Assembly (NCBI RefSeq): GCF_026151205.1
Contig: NC_087077.1
Span: 4,712,001-4,776,000, forward strand
Direction: 5' to 3'
DNA from: Bolinopsis microptera
Lineage: Eukaryota; Ctenophora; Tentaculata; Lobata; Bolinopsidae
Length of the DNA: 64,000 bases
This document shows, one piece after another, positions 1 through 64,000 of this stretch; position 1 is the first letter of the stretch; each line of letters starts with the position of its first letter. The position numbers and the translations under genes are program-made. Below the pieces are notes generated by a model. That model ran no database searches, was not told the origin of the DNA, and saw nothing but the letters and a program-made list of their open reading frames with translations.

Positions 1-32
1 AAACTGGGTGATACAGTCACCAAAAAAAAATA

Positions 33-126
33 CTAAGTATGATAAGTTAATAAATTAAATGTGGTCTATAAAACTACCACTAAGTATAATAGGTCAATAA
101 ATTAAAAGTGGTTTATAAAACTACCA
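33..126 (-). repeat. Two 47-base tandem units in the LINE 3' UTR
   Basis: Two adjacent copies share the motif ATAAATTAAA followed by GTGGT and TATAAAACTACCAC. They differ at a few positions. Short tandem units near the 3' end are common in CR1/L2-type LINEs. Confidence 0.6.
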
Positions 127-262
127 CTGTGGGAACCCCTTCTCCAGTTAAAACATGTCAGTCATGTGCAAAATCAATCAGAATGGTAAGGTGGTAAAAA
201 AGGGAATATCTTTTCGATACATCAATTATATATGCCTCAGATTTAAAAGAATTAGAAGTTAC

Positions 263-3238
263 TTAGTTATCGGCGACTATGATTGCAGTGTAAAATTTGT
301 CATATGAATTGTCGACGGTATAATTAGGGTCTGTTGTTATAGATGATAGTAGCTGTTTCTTATACGAATCACTAAAGCTTTTAACATCGGGCAGATTTCG
401 TAGATCTGTTGGAACATTATTCCAACATTTTGCCCCCAAGTATTGAAAGTTTTTATGTGATGTTGATCTATTGACATAAAGGTTGCAGCTTTCGCCGCTC
501 CTACTACCTCCTGATATGTAACTAAATTTGTTCATAAAGTTTGTAGGACAATTGTCATGGATGATTCTAAACATATAATTTGACAGATGGAGTTGTCGTC
601 TAAGATGGAGTGGTAACCATTTCATGTCTCTATAAACATTAAGGCTGCTCTCTGTTTTTGGAACGTTGAGAGCTATTTTGGCTACCTTTTTGTACAGAGT
701 GTCAAGTTCAGCAAGTTTTGTCTTGCCAGCTCTACAATAGATCGTGTCTAAATAATCGAATTGTGGCAACATGAGTGCATTGGCAAACATTTTCCTATAT
801 TTAATGGGTAGCAGTGCTTTACTTCTATACATGGCACCAATTCTCTTCATGACCTTCCTAATAATATAATCTACATGGCTTTTGAAGTTTAATTTACTAT
901 CTAGAATGAGGCCAAGATATTTTGTCTCTTTGCACTCCTTGATTGTGAAAGTTACCTCATTACAATCAATGGTTATTTCATCATGTTGGTCAACAGAATC
1001 AAACAATAGGAATTCAGTCTTCTTTTCATTGAGTGATAATTTATTAACACTGAGCCATTTAAAGATTGTCATAAGTTCTATTTTCATGTTTATAAATGTG
1101 CTTCTGCAGGTTTGATCAAAGAATAGTGCACCATCATCTGCAAATAGATAGGGCTTAGATAGGTTACAGGCATAAATGATGTCATTTATGAAGATACTAA
1201 ATAATATAGGCCCAATGATGCTTCCTTGTGGTACACCACTCAGAACTTCTAAAAATGAGCTTAGATTGCCATTGATCCTAGTGCATTGATATCTACAAGA
1301 TAAGAAGTTCTTAAACCAGGTTAAAGCAATGCCACCAATTCCATAATATGCCAATTTTTGAAGCAATATTTCATGATTCACTGTGTCAAAGGCCTTCTTA
1401 AGATCAAGAAAGATGATTCCTGGTTTATAAGACTTAGATTTACTCATATATATTTCGTCCATCAGATCGTACATCAGATAAGTTGTGGAGTGATTTTTCC
1501 GAAAGCCATATTGATGCCGGATGAAAAGTTTGTTCTCTTCCATGTAATCAGTGAGTTGCTTGCCGACAAAGTATTCTATAAGTTTTCCTACAAGTGGAAG
1601 GATGGATATTGGCCTGTAATTATTAGGATCATCTTTCATTCCTGCCTTATGGATGGGAGTTACTCTAGCTTTTTTACAAAGGGTTGGTACAACACCTGTA
1701 TTAAGGCTCAGATTGACAATGTGGGTCAGTGGCTCAACTATGTGTGGTACAGCTTGCTTAAGTAAAAATAGAGGCACATTGTCATATGAGGCCTTGTCAT
1801 TCTTGAGCGTTTCGACATACATTAGGATATCAGTTTCATTTATTTCTTGGAATCTATCAAATGAGATATTAGAAGTTCTAGGAGGTAAAAAATCAGTAAA
1901 ACTAACTCTTTCAATATTGGGGGCCTGATTTTGTAATCTTGATCCAACATTTGCAAAATGAAAGTTAAATAGCTCAGGATCATTCTCATTGATAGTTTGA
2001 CAATTAGTTGTACCAGGGGTCATATTTGATGCCAGTTTGATAGTTTTCCATATCCCTTTAAGATCATTCTTGGCACTTTTAACTTGTAGATCATCGATTA
2101 CATTAGCCTTTTTGCAGGTTTTAGCTAATTTATTTCTAATATTTCTCTGAATCTTGTAGCAATCCCAGGCCTCATTACACTTTATACATTTGCTACATGT
2201 ACCACATTTATTGCAATTTCCATTGTCTCTCTTATCCTTCTTTTTACGGAATTTCTTTAGAAGAAAATGTGTATGATTAATGGCATATAAAAGTTCAGTA
2301 GAAGGTTTATGTATGAACTTTTCATGCCTTTCTATGGTCTTGCAAGGGAAGAAGGTTGCATATGCCTGTTCAATATGATGACAAAGGCCAGCTGTGATAG
2401 CTTCAACATCTGTACTTTCCAATAGTGGACTGTAATCAGAACAGGTGTCTAGATAGTCTAAGAATTGTTTAACATTACGTTTACAATGATTTCTAATTTC
2501 AACCTTATCAAATTTAGGAGCTATAGGTACTTTACAATCTATCTCACACATAATAGCTTGATGATCTCCAATACGTTCATCAAGAACAGAAGATTGGACA
2601 AAATCTGCATAACAGTTAGTGAATATTACATCAATAGTAGTCTGGGTAACATTGTCTCCACGTTTAGCAACTCTAGTTATCCCTTGAATGGTTTGAACTA
2701 GATTGTAACATCTCAAGGTCATATCTAATTTTTTGTACTGGGTGGATGAGATATTATTCTGGTCAATGTTTATATCCCCAATCCAGATAACCTTTTTCCC
2801 ATTCAATTTTTTCATGCAAAAATGAATGTATTCAATAAAGTTATCAACACTGCAATAATTTCCAGAGCGATAGAAGCAGCAAACATTGATCTTGCTATTC
2901 TTAAGCTTCACCCATAATGCTTCAATGTTATCAAGCTTACTATCCATAACTAATTCTGTGTAAGCTAGTTTTTTGTTTATCATTAAGCCATAACCACCCC
3001 TAGAACTGTTTGGCCTGTCGCATCGCATAAGGTTGAAGGAGGAAGGAATATTTATGGTGTCTGTGTCAATAGTATCATTAAGATTCATCTCATTTAGGGA
3101 AAGTATGTCTAATTTATGATCTCTAATAAGTTGGGAAAGTTCATTACTTTTAGCTAAATTGAGAAGCCCTCCTTGAATGTTACAATGACCAATGCAGAGG
3201 TTGTGAAACCTATCAGCTGCATTATTAAAATTTGTCAT
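263..3238 (-). CDS. LINE ORF2: APE endonuclease plus reverse transcriptase
   Basis: This is a 991-residue ORF2 of a non-LTR retrotransposon, intact from start to stop. Residues 13-235 form an APE-type endonuclease, which nicks target DNA to prime reverse transcription. The visible catalytic motifs are LNEM (Glu50), IGDINID (Asp155, Asn157) and IGDHQ (Asp225, His226). Residues about 515-790 form the reverse transcriptase, with YRPIS, FLDLKKAFD (Asp612), SGVPQGS and the FADD active site (Asp701, Asp702). No RNase H domain follows. Length and layout fit the CR1/L2/Jockey group, but the clade cannot be fixed by eye. Between the two enzymes, residues 342-360 carry five cysteines at CxxC spacing plus Cys360, a possible zinc-binding region. 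ORF1 lies 156 bases upstream in the element's own direction. The absence of stops or frameshifts suggests a recent copy. Confidence 0.95.
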   Translation of the reverse strand: MTNFNNAADRFHNLCIGHCNIQGGLLNLAKSNELSQLIRDHKLDILSLNEMNLNDTIDTDTINIPSSFNLMRCDRPNSSRGGYGLMINKKLAYTELVMDSKLDNIEALWVKLKNSKINVCCFYRSGNYCSVDNFIEYIHFCMKKLNGKKVIWIGDINIDQNNISSTQYKKLDMTLRCYNLVQTIQGITRVAKRGDNVTQTTIDVIFTNCYADFVQSSVLDERIGDHQAIMCEIDCKVPIAPKFDKVEIRNHCKRNVKQFLDYLDTCSDYSPLLESTDVEAITAGLCHHIEQAYATFFPCKTIERHEKFIHKPSTELLYAINHTHFLLKKFRKKKDKRDNGNCNKCGTCSKCIKCNEAWDCYKIQRNIRNKLAKTCKKANVIDDLQVKSAKNDLKGIWKTIKLASNMTPGTTNCQTINENDPELFNFHFANVGSRLQNQAPNIERVSFTDFLPPRTSNISFDRFQEINETDILMYVETLKNDKASYDNVPLFLLKQAVPHIVEPLTHIVNLSLNTGVVPTLCKKARVTPIHKAGMKDDPNNYRPISILPLVGKLIEYFVGKQLTDYMEENKLFIRHQYGFRKNHSTTYLMYDLMDEIYMSKSKSYKPGIIFLDLKKAFDTVNHEILLQKLAYYGIGGIALTWFKNFLSCRYQCTRINGNLSSFLEVLSGVPQGSIIGPILFSIFINDIIYACNLSKPYLFADDGALFFDQTCRSTFINMKIELMTIFKWLSVNKLSLNEKKTEFLLFDSVDQHDEITIDCNEVTFTIKECKETKYLGLILDSKLNFKSHVDYIIRKVMKRIGAMYRSKALLPIKYRKMFANALMLPQFDYLDTIYCRAGKTKLAELDTLYKKVAKIALNVPKTESSLNVYRDMKWLPLHLRRQLHLSNYMFRIIHDNCPTNFMNKFSYISGGSRSGESCNLYVNRSTSHKNFQYLGAKCWNNVPTDLRNLPDVKSFSDSYKKQLLSSITTDPNYTVDNSYDKFYTAIIVADN

Positions 3239-3394
3239 CTTGTGAATCTTATTAATTCACAATGGAATGAATAAAAGTTGTAAAGTTGTGTTTAAACTAA
3301 AAAAACAGAATAAAAGCAGGTTGTATTTGTCTGGATGTCGTACTGTAAAAATAAAACTGATGGTAGGAGTGTTATGTCAGTATTCAGCAGTATT

Positions 3395-5047
3395 CTAATG
3401 GTGTGCATGATACTTCAAGTGCCTTGCTAATTTAACTATGCCATAATCATTGAGATGGACATTATCCTCTCCATAACTACTAAAAAATGACGATTTTCTA
3501 AAGCCTTTCTTATCACTAAACAAGAAACGATTTGTCTCGGTTGAGAGCAGTTTTACATAGGTGTATTTTCTTTGCAGATTTGATATACACTCATTGATAT
3601 CAGTTATAACCTTGTTTCTGGAGAAACTCTCCCGAGGTAATAAGTTAACAATTTTAATATCAGCTCCAGGTGCCCACTTGTGAAGGAAAAGTACAAGTTT
3701 TTCAATACAATTGTTTGTAAAGTCAAGAGCTCTAGCATCACCAGAAAAACTATCAGGGCACAGAAGTTTAGTCCTCATGTTGCGAGGGCTGTTCAGGATA
3801 GAGTCCACGTCATTTGTACCACACATAAGTACAATGCTTTTCACATTATTGGTATTAAGAGTGTCTTTTCTTACATCTGATTGAAACCGTTCATTGATTG
3901 CATTGGCTGTGGCACCAGGGTAGCTGAATACATGTGCCTCATGATGTTTGGACGATAGCTTTTCTCCCTCTAATTTGGAGAACATACTAGAGCTAATGTA
4001 GACACACGAAGATTTACCAGAATGTTCTATTGATCTAGTCTTAGGGGCCGAGGGTTCGGTGTTCTTAACTTGACTGGAAACATCAGACAGAGTAGATAAG
4101 GTTGCGCTGCCATCAATTAGGCGCAGAGTAATGCTTATTCTCATGGTTTCAGACTTGTCCTGGATGAGGCTGTGTTCAAAGCTGGTCTGGGATTGTCTGG
4201 TCATATTCATTATGTCACCATGGGAGAGGGTGAGGTCAGCAATATGAGCTCTAAGTTTGGATCTGAAGCTTAGGACTCTAGTAGCCCCTAAAGAGATGGT
4301 GGAGATCATGGAGCCTGGTGAAATTGACCTCTCGTCATCCGAGTGAAAGGGAATTCCTTGCTGACCATTTCTATACTTGGTAATCATAGCACTATTGAAT
4401 TTCAATTTTGGGAACTGTGAGCGTAAGCGTTCTAAAATAGACTTTAGGTATGGATTGTCTGCTACTGGCCTTGTGTTATGAAAGCCTCCATTGTAAGCGT
4501 AGGGAAAGTCCCCGTAATATGCAACTGCCCTATTCTCAAACTTATGAGTATAGTGGGTTTCTATATCTAACTTGGCAGTGTCAACAAACTGAAAAACTCC
4601 TCGACTCAAATCTTGGTATGGATTGATAGAGTTGGTCACATCATTGTCACCATTTACAGAGTGTTTGGGATTTTCCAAATTGATAATTTCTGCTGAATGT
4701 TCACTGTCTTCTGCTAATTTGGATAGCTCTTGGGTTAACTCAGAAACAAGATGCGAGGATGACCTATTACTGAGGGGAACATTGATAGACTGTTCACAGT
4801 GATCAGGTACCTGGGGCAACACAGGGATAAGTGAACCATCGCTGAGGGGAACTTTGAGTGCACTGTCACTTTCTGATAATTGTTTATAGAGAAAAGAAAT
4901 TTGCCGACGAAGACTATCATTCTCTCTTAATAGAGTTAAACAATTTGAACATTTATCAGTAGGACAAGAGCCGTTGCTGGGGAATTTAACAGAATTCCCT
5001 CGATATCTCAGATTGTAATGTCTTGAGCCAACTGGTATTCTAGACAT
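3395..5047 (-). CDS. LINE ORF1 with AlkB dioxygenase and SGNH esterase domains
   Basis: This 550-residue ORF1 precedes the endonuclease/RT ORF of the same element. Residues 33-60 hold a CxxC pair and a short heptad-like stretch that may be a coiled coil. Residues about 150-312 match the AlkB family of 2-oxoglutarate/Fe(II) dioxygenases, which demethylate alkylated nucleic acid. The iron ligands are visible as HSD (His235, Asp237) and His292, and the RxxxxxR signature is Arg303 to Arg309. Residues about 345-548 look like an SGNH hydrolase: serine-rich block at 352-354, Gly378 in YPGA, GTND (Asn412) and DNVH (Asp528, His531). Esterase-type ORF1 proteins are known in CR1/L2-like LINEs. The added AlkB domain is the odd part. 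Both enzyme signatures look complete, so activity is plausible but is inferred. Confidence 0.9.
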   Translation of the reverse strand: MSRIPVGSRHYNLRYRGNSVKFPSNGSCPTDKCSNCLTLLRENDSLRRQISFLYKQLSESDSALKVPLSDGSLIPVLPQVPDHCEQSINVPLSNRSSSHLVSELTQELSKLAEDSEHSAEIINLENPKHSVNGDNDVTNSINPYQDLSRGVFQFVDTAKLDIETHYTHKFENRAVAYYGDFPYAYNGGFHNTRPVADNPYLKSILERLRSQFPKLKFNSAMITKYRNGQQGIPFHSDDERSISPGSMISTISLGATRVLSFRSKLRAHIADLTLSHGDIMNMTRQSQTSFEHSLIQDKSETMRISITLRLIDGSATLSTLSDVSSQVKNTEPSAPKTRSIEHSGKSSCVYISSSMFSKLEGEKLSSKHHEAHVFSYPGATANAINERFQSDVRKDTLNTNNVKSIVLMCGTNDVDSILNSPRNMRTKLLCPDSFSGDARALDFTNNCIEKLVLFLHKWAPGADIKIVNLLPRESFSRNKVITDINECISNLQRKYTYVKLLSTETNRFLFSDKKGFRKSSFFSSYGEDNVHLNDYGIVKLARHLKYHAHH

Positions 5048-5869
5048 AGTTTATCACAAAAAGATGCTACTGTTCGAAATTTAGTTAATGATTACAGTAC
5101 CTTTGTAGCACTCCGGAGGATAAGGATAAGTGATGTCTGATAATCTTTAGGTGATAGATGGGAGTAAACTGCTTTAAAAACCGATGTCTGATAGTCCTTA
5201 GGATGTCTTTAAGATAACTTTATCGTGCAACAACCATTTACATTGACATACAACCTGTAATGGTCGTTACATTTACCGAGGCATTAGTTCCCACTGGGGG
5301 TCCTCAATAAATGTAATAGATTTGTAGTGTTGTAATTAGTTTAAAACTAAAAACGATAGATGGGTCTCATGTTTGGTCATTGGTGTCCACCTTTTTTCCT
5401 CGGTACCCTCTTAGAGCAATAAAAGTTGTTTTCAACATTGCAAATTTTATCCTCGTTCTCACATGCACTAAATAACATTTAAAATTAAAAGTGTTTTAGT
5501 ATAATGTCTCTGTTGATATGAATAGGGAGTTTGAATAGGTAATAAGTATCATAGCACAGCAACAATCATTTAACAGCACTTGTTCGTCCATTAAAACCAA
5601 ATTATTTGACTTTTTAGAATAAAACCAGCCCACCTCATCATGGTTGCAATTCCTCAAAATTGATCAGTCCATGACGCTTGTTTTAATGTAATAAAGGAAG
5701 GATAAAATTATTATGTCAAATACCCTGTCAGAACTCAAGTTGACTCAGAGGGCTTTATCATTGCGGGTTTAAATAATGGCGGGTTAAAATATGGCGTAGT
5801 TTCCGAAAAACTGCCAAATTTAAACCGCTATAATTAAACGAACTAAGGTAGGTACCCTTGATAGTATAT

Positions 5870-5899
5870 AATCTTTGCTTTACTAGTAAAGCAAAGATT
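5870..5899. repeat. Perfect 30-bp palindrome
   Basis: Two 15-base arms mirror exactly around ACTAGT, with no spacer. The sequence could extrude as a cruciform or be the centre of a decayed inverted-repeat element. Confidence 0.8.
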
Positions 5900-5980
5900 T
5901 TAATACATAATGTATTAAAGGAAGTGATTTCTCTCCGTGGAGACGAAGTGCAAGAAAGAACTTCGTTAATATTAGAGAGT

Positions 5981-5996
5981 GGGGGGGGGGGGGGGG
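5981..5996 (+). repeat. Poly-G tract (16 G)
   Basis: A run of 16 G is followed by ATTTAGGGGGTGCC. It is one of several long G or C homopolymers in this window. Confidence 0.9.
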
Positions 5997-6849
5997 ATTT
6001 AGGGGGTGCCAAATCGTCATATGAATATTGGACAATTTTGAAAAACTTAAATAAAACACTAGCTAAACTGTGCGTTTTGTTCTAGAGATTTTTTCGAGAT
6101 TCTACTGGCTTATTCTCTAAAATCACCTGATTTGTCCAATTTAACGTTTCCAATATGAGGGGGAAGGGGTGCCAACAGGGGGTGCTTCTTTGGCAGGGGG
6201 GTGTCAACATGCAATGTTATGACTTATGCCATTGCCATCTAAAGATTGAGCACTTGTTTGGGGCGACTGCGGCTGCATACTATCATTACTGACTTGTTAA
6301 TTTCATAATAAACGTCAGCTAACGCTCAAGTGCTCTTAATTTTACACTCAAGAGCCATGCAATTGAACTGAACCCATGCATGTTAAGCCCTATTTCGGGA
6401 ATGAAATGGCCGCAGTAATTGGGGTTGGCTATAAATTGGGGCTTGGTATATCAAGCCTCAAAGTTTTACTGTACTATGATTGATACAAGGGGAAATAAGA
6501 TATCTGAATGGGGATTATCAAATTAGACATTGACATTTTTTAAAAGGGAAAGTAAATTGATTTTTAGTAGTATGAAAGGTTCTGAAAGATTATACCCAGA
6601 CTTAAACAAATATTATTATCAAAGTTTATTTACTAGGCACTAGAATGTGAGATCTGGTCATGATATAGAGGGTGAATGGAGTGGGGTTCAGGATGAATTC
6701 TGAAGACTCAACAGCCCCTAACAGCCAATTTACTTTTCACAGGTAGCTGCTGATTGATATTGTTTTATTGATATACTTTACTGACCTGCAAGAAAGTATT
6801 CATCCTGTTTCTTCATTTGCTTTGACTGTAAACAACAAAAATGTTCCAG

Positions 6850-9800
6850 AATTCACGGATCCAGAATACGATTGAGCAATAGCAGTAAAACAGCAACCAG
6901 GCTTGAAGCAGCAAAGTTCTACGATAATGGAGTTGTGTACTCTGCCCTACCACTTTCAGGACATGCTAAATTTGTTGTCCAGGTATGCAGAGAAGTATCT
7001 AATGTTTTACTGAAACTTTTGTTTTATAAATAAATCTATCTAAAATTACAAATTTATGTGTTTCTTTCTAAAATTATTAAATCATTCAAAATGATAAGTT
7101 ATTTTATGTCCAGGCCCAAGAACTTGCAGTTGGATGGAGTGGAAGTTTTAAAATAGGAGTGATTCTCATTTCACCCGAGGTCTTCAAAGATGGTTTCCAA
7201 CCACCAAGGTATGATAAATGTTTTAAGTTTAGTAACCAAATGGTATTCCTAACACATCTTAGGTTCCTGGGGATTTGAGATTATTTTTTCATGATAATGG
7301 CCTGGCATAACCACCTTCTGTTTAACAGCCCAATCTAATTGTGATTAGTATATCGTCTCAATGTTTCCCACCGTAGTTCATCCAGTCGGTATTGGTTGAC
7401 ACAAGAGCGTTTTGTAACTGAATGTTGCTTCCCCTTCCTTCATCGGTACCGGTAACTAACTCGCTCACCTCACCAGCCATTGTACATTGTATATTGTACA
7501 TTGTATATTGTACATTGTACATTGTATATTGTAGTACCATTACCTTTCTGTAGATGTATACTGTATAGTTGCAAAGTGCGCTAGTAAACATTGCGGGGTA
7601 TGTTGCACTGCTTACTTTCTTATCCATGCATTCTTACTCAGTTTCACTGTTCACTCAATGCATCATAACCTAGTAAATGGTATAGTGGTTGGAGCATGAG
7701 CATTAAGTTTACTATTTGTAAATAAATACTCATTTCGAAGCATCTTATGTGGGAACTTAATCTGTAATTTATGCTATTGTCATGGCAGCCAAATACTAAA
7801 CCTGTATGATCCCACATCCAGAAAGTTTTAAATTTCCTCACAGTTTAATGTTTCCCCAAAAAAATGTACAAAATTTCGGCCACAATCCAAAATTTCGCCT
7901 TCTGGATGTGGGTGTATGACGTTTGGTGGCTGTGCATGTGTTATTATATCATGTTAACAGCATGTAACAATGCTGGAAGCAGCAAGGGTGTCCAAACCTT
8001 TAAATATAGGATTAACTGTCTTGCTAGTTGCTGGGAACATTGAAAGTATTTAATAATTTCATAAGAATGTTACATCAGTTGCTGTCTGCTGGGTTTGTTT
8101 TTAGTAAATATAACTCGGCTGGCAGGGAGGTAATATGCACATTTCTATGCAGTTATTCCTACTTTTAGCGATCTGAACTTAATAATACAGGGTGGGCCAA
8201 AAGTCAGTACCCATACGTTGGCCTTTATAGCTCAGTCACTGAGTGCCCAATTTAAATACTTCTTTCTGGTATGACTTAGTACCACCACTGGTTCGAGGAA
8301 TTTGTCAACTCGAAAAATATTCGCGTTCATTTTTTTCAAATGGAGGTTCATTTTCACATTTAATTGATAGTTTGGATAGTCGGATCAAGCTAAATGTTAT
8401 TGAATTGTGTTTGGCCATTCGAATTACGTTTTTCCTGAAGGAATTAGAACTGTAGCTTCTCAGATGACCGAGATATGAAGCATAACGAGTTTATTCATTA
8501 CGTGTGATCAGGTGATTGGTTTACCTAATCACGTGATAAGGTGACCCCGTTAACTACCCCGTTAAACATTATGGGAATTGTTAAGGGTGCCCAATTAAGG
8601 TGTCGTGTCACGGTGTCACATAATCACCCAGTCAATTTTGTTAACGAGATACAGAAAATGCTTGATAACTTCGTCATTTCTAATCCGTTTTGCCTCATGT
8701 TTTTAGATCATATGCAACATTTGATAATCTACAGTCTCTGGAAAAATTAGGCGTTCAGCATGTTCAGAGAAAACAATATAGGTGTTTTAATATTGAATGG
8801 GCGTGGTCTAAAATATTCGAATTTTCAAATTTTGACGACGGAATCCTCGAACCAGTAAGTACAGTATGCCATCTGCAAAGCAACAGCTCTCAAATATGAA
8901 ACACGGCGGAGCTATTAAGGCCAATGTATGGGTACTGACTTTTGGCCCACCCTGTACATTTCCTCAATCCTCTATAATCTACAAAATTCATATACAGAAA
9001 TCAGGTTTCTTTTCCCATAAGTCGGTCTCTTGAAATGACTATTGGGGCTGCACTGTTAATATTAGTATGATTCTTTTTCCATTAGTGCTCCTTCACTGCA
9101 ACAACATAAAATCAATTAAAAAACCTCAAAGCTGAGAGCAGATAAATAAATAACACTCATTTAAAAGTTTACCCAACAAATGTGCATATCCTCTCTCTCT
9201 CTTAGCATTACGTCACATGTTAGTTACATGATCACTCCAGGTACTCTCCAGCTATGCCTCACTCGTGGGTCTGGAGCAGTCTGTCACTGCATGTCGGACA
9301 GGACCTCAAGATATCTTACGGGTCTGTTAACTTGGAGGATCTCAAGAAGGTGGGTTTAACAATTAAATGTTACATTTCAGAGTGATATCTGATATCTCTA
9401 AATTTAGAGATACGTGATAATGTGAAATTTGAAGATCATAACGAAATGATAGAACTCACTACTCAGAAGTCAGAATACACCATTAAAATGTAATATACTG
9501 AACTGTATTAGTGTATTTATCACAATACTGGGTATCTCTTGTTTGAATTACATTAAATTAACATACTTATGTTCACTTGTTACGTGCAGTAGGAAATATA
9601 CAGGGGGGCCGGGGGCAAAAGTCAGTGCACTGCAGTGTAGGTTGTCTTGTGGAGAAACGTGTGCTATACTATTAAAATAACCAATTAAATACATGATCAC
9701 AAACTTAGCATTAATGTGTATAACCCTCGTTTTGTCGTCAAGTAATGTAGTTTATGAAAACTTACTGTATCACTTAAAATGCTCTATAAATATTTCACGG

Positions 9801-12800
9801 TATCCTTCGTCAAATAACCTTTCATTTTTATGGCCTTAGTATTCTCACTATTCAGTAAAAAGACCTCACTATTCGCCACAGTTAGTAGAGACCTCACTCC
9901 ACATTCAGTTATAAAACTTGGTGTCCTTAACTTGCATTGGTGTTCCACATTAACAGATAGACTACATTGTACATTCTACATTGTACATTCTACATTGTAC
10001 ATTCTACATTCTACATTCTACATTCTACATTCTACATTCTTTACGATGTTTTTGTACGTTTCGTATGCGGTCAGCTGAGTGACGGTATCATTACAGACAA
10101 TGCCACTAATTCTTATCACATGATAGTTTTATACCAGCTAGTAAGGTTATTTAAACATAACATCAAACATTGAACAATTAGGTTATGTAATTATTACGTT
10201 ATGTTAGATAACCGAAGTCCATGTTTAGGTATATGAAATGGTTAATTTTCATATTAATCTTCTACCAATTTCCCTGCCCATGTACCATCCTTACAACAAC
10301 TACGGTATAGTTATTCACTAATAATATAGTTTTCCAGCGTTACAATTGGCGATAACAAAGATATGGATAAAATGTGTGTTTTAAAGTTAAAACAATTACT
10401 TGACCTTATTTGTGGTCCAACATGTATTTTAATTTAATTACAGAAATTGATCGAATAAGACGATAATAATCCTGACAATTTACTACTCAGCTGATTATCG
10501 TAACACAGCGTCCCTATAATACCCTAAACTAACTGTGCACTACTAGTTCTTCGTTTAGCAGGTTACCGTGCATAATGGCACTGTAAACCCAGTTAACAAT
10601 ACGCATAATATGTACCATTTACAATATAATATTATGTACTATGAATATTGCACTGTACATCACCAAATACATTAACCACACCGGATTTCGCATTAGTACT
10701 GCATTGCTATTGACATTAAATCTACACTGATAAACATCAAATATGGGTGTGTTAATTGTGTATTATCAGTAATAACTGTTAATTGTCTCTTATCATAACA
10801 ATACCTTATCAGGGTGATAAGTTGGGAATGGAGATAAGCCGAGAGGGAACACTACAGTTTCTAGTAAACGACAGGAGCCAGGGTGCGGCAGCTACTAATG
10901 TCTACTCTACTGACAAACTGGTTTACGGGTTCGTGGACCACTACGGCCAGGCTGTGACCAGTACTATCGCTGAAGGTCAGTAGCTTTTACAGTAGCTTTT
11001 GGACTGTTTCTACTGAGATTACTGTTTATTTAACTCATTTCACAACGTTACAAATCTAAGACTCGCCAAATTCGTGCTCACACGCAGTGCGTATGGGCAC
11101 TATTTTTTCTTGCAGACAGTTCTTACGTGGAATGAGTTTATTCAACGACAATTAGCTGTCACAATCAACAATGAAAATCAAAAACAAAGTTCCCGACTGT
11201 TGAGTGTTGCCATGTTTCCGAAGAGATGTGCCTCGCCGTTCCACAGATAGCAATATCTCCCATTATACAGTTATACCTGTATTTGGCGTTGTGTTACATT
11301 GATTATTGTGCGCTAATTGTTCTGGACTCGCCTTCTTACCAAGGTGTGACACAATATCAACAGTTTACTATATTGTGGGTTATGTAATCACTCAAAACCA
11401 ATTTACAGTCTAGTGATCTAATACAGTCACACAACACTCAGCACATTTCACAATTAAGAGCTGAATCCTGTTTCTACTATGTTATTACTGTTATTGGCGA
11501 CCCTTCAATAGATTATCTCCAATTGGTCAATAGTGTGTGTGTTCAACCTAACTACACACTGCACTGTACACACCGTGCAACTGACGCAATGTGCAGTTAG
11601 CAGCACACTTTGTCTGGCCAATGAGTTAGTTATTTTGCTTACATGTACAACTGTCTGCGACTTGCGTGTGTATGTGTTTGTGTGTGTAAGCAGCGGGCAT
11701 TTGTTGTCTGTAGGTGTATTTAGTGTACTGCGTGTACTTCATCTGCTATTCCTCGACCAAATAACATGAAATATGGAATACAGAATGTATTGAGTATCCT
11801 AGTGGCTGTTCTCGTGGAAACATGCACACATGTAATTGCCCCTGTCATATAAATGTAGTGGCGTAGTATTGGACACAAATGTCTTGTTAATTAGCAGTGT
11901 AGCTGTTCCTTACATTTAATAGCACTGTTCCGCGCGAGTAGAAAATTGAGAACAAATGACAGGTTCAGCAGTTTAGATTAAGAGACAGCTGAGTTAATTG
12001 ATCCTAGAATTTAATTAGTAGAAGCAGTGGCGTAACGCCACTGAGTAGAAGTAGACACACCGGGGTAGATTGAGGTCGGGTTTTGGAGGGATTGAGAATG
12101 ATAAAAGACCGATGGAACAGAACGACATATAGTTGCTAAACTGATGATTTTAGTTTCGATAAGGTCTTATTTCTATATCAGTCTATTGTCTAGCATACCA
12201 TTGTCTTGATAGTTGATCATGACAAACAGGGGTTTCCTTACCCTGTCCACATTTGACTACAACACCTATACCAGACACTGGGTATCAATGCCAGTTAAAG
12301 TGACAACAGTCTGTTTGCTTGGTTGGATATGCAAGTGTGTCACCCCTTTTCAGATCGGAAATCTAGATTTGAAATTAATATCCCGCACGCGCATCGCCAA
12401 ATGACAAATTTGAGTGCTGCAAAAAGTCAGCCTACATTTTAAAACGCCGCGCATTGCACATCATTTTGCACATTCGCGTGATTGATGGTACGCATGTTCC
12501 GATTTGGCAGTATGATTCCCAAAATAGATTATTTTGGCAGTGTATTTCATACTTCGTGTTTCTTGAGTAAACAATTAACCGTTGCTGTAATACTACACAC
12601 CCACCATGACAATCACGCGATACTATTTATAAAATGTTCTCTATTACCGAATCGTTAAGATCATCTCAGGGATCTTAGCTCGGTTACCGGAGTTTAATGA
12701 TTTTTAGATCGTAATCTCCCGGTTTATGTTAAAAGTTAAATCTGAAAAAATGTCATTTCAGCGTTCGTGAATCCCTTCTCACTACAACATCTCTGCAAGA

Positions 12801-12889
12801 GGAAAATCCTAACGGGGCTAACGAGCAATGTGTCCAAATTGGAGCCTTATCTACCAACTCCTCTCATAGCTTTTTTAGCGGACACCTGA
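6850..12889 (+). CDS. NEURL2-like protein: NHR domain and C-terminal SOCS box (5' incomplete)
   Basis: Five exons can be chained in phase: 6850-6982, 7114-7208, 9241-9349, 10813-10975 and 12762-12889, ending in TGA. The product reads as a Neuralized homology repeat, with RIRLSNSSKTATR, GWSGSFKIGV, HSWVWSSL and VYGFVDHYGQ, followed by a SOCS box (FSLQHLCKR and LPTPLIAFLA). One NHR plus a C-terminal SOCS box is the layout of NEURL2 (Ozz), a substrate receptor that joins Elongin B/C and Cullin-5 in an E3 ubiquitin ligase. The first exon, with the start codon and the few residues before IHG, was not found; the 6850 acceptor requires a preceding phase-2 exon. A mariner-type MITE sits in the second intron. 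The exon at 10813 could also read through to a stop at 10981, but the GAAG/GTCAGT donor restores the SOCS box and is preferred. Confidence 0.85.
7487..7535 (+). repeat. ATTGTACATTGTAT microsatellite
   Basis: Alternating ATTGTAC and ATTGTAT units lie in the first mapped intron of the NEURL2-like gene. A related CTACATTGTACATT run lies at 9964-10040. Confidence 0.85.
8188..8954. mobile_element. Mariner-type MITE, copy 1 (767 bp)
   Basis: The ends are inverted repeats of about 40 bases beginning CAGGGTGGGCCAAAAGTCAG, flanked on both sides by TA (8186-8187 and 8955-8956). A TA target site and these ends fit a Tc1/mariner-type non-autonomous element. The interior has no transposase, only short chance reading frames. 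A second copy of exactly the same length lies at 37457-38223. This copy sits inside an intron of the NEURL2-like gene. Confidence 0.9.
9964..10040 (+). repeat. CTACATT/GTACATT microsatellite
   Basis: About eleven seven-base units, mostly CTACATT with interspersed GTACATT, lie in an intron of the NEURL2-like gene. Their open frames are chance products of the repeat. Confidence 0.85.
10976..12761 (+). other. Last intron of the NEURL2-like gene
   Basis: This 1.8-kb intron lies between the last NHR exon and the SOCS-box exon. I see no coding exon, repeat array or RNA gene in it. Confidence 0.6.
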
Positions 12890-13392
12890 ACGCGACAATA
12901 TGTTTTTGATTTTGTTATTTATTTGTAATTTAAAGAAACCGGTGAATTTGGGGAAATGAATTAGCGAACCGCATGTCATATGTTTTTTATGTTTGATAGA
13001 TTTTATACTTTTGGATGGTAAAACGTTTTTGCTATCTTTATTTTCTCCAAATAGACCATGTTGCTGGTAACTCTGGAAAGTAGGTAGATCAGGGAACTTT
13101 TAAATTTATTATAGAGAGTTTAAGATTGATTTGTAATGGAAGTGAATTTGTTACAACAAGAAAAAACGTTTTGTGTCTAATTTTGAACCAACGATATAAG
13201 TAGCTAAAACTACGCCGCGCACGTCATTTTGGGGATGTGCAACTACTGAAAAGAACCTGTGTTAATGAAGGAGCACAAAGTTCATATTCCAAAGGAGCAC
13301 CTTCTGCTAATTACCCTGACAACCACCAGCCTTTAAATACCCAGCACTAGGCAAAAACGACCTTTCCCTAGTTCTTTTCACACTGTTTACAC

Positions 13393-14666
13393 TTGCTATC
13401 AACTAAAATCTTTCGATTTGCTTGCGATATGCTGTCAGTTAAAAGTATTAAATCAGTTTTCTGCCACAGGAGGAATCCTGACCGCGTGTACATGATGGAG
13501 GATGACAGGAAATCTCGCAACTTTCTCTCACGAACCTCAAAAGCACTCGGCTTCAAGCCGAGGAAGAGGAAGTACAACCCGGACAAATTCGATCATATTT
13601 CTGGTACTTCTGTAGTAAAAATACAAACAGCTGTCCATGTCCAAACTAAAGTTTTGTCAAAAATCTCACTAGATACCGACGACTCAGATTTTGAAGATGA
13701 GTTGGACTTGGAGATAATCGACGTAGAGGTGGAAGTACCTCGCGACGACAAATTAGGAGATCAGGAGGAACCTGAACCACTTATAATAGCCTTTGAATAC
13801 CCGGAGGAGGAGATGCCTGTGTGGTTCCATCTTGGATATGGGTGTGACCCTCCAGAGGTAGAGTTTTCATGGTTACGTTTTTTTGGTTTTAAGTCAGATC
13901 ACTTTGTTTAAATTTTCGTGGCCACAAATTTGTTTTATGATTAAAATTCGGTAGGGTGGGTTTACTTGGACAACAAAACATTTATGACGAACCTTTGGGG
14001 TCTGAAGTCGTTTGAGTTCAAGTAAACAGGCTTTAGTTTCACATTCAATTTATTGACACAGCTGAGGGTCGGTAAAAATTTTAAATTTGCTAGGGTGGGT
14101 TTGCTTGGACAACAAAACATTTATGACGACCCTTTGGGGTCTGAGGTCGTTTGAGTTCAAGTAAACAGGCTTTAGTTTCACATTCAATTTATTGACAGAG
14201 CTGAGGGTCGGTTCAAAATTTTAATTTGCTAGGGCGGGTTTGCTTGGACAACAAAACATTTATGACGACCCTTTGGGGTCTGAGGTCGTTTGAGTTCAAG
14301 TAAACACGTTTCTTTAAAAACGGGTATACAGCAGACTGTCAAATTTTGAAATAATTCGGGGATAAGGGGTACTAACATTTCAGTTAAAGAATAAAAAGAT
14401 CCTTGAAGACGAACACATTCATGGATTAATGGTATACTGCAATCAAGGTGAATATTATTTCAATTGAGTTTTATCATTTTATTTTTCTTCCCTTTCTTAA
14501 ATTATTTGACCATTAGTAGTCGGGTGCCATGTCTTTGACATTTTCTTCCTTTATTTATAATATAACAAACTGACTTTTAACAAAGGTTGAGGATACATCA
14601 GCTAACTGTTTTACAAATTCAGGTGGAAACAGAGGGACGAAGAAGCTGGAGAGAACAATGACATGA
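13393..14666 (+). CDS. Unrecognised basic/acidic protein gene
   Basis: A 172-codon open frame starts at 13393 and ends at 13911. I do not recognise the family. The N-terminal half is basic (RKSRNFLSRTSK and FKPRKRKY), and a strongly acidic stretch follows (DTDDSDFEDELDLE). A spliced alternative uses the donor at 13857/13858, then in-phase exons 14384-14447 and 14623-14666, giving about 191 residues ending LERTMT. The true start could be the internal MM at codon 34, because a TTTTCTGCCACAG acceptor-like site precedes it at 13457-13469. A TATA-like TTTAAATA lies about 60 bases upstream of the first ATG. Three tandem repeat units fall in the proposed first intron. Function is unknown. Confidence 0.45.
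13951..14308 (+). repeat. 139-bp tandem repeat, about 2.6 copies
   Basis: Units begin near 13952, 14091 and 14230 with TAGGGTGGGTTT or a close variant. Each contains ACAACAAAACATTTATGACG and a potential hairpin around GACCCTTTGGGGTC. The copies are nearly identical, so the duplication is recent. Confidence 0.9.
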
Positions 14667-17180
14667 CACACAGAGAAGACAAACTAATTGAGAAGACATC
14701 GGCCGTACGGCAATTTGAATATTTTGATAAAACAATACTAAAACAAATCATTTTCTACCTTTCCTCATTTTACAAATATGTCGTCTCTTACTTATCTAGT
14801 TATCTATGATAGTTGACTATTCAAAGTTAAAAAACTAAGAAAACAACAAAACTAAAATCGTCGAGAAATGCTTGATAATATCAAAAAATTCCGTATTTTA
14901 ATTTACTTCATTTTATATTCCTGTGCATGTGGGTCCTTAATTTCTTTCCTCGGCTCTCCAACCAACTTGTCCTATCTAGATTCTAATTAAGCACCTCCAA
15001 TTCTCCTAACTTCTTTTCAGTAACCGTCTTACCTTTCGTTATCTGATCTAGTTGGTTCTGGCCGAGATTCCGACATGGAACAGTTTGACACTTGACAGCA
15101 TGTTTGAGAATATCATATAACTGCACCCATAAGGCCGAATGGTCAGTGTTCATTTTCTAAAACGACGGTGTCCTCAGAGTGATGAAACTAGATCGGTGCC
15201 GAACAAATTTATACGTTAAGGATAACTCCATTGAGTCATTAACGTCATAGTGGACAACTCATACAGTAAACAGAAAATATTTGAGTGGTACAGTAAGATC
15301 ATTTGATCATATATTAGGTTTCAGGCGCAGTAAATTGTTTTCACAGTGCAGGAGACTTTTTCCGTACGAGGCTGGCCAAATGTTTGGACAGAAAATCATC
15401 AAGTGAAGCCTAAAAAGATTGCAGCACTAGGTTGTGATTTTTGCCTTTTATTTGACAGCTGCGGTTCTGGCGGTTGGCTCTGTAGTTCATGTAAACCACG
15501 TCCTATACTAATGCTGCATGCGTTACTCAGTGAGACGTGAGATGATGTGAACAGCATTCCAGATCACACTTCGGTCATGCTCATCTTCCTGTTATCGGTT
15601 AATTTAATTCATTCATCAAACCCCACATTGTCAAAGGTTGATTTGCTAGCCTGTGTCATAAAAGCATTGCCTCCCTTCAACTTCAAGACAAATACGGAAG
15701 AAATACACTTGTCATGTGCAGTGCTTTGTTTGCTTAACCGTATAAATTTGTACACTGCACCTTTTACACGACTCTAATATGTAGTAAGTCTTGTAGTCTA
15801 TATAACTTGATTTGCTCATGTTTAATGTCATAGCTTCGGCCCTTTGTATCATTCCGTGATGTTAGCCTGACGAATGACTAGCGAGTAGTGGTGTAACTGT
15901 AACAAAATACAAATAGTAAATGGATTTATCAATGAAACAGCTGCATTGATTCACTTAAGAGCACTTATTATTACCTTCACACTTCAATCCTCCTGTTTAA
16001 GTCCAAGTTCATGTTACAACTGTACAACAGATACGTGTAATTTTTAGAAACCGTTTCGGCAGTGTAAATTTTGTAATCGTTATATGCGGTGTCTACAAAG
16101 ATCGAAATTTAAAAGAAGTTCTGATTTCTTTGAAGACCATGTTTCTAATTGCGCTATCAAAGACTTTATTTTTCTAAAAGTACTGTTAAAGAGTTACTAC
16201 TACTATGTACTGATATTCTATTTCTATTCCGACAAGTATTTACAATGAATTCAAATTTCTTTGTTACCTAGTTACTTTTTGCTTTAAACGAAACAGCATC
16301 GTCGATTTTGGTTTAAGCTTTGACTTGCAAATATTATTCCTAAGCCAATTTATGACTAAAACCAGGAATTTGCATAAGTTTACAGTTTACAGTTTACAGT
16401 ACTGAGGATGATGGTTTAAGTCATAAATTGTCTACAGTCTACAGTCTACATGTATAACACTAGACTATCATGTGACTAAGTTTGACACGCTCTCTAAATG
16501 GTTCTGATGGACAATTCGAAACCCTAACACATAACACTTTACGAGACTACTCTGATCCATACCCAACCTTTAACTGAAGTATCTGATAAAACACTAATTA
16601 TAACGAGAAGTTTGACCTACTCCCTTACATGGCCATGTCACGTGATCAAAATAGTTTTTTGCCGATAACCAGTATTTTAACACTGTGTTATGTGCGGTGA
16701 TTAAAAAACATGACGTTCAAAAATACATGAACATCTATTCAACTTCAAGTTGGTTTCAACCAATATAGAAAAATCTCGAAGGTCCAGTGTAAAGTGATTC
16801 AACACGCTCGTTACTGTAACCCAACTTGGTGCCCAGAAATTGAGCTGATGACGTTACGTTCAATATTAATAAGTTTTCAAGTTCTAATGTCTTCACTTCC
16901 CCTGATTCCATGGAAATCCACCCACTACGTCAATAGTCAAATATCTTACATGTCCTAACACAGCTGTTTCAACTATCAAGGTTCTCTTAAATTATAATTG
17001 TGATGTGAATGTGTTACAACAGATGCTGTACCCTCCTCTATTTGAACGTCATTGCTGGTTTTAAATTTCACTTTGTTTGTTCGTTAAAGTGCACACGACA
17101 CAATAATAAACATGATTTACATTATCTCTGCTAAACAATTTAACCTGCTCACGTGATCTAGGTATACAAGTATAAAAGCT
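14667..17180. other. Intergenic stretch, no supported gene
   Basis: Short open frames at 15346-15540 and 15547-15777 have no recognisable domain or splice support. Short TTTACAG and TCTACAG repeats occur at 16378-16400 and 16430-16450. The DNA just before 17181 probably includes the promoter of the EF-hand gene. Confidence 0.5.
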
Positions 17181-18492
17181 TTGTCGTTTGGAGGGGCAGC
17201 AGAAGAACCCTTACTATTACGAGCAGCAGAAGTGCAGACCGTGGAATTCCACGATTGTTTCGACAGCAGTCGTGAAAATTTAGTGAATAACGAGAAAAAA
17301 CCACCACAAAATAAGATCGAAGAAACAGTCTCTAAGTTAGTTGGAGAACATTCCCTGCCAGTCCCTACCTCCCCAACAGCAGCCGGTCCTAGCAAGAGTC
17401 TTAGCTTATTAAGAGCGATCAGTAGGGAATCACAAGAATTAGAGGAGGTGAAAGTGAGGAGGATGTCAGACAGGGTCAAGTTCCTCGAGCACCAGGATGA
17501 CAGGAGTAATGGGTCACGTGATGGGTCACGTGATGACCATCTCAATGAGGAGGGCCAGTACTTCTCTGACAACCAGATGAAAGTTTTTGAGACTATATTT
17601 CAGGTATATTTCATGTTCAAGTAGTTTCTTTACAAAACTTTTCATCATTCCTACATTGCAGTTTCAAGTTTCTTGATTACATCTTTCATTCGGCCGTCTA
17701 ACTTGTTTTTGTTTCAGAGGCTGGATATAAACGGAGACGGTCAAGTCTCACCATCTGAATTGAGAAAAGCCTTGAAGTTCATGGACATACGGGTAGATAA
17801 GGCAGTGTGCGCTAGAATGGTCTACGATTTTAACGAGGATGGATTCCTGGATATCGACATCTTCATGGATATGGTAACAGAATTATTCAGAAAAGGCTAC
17901 CTCGATCCAATAACGGTGAGATCTAACTACAAACCGTATTTAGCTAAAATTTAGGAATTACTTATCACTAAAGTTCAAAGTTTTACAATTTCAATTCGCC
18001 ACCAGAACTAACAACCTGCTTTGTTGACAGTACAACATTGAGTTGGCTCAAGATCAGAAGAAAAAGAAAGTTATAAACTCTGCAGACGATCTCTTGCGGA
18101 TATTCCACAGTTTTGACCAAGACAACTCAGGTAAATTAAAAATAGGATCTTGCCAAAGTACATTATTAACAGATAGCCTTATGATATGATTCTCTATAAC
18201 ACTTCAATTTCAAAATATTACACGTAGTCAAAAACTTCATTTTTTGGAATCGGTTCTGGAAATTTAATAAAATCTCTCTTTTGTCGATCAGTTCTATTCT
18301 TAATTTGTTCACACTCAATTTGTAATCGCAGGAAACATCTCTAAATCAGAGATAAGGTCGATAGCAGGTGACCTGGGACTACCAATGTCAGATCTGGAAA
18401 TTGAGAAGTTCATGGAGCGTGCAGACAGGAATGGTGACGGGAGCATCGACCAGGATGAATTCTTAGAATACTTTGGAACTTTGTTGTTTTGA
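17181..18492 (+). CDS. Calmodulin-like protein with four EF-hands and an N-terminal extension
   Basis: Four exons (17181-17603, 17718-17915, 18031-18130, 18332-18492) join in phase to give 293 residues. The first 140 residues are a polar extension of unknown function. The rest is a calmodulin-type calcium-binding core with loops at residues 144-155 (DINGDGQVSPSE), 178-189 (DFNEDGFLDIDI), 236-247 (DQDNSGNISKSE) and 272-283 (DRNGDGSIDQDE). Loops 1, 3 and 4 have all usual ligands. Loop 2 ends in Ile where the bidentate Glu should be, so it may bind calcium weakly. Loop 3 is split across an intron after DQDNS. The architecture recalls the calcium-sensor half of mitochondrial ATP-Mg/Pi carriers, but no carrier domain follows, so this is a sensor protein of unassigned role. 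Confidence 0.9.
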
Positions 18493-18734
18493 ACATTTTA
18501 TTGAATATTATCTAATATATCGCTAATATGTTCCCTGGTATCACGTGTAGTATCACGTGTAAAATAAGAGCTGACACAGTTCTTGCAGTACTGGCTGGGC
18601 TACAGCTTACAGAATATTACTTTATGGGACAAAGATAAATGTTGCTATAAGAGTTGTCTATGTTTTTTTTCTTCATAAATTTGTAATTTTTGCCGATAAT
18701 TGTTACAATTTTTCGTTATTTTTAAAAACCCCGA

Positions 18735-18740
18735 AATAAA
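18735..18740 (+). terminator. Candidate polyadenylation signal AATAAA
   Basis: AATAAA lies 243 bases after the stop codon of the EF-hand gene on the same strand, a plausible distance for its 3' end. Confidence 0.5.
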
Positions 18741-18759
18741 ATTACTGACATGACATGAA

Positions 18760-19586
18760 AGTATTTAAACAAAACTTTGGGTGGCCAAATCTTTAATAGA
18801 AAAAATTTTCCCTCAGTGAAAAAATTGGACATTTCAACAATTTTAATGCGTGCCTAAAAAAATGAAATATCATCAATTTCTACCAATGTGAAAACTTATG
18901 TGGCAGAAAAGATAAAATTCGTACGACAAAATTTTAAAAAGGTTTCACAATAATTATTGTGCTGGTAACAAATGTCGCGCAAGGTAAGTGGCTCAACGAC
19001 TAATGTCTGGTACATTTTCCTGATTAATAACAGCAAGGTATGATACTCAATAGAGTAATAAGTACATGTTGTGAAATTCATGTTATTTACCATCACATTA
19101 ACTCCTACATACAGACCACAGAGTCTTAATGACATTCTAATACAAAACTATCAAATTAATAACTTAATCTCAAATGTTGAACACAAACTGTGATATATAT
19201 ACAAAAATAGAACATTAACTATACTACGACAAAAACTTGACGCTCCCCACACCATGTAGGTGGAACCAAAGGTAAATCAGTGATAAGAATGGTAATAAAT
19301 CCACTTACGTAATTGAATTGATTTTTCATTATGTATTCGTGAGTTGTGAATGAAGCAGAATTCACAAGTAAAAACTTCACTGCATAACTTCACAATATCT
19401 GAGGGTAAAAACATTTCACTATCCAGAGTCCAGATGAGAATTTCCAACGTTATACACCCATACAGACATACAGATTAGTAGTGAGTGTTCAGATTTAACA
19501 TGATGCTAATTCTAGGGAGGCGTCACGGGCTCCTTCCTAACTCTGATAACAGTTTCTCTTTCTGCGATGATAAAAATCATTTCGTT
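18760..19586. other. Convergent intergenic region
   Basis: This gap separates the 3' ends of the EF-hand gene (plus) and the SPT2-like gene (minus). It is AT-rich and has no convincing coding feature. Confidence 0.5.
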
Positions 19587-22500
19587 TTATCTTTTCATCT
19601 TTCGTTTTTTCTCCCTCTCCTCTTCGGCGAGAATCTTTTTCAGCTCGTCGGCATCTTCCTTCTTTGCTAAACGTGCACTGAAAATTACACGCTATAATAA
19701 AATTCATTCACGTTTAATGGCATCATACTAAAGTATCAATATTAAATACTCATTGCTGTTCATTAAATACAAAAACAGTTGCCTTGTAACTCCAGTCAAT
19801 CGTATAGATTATGGATGTAGAAGTAACCAGTAATAGTGATTATGCAACTAATCCACTAATAGGCTAACTAATAGAAAACTAATAGGCTAACTAATAGGCT
19901 AACTAATAGGCTAACTAATAGGCTAACTAATAGACTAACTAATAGGCTAACTAATAGGCTAACTAATAGACTAACTAATAGGCTAACTAATAGACTAACT
20001 AATAGGCTAACTAATAGGCTAACTAATAGGCTAACTAATAGGCTAACTAATAGGCTAACATACCTTCTAGCCTCCTCCTGAGCAATAGTCCTGTAGTCTG
20101 TCTCCATGTTACGACAATCATCCTCCTCGTCTCTATACTTCCTCTTGTCATACCCAAATATATTCCTGGTGAATAATCCCCAATGCATAAACCATTAATT
20201 AATGTTAATACCTACTTCTTGAACTTTAATATTTCCTTTAATTATACAGTGTTAAAATGTGAATATTTAACGAACCTGACAGCCTTCGACACATCTATGT
20301 CCTCACCATCACTCACAACAAAATCATCCAGGTCGTCGTCCATGTACGGGTTAGCGTGCATCTTCTGAAGAGGAAATGTTAAGAATGCGCCCTTATCTAA
20401 TATCTCCTCTCTCATTAATCTATTATTGATTATTAGAAAACAGTACTTACCTCCTGTCTCTTTAACTATTATAATTCAGATATTATACTTTTAAGTTAAC
20501 AAGACAGGTACATTTTGTTCCAATCGTTCAAATTCATTCATAATCAATTGATTGATCTGATAGTCTAAATCTGCCCATAATAAGCTTGCCACTAGTGACT
20601 TTAACTTTGAAATAGACGACGGCATTTGTAGAAAGAAAACCAAAATTTGCAGTTACATCAAAGTTATTTCAAAATTCAAATTAGGTCAAAACACTTTAAA
20701 AAATGCCTGAACAAGCATATTTTTTGTTAAAAAAGACTACCTCTAAAATGTATTCCTGCTTTAGATACTAATCTCAATGAGTGTAACCTCAACTCTTGTT
20801 GAATGTTTATTTACAGTTCCTATTGCTCAAGCGGAGTCCCTGTTGTCTCCCTCTTTATAAAAAAAGCAAACACAGATGTAATGATCAACACACCTTGCAT
20901 TACAACTATAACAAATACAGGATTCTCCTCGTACGCATAATGTATGGCAAAGGAAGCAGTAATACTTGAGATGCTGTAGCACCCGCCTAGAATACAATTA
21001 GTGAAAGACCTGACTGATGTAGGAAAAGATTCGCCAGCAATTACAAATATTAACCAGCTCATAACGGCTAAAGCTCCCCTGGTGATTAACAAAACGGTCA
21101 AGATAAAGTCTGTGCCCACACAAATGTAAAGTAGGGATAACAACAATGTGGGAAATACAGAGGTGAAAATAGTGAGTTTTATTCTCCCAATCCAGTTAAC
21201 GAAGAGTAGAGCTAGAAGAATACTGAAGGGTTCAGCTAGACCAAGAACGCCGAGATCAAACAGGACGGCGTTATCAAATGTGCAAGACTCCTCCTCTGTA
21301 TAGGTACTTGAAGAACAATATCCCTCATTCATGAAGCGAGGGGCCGCATAAAGTATGCACATGTAAGCAAACTGACCGGTAAAATTCACACATACCAGGA
21401 TCCAGAAATCAGAAGCATAGCCTGTTTCTTGTATTACTTGATAGCTCTGACAAAACGTACTGATCTCTTGTTCAGCATGGGGATCCTCAGTTATCCTCAG
21501 ATTCTCAGTTTGTTCTCCGGTACAATTTAATTTGGACAAAATCTCTATAGTTTTCAGAGCCCCACTTACTTTCCCAACTTGAACATCGTGTCTTGGAGAT
21601 TCTCGGATCAAGATGAGTATGATCAAGAAAGGAGAACAGAACAAAGCTAGGGCTATAAGAAACCCTCGCCACCCAAGTGGCTCTATCGTTACGTACGCCA
21701 GTATGCTACTAAAAGCAGTTCCAATCCCCCAACCCAGACCATTGGAAGCCAGTCCGAGAGCTCTGTATTTAGTAGTTGGAATTTCAGCGGAGTATGCAAT
21801 GGCAGGGCCGAACCCGATACCAGAGCTCGCTCCGATCACAGCCCTGCAGATAAGGAGTTGCCACAATTGCGTGCACATACCTGACAGAACCCCTGCTAAC
21901 ATGGCAACTAGAGTTGTGACTATCAGTACTGGCCTTCTTCCGAGAGTGTCTCCAAGATTTGAGAAACAAATGCTAAAGATTGAAGAGAAGACCATGCCAG
22001 TTACTTGCAGGACAGACATTGAAAATGTTGACATTTCCCACTCACAGCGCACCATCAGACTGACTATTGTCATTACTGATATTTCAGCACCGACCGTTAT
22101 CATGACTCCATAGGGCCCCAAAGCGTACAGAATCGTCCCAAAACCACAACCAACACGTTCTATGGCCTCTCCAACAGTCACAAACTCGGTGGAGGTGGAG
22201 GTAGCAGGAGTGTTTGCTGTTGCTGTGAGGCGGGTTTTCTCGCTTTCTTTTGATTTCAGTTCCATAACAGTCTGAACTATAACCTTAAACATGTAGGTAA
22301 CGTTCAGATATTTTAATTGACTTGTTAATAACGAATAAACATTAAGATTAACCAGATTTTCTCTGACAAGTGTCGTGCATTACAGCCAGAGAACTTTAAA
22401 AGAATTTTTCTAGTTTTAACATAATATGTGATAGAGCTGCTGGAGACGACCGTCGAACAAGTTGGGGAAAACCGTATAAAAATCTGACATTGCGTTCCTG

Positions 22501-25500
22501 AGATATTGCGCGCCACTCTCTAAAAAGAGTGATTTTCAATGAATTTGGGGTGAACGGTATGTATAAGGTTCACGGTATAATGTTTATATACGATTACAAT
22601 AAAACCCGATTTACTGCGCACCGATTTACCGCAAAGTGTAAACCCTGATTCAAAGCGGGCATTTCCTCTCCCCGAATTTTTCTTCAAAATAAGCCTGCAG
22701 TTTTTTCCATAAAAATTTAAATTTAAGGTTTTCAAAGAGACAAAATTTTAACATTACGGATCGTTCACATATTACGTAATCATCTAGAACCCCCACTCAG
22801 GGATTACGTAATATGTTATCTTAAAATACGAAATTTGATACACTCTGGAGTCTGGATAAGTAAAGTCACTAAAGATATTTAAAGTTTAAAGTATTAAATT
22901 TATCGAACAGTTCTTTCTTCAATTGTTTGTTATCTTCTCACTTATATTATTGCTTCATGATGATGTATGTATCTTAGAGATCGTTTTTATACTGTATTTT
23001 TACTAAAAATAGATCTGAATTTGGATATCTCAAATTTTCGTCAGTTCATTACATTTTTTATTTTTGATTGTATGCATTTGTATTTTGTAATTAAGACATT
23101 TCTTGCTTTTCACAATTTTGAGATATTTTTGAAACTTGCTTTAGAGATTCTTGTTATCTTAAATGTAGATTTGATATTTGTTAAAATTAACATTAACTGA
23201 CTACATAAAATCTTGTTAGCCGGCTAATGTTAGCATTAACAGTGCTATGGATTCTATCAGTCATCACCCCGGGTAGTTGCTCAAATTGTTGGATTCTTTT
23301 GAACGATACTGCTGGACTCAACAACTTTGACATCAAGCTATACCCTGGTAAACTGCTAAATGGAATTATTACGATTGAAGGTGTTTTGAATTTAGATCAT
23401 GCCCCTGCATCAAGTGTGCGGACTCACAAAGATCTCTTGAAGTTTGTTGGAGAGGACGACTCTAATGATGCTCCAATCTTAGAGATTGAAACCCAGGTCC
23501 ACAAAAGTCAACAGTGTATGTATGTTAAGGGGACTCTGTATGATACTGACAGTAACAGAGTATACACGTATCCAGAAAATATCCGTGATGTAGAGTCCAT
23601 TTGTCAAGTAGATAAAAACGGTAAGTCAAAGATCTCCAAAGGCAATCTAGTAAACCTTCAACTATCAAATATCGACTGTGAAAAGATTGCTGGCTATGAA
23701 ATGAATCTAGGTGGATTTTCTAAACCAGTAAAGCGTTTGATCAAATATGCATCTCCAGAGAACTGGCAGAAGTTTGAAAAGAGAAGGATCGATGGCACCA
23801 GAGCAGAAGAATAGTAAATACTTGCGAACAGGTCTGTCATCTATCATACACCAAGATATCCGTCTGTTCAGATCCACAACCTAAGCTCCTTGATAAAATG
23901 GATGTCCAAGTTGTAAGAGCAGAGCTTGGAAGTACCTACACTCTGTCTTGCTCAGCCTCTGGAGCACCTTATCTTGGTTCTGAGTGGAGAGACAAGGAGA
24001 ATAGCATTATTCCTGGTGATGATGAGTTTTCTTCTGACGGAGCAGAATTCCGCATCGAGTCAAAGTTGGTGATATCTGATGTAAACACAGAGAACGCTGG
24101 CGATTACACCTGCAAGGTTTTCAGCAAAAACTTTAGGAACTTTGGAAACGCAGTTGAAAAGCGTGTAAGTCTGCAATATTTGAATTTTACAGCACCACAC
24201 TCGACATACAGCTTTACGCAGGGTGAAAGTACACAACTAGTATGGACTGTTAAAGGGCATCCTCTTCTTGAGGTGAGGTTAGATTGCAAATCTGAGTTGG
24301 GAGAGTCAGTTCCTTTCTACCGACGATTAAAATATTCACCTCCTAGAGTAATCTTTACTCGTGAATTCGTCAAAGATGCTCCTGCGTTGCTTAGTTGTGA
24401 CCTTCTGAATGGGCTTGAGCTTCGTGGTCACGAAATCTTTAGGAGGGAGAATAAATACGTCCGCCCAGCCTCATTCTATATAATATTGATCAATGGTATA
24501 ATTATTACTCTAATATTCTTGAGTATTTTAATCATGGGTAAGAAGAGGGTCAAAACTTACTTGTACTTACTGTACATGAAAAGGTCTCCTCCTAGTCGTT
24601 GGAGTGGCCTACACCACACAGTAATTCCTTTCTCCGGTGTATTAGACCTCTTCAGTGAACCCTGTCTGTAGCTTGTTGTTCTGCATCTGCTATCGTGATG
24701 TTATCGACACCTGTGAAGATTGCTGCATCCTCCCGGACACATGACAACCAGTTTTTCCAAGAGGTCTACCTCTTGACCTTTTACCATGCTTTGGGATCCA
24801 GTGCAGAAGATAGTTTGGTATTCTTTCTTCTGACATCCTCACCACATGGCCAAACCATCGGAGTCTAGCTGCTCGTACGAAAGTATCAACAGGGGCGATG
24901 TTAGCCCGCTTAAGTACATCAGCATTAGATACATGATAAAACCATTTGATTTTTGAAGAGGGTCAAAAGAGCTTTAAATATCAATTTTCAATATCTGACG
25001 AACTTTTAACTATAGTGCGTGAATAGGAAAGGTCTAGAAGTGGGCATCTTATCAGAACATATTCATAAGTTTAAAATTTGTATTTTAATTACGAAAGATT
25101 TAATGTTAATGTACCATCGATTACATGTGTTATCATTTATCACATTTGACTACACTTGAGTTCATTTTTTCCCATCAACTTTTTATTTTTTAAAAAGCAT
25201 AAGATGGTTAAAAGTGGTAGGAATTGAGGATGGGTATAGTAAGTAGGTTTTTAACATTAATATTTACAACAACGTATATCGATAGGTTTTGTATCATCAA
25301 TTCATTGAGTCCATGGGACTCCTAATAGTAGGTAGGTAGGTTTTTCGTATGGTGTCACGTGTCAGCCGTCAGGTGTCACAAAGGAAAACATGTGCTCCTT
25401 CATAAATTCGCACATTGCGTAAAATACGGATGTTGGTAATGCCGCGCCTTACGTTCAAGCTAGGTTCGTGGAATATAACTTAATTTGATCATAATAACAA

Positions 25501-28500
25501 TGAATTTAGTATTTCATTATTGTTACAGTAAGCGAAAAAATCTCGAAAACACTTGCAATTTGAAATTACGGAGCCAAATATAAAAGAAATTTTGATGTTT
25601 TATCAACTAGTCGCAACCAAATCCAAGTCCAACATATTTACGAAAATAATAACGTTGAATCTTAAAGAATGCTGCTGAATTAAATTACAGTACAACTTAA
25701 ATGTAGCAGTGAAACTGAAAGGCGTTGCGGCTATTTCCATTGATTCGTAGGGATTTGATTATTATTTGCGACTTCAAACCATTTAAGATTTGTCTATTAA
25801 AGCTGAGTCTTAATTTTTGTGACAAAGTACTGAACATTGAACTAGATTTCGAGAATTGCTGAAAATATATGTTTGGAGAAGCCATCACCGAAAACTGTTA
25901 AAATCAACACACAACTGTGCACATATGATAAGGGGGGGGGGGGGGGGGGGGGCTCATGTTTTTTTGTCCGTCTTCAGAAAATAGGGTATCGCACGGACAA
26001 AAACGGACACAAAACATTGTCATTGGTACGCCTCTAAATATGTACCGATCTCAGATCTGTATAGTGTAAAATTGTAATAATATGTTATTGTGTGCATTTC
26101 GATCAACCTGCAAGTTTCAGTGTCTACTCACATAACGTAATTTAAATTCAATTGGCCAAGTCAACTCACGGTTTGTGACGAGTCATCCAGATAGGTCAAT
26201 TTATTAAAACGTATCAAGTCAGCTGGTGAGAATAACGCAGGTAATCAGTGGACGGACTGTGAATTAATCGCGATGCATATTTTCGAACAAATTTTGTTAA
26301 GCATTCGCATTGTGATTGAGTAAGACTCGGAATAAGCTGTGATGTAGATTGTAGATTGTTCATTGTAGCATAATCGGATATCTTGAACTTTAAAAGGCAG
26401 TTAATGGAAATCTAGCGTCTGCCTAGTGCCTATATGTGGCCTAACGGGCGCAATTCTTGTTGATATATTTTTTCTAGAAGTTAAGTTTTCCAAGAGTGCT
26501 CATCGAGGTTTTTATTTTTAAACTGAGTATGGTGTATGTAATTAATAATAAATTAGTCCATTATAGACACTCCCTTACGAGGGGCTTCCAATCAATCAAA
26601 TAAATTTTTGTCGTTTATTTATAATGCTCAGAGTCATATAATATGAGTTTCCTGTTTAAGTGTGGCTATAATAATGGTTTGCGGCGACGAAATTTTAGTG
26701 GAAACATCTTGCATACAGTGTTTTTAAAAACACAAGGTCAGATTTTGATACGGTTGTCCCTACTTGTTTGTCTCCAGCAGCTCTATCACATATTATGTCA
26801 AAACTAGAAAAAAAAAACCTTACAAATAACTTTCTAGCATTGGCCGATCAAAACTCAAAATCACTGTCATGTGTCAAAACAAACTAAGCTAAACCTCCTT
26901 ACTAGTGTCCAGAGCTATAACTTAAAAACACAGAACTTAAAACCATATCACAATAGTGGCACTTGTATACAAACAACTTCAATTGTACGACAATGCTGGT
27001 AAACTACAACTCTACAATGTACTGTGTGACGCTATGATTATTGTCCAATGGTGTTCAATAACGTTAAACTCATGAGGCAACAATATTGAACGGCATCAGA
27101 CACATACATTAGCGATGTGTTGTTCTTAGCAGGTTTTGCAGCTGGTCCCATACTACTATACAGTATAGTATACATCCGCTATATTAATTACGATAAACTC
27201 AAATAACTGCAAGTTGTGAACTCAAGTTGAAATAATGAATTAGGATAAAAACAGACAGAAAAACGCAAAATAAACGAAACGTTCATTGTTCTGACTATTT
27301 ACTATTTACAAACTGTGAAACTTAATTCGCTATCTTATTAAACTTGAGCTGGAGCAGTGCAATATCGTAACATGTAAACGACTCCTAACTGTATCATATA
27401 CATTATACAACAAGTGGAACATAACGTCGACACTGTAACAACTGCGGGTCCAGTGTGCAAACAGTGTTCCACTTTTCCAGTATTCCAATTTTCCACTTTT
27501 CCAGTGTTCCAGTATTCCAGTGTTCCAGTGTTCCACAATGGAAGCGTGACTAAAGCTACCTCATTTAAACAGGGTCTAATTACATTCCATAGCTCACAAA
27601 GATAGACAACACACAATAAACACACAACAAACTTTCTCGATAAAGTGGAGGGTGAATAGTTGAGCGAGATGGGGAGAGTAGAAATGAGCTACACTTGTTA
27701 GAGAACCCGCTTCCTTTACTGAACAGTATAATCCGAGGAAAATTCAACATTGGTTATCGTTTGACACGGATCTACCTTCTCGTCAGAGTGTACAGAAGAG
27801 AAACAACGGGGCTCAGATTTTAAACAACAAAGGCTATTTTGCTGCTTATTTTCAGTTCGGTCTTAAATTTCGTGTTTTTTCCATTTTGAGTATCATATTT
27901 AAATACAGCGACTTCACCGTGCATTATCACCGTGATTATGAGGAATAAGATTATGCCCGACCCATGTTCTTATTCTTCAATCAGAATAGCATATTTCAAG
28001 GCCATTTTTTGTTTCATTCATGGTTGAACTATTTTATACTACACAAATTAAGAACAATAGCCAAATCTCCACAATGCCCATAAGTTCAAACTATAAATCT
28101 AACGTTTAGCCCAAATGTATGCATTTACCTTCTTAGGTTTTTCTGGTCGCCGTTTAGCCTCTTTCAATCTCCTATGTTCCCGCTCTGTGTCACTGCCTTT
28201 TTGCTCCTTTCTATGCTCCTTTCCCCGCTCCTTACTGCTCCTGTCTTCTCGATTTACTGGTTTAAGACTTCTGTCAAGAGGTTTAGAGGACGGTCGAGGA
28301 GGTGGTTGTTTCTGTTTTGGTGGTGGAGGCGGTACTGTTACCTTGAAATTCTGAAATTTAAAGTTCGCATTTAATTGTTGTTCCCACTGCAGCTTGACCT
28401 GATCATACAGAAAAATGGCGGAAGAATCGGCGGAAAAGCAAAATTGAATCAGTAAAGTGAATTAGTGTCAATAACACTTTTACCAACCAAAAACTGCTGT

Positions 28501-31500
28501 TTTTCTCTTTCTCGTTGTGCTTCCTTTTTCTTTTGTTCCCGAAGTACGTCCTCTGGTTTTCTAATAGAGGACCCAAAGGTGCCCTGTTTTGAGTTGTTTT
28601 GTGCTAACATCATCAACTCTTCAAAGGATCCTGACCCTGGTAACAAAGGGGTAAGGAGATGTTCAGGTTGATATAAACCGTGAGTAGTAAATTATTTGAA
28701 ACACTAGCAGTAAACCCACGATGGGGTGGCATGAGCCTCAATATGATATTAAATACATTTGTCACATATTCAAACAAACTAACCTGTAGGGTCAGGTTTT
28801 GGAGCACTCATCTTTTTCCTTTTGTTTGGATGCTCAGCCGATCCATTTGATTTAGGTATCTTGAAGCTTTGTTTGCTTTCCGATAGTTTTGCGTTCGGTC
28901 GCCTGTGAGCGTCTGTTTGCTTGTTTGAATGTTTTTCAGCACGTGGTTTATCAATCTCGGCTGTATTCTTTGGTATCCTGTTCTTAGCACGCTCCTCTTT
29001 CTTTTGTTCTTGGTTCCTTATTTCTTAAAAAGAAGTTGAAGTTATAAAGCGGATAACACACTATGATTAACTTGAGAAACACTTTCCTAATAGTTTGGAC
29101 CGGGAATGTTTTGACAACTCTAAAGACCAAAATGAATCAAAGATAACCTTTGAAACATTTAAGAATATTTTCTTGACTGCAGCAGCAGCAACTGCGGACA
29201 CCACGGTAAAGGTATGTACGATTCAGTCTCCTGTAACTGCAATATGTATACTGTACATGTACATTATTTTCATATAAATCAACGACAATAGTGGAGCTTA
29301 CCTTCTCTTCGTCTCTGTTCTTGTCTTCGTTTCTCTGCAAAGTAAATTTAGATCAGGTAACTGGTAGCTTTAGTAACCGCAAGGTAAAATTATCAGATTT
29401 ATGGACTGACCTCAATTTCCCTTTCTATCCAATCTGTAATCTCCTTGTATACAGGACAGGAGGATGTATATTGTATATTGTATGTTATGATGAATGAAAC
29501 TCACCCTTTTCCTGCTCTAGCTCCGCTTCTTTTCTCTTCCGCTCCATTTCCTCTCGGAGCATCTTTCGTTTTGCCTCTTTTTCTTTTTTCTGTAACTGCA
29601 CGTTTTGTTCTCTCTGAAAAAAAGAATTGTGTAAATTCTGAGAAACTAGACGGCTCTAGATTAAGAAATGATTTAGAATATCCGACATCTGATAACGTAC
29701 ACCTTTATGGAGGAGGTATTTTTGGAACTATCTCTCCAGTAAAACAATGTTGTCAATGTCAAACCTGCTTTTTCAGTTCTAGCTCTTTTTTATTTTCCTC
29801 GCCTTTTAGTTTAGCCATAGCCATTATCTCTTCAAAAGTTTTAGGTTTGTCGGGCTGTTTGGTTTCTTCCACAGTTTCATCATATTCTTTGTGGTCATAA
29901 TCCGACAGCGAGTCCGAAGAGTAGTGTTTATTCTTCTTGCGGGAAAGTTCCTGCATAATTGGTGTAATTATTGTATGTGACAGCTGAGTTATGATCAATA
30001 GATGAGCTTGTTTGAGAACTCAATTTAATTCGGAGTTTAGGTAAGGGTACGTTACATACTTTCAGTTTGTTCCTCCTTTCTTGAGCCTTCTTGGCAGGAG
30101 AGTCTTCTTCTTCTTCTTCTTCTTCTTCATCTTCCTCTGATTCATACTGTTTCTTTTCCGTTTCTTCCTCAGAATCACTCTTCTTTTCCTCACCCTCAGA
30201 GTCAGTGTCACCGAACAGTTCTTGTAACTTTTCCTGTTCTTTTTCTTTCCGCGGCGGAGATTTCTGGAAAAATAAATTAGTCGCATTCCAGCTCACTATT
30301 AAAGTTTTATAATTCCATACATGCAATAACAGGGAGAATACATTACATATAAATAGAAACTGCCATAGTATCGGCTATGAAGGACAATTCTAAGAATTAA
30401 TACCGTTATCTTTGATAAATTTCACGCTCTTCACTTGATTAGGTGGTGACAATAACTGTCTTTGCTGTACACGGTTATGACGCTGACAAACAGTTCATGC
30501 TTCATACACATATAAATTGTATTACGACGACCTATAAAGTGGCTGAAGTACCCCTGAACAAATCTACAAAATTCCTTTAGTAACTGTCGTGCTGCGCCAT
30601 GCTAGCAGCATAATGGACATGGCGCGCTACGGAAACGACCATTGCCACGGACACATTGCGCGCACTCTAGTGTCTAACTTATAGCTCTTACACTTAGCAT
30701 TTACACTCATATCTCTCAATACTCTCACTTCTCTCAATACACGCCAATTAATAGTGCAAGCACCAAATTGGACCACTACTCAACTTGTAATGGTTTTGTT
30801 GTCATGAAGTTAATTTAATGGAATGACTAAAGCTTAAATGCAGCAGCGAATAAATCAGCCAGCAGAGCAGCGAATCAAATCTAAATTTTCCAGCGATTAG
30901 CCGTACCCAAAAACGAGCCTCGTTCGCCTTCTCTTCACTTGAAACGGACAATAAACGCTTCCTTGATTTCCTCTGCTCAGGTTCACTATCTTGGTCGCTT
31001 TCTATTTCTTCGCTATCTGACTCATTATAATTTACCTCATTTTGATTGGGCGTCTCCGGGGTCATCTCACAGTTCATTTCGGTTTCATTTGGAGTCATCT
31101 CGATGATGTTTTGTTTAGGTGTTGCCTCGCAGTACAATTCTGTTTCATTGGACGGTAACTCGTTTGGCTCATCACGAGCTGGGGTCATTTCACAGTTCAT
31201 CTCAGTTTCATTAGGAGTCATCTGAACTGGTCGAGCAGGAGTGTAACAAATGTGCTGCTCTTCTCCATTGAGGGGCTCTGGTACATACTGGGGACATGGA
31301 CTGTAGTGGATATTACTGTCCACCGTTCCAGGCGAGTATTGTGACTCATTTGGGCAGGGTTTTGAGGGAGTGTAACTTGTTTCTGTTTCGACCGTTTCTG
31401 GGGAGTATTTTGTTTCGGTTTCTAAACCCTCTTGCAGAAGTGATCGACTATTTTCTATTTCATTTTTATTGGGTGAGTTATCTGTTTCCAAATTAACGGA

Positions 31501-34500
31501 AGACGTTCTATTTTCTGTTTCAATGGTGTTCGGTGAGTATTTAGGCTTCTCTGGTGAGTATTGAGGTTCTCCCATTTTCTCTGGTGAGTATTGAGGTTCT
31601 CCCATTTTCTCAGGAGAATATCTGGTTTCACTTTCTAACTGTTCAGTTTGCTCTGGCTGATCTCTGGTTCCCAGCGGATCTTTTGAAGTTGGGCTTTTAA
31701 GCAAATCAATTTCAGTAGTTTTTAAAGGGGAGTAACAGAAGTTATCCAACGAAGGAGTGATTTTAGAAGGAGAAAATACGAACTGAGAGGGACTACTAGT
31801 CACAGTTTCAGAGACCAAAGTCTCAGGTTGGTGACTGTCCGGACTTGGTTCAGTAGTCCATGTAGCAGTTTGGGGAGGAAGGGCAGCTGAAGGACTGATA
31901 AAGGTCTCTGATTGCAAGTAGGCTGATGTGTAAACTGTATCTGATAGAAGTGCAGCGGGACTGGATGTAGGTATGGGGTTTGGACTGTAAACAGTTTCCG
32001 ACTGTAACGTACAAGGACTACGGAAGTCTTCAGAAACAGGGGTTTCGGGTTGTGGTGAGTAATCTAAGTTAGCTGATATAGCCATTGGTGCAGGTGAATA
32101 TTCCATGTTGTTGTCGAGTGTAGTCCCCACTGCAGGAACATATTCCATGCTCTGAGTCTCTGAAGTAAGCATTTCTCGTGTAGGGGTATAATCTACTGTC
32201 ATGTAGCGGGAGGGTCCAGGTGTGTACGCTATACTATCTAGTGCACTTTCATTCACACTTGATGGAATGTACTCTATACTTGTTTTCATATCACTGAAGT
32301 TTTCAGGGCTGTACTTAGCGGGGATTACAGACGGGGAGTAAGAGAGACAGGGTGTCGCCTCCCCAGTTATATTCCGTGGACTGTACGTGGTCTCTGATAC
32401 CAGAGTCTCCTTGAAAAGGGAGTCACTGGCTCTGGGAGTGTTAAGGGTCTGGGAGGACAGAGTTTGTGAGGTTGGAGTTTGTGAGGCTAGAGTCTGAGAG
32501 GTTAAACTCTCTGAGAAGACAGAGTCTAGAGGGCTGTACTGCAGTTCAGAGGTAACGCTGGATGTTGGTTTAAATAGTGGAGCCAGGGCCGCGTGTTGTG
32601 GAGACTGATTATTCTGCTCTTCGTGACTGTCATACTCTGCATCACTCATCTCCTGAGGAGAGCAATACTTCAGACAAATATATTTTTACTAATCCTCCAG
32701 TTTTTTATGGGGGGTTCCGACCTCAATTTGCCTTTTTTGGTGCCCAAACAAGGCAAATTGAGGTTGGAACCTCCTTTTATTCTCGAGTGGATTTTTTGAC
32801 GAAAATTTGAATATTGCTCTCCTCAGTTTACAAAACATTTAGATACATTTAGATCCAGCTGAAAGCATGCTTTGAAATTAGGCGAGTCATTGTATCAGTT
32901 ATCTTTTGCAAGATTCTACACGTTTTGAAAGTGATACATGTAACAGTGGTCGAAGCGTTACAATAGCAAAATTGCGATGTTTTACAAATCAAAGTTGACA
33001 CACAAAACATGCTCATATGAAATGAGTTTAAAAAAAGAGTTCTTTCAAAAAAAGGGGCGAAAAGGCTATAAAGAAATGTGATACACATCACAAATTTAAG
33101 TAGTAACTAACTGCGATTGGTCCTGAGGGATATTTGATGAACTGATTGAGCGCTGCGGACAGGGCGGCTGTGTTCACATTACCTCCCAGTATATCAGATA
33201 CCTGCAATATTACATTAGTTAGATGAAAGAGACAAATAAATTACCTTCATTACCTTCATTACCTTTTTCAAGCATATGCTGCATTTAATTGTTAAGTTTT
33301 AACACAAAACATTAAAGGTTTAAATAAATGATCAAACCTTTGGTTTATTACGAGAGGTTGAAGCTGCAGCAGCGTTATCCTCATCACCATTCTCCATGTC
33401 TCCGTGGTCACGCTCTGCACTGACAGACCGTCTATCATAGCTCTGCTGTTTGTAGCTGCTGTTTGGAGTGTCACGTGTTGTGCTGTGAGAGGACTCTCTT
33501 CGTCTGTGTTGGGGAGCTGCTTCCTCGTCCTCACTCGAACTGCTCGTCTCAGCCCTGAAACACGTGGATGTGACACGTGACTAATGACACGTGACTAATG
33601 ACACGTGACTTGGATCACGTGACTTGGATAATTCGTTATGGTCGCTGACGTTTAGATTACTTCAATGCTCAGATGAATCTGCAAAGTTTCTCTTCTGTGA
33701 TCAGCGAAGAATAATTAATGCGCTTCTGTGCATTTGTTTCACCCAAAAAATATAAGTTGCTTTTCAGGAACTCAGTGCCTTTATTTTTGAGTCAAAAAAT
33801 AAAAAATAAAATCGTTGATCATTGTGTTTTACAGTTAATGTTCATTTATTTTGAATTGTAGTTGACGAAGTGAGAGTCTCCACTCAGTGTGTTGAAACAT
33901 GATTCTTTGTCGACGTTTCTTTGTCGACTAAATGTTCATTTAGTTTAAAACGAAAATAGTAAACAAATAATTTTTCTGAAAAGAAGAGCAATATTCGGTT
34001 TTTTCATGCACTCAATGCTCATATTTTGATTAAACAAAGTATCCGATTTAATATCTATTGAATTGTACACGTCATCCAATTTCGATCAAAAACCGTGTTT
34101 TAAGGAATCATGCGATACTTTGAATTCTATCTAATCAAGCAAATCAGGATTTTAAGAAAAAAAATTGAATTCTAACTCTATAATAGAAATAAGATTGATA
34201 GATGGATGATTACAGGAGTGACTAGGAGAAGTAATTTTGACAGATAATTACGACTACTGTATCACGTACCAAGAAAAGAGGCTAAGTTTTTGTAGAGAAA
34301 ACTAAAGACAAACATGCACTTTGTGGGACCTGGATTCAATCTGAGAAGCACGTCTTAATCTCATTTCTTTCTTGAGTCCAGCTCTCTTTTCTTCCTTTGC
34401 ACTAAAGACCAGTTTTTTACTACTAACCTTGTACCACTTTAATAAATTTCATATTGCTCCCGGCTTTCAAGTTTTTTAGGGAAATTCCTGACAATATGAG

Positions 34501-36797
34501 GCTTAAAATATAAATAGACACTTATTATCTATGTTTCAGCGAAAAAATGTTTTCTCACCGATATGAATTGTCGATTTTTCCTTCATAACTTACACAAGAA
34601 GCTCAGACAAATTTGGGATCAAATAGACTGTAGACCTGACTTAAGTAACATATAGTAAGTACTAAGTAAAGTAAGTACTAAGTAAAGTAAGTACTAAGTA
34701 AAGTAAGTACTAAGTAAAGTAAGTACTAAGTAAAGTAAGTACTAAGTAAAGTAAGTACTAAGTAAAGTAAGTACTAAGTAAAGTAAGTACTAAGTAAAGT
34801 AAGTACTAAGTAAAGTAAGTACTAAGTAAAGTAAGTACTAAGTAAAGTAAGTACTAAGTAAAGTAAGTACTAAGTAAAGTAAGTACTAAGTAAAGTAAGT
34901 ACTAAGTAAAGTAAGTACTAAGTAAAGTAAGTACCAAGTAAAGTAAGTACTAAGTAAAGTAAGAACAAAAAAAAGTAAGTACTAAGTAAAGTAAGTACTA
35001 AGAAAAGTAAGTACTAAGTAAAGTAAGTACTAAGTAAGTAACTCCAGACTCAACGCTTACCGTTTCCTATCGTGATAAGCCGACTCCTCGATGTCCAGTA
35101 GTTTAGATGCGCTAGAGGAACTTGTTCGTTTCTTAGTTTTCTCAGGTGTACTAGCTTTACTTGGAGACCCTGTAAACAACACGTATAATAAAACCGCTAA
35201 AAGCTGGTCGCCTAAAGCACAAAACCCCAATATAATAACACTAAAAGCTCGAAACATTGAAAGGCAAACTTTTCGTGGATCTGGTTATGTAAACCATGAA
35301 GCATAAAGTATAGAAAATTATGGAGAAGAAAATATAAACGCAAGAAATAACCTCGATTGTCCATGCTCTTAGACAAGGACATGGCAACTTTTTTCGCATC
35401 TTCCCTAATTTTCGCCATCAGTTTCTCCTTATCCCGATCCTTCATACCACGTTTGTGCTCTTCTCGTCTCCTCCAAATGTCATCCTTCTTTCGCTCATCG
35501 CGTCTCCTTTTTTTCTCATCAACTTCCCGCTGGCGACGTTTGAAAATGTCATCATCGTCGTCTATAAAGTCTCCGAACCTCTCTCCTCCTTTCCCCTTAC
35601 CACACCGCTTCTTCTCTCTTTCCTCCTCTCTTTTGTTCTCCTGTTCGTGACGCACTGCATCTCGTTTTGCTTGTTGTTCTGCTTCCATCTTAGCCTTCCT
35701 TTCTTGAGCTTCCTGTTAATAAGGCAAAACATTGAAAGAGTGAAAATGCAAAACATTGGAAATGTGAAAATACCCCTATTAGCTAATGTAACTAGTAATA
35801 ATAATAATAATAAATTGAAATTTAATAACACCGCTTTTAAGATAAATCTTATACTCAGCAGTGTTTGAACTAGTCATCCCAGAAAATATCATGAATACTG
35901 AGCTAAAAAATAACAGTAGTAAATAGGCTTAGTAAAGAAACTGAAGTTCTTATTTACTATTTAGGCTTGTGTTTTGCAAAATATTAAAAATTCGAGCGTT
36001 TAATTTTGACCTTGCATATTTGGTCGAGTCTGTCCATCTTCTCCTGCTCCTCTATCAGTTTCCGCTCGTGTTCAGCCATCTCGTGTTCCATCCTTGCTAG
36101 CTTCTCTCGTTCTTGTCTTCCGAATCGTTCTGAGGAATTCAAAGAATCTGTTACTGTTAGAATTCATTTGAAGGGACTGTCAAACTTCGACTGACAATTT
36201 GATCCCCAAAATGGCGAAACTAAATAAGAATGGTTGAGATTATCTGCTATATATTTTACATTATGACCGGTATTAATTTTCACGAACAGTTACAATTTCC
36301 AAAGAAACTTTCGTATATTTAATCGATAGTTAATACTTTATAGATTATCTCACCTTCTTCAGCGATCTTTCTTCGTTTCTCCTCCTCTTGCTTGCGGACC
36401 AGTTCAGTTCTGAGTTTCTGTGTAGATCGAGCTGGCTCCAGGTTGCAGGGTTTCTTTGGTTTCTGAGGAATTTAAAGCTAGAACAGCTTGTTCTTGCATA
36501 ACTCAAGTGAAGTACTTAATAACTCAAAAATATCTGCTTTAATTACGATCTTACAAATTTACTAGCTATTGATCACTGTTAAAATGCACAGTCAACACAT
36601 CAGATCATCAGATGGTATTAGCAGAGTAATGCCCCAGGGTATAACTTTATTATTTTCCATAAATAACCAATAATTAGCAACTTTAACAATACAAGGAGTG
36701 CCTGAGGGAGGGGGTAATTGAGAGTAAAGAGAAAATATACCTTTTTTACTTGCTCTTCATTTGCACGAGCTTGAGCCATCAGTGCATCGAAATCCAT
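19587..36797 (-). CDS. SPTY2D1: SPT2/SPTY2D1-like histone chaperone with YSP-repeat exon
   Basis: Eighteen minus-strand exons join in phase to 4233 bases (1410 residues): 36797-36741, 36462-36354, 36129-36011, 35712-35352, 35169-35061, 33554-33338, 33201-33112, 32652-30907, 30263-30060, 29950-29765, 29613-29505, 29334-29302, 29023-28784, 28636-28488, 28350-28129, 20364-20276, 20165-20064, 19677-19587. SPT2 proteins bind histones H3-H4 during transcription. The start MDFDALMAQA and the C-terminus (NIFGYDKRKYRDEEDD, then EEARR/SARLAKKEDADELKK) are typical of the family. The amphipathic start motif recurs as TFEEIMAMAKLK and SFEELMMLAQ. The middle is highly charged coiled coil. The 1746-base exon encodes about twenty Tyr-Ser/Thr-Pro motifs, which I do not know from other SPT2 proteins. 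The 30907/30263 junction is the weakest; two adjacent genes remain possible. Confidence 0.8.
19863..20057 (+). repeat. 12-bp minisatellite beside a splice donor
   Basis: About sixteen units of TAATAGGCTAAC, with a few TAATAGACTAAC variants, fill the last intron of the SPT2-like gene. The array begins only a few bases inside the donor at 20063/20062. Read on the minus strand it is open and encodes a LLVS repeat, so an unspliced message would be translated through it. Confidence 0.95.
20806..20811 (-). terminator. Candidate polyadenylation signal of the transporter
   Basis: AATAAA on the minus strand starts 9 bases after the TAG stop of the SVOP-like gene. If used, the 3' UTR would be very short. 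Confidence 0.4.
20820..22292 (-). CDS. SVOP-like major facilitator transporter, intronless
   Basis: A 490-residue single-exon MFS protein. VGEAIERVGCGFG at residues 40-52 and the CEWEM segment match the SVOP/SV2-related branch of organic-solute transporters. LGDTLGRRPVLI (about 113-124) is the MFS loop 2-3 signature, and ESPR follows TM6. About twelve hydrophobic segments can be traced, with a cysteine-bearing extracellular loop around YCSSSTYTEEESC. Length is normal for the family. The substrate cannot be told. The gene lies wholly inside the 7.8-kb intron of the SPT2-like gene on the same strand. The lack of introns in an intron-rich region suggests origin by retroposition. AATAAA (minus strand, 20811 to 20806) follows the stop by 9 bases. 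Confidence 0.9.
   Translation of the reverse strand: MFKVIVQTVMELKSKESEKTRLTATANTPATSTSTEFVTVGEAIERVGCGFGTILYALGPYGVMITVGAEISVMTIVSLMVRCEWEMSTFSMSVLQVTGMVFSSIFSICFSNLGDTLGRRPVLIVTTLVAMLAGVLSGMCTQLWQLLICRAVIGASSGIGFGPAIAYSAEIPTTKYRALGLASNGLGWGIGTAFSSILAYVTIEPLGWRGFLIALALFCSPFLIILILIRESPRHDVQVGKVSGALKTIEILSKLNCTGEQTENLRITEDPHAEQEISTFCQSYQVIQETGYASDFWILVCVNFTGQFAYMCILYAAPRFMNEGYCSSSTYTEEESCTFDNAVLFDLGVLGLAEPFSILLALLFVNWIGRIKLTIFTSVFPTLLLSLLYICVGTDFILTVLLITRGALAVMSWLIFVIAGESFPTSVRSFTNCILGGCYSISSITASFAIHYAYEENPVFVIVVMQGVLIITSVFAFFIKRETTGTPLEQ
22404..22478 (-). repeat. Interspersed repeat, inverted partner at 26745
   Basis: The sequence around CTAGTTTTAACATAATATGT and ATAGAGCTGCTGGAGAC recurs in opposite orientation at 26745-26812. 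The two copies flank the Ig gene. Confidence 0.7.
22767..22816. repeat. Short inverted repeat around ATTACGTAAT
   Basis: ACATATTACGTAATC and its complement GATTACGTAATATGT are separated by about 20 bases. They would form a small hairpin. Confidence 0.7.
23227..24671 (+). CDS. Secreted/membrane Ig-domain protein
   Basis: The ATG at 23227 begins a signal peptide (MLALTVLWILSVITPGSC) and an unrecognised N-terminal domain. A perfect donor (AACG/GTAAGT, 23620/23621) and an acceptor (CTGTTCAG/ATCC, 23871/23872) join it in phase to a C2-type Ig domain (YTLSC, then DAGDYTC-like NAGDYTCKV), a second cysteine-bearing domain, one membrane helix (about 24467-24535) and a basic tail. If the intron is kept, the first frame stops at 23814 and gives a 195-residue secreted form. 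The last 29 or so residues are read through the antisense of a LINE fragment. Cell-surface recognition or adhesion is likely but not shown. The gene lies in an intron of the SPT2-like gene on the opposite strand. Confidence 0.7.
24575..24945 (-). pseudogene. LINE reverse-transcriptase 3' fragment
   Basis: The minus strand reads the familiar C-terminal end of a LINE polyprotein: LRWFGHVVRMSEERIPNYL, then GKRSRGRPLGK, then DRVHWRG after a frame change. No RT catalytic core is present. It differs from the intact LINE at 263-5047, so it belongs to another family. It overlaps the last codons of the Ig gene on the other strand. Confidence 0.8.
25932..25952 (+). repeat. Poly-G tract (21 G)
   Basis: A 21-base G run is followed by TTTTTTTGTCCGTC, a word also seen beside the poly-G bounded element at 42.7 kb. 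Confidence 0.9.
26745..26812 (+). repeat. Interspersed repeat, inverted partner of 22404
   Basis: This is the reverse complement of the 22404-22478 copy with several mismatches. Target-site duplications were not found. Confidence 0.7.
27465..27537 (+). repeat. Degenerate TTCCAGT microsatellite
   Basis: Units of TTCCAGTRTTCCA and TTCCACTTTTCCA form a short imperfect array in the SPT2-like gene's intron. Confidence 0.8.
30264..30906 (-). other. SPT2-like intron, or boundary between two genes
   Basis: This 643-base gap lies between the YSP exon and the downstream acidic exon. Splicing is in phase 0 on both sides. No promoter or convincing first exon was found here, which favours a single gene, but this is the least certain junction. 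Confidence 0.5.
32722..32770. repeat. Small hairpin GACCTCAATTTGCCTT
   Basis: GACCTCAATTTGCCTT and its near-complement AAGGCAAATTGAGGTTG flank a 10-base loop in the intron just upstream of the YSP exon acceptor. Confidence 0.75.
34649..35038 (+). repeat. 16-bp minisatellite containing GTAAGT and TACTAAG
   Basis: About 24 units of ACTAAGTAAAGTAAGT lie in an intron of the SPT2-like gene. Each unit carries a consensus GTAAGT donor and a TACTAAG branch-point-like word on the plus strand, antisense to the gene. Variants cluster near the 3' end of the array. Confidence 0.95.
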
Positions 36798-37456
36798 GAT
36801 GTTTTCTTTTTAGGCTATCAGTAGGCATTATTTAGTCGCAAGTGAATATGGAGTTAAAATAAGTACAACAATGGACATGCCAATATAAATTATAAAATGT
36901 AAGGAGATGTTATAATTTGATATTTTTAACTCTTTTCAATTCAATATAAACTCAAATGAATAACAACAATTTAGTCAAAATTAAGAATTCAATTCATATA
37001 GTTAGTACCGAGAAATTGACATACATTTTACACAGAAATAGGAAATTGATTAGGTATCTAAAAATGCATTAAATTATCAATAAGATCTGAAATATCAAAA
37101 AAATCAGTACAAACATAATCTGAGTAATTTTAGAATAATTTCTCAATAATAATCTCAAATGAATAATTTCTCTTATCTGGTTTAGTAGAGATTCTATTGC
37201 AACCTATTGCTTATATTAGAGTAACTTGTTGACCTTGACAAAATGTAGTATACTATCAGAGTTCAATGGAATACATCCTGTCCTGTGTCCATGCAAACTT
37301 GTGCGACCCAAAAGAACTGATTATATTAATAAAATCAAAATAAAAGATAATTGGACCTATAGAAGTGAATACTAACTACCACTCTGAAACCAATATTATT
37401 GCCAAACATTTAATAAAACTGACTGAAATTACAATAAATAACAATCAAAATACATA
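36798..37456. other. Upstream region of the SPT2-like gene
   Basis: AT-rich DNA presumed to contain the promoter of the minus-strand SPT2-like gene. No other feature was recognised. Confidence 0.4.
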
Positions 37457-38223
37457 CAGGGTGGGCCAAAAGTCAGTACCCATACGTTGGCCTTAATAGA
37501 TCAGTCACTGATTGCCCAATTGAAATAATTCTTTCTGGTATGACTTACTACCACCACTGGTTCGAGGAATTTGTCAAATCGAAAAATATTCGCGTTCATT
37601 TTTTTCAAATGGAGGTTCATTTTCACATTTATTTGATAGTTTGGATAGTCGGATCAAGCTAAATGTTATTGAATTGTGTTTGGCCATTCGAATTACGTTT
37701 GTCCTGAAAGAATTAGAACTGTAGCTTCTCAGATGACCGAGATATGAAGCATAACGAGTTTATTCATTACGTGTGATCAGGTGATTGGTTTAACTAATCA
37801 CGTGATAAGGTGACCCCGTTAACTACCCCGTTAAACATTATGAGAATTGTTAAGGGTGCCCAATTAAGGTGTCGTGTCACGGTGTCACATAATCACCCAG
37901 TCAATTTTGTTAACGAGATACAGAAAATGCGTGATAACTTCGTCATTTCTAATCCGTTTTGCCTCATGTTTTCAGATCATATGCAACATTTGATAATCTA
38001 CCGTCTCTGAAAAAATTAGGCGTTCAGCATGTTCAGAGAAAATAATATAGGTGTTTTAATATTGAATGGGCGTGGTCTAAAATATTCGAATTTTCAAATT
38101 TTGACGACGGAATCCTCGAACCAGTAAGTACAGTATGCCATCTGCAAAGCAACAGCTCTCAAATATAAAACAAGGCGGAGCTATTAAGGCCAACGTATGG
38201 GTACTGACTTTTGGCCCACCCTG
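37457..38223. mobile_element. Mariner-type MITE, copy 2 (767 bp)
   Basis: Same length, same terminal inverted repeats and same orientation as the copy at 8188-8954, again flanked by TA. Only scattered single-base differences are visible between them, which implies recent mobilisation by a transposase encoded elsewhere. Confidence 0.9.
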
Positions 38224-38696
38224 TATTATAATAGCAACGGAATTAAATCTGAAACGTCTGTAATTATAAACTTAACCTAACAAAACTTCAAGAATCTAAA
38301 CATTATCAATTAAATAGCTGAACGCCCCTTTCTATTCTGACACATGGTGACGCACCTTGTGTAATTCTACAGCAGATGTTGGAGTAAATAGTGTAGGTGC
38401 CGCCATTAAGTAGCCCCCAATGCTATACATTCCGTGTTATAATAAAAAGGGATTAAACTGATTACTTTCAACTAACACATTACATTATTATATACTATAT
38501 AGTTAACACTGTAACTGTGACACTAAACGTGCCGTTATTTATCCGTCTATCTGTACTAGGTCTGAGATTTAATTAATTATTTTCAACTCTGTTAAATATT
38601 AACTAACTAAATTCTAACTAAGAGACAAACTGATCAATCAGGACCTCTGAAACCAGGCCACTGGATGACTGGAAGGTCACCACAAAAATACACTAC

Positions 38697-38716
38697 TACT
38701 ACAGTACTACTACAGT

Positions 38717-38765
<49 letters not shown>
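38697..38765 (+). repeat. ACT trinucleotide microsatellite
   Basis: A run of ACT/CTA repeats lies downstream of the hydrolase gene. Shorter relatives occur near 39525-39650. Confidence 0.9.
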
Positions 38766-38766
<1 letters not shown>

Positions 38767-38930
38767 TACAGTATACAGTACTAATAATAGAGTAGTTACT
38801 ATTTAGTCCCCTGAGTATTGAAACTTGTTAAGGAGCTACTGTTACTTTCACTTGTTACTGTCAGCTCATGTTCCCAGTAGATAACGAACCATTAACTTGA
38901 GTATCTACAACTCTATTTCTTACTTCTTGT

Positions 38931-41591
38931 TCAGCACACAGTATGTTCAATGTAATCTGTCACGTGCTGCAGTACTTTTTTAGCACTGGGAGATATGGAG
39001 TGTAGCAGGAGGTTGTCATGGTAACCACTTAGTTCACGTATGAAGTGTACTGGTACTCTGTTGTATTGCAGCCACTCCGCAAAGTACCTGAATATGAAAC
39101 TTATTACAAAAGTGTCAACCAATGTTTTGTTATTATCTTAAGTGATGATAAGACCAAATAAAAGGACACAGAGGGATCTAACCACAATCCTGAATTCAGG
39201 GCTATTTTGGTCGAAATTCCATTAAAATCGTTAACTTAATGAACGAGAAAGAGAACATGATAATGAGCTAAACAAGTCACCTGGAATCATCGAAGCTCTG
39301 ATCCTGGACATATCCCACTATCAAGGAGCTGGGCAGCCCGCTCGGATCAGCACACATCAGTGGGAACGCTAGCTCGTTCCATATTCCCTCCACACTGGGT
39401 TTAAGTTCAGATATTGGATCACGTGTTTTAACCGCGTCATCTATTAGGGATCCCCAGAACTTGGGGTACTCATCTGTAGCACCTTCTACTGCTCCTGGTT
39501 TCACGGTTAGGGTAGTTAGAAAAATACACTACTATTATTACTACTATAGTACTAATAATAGAGTAGTTACTAGCTCCTGGTGTCACGGTTAGGGTAGTTA
39601 GAAAAATACACTACTATTATTACTACTATAGTACTAATAATAGAGTAGTTACTAGCTCCTGGTGTCAACTGTCAAGGTTAGGGTAGTTAGAGGAACTTTA
39701 CTTCTGCTTTATTGTGGAGTAAAACATCAAGTTTTCAGATTGGTCCTTATTTGGCCCAATAAGTTTAACAATTATTACAATGATTTTAAGCAAAGTTTAT
39801 GTCTGTTCAAACCTAGAGTTGACGAGAATGATGGATTTCCTGCAATGTAATAAGATAGATACAGCGACTTGTGTTGCACTGTTCCTTTATTACTGGGGTT
39901 TAAGGAGCTGTTTTCACCGTACGAGAATCCTTGTAGAACAGGATGAATCAGAATCTGAACAATTAGGGAGTAAAGTGTCTCAATCAATAACAAATCAGTC
40001 TGGATACAACAATAATGAAGATATTATAATAAATAATAACAGAATTTCTACAACACTAGTACGACAGTTTATTAAACCAACTATCCAACAAAGTAGAATG
40101 TAAGATGTATTACATAATTTACATTCCAACGTTACCTGAGCAGCTAGAGGTGGTTGAAGGTCAGCAGTGCTGTCCAACAGTGACTTTCCCTGGTGTCTCT
40201 GGTGAAGTATAGCCACTGCTGAGGCCAGCGCTGCCCCACTTCCATCCCCCATCACTATTACCCTTCTTTTGTTAATACTGAGGGTTGTGTCCTGTGTCTG
40301 GACCCAGTTTACTACCTGGAAAACTGGGTAAGTGGTGTACAATACAGACGGAGGCACATAATGTTTAATAGATGATTATTTGTAATTAATATTTATATTG
40401 TTTTCAGTATCAACTATAGTCAAAATATACGATGTAACCTAATAACTCATAAGTCTTGAAGTTTTTATTTGAAAGCAAATTAAAATTGGTCAATCCCAAA
40501 AGACCAATTATATTTGATTCACATAGCATTAACATTAATATTAAGAATTAGTGGATATTTCACCTGGTAAGCTTCAATAACTGCGTTAGGGAAAGGGAAC
40601 TCGGGGGCAAGCTTCTGACCACACAAAATAACCTTACACCCATTTGTTATTGCTAATGTATACATAAGTGTATGGTACATAGCCTGACTGTAGTAACAAA
40701 ACATCCCTGAAATTATTGTGATATTGAGATCCATAAATTCCTTTAGTGTGCTCAGAATGTTTATATAATTGAAAGTAAAGTTGAGTGTTGTCAATTAATG
40801 TACAAAAACAATGTGCTCACCTCCATGATAGTAGACGATTACAACGTCTGATTTGATAACTGATGGAGTATAGATCCGTAAAGGCACATCTTCTAGTATC
40901 TCTGTTCTGTAAGAACATGTTTGAAACGGTTTATTTGGGACTAGAAGGAGCAACTTTGTGACTGACCTGAATACCTGAAATTATGAAAAGTCAAGAAATA
41001 CAAAATCTTTCAGACTGAGATTTAGTTAACAAGCCAAATGGAAATTATGTATATAATATGCTTCGGCATGCATTTATATTGAAATTAGAAATGAAGCTTC
41101 AAGAGTGAAGCTGATCTTTAACTGCCAGCTTTTTATCTGTCTTCATAAGAGATGGAAATTAACTGCAGATTCAGTTCTAAAGTTATGAGGTAATTTAAAT
41201 TTTACTTAAACAAAAAATCCAGGCACAGGGGTATATTTCAATTGTCAGCTGTGCCTTGCTTTAAAAAGAACTACCTAATAGTATCAAGGAGGGGACTGTG
41301 CTGTAAACTGACCCTATGATAAGGTGCCAGCCTCAAAGTTGAGATCAGTGTTGCAGCTGCAGTTGCCAGAGATGTGATAAAGTGGTAGATGATAAAGTCA
41401 TATGAGACAGAAGAAAGTTTAAACATCTTGAACAAAATAGAGTTTATCATCAGGACCCCCAAAAACGAAACTGCAACGTATAAGTATAGTATTCTGTCGT
41501 TGCATCCAACCAATATCAGGCTGACGATTCCAAGCCATGATCCAACTGTTAAGATGGGGTTGACTCCCAAATCAACTTTAGCAGCTGCCAT
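38931..41591 (-). CDS. AADAC/NCEH1-type serine hydrolase, nucleophile position changed
   Basis: Seven exons join in phase to 422 residues: 41591-41313, 40974-40821, 40706-40564, 40315-40136, 39954-39813, 39494-39281 and 39087-38931. The N-terminus has hydrophobic membrane segments, as in ER-anchored arylacetamide deacetylase and neutral cholesterol ester hydrolase. The oxyanion-hole motif HGGG is at 143-146, LAPEFPFP follows, and the C-terminal half holds candidate catalytic Asp364 (in QDQSFDD) and His394 (in GYHD). The nucleophile elbow, normally GDSAG, reads GDGSG at 215-219, so Gly217 stands where Ser should be. The enzyme may be inactive, may use the neighbouring Ser218, or the locus may carry a sequencing error. 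Otherwise the frame is intact. Exon 3 is the join that completes HGGG. Confidence 0.88.
39503..39660 (+). repeat. Tandem duplication of about 80 bp
   Basis: CACGGTTAGGGTAGTTAGAA followed by a CTACTATTATTACTACTATA block occurs twice, with a partial third start near 39660. It lies in the intron before exon 6 of the hydrolase gene. Confidence 0.85.
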
Positions 41592-41755
41592 AAAGACCTA
41601 ATTCAGATATTTAAGAATATTTATGTTTGTTACAAAAATATTACTATGACTGAAAGGCTATACATTCCTAATTAAATAATATTGGTGTTTATTCTGGTTG
41701 AAGAAATATGAGATCCTGGAGAGGTTCGCTGTTTATCAGTCTCATGATAAGATAT

Positions 41756-42445
41756 TGATTCAAGGGATAATATCCGGTAGTAAAGACTAAGTAGGACAAG
41801 TGAAACAACTAGTGTTTCCTCCTAAATTGTAGTGAAACAAATTTAAAATTTTATCCTTTATTTTACAATCATAATATAATAATATTTATAAGCCTCTGTT
41901 TTGAAAGTTTTAAATTTTAATATATCCACATTTCTATTTAAAATTCAATTTTATGTATAATTCAATAACTGGCCGCCAAAGCCGCGCATTCATGAAAACA
42001 GGAATAACTTGTTTATAGTTATACGACAAAGTAAATTAAAAGAATAAATTTTTTAGAATAAATTATAATTTTACCTAAATCCAAAGCCAGCTTTGTAAAA
42101 TTTACAATTAGATCATAATATATCGTCAATTCTAAATATTTACAATGCAACATTTCATTAATCTATACATAATAAACAAGCGTACTCCAGCCCCTACACG
42201 CATCCATTCTTATCCATTCACGCACGTATTATTTTATACTTTTTGCTTTCTAATAAATATATGGTCAATGTGTACGTCTAAATGTTCATGTTTTGTGTAA
42301 ACTGAATCCAATTGAGACTAGTGACAAGGATGAGGACCCAAGTGCCTGTACGGCTTTTTCGGAGAAGTAGTTTCACTTGTCCTACGAGATAGAAGAAGTA
42401 GTTTCACTACTTAGTCTCTACTACCAGATATTATCCCTTGAATCA
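41756..42445. mobile_element. TIR element with TGATTCAAGGGATAATATC ends
   Basis: The left end (41756 onward) and the complement of the right end (42445 back) share TGATTCAAGGGATAATATC and then GGTAGTA and AGACTAAGTA, about 45 bases with few mismatches. The interior is AT-rich with no gene. No clear target duplication was seen. Confidence 0.7.
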
Positions 42446-42719
42446 TTATTTAATTCTGGTTCCGCAGACATAATTACTATTTTATTTTCTATCATGAATC
42501 GAATAATTTGCTCACTAATTTCGATTGTTTCAATAACATGCTCATGCTAGTCAGTGTTTCTATGATAGAGCAAGCTTGCTACAATGTCAACACAAAATTA
42601 ATTTTTGCATTTAAAATGCTAAGTGTTGGCTCCCCCTTTAATATTACGAGGATTAGCTGCTTAATTGAAAATTGTTCAAACAATATATACAAATAAATTC
42701 AGCAATGGTTATTGTCTAA

Positions 42720-42720
<1 letters not shown>

Positions 42721-42756
<36 letters not shown>

Positions 42757-43740
42757 ACCACTGTCCATTTTGTCTTTGTCTTTTTTTACATTTTTTTGTG
42801 AAGGACAGTGTTTTGGGGACAAAATGGACAATACTAGGGACAAATGGGACAAAAGGGACAAAAATTTTGGATAAATGAGACTAAAAATAAGACAAGCTCA
42901 AATGTAGAGAATGTATATATTCTACTCGACATCAACAATTTAGATTTTCATGTCAGTGTTTTGCTGTGCTTAGAATCAACTGAAACCACTGAAGGGACTG
43001 AAATAAGCAGAATTCATCAACGTCATCACATAAATAAATGTGTACACGGTTCAGTCAATATTTCATTAATCCCAATAATCATGTGGTGATATCAAAAAAG
43101 TCATCATCTTTTAATATCATAACGCTCATAGCGGCCAGAAGCAGATACCCAGACCCACACAATTACTTTTCCATTAACAATATATGCCGACAATATCGAG
43201 CTAATGGGTATTTGCTTTTTCCTATGAAGTAGGAGAAAAAGCATGCTTTCTGAGTGTTGTTTGCAATGCAAGTTCAGCTCAAACGTCAAATGTGAATCAG
43301 TGAGCAGGCATATCGGACTAGACCAAGTTGTCTTGAATAGTGAGTACACTAAGGCTGATATATAACCAAGATTGACTTTACTGTTCTGTCTGAATTTACC
43401 CAACTTATTAGCTTGTTGGAACTGTGCCTGAACTTATTTTTTGCATTTCAACGTATAATTGACCTTATTTTCTTTACTGTCCATTTTGTCCCTGTCTATT
43501 TGTCTCGTTTATCCCTGTCCATTTTGTCCATTTTGTCCATTTTGTCCATTTTGTCTCTGTCTTTTTGTCCATTTTGTCCTTTTTGTCCCCGTCTTTTTTG
43601 TCTTTTTTGTCTTTTTTGTCCCTATTATCTTTTTTGTCCCTTTTGTCCCTCTTGTCCCTTTTGTCCCTTTTGTCTTTGTCTTTTTTCAGTTTTTTTGTGC
43701 AGGGATAAAATGGACAGTGGTACCCCCCCCCCCCCCCCCC
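42721..43740. mobile_element. Inverted-repeat element bounded by poly-G and poly-C
   Basis: The left end is 35 G then GTACCACTGTCCATTTTGTC; the right end is the complement, finishing in 18 C. TCTAAC is found directly outside both ends (42715-42720 and 43741-43746), which looks like a 6-base target duplication. The interior carries a TTTTGTCC-type microsatellite. No transposase is present. Confidence 0.75.
43485..43690 (+). repeat. TTTTGTCC-type microsatellite
   Basis: Imperfect repeats of TTTTGTCC, CCATTTTGTC and TTTTTTGTC fill the right half of the poly-G bounded element. The long open frames on both strands here are products of the repeat. Confidence 0.9.
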
Positions 43741-43789
43741 TCTAACAATAAGGTCAGACACCTAAATGTAAACTTCTGTCAATAAATTA

Positions 43790-45350
43790 ATATAAATTTG
43801 AATTCGAATCGAGTAAAAATCTGAATAAAGATCAAAGTACTAACTTCCTTCAAACTTAAATTCATGAATCGAGATCAAATCTTTTGAAATGTGTTTAATA
43901 TCAATATATGCACTTGTATAATTTACTTAAAATACTTTTGAAAGATATTACATAATAACAAGCTCACAAACACTATTGTCTTATTGGTAGCGATTAGATT
44001 TGGACCATTCTGTGTACATTTGTAAATGCTAATTTTGATTTTTTGGTAAGTATATAAAGTTAAAGTGCACAAAAATGACTTTCATGCAAAGTAATAGATC
44101 TTATTCGAAATTAGCACAAAAAGTAAATTATTTTATTTTTCATTAAAAATCATAATAGTTTGGGTAGCTTTTGTCAACAGTCAAAATAACTCAAAAGTTA
44201 TTTTTTACAATTCCCCGTTAAATTTAAGTCCGCGGTTAAACCACGCACGATCAATTTTCCCTACCATGTCCTTGTACCATTATGGCATTAATTCTTTTGA
44301 GTGAAAAGTGTGACTGGAAAAAAGTGCACCATATTTACATGCTATGTTTTTTATAAATGAGTGGGATTCGTGCATGGTAAAAATTAATGATTTATTTGAC
44401 CAGTGCAGCGCCGCGCATCAACAATAATTGAATCCAGAAAATTGCGGAAAATAACGTTGCGAAGGAGGAATTTCACTGTAATTAATTAACACATGGCCAG
44501 CGTCGCGCGCAGCATAACAGACACTTCCTATACACTTAATTATAGGGGAGTGGTCTATATTGCGAAGGAGCAGACTTTTGTCGAAATCGTAGGACCGTCG
44601 AGCCACCTCATGTATCTAAACCCGATTACTTATTCCCTACGATCTTTTTGCCTTCGGCAAGATCAGGGGGAAAAAATCAAGCAAAGTATAATTAACATAT
44701 TTCATACCAATCAAATTGGATTTGGTTTTGGTAAAAATCAAAATATAGCGCACGACTTTTGAAAAGATTTAAGGTTGGTTGTGGTGAAACGGGTGATACT
44801 CGTAAATTTTTGTACATTGTAGGAAACCTACAAGTTTTGCTCTAACCAGAGCCCTCTCGCTTGCAGTAGCGCGCGACCGCGCTTGTGGCTTGTGAAACAA
44901 GCGCGTCACGCAGTACGCGTATACACATGGCTATGTGACCTACAAGTTGTGGTTTGACCATTGTTAATGATCTGGCCCGGCGCGCGCTACTTCGTAGCTC
45001 GTGCCGTCAGGCCATTTCGAGAAGAAAGCAGCGCGCGCTACTTCGAAGAAATTTAGACGAGTAACATCCGTCAAGTTGTGGTTCATCGTTGTGAAAAGCA
45101 TTATTGATGCGCGGCTCAGTAGTGTGTTGCTCTGACAACAAACAATAATTTATAATGTTTAATTTTATGATTTTTGAATTGTATATATATATGATGTCTG
45201 TATTGAGAAATTCAGTTTCAAGAGTGCTCTACGGCCGTGCTATCTACCTATACCCGGAAGAGGAGCGTTGTAAAATAAAAACAATATAAATTTTAACGGG
45301 TGATACTCGTAAAATATCTGTTCCATATATTGACCGACGGGTCCAACTCC
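43790..45350. other. Repetitive intergenic DNA with GCGCGC-rich islands
   Basis: No gene is supported. The stretches at 44857-44940 (TTGCAGTAGCGCGCGA and AACAAGCGCGTCACGCAGTA) and 44974-44998 (CCCGGCGCGCGCTACTTCGT) recur at 61638-61742 and 60369-60393, so this is an interspersed repeat family with high local GC. Confidence 0.6.
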
Positions 45351-45611
45351 CCAGGAAACCTTACTGGCTAGCGATATTACTACAGGGTGATCGCCTTTTC
45401 AAAGCTTGTTGAGCTCCGCGCGCGCTCGTAAGTTCATTGCATTTGCACGCTTCAAACATTCCAAAGATGCAATTGTACCGCGTACCACGTGATACGATTC
45501 AGCCAATCAGAGAACAACAATCTGCAAAGTTATAGCTGCGCAGTTTTATAAGGCCTAAAATATGACTTTTCGCGATAATTAAAAATCTACGTTGTTTTTA
45601 AGTTTCCCCCT

Positions 45612-45653
<42 letters not shown>

Positions 45654-45748
45654 AACGTTATTTTTACAAGGCGAACATTTTGTTGAAAATCCGACGTTTC
45701 TATCTATTTTACTTCCAAAGTTAGGCCCCTACCAGTAAGGTTTCCTGG
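45351..45748. mobile_element. TIR MITE, copy 1, with a 41-base poly-G tract
   Basis: The ends are the inverted pair CCAGGAAACCTTACTGG and CCAGTAAGGTTTCCTGG. A near-identical copy lies at 60923-61285. At the internal CCCCCT/GGGGGG site this copy has 41 G (45612-45652) where the other has 6. No transposase is encoded and no target duplication was found. Confidence 0.88.
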
Positions 45749-45929
45749 GGTTACGGGAGGGAGAAGTGCCAAGACTACTCATTATCACTGATAATGAGTA
45801 GTCTTTATCAGTTTGTCCTTGAAGTCAGAATGAGCGAATTGGAATCCCTAGCTCTGTGGTGGGTGACTTCGATGGGGCCTGAAAGCTAAAAGAGAATTTC
45901 CTGGTGATTTAATAGGTGCTTAGAGCTAG

Positions 45930-46304
45930 GGCTCTTACTAATTCGCTCGCCCAAAAATTTCACGTGACTTTGGTTTTTATGGTTTTGCAGCCGTACAAAA
46001 CGGTTTTAAATAAACCCTAATCCCAACCCTAACCCTAACCATAACCCCGAAGCTATCCATAACCCTTACCACAACCCTTACCCTAACCCGAGCCCTAAAC
46101 AATCGAATTCATGTTTTACTAGCCTGTCACGTGACCAAAACGGTTTTTTGCCCATAACTCTCCAGGGAAGCATTTTTACCCTACGTCATGGGGGGTGATT
46201 CGGAATCAGCGTTCAAAAATACACCGATTGAGATCAATTTCATACCGAAAGGTCCTTTTCACAAGAATTTTCTTAACATTTGGGCGAGCGATTTAGTAGA
46301 AGCG
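45930..46304. mobile_element. MULE-like MITE, copy 1 (9-bp target duplication)
   Basis: The inverted ends are GGCTCTTACTAATTCGCTCG and, complemented, CGCTTCTACTAAATCGCTCG, each followed by CCCAAA. TAGAGCTAG flanks both sides (45921-45929 and 46305-46313). A 9-base duplication is typical of Mutator-like elements. The interior contains variant CCCTAA telomere-like repeats. Confidence 0.85.
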
Positions 46305-46913
46305 TAGAGCTAGGTATCTGTGTCTAACGTGTCTTCATTTGTGCGTGTACTATTTTGTAACCTGATATCTGATATGGGAACTTTGCGTTGGCAAGTCCCA
46401 ACCTTTGTACTTAACAAGAGAGCACACCACCCGTTAGTGCCAACCAGGCCACACCACCTGGAGGTTCGGAGAGGATTTCCTGACCCTATTTATTGTTTTC
46501 ATTCCGGTGATTTTTAAATATTAAACTGTAGACATTGTTCAAAGATGTGGTTGCAGGAAACTAGTAGTGTAGAAGTTTAAATACATCTCAATGTATCTTA
46601 AATTGCGAAAGTGAGAACAATAACTTCAATTTTGATATGATTTCTAACCAAATTATTCAAAAATGTGTATTAAACAACTGAATTACATCTGATTTGTAGT
46701 AGACGTTCACTAACAATGGTTCTTTAGAGTCCGCAAACAAGACTCCGCTGAAAGTATATGACTGGATCAACTGCAGCAAAAGTGTGCATAATTATAATTG
46801 TTACCGTGTGTAATTTCAACATATTTTTGAATTGCTCTGTCTCATCCGTCTAAATTAAAATTTATACAGCAATTTCTATAGCGGAAAATAGAATTTGCTA
46901 AATGATGTGTCAG

Positions 46914-47947
46914 GTTCAATTGCTGGAGTATGAGACGGATTTCGCCCGGCAGGCTTTGTGGTATAATTTACATCCTTCTCGCCTACTTCTATTGTCTGAA
47001 TATAGTCAGTCTACTATATTGGCGATCTTTACATAAAGCTGGATTTTCTTAGCTCTCAATTTAGTCTTAGTTCTCAGTTGATCGATTAGTCGCCAGAGCC
47101 ATCAGAAACACAAAAGCTGCATTTCATATTGACGGTTAATAAATATTATAGATACAACATGTGTACAATGGGTCTAGACTGTTAATTTTAGTTCTGTGGC
47201 TGCCCTTGATCGCGAAACTGATCCTATATGATTATTTCATGTGGGTTTCACGTGAATTTGCATACTGATTCGGAATCAGTATGCAAACATACATCGATTC
47301 AGCAGGACAGCACGCGTGGCAAAGCTTCAAAAGTATAATTTTGTTTAGATCACATAGAGTCGCGCCTCTTGTGAGTGAAATTCGGCACACAATAGGAGTT
47401 TTGATGGATGGTGCCTGGCAACCACGCTGACTGGCAATTTGACAGAATACGTACTGTCCACTTTTGACGAAAGAACCAGGGTCTCACAATCATACCTTAC
47501 CTGGGATCTCCGGCTTCAGTGTTCATAGATTGAATATATGGCGGAATGGCAGGCGCCGCTCAATAATCCATATACCACGTACACTGTACAATTTTACATT
47601 TTTTTTGTGTGAATATAAGCTAAAGATTAGTTCAAACGTGACTTTATACAACTTATAAAAACAATTATTAATCCCTTTCAGACCGGAGCGTCGCTGTACT
47701 TGTAGACTGAAGACAGGTAAATTTAGATAAAAGAAAAACTGTCCGTCACGTCTACTGATGATCGCTGGCGAGCTTTTAGTAATATTACTTTGATCATAAG
47801 ATCATAGGCCGGTTCATTGTAATGTGTTATTCCGTTGATCGCAGCTGGGAAATGAATTATTGAGAATATATTTAAATGCTTTTTTTAAATGTCCGTATTC
47901 CAGACTGATAATCTTCCCGTCTCATACTCCAGCATTAGCAATTGAAC
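46914..47947. mobile_element. Possible TIR element of 1.03 kb
   Basis: The left end GTTCAATTGC then TGGAGTATGAGACGG matches the complement of the right end, which has six extra bases (TAATGC) inside it. No transposase or clear target duplication was seen, so this may be a decayed element. Confidence 0.5.
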
Positions 47948-48128
47948 AAGCGGGCCATGAAAAATACAGCAGCGTTGCTATTTGTACTGTCCCCCGCTGG
48001 GTCTCCCCATTGCTAGGGTACAGTGATTCATGCTAAATTAGAAAATTACTATTGGCGAGGGGCACATTTCTAGCCTTTTTAAAAGTGCGGACGAATATTC
48101 TAAAAGAGAGTCTTTGGAAACGCCTGCA

Positions 48129-48152
48129 CACTGACTTATGGCCCACCCTGTA
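48129..48152. mobile_element. Orphan end of the mariner-type MITE
   Basis: ACTGACTTATGGCCCACCCT followed by GTA matches the right end of the 767-bp MITE with one mismatch. No partner end was found nearby. Confidence 0.7.
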
Positions 48153-48159
48153 GCTGTAA

Positions 48160-49724
48160 TTCAGATAGATCCTCTGAGTAGGAGCCAAATAAAATATCAG
48201 TCCGGAACACGTACAGAAGAATATTGTGGTCCAGTCTGGCTTCATTCTCAAAATAGGGGGTCAATACACGGACTACTCAAAATCAACCGCACTCAGATCA
48301 GCATTTGGCAAGTTGAACATCAAAATGGTTGTATTCTCTAGTTTATTTTGCTCATATTTTAGTTAAGGTATCGTTTGTTACTGTACGTTATCTGGTCAAT
48401 CAGATTCAGGTCCAGTCTGATCAACCAGATCTTTATTGTTGACCCAGTTTGTTCCTATTAGAAATTGTCGTGCACCATAACGTTGCACCGAGTGAGGTTG
48501 GGGTTAGGGTTAGTGAGGTTAGGGTTAGCTGGTAAAGATTGAGATAATCTTTCTGGGGCACGAGGTTCTATAAGGCAGAACAACGGTCACAGTGCAGATT
48601 CAGTAATATCCACAAAATTCTATCACTGCACTGTTGTGCTACTGTTGCTCGATAACATATGACTGTTATATCAAATATCTGTAGACAATAGACATCATAT
48701 ACCACGAAAATTAACTGTTCATAACCACAATACTTGGTATCTGATTCAATTAGATTTAAGCCTTTGTAATTCAAATATTTAGCTTTGAATTCAAATAAAG
48801 AAATAACTTCCCATAGCTTCTCATGATAAACAGTTGTTCGCGAACAGGGGTCGGGCTATCTAGATATACTGCCACGGGATATAATCTTTTTTTGTGAATG
48901 ACCCAGGCTTTTACTAAAATGCGCCAGCGGCACAATACAAAACTATGCGTATTTCATCATGATAAAAACGTGCTGAATTTTCGAGGTTGTCACTGAATTG
49001 TTGTCTGAATTGTCTTGGAATTCCACTCTTTACAACTTATTACCAAACGCTGGTAATTTCAAATAGTTTACCTCTTAAAGTTGGCATTGTTCGATTGGCT
49101 GCTTTGTAAATTGTCCGTGTCCAACTGCTCTGTTTCTTGAAATGTTAGCTTGTATTGGTTTGTTTGGTTATTACCTTTTGTTTAATACTTTCAACACTAC
49201 TATATAAAAAATAATTTGAGCAGGACTATAGCGATGTAGATTGTTCTACGAAGAATTCATCTTGAGTTGTTTGTCTAATTCAAATTGTGTGTCGCGTGTC
49301 CCCTGAAATTACTTCTTCCCTGAAATTACTTTTTGTCGATGTATTTCTTTGTAGTGGAAACGGGAAATTTCGAGGAGAATGAAATAGAACTATTGATAAT
49401 AATTGATTTAACAACAATGTAATAACAATAAATGGCGTCGCCTAGAATGTATATACAAATGCCAGAAGCATGCATACAGCCTTTCCCGAGTTGACAAGGG
49501 CGACCGCCAAGGTCGACCGAAAGTTGCAAATTGATAAAATTTTTCTTTACAAGAAAGGACACTTTTAACCCAAGCAGAAATATTGAAAGTCTTGCAAAAT
49601 ATAAAAATATAAAAATGCCCCTTCCTCATAAAGAAGCTTTGAGGAATGATTTTTTCTAAACTAATTCATTGCATACTCATGATGTATAAGTAGTGTTTGA
49701 AACACTGTTTCTAGGAAGCCCCTA
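48160..49724. other. Intergenic stretch, no supported gene
   Basis: Contains short TTAGGGTTAG-type words at 48499-48530. Only short chance open frames are present. Confidence 0.45.
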
Positions 49725-49728
49725 TTAA

Positions 49729-51078
49729 GGGGGCATACCCTAAATTTGTCCAGACCAAATGACCTCATAGGCAGTTCAGTGACCTTCTAGCGCACCGTTT
49801 CCACACCAAAAAAAATTATTTTGAGAATACCCATTTTTGTAATCGAGCATTTCCTGGTTAAGAGTGCAATTTTCGGAAAAAATTATTTTGTGGTTGAGAC
49901 GCTATAAGTTAATCATTTCTTGCGGTATCGGATTGAAATTTTGCTCGCCGTTTATTCACATCTATGTCAAGGTGTGTGTAAAATCTTTATATCGTATCTA
50001 AAAAGGCTGGTGTGTTTTGAATTTTTAAAGTCAAAAAGCTAAAATTGTCCTTTTCAGGCTTATTTTAACAAAAAGTCAGTCAGGGAAGATCGGATTATTT
50101 GATGCTTGACATCAAATTGTTCTCTGAATTCTGGCGCAGTTTTTGATGCCCTCAAAAATGTTTTTACTCATTCACCTTCTGATCTATTGGACCTCAAAGC
50201 CAAACAACAAATTTAGGCACATTTTTCGTTTTTAATATTTACTGATTTTTCTAAAATTTTGATAGGAATGTGCTAGTGAATTTTTGAAGGGTGCAAAATA
50301 ACCGCAACTAGCACATTTATATATGAGTTATGAACAACAAAACACCCTAAAATGCTTCCCTTTGAAGTTATGGGAGAAAATGTGATTTTTTGGCTTTGCA
50401 GATAAAAAATCACATTTTCTCCCATAACTTCAAAGGGAAGCATTTTAGGGTGTTTTGCTGTTCATAACTCATATATAAATGTGCTAGTTGCGTTTATTTT
50501 GCACCCTTCAAAACGTCACTAGCACATTCCTATCAAAATTTTAGAAAAATCAGTAAACATTAAAAACGAAAAATGTGCCTAAATTTGTTGTTTGGCTTTG
50601 AGGTCCAATAGATCAGAAGGTGAATGAGTAAAAACATTTTTGAGGGCATCAAAAACTGCGCCAGAATTCAGAGAACAATTTGATGTCAAGCATCAAATAA
50701 TCCGATCTTCCCTGACTGACTTTTTGTTGAAATAAGCCTGAAAAGGACAATTTTAGCTTTTTGACTTTAAAAATTCATAACACACCAGCCTTTTTAGATA
50801 CGATATCAAGATTTTACACACACCTTGACATAGATGTGAATAAACGGCGAGCAAAATTTCAATCCGATACCGCAAGAAATGATTAACTTATAGCGTCTCA
50901 ACCACAAAATAATTTTTTCCGAAAATTGCTCTCTTAACCAGGAAATGCTCGATTACAAAAATGGGTATTCTCAAAATAATTTTTTTTGGTGTGGAAACGG
51001 TGCGCTAGAAGGTCACTGAACTGCCTATGAGGTCATTTGGTCTGGACGGCACAAACCACTGTTTTGGTGTATGCCCCC
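49729..51078. mobile_element. Giant fold-back element with TTAA target sites
   Basis: Two arms (49729-50391 and 50404-51078) are near-perfect reverse complements around a 12-base loop. The ends are GGGGGCATAC and GTATGCCCCC, each abutting TTAA (49725-49728 and 51079-51082). A TTAA duplication is the hallmark of piggyBac-type integration, although these ends are not the usual piggyBac ones. The right arm has a small insertion near its end. No protein is encoded. RNA across it would fold into about 660 base pairs of duplex. Confidence 0.9.
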
Positions 51079-51315
51079 TTAAGAGGTCCTTAATTAAGAT
51101 TATTTCAACTTTCCTCTTACGAAAAAGTATGTAAAAAGTATGTAATTGATCGGTAGTTATAATTATATCTGATAATCTGTCTGAAGAATTAACTTACTCA
51201 TTTATTTGTACAGAGCTTTTTTGTTCCCTTTTAGCGAAAAGATAAATAGAGGAACAATTCAGCGGTTGGTATAGCTTATGTTGAAAGGTGTTTACTCTCG
51301 CGATCTGTGACGGCC

Positions 51316-54300
51316 ATGTTGGTTTCCACAAGATATCAACTGATTATCGTCTTTCTTTTGAGTGGAGCTTGGGAATGTAAGTATGTTTGATTGTTTGGAA
51401 ATATTTTGCATTTTTTGCTACAATTTGTCGTGTTGATATGGTGATCCAATTCCAAACCAAATTTTGTTACTACAAATACAATATTATTCATATTTATCCC
51501 AGGTTTGTCCGATCAGTGGTTATCGCCCATGTCCTCGAGAGGTAGTTATGATTGGATCTCCATTATCAAGGACAACATCAACAAACACGACTACGAAGTT
51601 AAAGCTAATGGTAGTTTTGTCTCTGATCTTACTCTAGATATGAACTTTAGATATAAAGTTGCTTCGGATTGGTTGAGCATTGATTGGAAATGGACATTGA
51701 GCACGTCGGATTCTCTGTTGCACTTTAGAATGGGAGGAAGTGCTAGCTTCATGGAAAGAGAAGGGTGCCTCTTTGAGGGGACCTTTAACATCGCATCATC
51801 CCCCTCCGCAACCCCATCAATATGGAGATTCGGCAAAGACTCCGCCCAACTTTATGTTCTAAGAAATGGAGAAATTGTTGGTAACGTTTCACGAGCGTCA
51901 CTTGCCTGTCTAGATGACGAAGAATGGGGGGAAATAGCAGGGACTTACATTAAGCTTATCAGCGAAAAGAGCGATACAAAAGCTTCATTATTTTATAGGA
52001 GAGGTTTGGACAGTTTTAATTATAGTTATTTTAGTGTGGTACTATTTAAAAGTGCCAGTCATTAAGTCCACAGGATGTGACGTTCGAAATATCACAAACC
52101 GACAGTTACAAAATATATACAAGTTTCCATGCCACAACCTAACCAGCATACTGATATCACAATGATGGAATAATTTCAGTTTGCAGTGTCTCCGAAGATG
52201 CAGACGAGAACTCACTGCAATGCGTAAAGTGTGACGAAGGAACGGTGCATGCAGATGCAGAGGGAACAGAATGTATCGGTCAGTGATACATTAAAGCTTG
52301 TGGTTGAGTGTTTGTATCAAGAGAAAGCTGCAACTTGCACGATAATTCTATAAAAGTGTTATACCTAAACTTATAAACACCGCTGGGATACCGCTATAGA
52401 AAATAAAGAGCGGCGTTATGAATTAGCGTCACTAGACAGCCAGCGAAATTTCACACACAAATCCCGAGTCCAAACTTTACACTGTAATAATAAAAAAGAA
52501 TAATTAGGGTGTGCTCGCGCCATCTGCAGATTGCAGATGATGTGTAGAGTTGTCTTAAAGAGCTTAGCATCAATCTTAGAGTTAACATGATTGTCCGCAA
52601 CTGCCCTGAAATCAAGGAAGAGGGGCAGCAATCTCAACAAACATGAATTTATAACACTTGCAACCATAGTAAATGCACTAACTAATTTATAACACTTGCA
52701 ATATGTTTTCATAAATAAATAATGTGTAGATGGGACCAAATACTTTACACTTTTCAATGGCCTCCAATCGTTTGATCACCCAAGGCCAAATGTATTCTTG
52801 TTTTCAGCTTGCAGGGCTGGGACCTACAAAACGTCCGGCATGACAAATTGTTCACCTTGTCCAGCTTACGCTTTTAGTACAGAAGGTTCCGCTAGCTGCA
52901 CAATCTGTTCAGAAGGAACTGCTGCCAACGAGCAAAGAACGAGCTGCAAAGGTCAGTGAATTGGTTAAATCCAGCTGTAAAACAATATACATTTTCATTA
53001 TGTTTATTAATTCTGATTATTTTTCATTCATTTTTATTAGTTTTCATTAGTTTACATTAGTTTACATTAGTTTACATTAGTTTACATTAGTTTACATTAG
53101 TTTACATTAGTTTACATTAGTTTACATTAGTTTTCATTAGTTTTCATTAGTTTACATTTGTTTTCATTAGTTTCCATTATTTTTCATTCGTGTTCTTTGA
53201 CCGTCGTTTATGAATTCTTATTTTTAGCATGCAGTGCTGGAACGTTTAAAACATTTAATATGACGGAATGTGAGCCGTGTCCAATAAATACGATCAGCCC
53301 GGAGCCCGGAGCGACTAAATGTTCAAAATGTCCTGCAGGAACTTTTCCTGATTTTCCAACGAAATGTGACAGTGAGTAAAACATCGATCCAGATTGAAAG
53401 ATGTTTAAATTCTGCTTAAACCGAGCCAGCCACAAGCTCACAAGGCTTCTCTCAAATAAATCATCACATTAACAGAAGCACGATATAATTAATTGTGTGG
53501 GAACTAGTTGGGTGTAGTTATTGACCCATTCCACCTTTTTAGATTGTGGCGCAGGGACCTACAAAACCTCTGATATGACAACATGTGAACGGTGTCCGGT
53601 AAACACGATCAGTTCAGAAAAGGCGACAAGCTGCACAAAATGTCCTGAAGGAACTGGCGCTCTCTTTAAAAGAACAGAATGTGGTAATTGCACTTAAACA
53701 TGTCACCACATTTATTTAAATGTCCTGATTTAACGTACGCACAATTGATATTGAAACAAAATTTGCATAAACAAAGACGAATATCGTAAAATAAAAAACT
53801 GATTTTCCAATTTCTTTCAATTTTTCACGTTTAGTGTGCTTACTAAAAAATGAGCATGATAAAGTGTACGGAGACTACACCTGGGGAAATGTTATACTAG
53901 GAGAAATGGGGGAACTTCCTTGCTTCCATGATTTCAATGTGAGTCAAATTCAAATTCTAACATATAAATATATCATTGCGGTATTTGAAATAAATAAATT
54001 TAAATCAAAGTTACCGAAGGTATAAGTCTTATAAAAAATCCCGAGCTAACTTTTGACGTGTCTTTCATTAATCTAGCTTGTATTTTTGTATTATTTAGGA
54101 CAAGTTCATGGCCCGCAAATTTTGTTCGGAGGATGGAATTTTCAGCAAGACTGATTATACAGACTGTACCACCTCAGCAACAAACAAACTGGACGACCTT
54201 TCTAAGGTATTTGTTTAAATTAGCGCATGTGCGATTTCATGATTAATAAGGAGTCTAATTTTGCACCAATACCAGAATTTGTAATTTTTCGTGCTGGTTA

Positions 54301-57300
54301 AACTATGATTCTCGAGAAATTATTAAATACTAACATGTTAACACTTAAGCAATATTTACATTTCAGAAAACAGAAAACAGCTCAATGTCGGAATCAGATC
54401 CAGACACCCTATCAGAATTACTCAAAGAAGCTTCGGAGCAATCAGGCAACGAACTAAGCTATAATGAAGTGATGAAAGCATCTGAAATCATGGAGTCACT
54501 TTTTTCACAAGGAGATCAGAATACGACAAGATCGGAGCTCTTCTTAGATAATATGATCAATTCTATTGATAATATCCAGAGAAATGCGGGGAGTGGGCAG
54601 ATTCGTGGAACAGAAGTCAGCTCGAAATTGAGAGATGTTTCTGTAGCAATAGCGAGCAATCTTGTGAGAGGATCTGATCCGACTACAGTCATCATGAAGG
54701 AGTCAATTGGTTTGTATTTAATGGAATTCTTGATATTATTGAGACGATTTACGGCCACATCAATAAGTTGATAATTATATACTTTTAAGGCAATATCAAA
54801 CTCACCATATATGGGCATCACGCGGGCTTTTACTAATTCGCTCGCCCAAAAATTTCACGTGACTTTGGTTTTTATGGTTTTGCAGCCGTACAAAACGGTT
54901 TTAAATAAACCCTAATCCCAACCCTAACCCTAACCATAACCCCGAAGCTAACCATAACCCTTACCACAACCCTAACCCTAACCCGAGCTCTAAACAATCG
55001 AATTCATGGTTTACTAGCCTGTCACGTGACCAAAACGGTTTTTTTGCCCATAACTCTCCTTGGAAGCATTTTTACCCTACGTCATGTGGGGTGATTCGGA
55101 ATCAGCGTCCAAAAATACACCGATTCAGATCAATTTCACACCCAAAGGGCCTTTTCACAAGAATTTTCTTAAAATTTGGGCGAGCGATTTAGTAGAAGCG
55201 CATCACGCGTCTTATGTGATTTCAAATGTTCTCTGAACCCGATTATAATATTGCCAGCTGTTGATGATCAGTTATAACATGTCGATTTTTCCGGATTTCA
55301 ATTGGACTTTGTGGTTTTGCAGGTTTTGGTGTTGCCAAAAAGGAAAAGGAAAAGAATGTGCTAACTTTAGCGGGTGATAAGAAGGTCCAGTCAGCTGATA
55401 CTGATAGTGATAACGTATACTTTTCGGTAAGCATCAATCATGTTACAAAACGATTAACAACAGCATTATGTAGCAACAGCTATAGTATTACTTAAACAAG
55501 GAGGGAATTATCCCTACTGGAAACTGTATCTCCAGACAAGTGGCAAAAGTTACTATGCATTGGTAATTTGGTTGCTCTTCAAAAAGGTTAGCAAAATGAT
55601 AACGAATTGGAACCTGATAGACTTTTGGAAGAGATTCATCGACGACATATTTGGAGTGTATGGGGACAGTGAGACAATTTACAATGTTTGTTGAATTGTT
55701 GAACAAACTGGCTGAACCATATGGAATCAGGTTCGCAGACCAACGAATTGTGTCATCTGTTAACTTTTTAGACCTTACCTTGAGCAATTGGACTCAGAAA
55801 ATCAGATCCAGTACAAGCTGGGTTCTGGGACCTGGGCGAACTAAAGGATGATCTTGCCAGATGTGGACACAACGGTGACAAACTTGAAAAAATCGAACCG
55901 AAAGCAGTACAAAGGTCTATTGAGAACTCAGGGAATGAACTTAATCCGGATATTAAGAGGTTATGTGGGGATGTAGGGATAGTATTCGCCACTAGGAAAC
56001 ACCCTTCAATCGGTAATACACTAGTGAATAATCGACAACTGGGACAACTGGAGAACAGAGGTGCAATGGACCTGGCTGTGTGCCCAAAAGCATTATAGTA
56101 TTACTTATATTGTTCCGGCACGCCCTTAAAAGTAAAATGAGTTTTATCCGACCCATTTCCATTGCCATTCATATCGCCTTTCAAATAATTTGTGCTGTCA
56201 TATGCAGCTTGCTCGATTTAACGTCTGTCCTCCTCAAGGCTGAATTGGAAACGCCAGAAGATCTGGTTGCCACAGCGGTGTTTCATCAGTCAGACAAACT
56301 TTTTCCGTCCAATCTGACATGGCAGATGAGCAGTTCTGGCTCTTCAGAGAAAGAGGAGGAAGCAGTCTTTAAAGATCTCACAGATAATATTCATGAAGCG
56401 AAACAGGTACTTTTAATAGCTAAAATTTGAATAAGTGTGATCTGGCAACATCTCATTGAATTTTTTAATAATCAACTATATGTCAGAATTAGGCTGAATC
56501 AAGTAACTGTGTGAATAGAGATCTCTTTATTTTGAACATGATATGAGTAACTGTGTGTGAATGATATGATAATATCTCAGGAGGTCGCGTTTGTGGCTAC
56601 TATCATTACGGATATCAACATAATAGACACAAAGACTTTGAAATTGTCAAACTCGCAACTAGAGCAAAATATAAGTATGAACTTCGCAGTCACGGTAAGC
56701 AGATTTTAGTTGCGTATCCTTATTAATAGTCATTAATTGATGCAAGACTAATTTTAGTTAAAGGATCAGAAAAAAATCCTACCACAGATGATCAGATGAT
56801 GGTCGGATTTCTTCAAGAGTTACCAATTAAGCTTGTACTAGGATGTTAAAACCCCAAAGTTTATCAACACAACTATAGTTCAACTTCTTAACAATCCCAG
56901 GACTTTGTTTCGAAAGTACATACCAGAACGAAACGAAAAAATGTTGTTCACCATCACCTGGCTTGTAAATTCTACAACGTTACACGTGAGCAAAATGATT
57001 TGCAACACCATTTTTGTATATTACTGATTCCTACAAGTTATGGAAGGCGATCGTGTTACAACTAGTGCTACACCACTACACCACCCGGCAGATATTGTTT
57101 TATCAAAACAGTTTCAATCCATAAAATAGTCGTATTTTAGTAAATGATTGGAGTGAACAAGGGTGCGAGACAAGGACGGTTTACAATGAAGAGAAAGGAG
57201 TTTATGATGTGACCTGTTTGTGTGATCATCTCACTAGTTTTGCGGTTCTCATGGTAAGCTGTAACTAAACCAATGGTCTTATAATGAATTCTAAGAGAGC

Positions 57301-59671
57301 AATCTCACGAGCCAGAAGAGTCGAAGAAGAATATTAATTTACGCAACAATTATCTTTTTATCTAAAATTATATATTCCAGTCATTTTCGAGCGAATCAAA
57401 CGAAGCTGAGGAATCTGCGACGCTGATTTTACTAAGTGGCAGTTTAGTCTGTTTGGTACTTACTCTGCTGGCTACCCTTCCTATCAAGTGAGAGCTTGCG
57501 ATATTATAGTATAACAATAACTACTGTAGTACTACTACAATGCCAGTATATACTATATTATACATAAACTATTGTTATTAATAGTAGTTATTAAAATACT
57601 ACTATTAGAGTAGTACTATAATACGAGTGTAGCTATAATTATAAATAAAATAATTAATAAATATTTATAAATAATAAATGTTCACCTCAGAATCTACATG
57701 GGTGTTGCATTGTTTAAGATCGATAAATGTTTATGGTTGTTATTTGTTCACATTATAAATGTTCAGGCAACAACAAAGAAGAGAGCACTCGAAAGTGAAC
57801 ATGATGCTCACAACTTCCCTTATATTGTCCATTTCCTGCTTCTTTTTAATGGACACCTTTGTTTCCACGGAACCTGAAGCGACCACTCCTTGCTTAATTG
57901 TGAGTTCACCTAACGCTAGGACCTCTATGAACGTCCGTTTAAATAATATCCAATAAGGTAGATATCAGGTATGTGCGGATTGTCGACATAATGATCCAAC
58001 CTAAAAATGCATTCTGATCATGGTAACATATTAGTAAAGCTGCCTGACTAATCAACCAAGCCACAGAACTGGTATTCTTCGGCGGTCGTGCGCTACTGCA
58101 AGTTAGAGCAAGATCTGCTGACTAACAACCCCCACAGATAGCATTCCTTCTGAACTACTTTTGGCTGTGTCAACTAGGCTGGATGGTTGTAGAGGCGGTG
58201 ACTATGTATAAGGCACTAGTCAGGGTGTTTGGGACTGCTATTGATAACGCTTTGTTGAAGTACTGTTTGGGCGGATGGGGTGTTCCGATAATATTCCCGC
58301 TCATTGGACTAGCTTGGGGTAATGTCTCACAGTATGCTGATCCTAAAACGTAAGCAAAATTTAATCCTATCTGAGTCTCTCAGTCTTAAACATATTGCAT
58401 CTCTTGTACTTGATAGTTTTGTTACATTTAAATAAAACGCCTCGATTTATCGTGCCCCTATTTACCGAGGATATTTCCTTTCCCCGCGGTAAATAGTTCA
58501 CTGCACTAAATTAGGTGTAACTGAACTGATAAAATCACTTGTAAAACTATTGCAGGTGTTTTGTAAGGTACCCGTACGGGTTAGCATCATTCTACGGCCC
58601 AGTTGTTCTGGGGGTGCTCACTATTTGGGCTATGTTCTTCTCTATTGCAAAGGTTATTATGACAGCTAGTGCCGCTAAAGCCAAGTCAAAGGGCGATTCT
58701 ACTGTCACATTGAGACGGGTATGTAAAGTGTGATAAAATACTGTAAATAGTCTGTAAATAGTCTGTAAATAGTCTGTAAATAATTTGTAAATAGTCTGTA
58801 AATAGTCTGTAAATAGTCTGTAAATAGTCTGTAAATAGTCTTTAAATAGTCTGTAAATAATTTGTAAATAGTCTGCAAATAGCCTGACTCTCTCCTTCCA
58901 TAACTATTCCGGCTCTCTCCTGTCCCAGATTAGTATCATCTTATCATAAAATTCACCCTGACAAATTGCCACAGGATATGTTAAATGTCTAGAAGAATGG
59001 TTATCAATTACAAACTTTATTTAAATCACACATATCAAACTTCCTTCAGAGACAACTACTTTCTTCATTTGCTGTGTCAACCCTGCTGGGTCTTGGTTGG
59101 ATTGTTGGTTTCTTTCTGCTGATGAATAACTCAAACTACGGTCAAATCAATACTGTCATGAGATGGGCTTTTATTCTCCTCAACGCCCCTCAGGTAAAAA
59201 CATTTTTATGTTATTATTAATTTTCAACAATATCACTGACCACAGTTTGTCACTGATGATCAAATTGTTCTTTTTTCAATTATCCATAAGTATTTTAAAC
59301 GACAATCCAACAACTTTTTAATCCAAATTGTTTACAACCAGGGTATATTCATATTCGTGATGTACGTCATCATGAGCAAGAAGATAAGAGGATACTGGAT
59401 AGACAGGTTGCTGTGCAGACAGTCTATTGACCCTGACGTTACTGGAGTCTCCCTCGCTTACACCACTCACTCTACAGCTGACAATGGGTTGCGTATGCCT
59501 AGAAGTCCAGTACCAGCACCTCGGAGTCCCAAACCACCCGCTGGAACAAGACTGACAACCGGAGCGCCAACTCATGGTAGAAGCAGAACTCCTAGCCCTT
59601 GTAGGGGATCTAGAAATCCCAGTCCCAGAAGAGCATCTGACAATGTGCAAAGACTTCGGGTGATGAGCTAA
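51316..59671 (+). CDS. Adhesion GPCR with cysteine-rich repeats and GPS
   Basis: Twenty exons join in phase to 3318 bases (1105 residues): 51316-51376, 51503-52003, 52180-52278, 52808-52951, 53228-53371, 53543-53683, 53835-53938, 54099-54206, 54367-54709, 55323-55426, 56239-56406, 56581-56694, 56901-56985, 57141-57253, 57381-57487, 57767-57899, 58138-58349, 58556-58718, 59050-59193, 59342-59671. Order: signal peptide (1-20), unrecognised domain (21-187), four cysteine-rich GCC2/GCC3-like repeats, one per exon (188-363; e.g. CSAGTFKTFNMTECEPCP), HormR-like segment (364-434), GAIN region, GPS (about 696-743, ending CLCDHLTSFAVLM with the HLT cleavage site), seven helices to about 1015, and a Ser/Pro/Arg tail (RTPSPCRGSRNPSPRR). 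The family self-cleaves at GPS and signals through G proteins. Exon 2 could read on to a stop at 52063, giving a soluble form. Confidence 0.92.
53035..53160 (+). repeat. 12-bp minisatellite TTTACATTAGTT in a GPCR intron
   Basis: About ten units, bounded by TTTTCATTAG variants, lie in the intron between the second and third cysteine-rich exons. Confidence 0.95.
54825..55200. mobile_element. MULE-like MITE, copy 2 (9-bp target duplication)
   Basis: A 376-base copy of the element at 45930-46304, in the same orientation, flanked by CATCACGCG on both sides (54816-54824 and 55201-55209). It sits in the intron between GPCR exons 9 and 10. Confidence 0.9.
55490..56095 (+). pseudogene. Penelope-like reverse transcriptase relic
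   Basis: Broken frames read RFIDDIFGV, then FVELLNKLAEPYGIRF and VNFLDLTLS, then FATRKHPSIGNTLVNN. These words are typical of Penelope-like elements, which pair this RT with a GIY-YIG nuclease. Frameshifts and stops separate the pieces. It lies in the intron between GPCR exons 10 and 11. Confidence 0.75.
58741..58880 (+). repeat. 11-bp minisatellite CTGTAAATAGT in a GPCR intron
   Basis: About twelve units, with AATTTGTAAAT variants, begin within 25 bases of the donor of GPCR exon 18. Confidence 0.95.
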
Positions 59672-60368
59672 GAATAAGATTAGCACTGTGCCGCCAGAGT
59701 GCCACCATATTATATAGTGCCACCATTGCATAGTGCCACCATAGTGCCGCGACAGTGCCGCGACAGTGCCATCGGGATCCGAATGTATGAGCGACTAGAT
59801 GAACTATAAAAACCATTTAGATAAATATAAATGTGTGGAAACTGCAAGCTTGTGTTTTGCAATATGTACTGTACATGTACCAAATATGTGACTGTTTAGT
59901 GTTTAACTGAGTTTGAAATTAAAACAATCTGTAATGTTTTGAGTCAAAAATTGTGATATATCAAAGTAGCTAAATTAATATATATTTAATTTTAATACTT
60001 TCAACACTAGTACTACCATATTAATATAACAAATAATTTGAGGCTCTAATGATGTAATTTTACGAAGATTTCAAGCCTTACGTCGCGTTATGTGTTTCCC
60101 TTCGTGTTCAAAAGCATTACAAATTAATATAATTATTATTCGTTTTATCTAAACATAATTTCGGCTTAACTTACTTTTGTGTTTTGCACTTCTATTGAAT
60201 TTTATTTATACATTATAGATAAAGGATCAAATGTGTTATCTCGTTATATCAACTTAGACGTTTATTTTTTATTGTTTGACTCATGTAACTGTATGCTGTA
60301 TGTTGGAACTAATGATTTGTTTTTATTCTGCATAACTATCATCAATCTTGTCTATTGTTAATGGAATA
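59672..60368. other. GPCR 3' flank, no supported gene
   Basis: Contains a GTGCCACCATAGTGCCGCGA-type local repeat at 59688-59772, just after the GPCR stop. The rest is AT-rich. Confidence 0.45.
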
Positions 60369-60922
60369 GCCCGGCGCGCGCTACTTCGTAGCTAGCACTT
60401 GCCTCGGGCAAGCGCTACATGCATCGAGGAAATTAAGACTAGTAACATTTGTAAATCATCAGTTGACGCGTAGCAGGGTATTTTGGTTCAAGACTTTAAA
60501 TTAGAATCGCAAAATTAGCCGTATTATTCCTCCAAACTTACGACTTAGATGGACTGAGATTAGCCCTTAAAATACAGCTTACACTTTTTACCTTATGATT
60601 GGGTCGTTATTCTAAAAAAATTTGTCAAGAAGTGTGGCTCACCGGTCACTTAATGTCACTCAATTATAGCGACCAAGGTCTGCGACTGGCTGCAACAGGT
60701 GCATATGATCTGTGACACGAGATATCCTTGTGTTTGGCTTGTACTAACTCTAATTGGGTATTTCGTCACAAGTCATGCGACTCGATATACATAAAACCAA
60801 TACAACGAGCAGTTTAAAGACTTTCGGTTTCATTTTTAAAAGCATCCACTTTGACAAAGCATAACTCGCCATCAACCCCCCCCTCCCCCCCCTCTTTGCA
60901 GCTTCTCGGCTATCTCATAAAC

Positions 60923-61285
60923 CCAGGAAACCTTACTGGCTAGCGATATTACTACAGGGTGATCGCCTTTTCAAAGCTTGTTGAGCTCCGCGCGCGCTCG
61001 TAAGTTCATTGCATTTGCACGCTTCAAACATTCCAAAGATGCAATTGTACCGCGTACCACGTGATACGATTCAGCCAATCAGAGAACAACAATCTGCAAA
61101 GTTATAGCTGCGCAGTTTTATAAGGCCTAAAATATGACTTTTCGCGATGATTAAAAATCTACGTTGTTTTTAAGTTTCCCCCTGGGGGGAAACGTTATTT
61201 TTACAAGGCGAACATTTTGTTGAAAACCCGACGTTTCTATCTCTTTTACTTCCAAAGTTAGGCCCCTACCAGTAAGGTTTCCTGG
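60923..61285. mobile_element. TIR MITE, copy 2 (6 G at the variable site)
   Basis: A 363-base copy of the element at 45351-45748 with the same inverted ends. The internal site is CCCCCTGGGGGG, i.e. without the expansion. Confidence 0.88.
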
Positions 61286-61399
61286 GTCGGCGCGCGTCCT
61301 GGTAGGTTGTAAACCTACAATATAAATAGTAAGTTATTCTAACACTGATTGCGTTTGCAAAAAAATTTAAGTTTGTAGAATCGTTGTTTTTCTTTGCGC

Positions 61400-61990
61400 G
61401 GTTTTTACTAATTCATTTACCCAAACACAAAAAATATTACGTGACTTTTTTAATAGTTATGTAGCCGAAAAATAGTTTTACATTGCATTAACCCTTGCTT
61501 TGATTCACGATGTCAATCCTTCGCAGCTCGGTGAGGCACAGTGGTGCATTTCGCCGATCTACCGAAGAGAAGAATTATTTGATGCGCGGCGCGACCCAGT
61601 AGTGCATCGCGCTACAAACCCTTGCTCTAACTATAACCCTTTCGCTTGCAGTAGCGCGCGATCGCTGAAGGCGGCACAGGAGGTCTATTCTACTTGTGAA
61701 ACAAGCGCGTCACGCAGTACGCGTAGACACATGGCTATGTGAACATAAAACCTTATCCCAACCCTAACCCTTTGTGCTTTGCGGTGAAACAAATTAGCCC
61801 TAAACAATCAAATTCGTGTTTTAGTTTTACAAGCCTGTCACGTGTCAAAACAATTTTTTTCCATAACTCTCAGGGAAGCATTTTTACCCTACGTCGCGTC
61901 ATGGGGTTGGTAATTCGTAATCAGCGTCTGAAAATATATAGAACCAAATTACTTTCATACTCTTAGTATAGGGTTCACCTAACCATGTGC
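61400..61990. repeat. Degenerate MULE-like MITE and GCGCGC repeat composite
   Basis: TTTTTACTAATTCATTTACC at 61404 resembles the MULE-like left end, and later words (CCTGTCACGTG, TTTTTACCCTACGTC) match its interior. A 120-base GCGCGC-type repeat (61621-61742) is inserted within it. No intact right end was found. Confidence 0.6.
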
Positions 61991-61999
61991 TTTCGCGCC

Positions 62000-63664
62000 A
62001 CTGCGGGCGCGCTTGTTTCACAAGTCAAGAATGGGCTCTTCGTACAGAAATGCATAAATATTTTCCTCCTTGCTGACACCTGTGTGAGCTTGGAGAAGTA
62101 TTATAAGCAGGCATTGCCTGGTAACTGGTTATCCCGTGAATGGAAGCTTGTATAAACATAACTAAAATACAGTTACCTGGGGACCTTAGGCTATCATGTT
62201 CATAAACATATTCATAAAAATATATATATAAAAATATAGTTAATAGTTAATAGTTAATAGTTAATAGTTAATATATATAATTATAACAATAGTGAACCAA
62301 GTGTTTTAAATTTTTTTTATATATATTATGTCTGTCACATTACGACGGCTGACGGAAAGAGCCAAAGTTGAAAAGACCACTTTGGGCATTGGCCAATAAA
62401 GGGATTCATTGTCTCCTCCACCACGAGGCTGTATATATCCATTTCATTGTGGTAATTGCTCTCCTGCATTGCATAAGTATGCCTTATCATATAGTAGTTG
62501 AAATCATGAATAATTACATTTTTGCTAGGTCTTTGTACCTAGCAATTTAGTTTAATTTATGAATTTTTGATTTATCAGATATGGCTCGCTCCACAATCGC
62601 TAGTATTAAAAGTTTGAGCCATATCTCTACTCCTTGATATTTTTGAACAATTCCGATACGAATTATGTAAGTTCAATGAAACAAGAAATCTTTCAATGAA
62701 ACAAGAAATTTAATTTTTAGCACATTTAATTTTTAGCACACATTTAATTTTTAGCACACATCTATTGAAGGGTTGGGAGGGGCAGTGATTTCTATGCATT
62801 AAATGATCTTACTTATAATTCAGAGAATTTCCTTGTACAATGTACACTGTACGACCGCCCGCGCCCACGTGCAAATTAGGTGAAAAGCGAAAGGTTGCAT
62901 AGTAACCATGGTATAACGAGGGTTTTTACACGCACATGCACGTGTAAATATTGTTAGAACGGCATTTTTATTGGTTTTGTTGATATAACGTTGTGTTTAG
63001 TGCAAGAAATATTTTTATTGGCTGTATCTTTTTATTTAATTTATTCTCTGGTTAACAGATTTCAAATGTTTAATTAATTTGTAGTATGACAGTAAGGTAT
63101 ATAAGAAGTTACTTAATTTTGCTTGGGCTATTATATTGACTATTGAGGTTTAATGATGATATGGAATTTGAATTCTATATAAATTTACACTATGTGGTTG
63201 GGGCATTTTGCATAGTAAATATGGTTACTACTCCTATATATCATATTATTTGATTGGTATTCGATTTCTGATTATTTCTCTAGGAATATGATTATTATAT
63301 CTCAATTTGACTTTAGGTAGGGTGCCCCGCTAAAAGAACTGGATTCTTCCAGGAAGCATCCCGTGCACAGACCTTGGTCTACATATATATTAAATTATTA
63401 ACCATTCATTCTGTATGTGCACGAAAATTTATTTCAAATCAAATCTTCTGTTGTGTAGTATATTTTTTGACGCGATTTAAAATTACTAACAAAAATACTA
63501 TTAGCTTCCTCCTTGTGACCACAGGTTTTCTAGTTTATTATAAAATACAAATATTTAACCTGTATTTTAAAATTTGGCTGTTAAACCCTATTATATTTAT
63601 TAGCTGGTTTAAGGTGAGAAATTCACAAGGCAGTTCAATGTGGTTTCACTGATAAAAAGGCTCA
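62000..63664. other. AT-rich intergenic stretch
   Basis: Contains a TTAATAG heptamer run (62238-62270) and no supported gene. The open frame at 63374-63652 is low-complexity and hydrophobic and is not convincing. Confidence 0.45.
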
Positions 63665-64000
63665 ATGGCACAAAGTGTTACAATCTGCAATCTTCTATCA
63701 TATGAGATCAAAAGAGTAGACCTTGAAGATCTAAAATCTGATAACATTCGTTCAAAAATCATATCTTACTTCTCAGACCTTAAAGATAATGAAAGGCTCA
63801 AGATATACATACTGTATCACAGTGGTTTCCTTAGGTCTTTGGGAGATACAGATTTCATCAAGTTTTCATCTCTGAAAAGCTACAATGATATCAAGCTAGG
63901 ATCCAATGTGATCATTTTCGATCTTTTTTTGATTGGACAGTCTGTCTTGAATCAAGATAGTTTTTCTGCAAATAATGTTGTAAAGTTCGGAACTTCTGTA
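63665..64000 (+). CDS. Unrecognised open frame cut by the window end
   Basis: An ATG at 63665 opens a frame of 112 codons that is still open at the last base. The predicted start is MAQSVTICNLLSYE. The product is soluble-looking, with mixed charged and hydrophobic residues and no signal peptide or membrane segment. I do not recognise the family. Its composition is more protein-like than the surrounding AT-rich DNA, and the frame could be the first exon of a gene, or part of a mobile element, continuing past the window. Confidence 0.5.
   Translation, partial: MAQSVTICNLLSYEIKRVDLEDLKSDNIRSKIISYFSDLKDNERLKIYILYHSGFLRSLGDTDFIKFSSLKSYNDIKLGSNVIIFDLFLIGQSVLNQDSFSANNVVKFGTSV

Follow-up and report, generated by a model that had tools for sequence, protein, structure and literature searches.

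The first open reading frame (ORF1) of a LINE retrotransposon in the ctenophore Bolinopsis microptera joins an AlkB-type dioxygenase to an SGNH esterase, an identification that is practically certain. The protein it encodes (ORF1p) may use its AlkB domain to clear methyl groups from the Watson-Crick face of the element's nucleic acid; identity and mechanism taken together are given a probability of roughly 0.55. The element lies on the minus strand at one end of the window, as the whole 64,000-nucleotide stretch of DNA analysed here is called. The fusion had been put forward in an original prediction made from the letters of the window, and it is upheld by a profile match, PDB sequence matches, the predicted fold, conservation among relatives and copy number.

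The whole element measures 5,997 bases (a LINE of about 6.0 kb; Table 1). Its 3′ end lies 644 bases to the left of the window, at G000:C6:4711357, and is followed by a TCAATCAA tail and then, outside the window, by the 3′ copy of the target-site duplication ATCTATC. ORF1 stands directly upstream of an intact endonuclease and reverse transcriptase (RT) frame, as originally claimed, with a gap of 156 bases between it and the 991 residues of ORF2. The endonuclease is APE-type, the LINE matches of the RT in PDB are R2 and L1, and the aligned ends of the element carry no long terminal repeats. Across the ORF1 interval the plus strand contains 34 stops. Automatic matching of target-site duplications in the 14 other copies with both edges gave mostly chance-level results, and only L025, which sits inside a tandem repeat, and L037 rose above chance. 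The 3′ UTR holds a 47-base unit repeated 2.1 times (window 32-128). Elsewhere in the window, tandem repeats of 17-24 copies occur at 19855-20059 (12-base unit), 34654-35041 (16-base unit) and 52992-53188 (10-base unit). A single 490-residue open frame on the minus strand (20820-22292) reads like a major-facilitator-type membrane transporter.

Table 1. Features of the element and of one further frame; positions refer to the window unless another source is named.
Feature	Position	Strand	Basis or remark
Element 5′ end	5353	-	limit of similarity among copies
5′ UTR	5048..5353	-	copies compared; position worked out from the similarity limit
Target-site duplication ATCTATC, 5′ copy	5355..5361	-	read by eye; one extra base separates it from the element 5′ end
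ORF1, 550 aa: predicted coiled coil, then AlkB and SGNH esterase	3395..5047	-	ORF reading, profile, model
N-terminal helix 34-61, predicted coiled coil	4865..4948	-	structure model, modest confidence; a CxxC precedes it
AlkB (2OG-Fe(II) dioxygenase) domain, residues 139-313	4109..4633	-	profile, PDB sequence, predicted fold
Iron-ligand motif H235-S236-D237	4337..4345	-	H235 and D237 in 53/53 aligned
Third iron ligand H292	4172..4174	-	53/53 aligned
R303 to R309, RxxxxxR, 2-oxoglutarate binding and AlkB hallmark	4121..4141	-	both 53/53
SGNH esterase domain, residues 343-550	3398..4021	-	profile, predicted fold, conserved residues
ORF2, 991 aa	263..3238	-	endonuclease residues 19-166, reverse transcriptase 531-778
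ORF1 swap point, element positions 2101-2250	3104..3253	-	families A and B turn from different to nearly identical
3′ UTR, part inside the window	1..262	-	copies compared
Giant open frame, 3,388 residues	L051 404-6001 and L052 1-1500 (G000:C10:16874403-16881500)		profile matches

The AlkB profile PF13532 matches ORF1 with 70 bits (curated cut-off 31.2) and is found at E <= 0.01 in all 53 aligned ORF1 proteins. Structure prediction, which had been proposed as a check, confidently yields the double-stranded beta-helix of AlkB enzymes for residues 139-313, and the best structural match of the model is ALKBH2, in a crystal with duplex DNA. The residues first read from the sequence are placed exactly and conserved in the alignment, both for AlkB (HSD at 235-237, His292, Arg303/Arg309) and for SGNH (Gly378, Asn412, Asp528/His531). 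All 53 sequences have H235, D237, H292, R303, R309 and also N218. A chance motif match was rejected on the profile, the PDB sequence and the predicted fold.

Among AlkB enzymes, ALKBH3 scores 85.5 bits, ALKBH2 about 80, Escherichia coli AlkB about 30 and ALKBH5 24, and the stretches HSDDE and FGATR are common to the ORF1 domain and ALKBH3. Judged by these scores, the domain appears nearest to ALKBH2/3, the type that repairs N1-methyl-A and N3-methyl-C, and not to ALKBH5; an ALKBH5-like identity as first choice was rejected, at 24 bits against 85.5 for ALKBH3. The list of the best 50 structural matches is without ALKBH5 and FTO, an absence that carries no weight. F102 of ALKBH2, the duplex wedge residue, aligns with E163 of ORF1 in a mostly polar column (S 19, E 17 and D 7 of 53), a weak hint that the domain may prefer single strands. 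Because ALKBH2/3 is nearer than the m6A eraser ALKBH5, removal of Watson-Crick-face methyl groups is favoured, and an ALKBH2/3-like substrate rather than m6A seems rather probable. If AlkB instead erased m6A from element RNA or host mRNA, the transcripts could escape reader-dependent decay, storage or silencing, as has been proposed for an orchid Gypsy element whose AlkB protein is reported to demethylate m6A RNA in vitro (PMC9289625, in part). For mammals, too, a link between m6A and the activity of L1 is reported (PMC7873242, in part), but the low ALKBH5 score beside those of ALKBH3 and ALKBH2 makes such an eraser unlikely here.

The C-terminal part of ORF1 is predicted to adopt an SGNH fold with a Ser/Gly/Asn/Asp-His set (residues 343-550). 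The esterase serine, which the original prediction did not name, is S354 within YISSSMF; S354 and G378 are found in 52 of 53 aligned proteins, and N412, D528 and H531 in all 53. The sole exception, P0116, has an alignment gap there. The SGNH Pfam score of the window ORF1 falls under the cut-off, and Lipase_GDSL_2 is reached at E 0.01 in only 30 of the 53 relatives. In the first 140 residues (window 4628-5047), a fast-evolving stretch, a CxxC occurs in 39 of 53 aligned proteins. RRM is absent from the Pfam matches of the window ORF1 and from the families listed for the 53 relatives. A section heading of PMC3905857 describes esterase-type ORF1ps as lacking structural RNA-binding domains, so that a domain handling nucleic acid is a plausible addition. 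The same description would suit an AlkB retained as nucleic-acid binder or scaffold, with catalysis irrelevant; a pure binder should however lose some of the five iron and 2-oxoglutarate residues, which stand in 53 of 53 proteins, and this account is very doubtful. A catalytically active domain, presumably an Fe(II)/2-oxoglutarate demethylase, is strongly favoured by the same residues.

Copies of ORF1 abound in the genome. A search of 264.65 Mb on 232 contigs, in which 79 of 815 candidates were scored so that the counts are lower bounds, returned at least 82 ORF1 matches. These include two families of full-length, stop-free copies, family A with at least 17 members (>=99% identity to the window ORF1) and family B with at least 16, which are full-length from residue 2-4 and 64-67% identical to it. 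With their flanks, 33 places were taken: 16 of family A, 14 of family B and three others, including L039, which resembles family B at 98.4% DNA identity. Both frames are open at 12 of 16 A loci (ORF1 of 550 aa, ORF2 of 990-991 aa) and at 7 of 14 B loci (536 and 991 aa), and the AlkB motifs are present in 30 of 30 A and B ORF1s examined. The idea that AlkB had been inserted into this copy only was rejected on these numbers. An insertion specific to the window copy, or an assembly artefact, can be dismissed almost entirely, given at least 82 genomic matches, the motifs in every A and B frame examined and at least 116 database proteins, of which four carry the name Mnemiopsis leidyi. Among 11 A copies the median difference over ORF1-ORF2 is 0.44%; with so many near-identical open copies, the family has moved recently. 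The element is a young, many-copy, recently mobile LINE.

The two families share a nearly identical ORF2. From element position 2251 onward, one A and one B copy (L010 and L025) are 95.4-100% identical per 150-base window, whereas before it they are 37-83% identical. Synonymous divergence between A and B is 0.064 in ORF2 and 1.6 in ORF1. With ORF2 nearly identical and the synonymous sites of ORF1 near saturation, a single ORF2 lineage carries two old ORF1 lineages, and both of these have kept AlkB and SGNH. Reticulate evolution of ORF1 is described for CR1/L2 elements (PMC4120745, in part). The 5′ end sequence also comes in two sorts. Both are present in family A as well as in family B, suggesting additional template switching there.

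Between lineages A and B, the AlkB domains are 84% identical in amino acids and the SGNH domains 67%, with dN/dS of 0.10 and 0.097, respectively, values that are rough because dS is 1.0-2.4 in both domains. The two enzymes appear to evolve equally slowly, and dN/dS near 0.1 indicates purifying selection on each. The linker has a dN/dS of 0.41, and the N-terminal 140 residues are 39% identical, their dS past estimation. Within family A, dN exceeds dS in the N-terminal part of ORF1 when L010 is compared with L023 and L024 (ratios of 1.7 and 2.5, from few sites).

Relatives also occur among database proteins. Among 5.8 billion proteins, of which the best 7,992 candidates were scored, ORF1 has at least 116 matches at identities down to 26%, and 115 of these 116 carry a precomputed PF13532 match. 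The alignment of 53 consists of the window protein and 52 of the 116, relatives that are 23-79% identical to the window ORF1. Invariant positions number 19 of 175 in AlkB and 8 of 208 in SGNH, and there are none in the linker and disordered stretch. Across 1,378 pairs, AlkB and SGNH identities correlate with r 0.81, the expectation if both domains travelled together.

A maximum-likelihood tree with arbitrary root was built from the 53 LINE AlkBs, 23 of 24 stand-alone matches and human ALKBH2 and ALKBH3; P0117, 94% identical to the window AlkB, was omitted. A 99/99 branch divides the tree. The LINE sequences and four short proteins (P0118, P0119, P0121 and P0133) lie on one side of it, and the remaining 19 stand-alone AlkBs lie on the other with ALKBH2 and ALKBH3. 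The best scores are to ALKBH3 and ALKBH2, yet this supported branch sets the LINE AlkBs apart from both of these and from most stand-alone proteins. The sequences labelled LINE do not form a strict single clade (3 changes).

P0116 appears to be an additional ORF1-like architecture, with AlkB (E 3.2e-11), weak PHD-finger (0.027) and SGNH (0.0027) matches and coiled-coil-type matches; the mean pLDDT of its structure model is 55.2. GDSN is present in this protein despite the gap at the serine column. Linkage of ORF1 and ORF2 elsewhere has indirect support from contig sizes. Among the 116 ORF1 and 120 ORF2 matches listed, six pairs lie on contigs of equal size; one contig of 3850 bases was dropped as too small for both proteins, leaving five (834619, 203281, 6406, 6436 and 7050). 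Four equal-size contigs of 3-9 kb, the dropped one included, were observed against about 0.56 by coincidence. A scan of viral_contigs brought up no relative when the complete ORF1 alignment was used, and 7 loci at 28-35% identity when the AlkB part was used.

Other AlkB frames exist in the same genome. PF13532 has at least 151 matches there (150 of 587 candidates scored), those listed being above the Pfam cut-off, and the matching frames come in many size classes, for example 593, 611, 646, 676, 697 and 707 residues. One locus, L050, has a 639-residue ORF1 with AlkB and SGNH (543-2462), 32% identical to that of the window, and a 912-residue RT frame (3012-5750) that begins 85 residues into the window ORF2 and is 50% identical to it. 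It appears to be a second, distant LINE family with the same pair of enzymes in ORF1.

The giant frame of L051 and L052 carries an SGNH match at residues 3-170 (E 6.7e-6; 27.2 bits, under the cut-off of 32.9), AlkB at 481-613 (E 3.7e-21), DUF6570 and then Helitron_like_N (E 7.2e-24). Its profile matches mark it as a Helitron replicase frame, with SGNH preceding AlkB, the reverse of the LINE order. AlkBs of this type occur at 10 places, matching at 73-100% identity along 177 or more of the 180 residues. Six lie in frames of 2,225-3,388 residues, and the domain order was read at L051/L052. This AlkB too is nearest to ALKBH3 (5.3e-11), and in a second tree it falls on the LINE side (98/85), a placement that is unsure because of its very long branch.

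Helitrons transpose by a rolling-circle mechanism via single-stranded DNA, and no RNA intermediate is known for them. The presence of AlkB and SGNH in such a frame weakens any explanation that relies solely on an RNA template; single-stranded DNA or host RNA fits it at least as well. In the LINE, action of AlkB on DNA, be it single-stranded cDNA, the insertion-site target or a host DNA mark, could keep a fresh copy from being damaged or silenced. That ALKBH2 with duplex DNA is the best structural match speaks for this account, as does the Helitron frame, but ORF1 proteins are mostly regarded as RNA-binding, and it is rather unlikely. AlkB and SGNH might also be, as a tentative possibility, a two-enzyme module that unrelated transposons of an early-diverging animal lineage carry in LINE ORF1s and Helitron replicases against a shared host defence or chemical block, for example methylation of single-stranded DNA or of transcripts.

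The mechanism preferred for the LINE begins with the N-terminal coiled coil, through which ORF1p would multimerise and travel with the element's nucleic acid. In this complex, AlkB with Fe(II), oxygen and 2-oxoglutarate would strip N1-methyl-A and N3-methyl-C from single-stranded nucleic acid, either the template RNA ahead of its target-primed reverse transcription or the new cDNA strand, or both. As these methyl groups block polymerases, their removal would clear the path ahead of the element's own RT. The esterase may serve to target membranes or lipids, a role already suggested for ZfL2-1, and AlkB may also supply nucleic-acid binding. Action on the element's own nucleic acid, and not on host RNA or DNA, is mildly favoured, and an ORF1p that clears RT blocks from the RNA it accompanies is the simplest account. 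There is a laboratory counterpart: AlkB is applied ahead of sequencing by reverse transcription to clear m1A, m3C and m1G (PMC11417395, in part).

The conservation of both active sites in relatives suggests that the element changes its own or host nucleic-acid chemistry. An active AlkB would mean that a LINE brings along a nucleic-acid demethylase, housed in ORF1, which is the less understood LINE protein and would gain a second assayable enzyme activity. Conflict over chemical marks or damage on retrotransposon nucleic acid could then be tested directly in an animal outside the Bilateria, and the enzyme type used in laboratories against RT-blocking methyl groups would have a natural RT partner. 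The Helitron parallel would indicate a pressure common to very different elements.

An AlkB in a LINE ORF1 was not found in the mostly open-access literature searched, and an earlier Repbase entry may exist. The nearest published case found is the AlkB ORF of Ty3/Gypsy elements in Phalaenopsis orchids, likewise retrotransposons with an AlkB-family demethylase (PMC9289625, in part). There, a plant LTR element has a separate AlkB ORF, kin to RNA demethylases and with demonstrated m6A activity, whereas the element described here is non-LTR, belongs to an animal and carries an ALKBH2/3-like AlkB fused to an esterase in ORF1. Human ALKBH2 and ALKBH3 are stand-alone host repair enzymes, 25-30% identical to the ORF1 domain. 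The AlkBs of plant RNA viruses (beta-flexiviruses, closteroviruses) match in fold and likewise belong to an RNA-based replicon, but they are part of the viral replicase and the top named viral matches reach 15-23% identity. In insects, LINEs have likewise captured an enzyme domain, sometimes inside ORF1 (PMC5563155, in part), but this is an SF1 helicase, and 'alkb' is absent from the main text of that paper. Similar in overall plan is ZfL2-1 of zebrafish, with the esterase-type (type IV) ORF1 of CR1/L2 LINEs: it shares the SGNH set and the downstream ORF2, and it has an N-terminal coiled coil, which in the present element is predicted with modest confidence (PMC3905857 and PMC4120745, each in part). 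Within the Jockey superfamily, esterase ORF1s are placed only in vertebrate subgroups by the relevant part of PMC4120745. AlkB is absent from these esterase-type ORF1s, and neither 'alkb' nor 'oxygenase' occurs in the main texts of PMC3905857 and PMC4120745. With the orchid Gypsy as the nearest case in the literature searched, the element is accordingly best described as an esterase-type LINE to which an old, conserved AlkB enzyme has been added.
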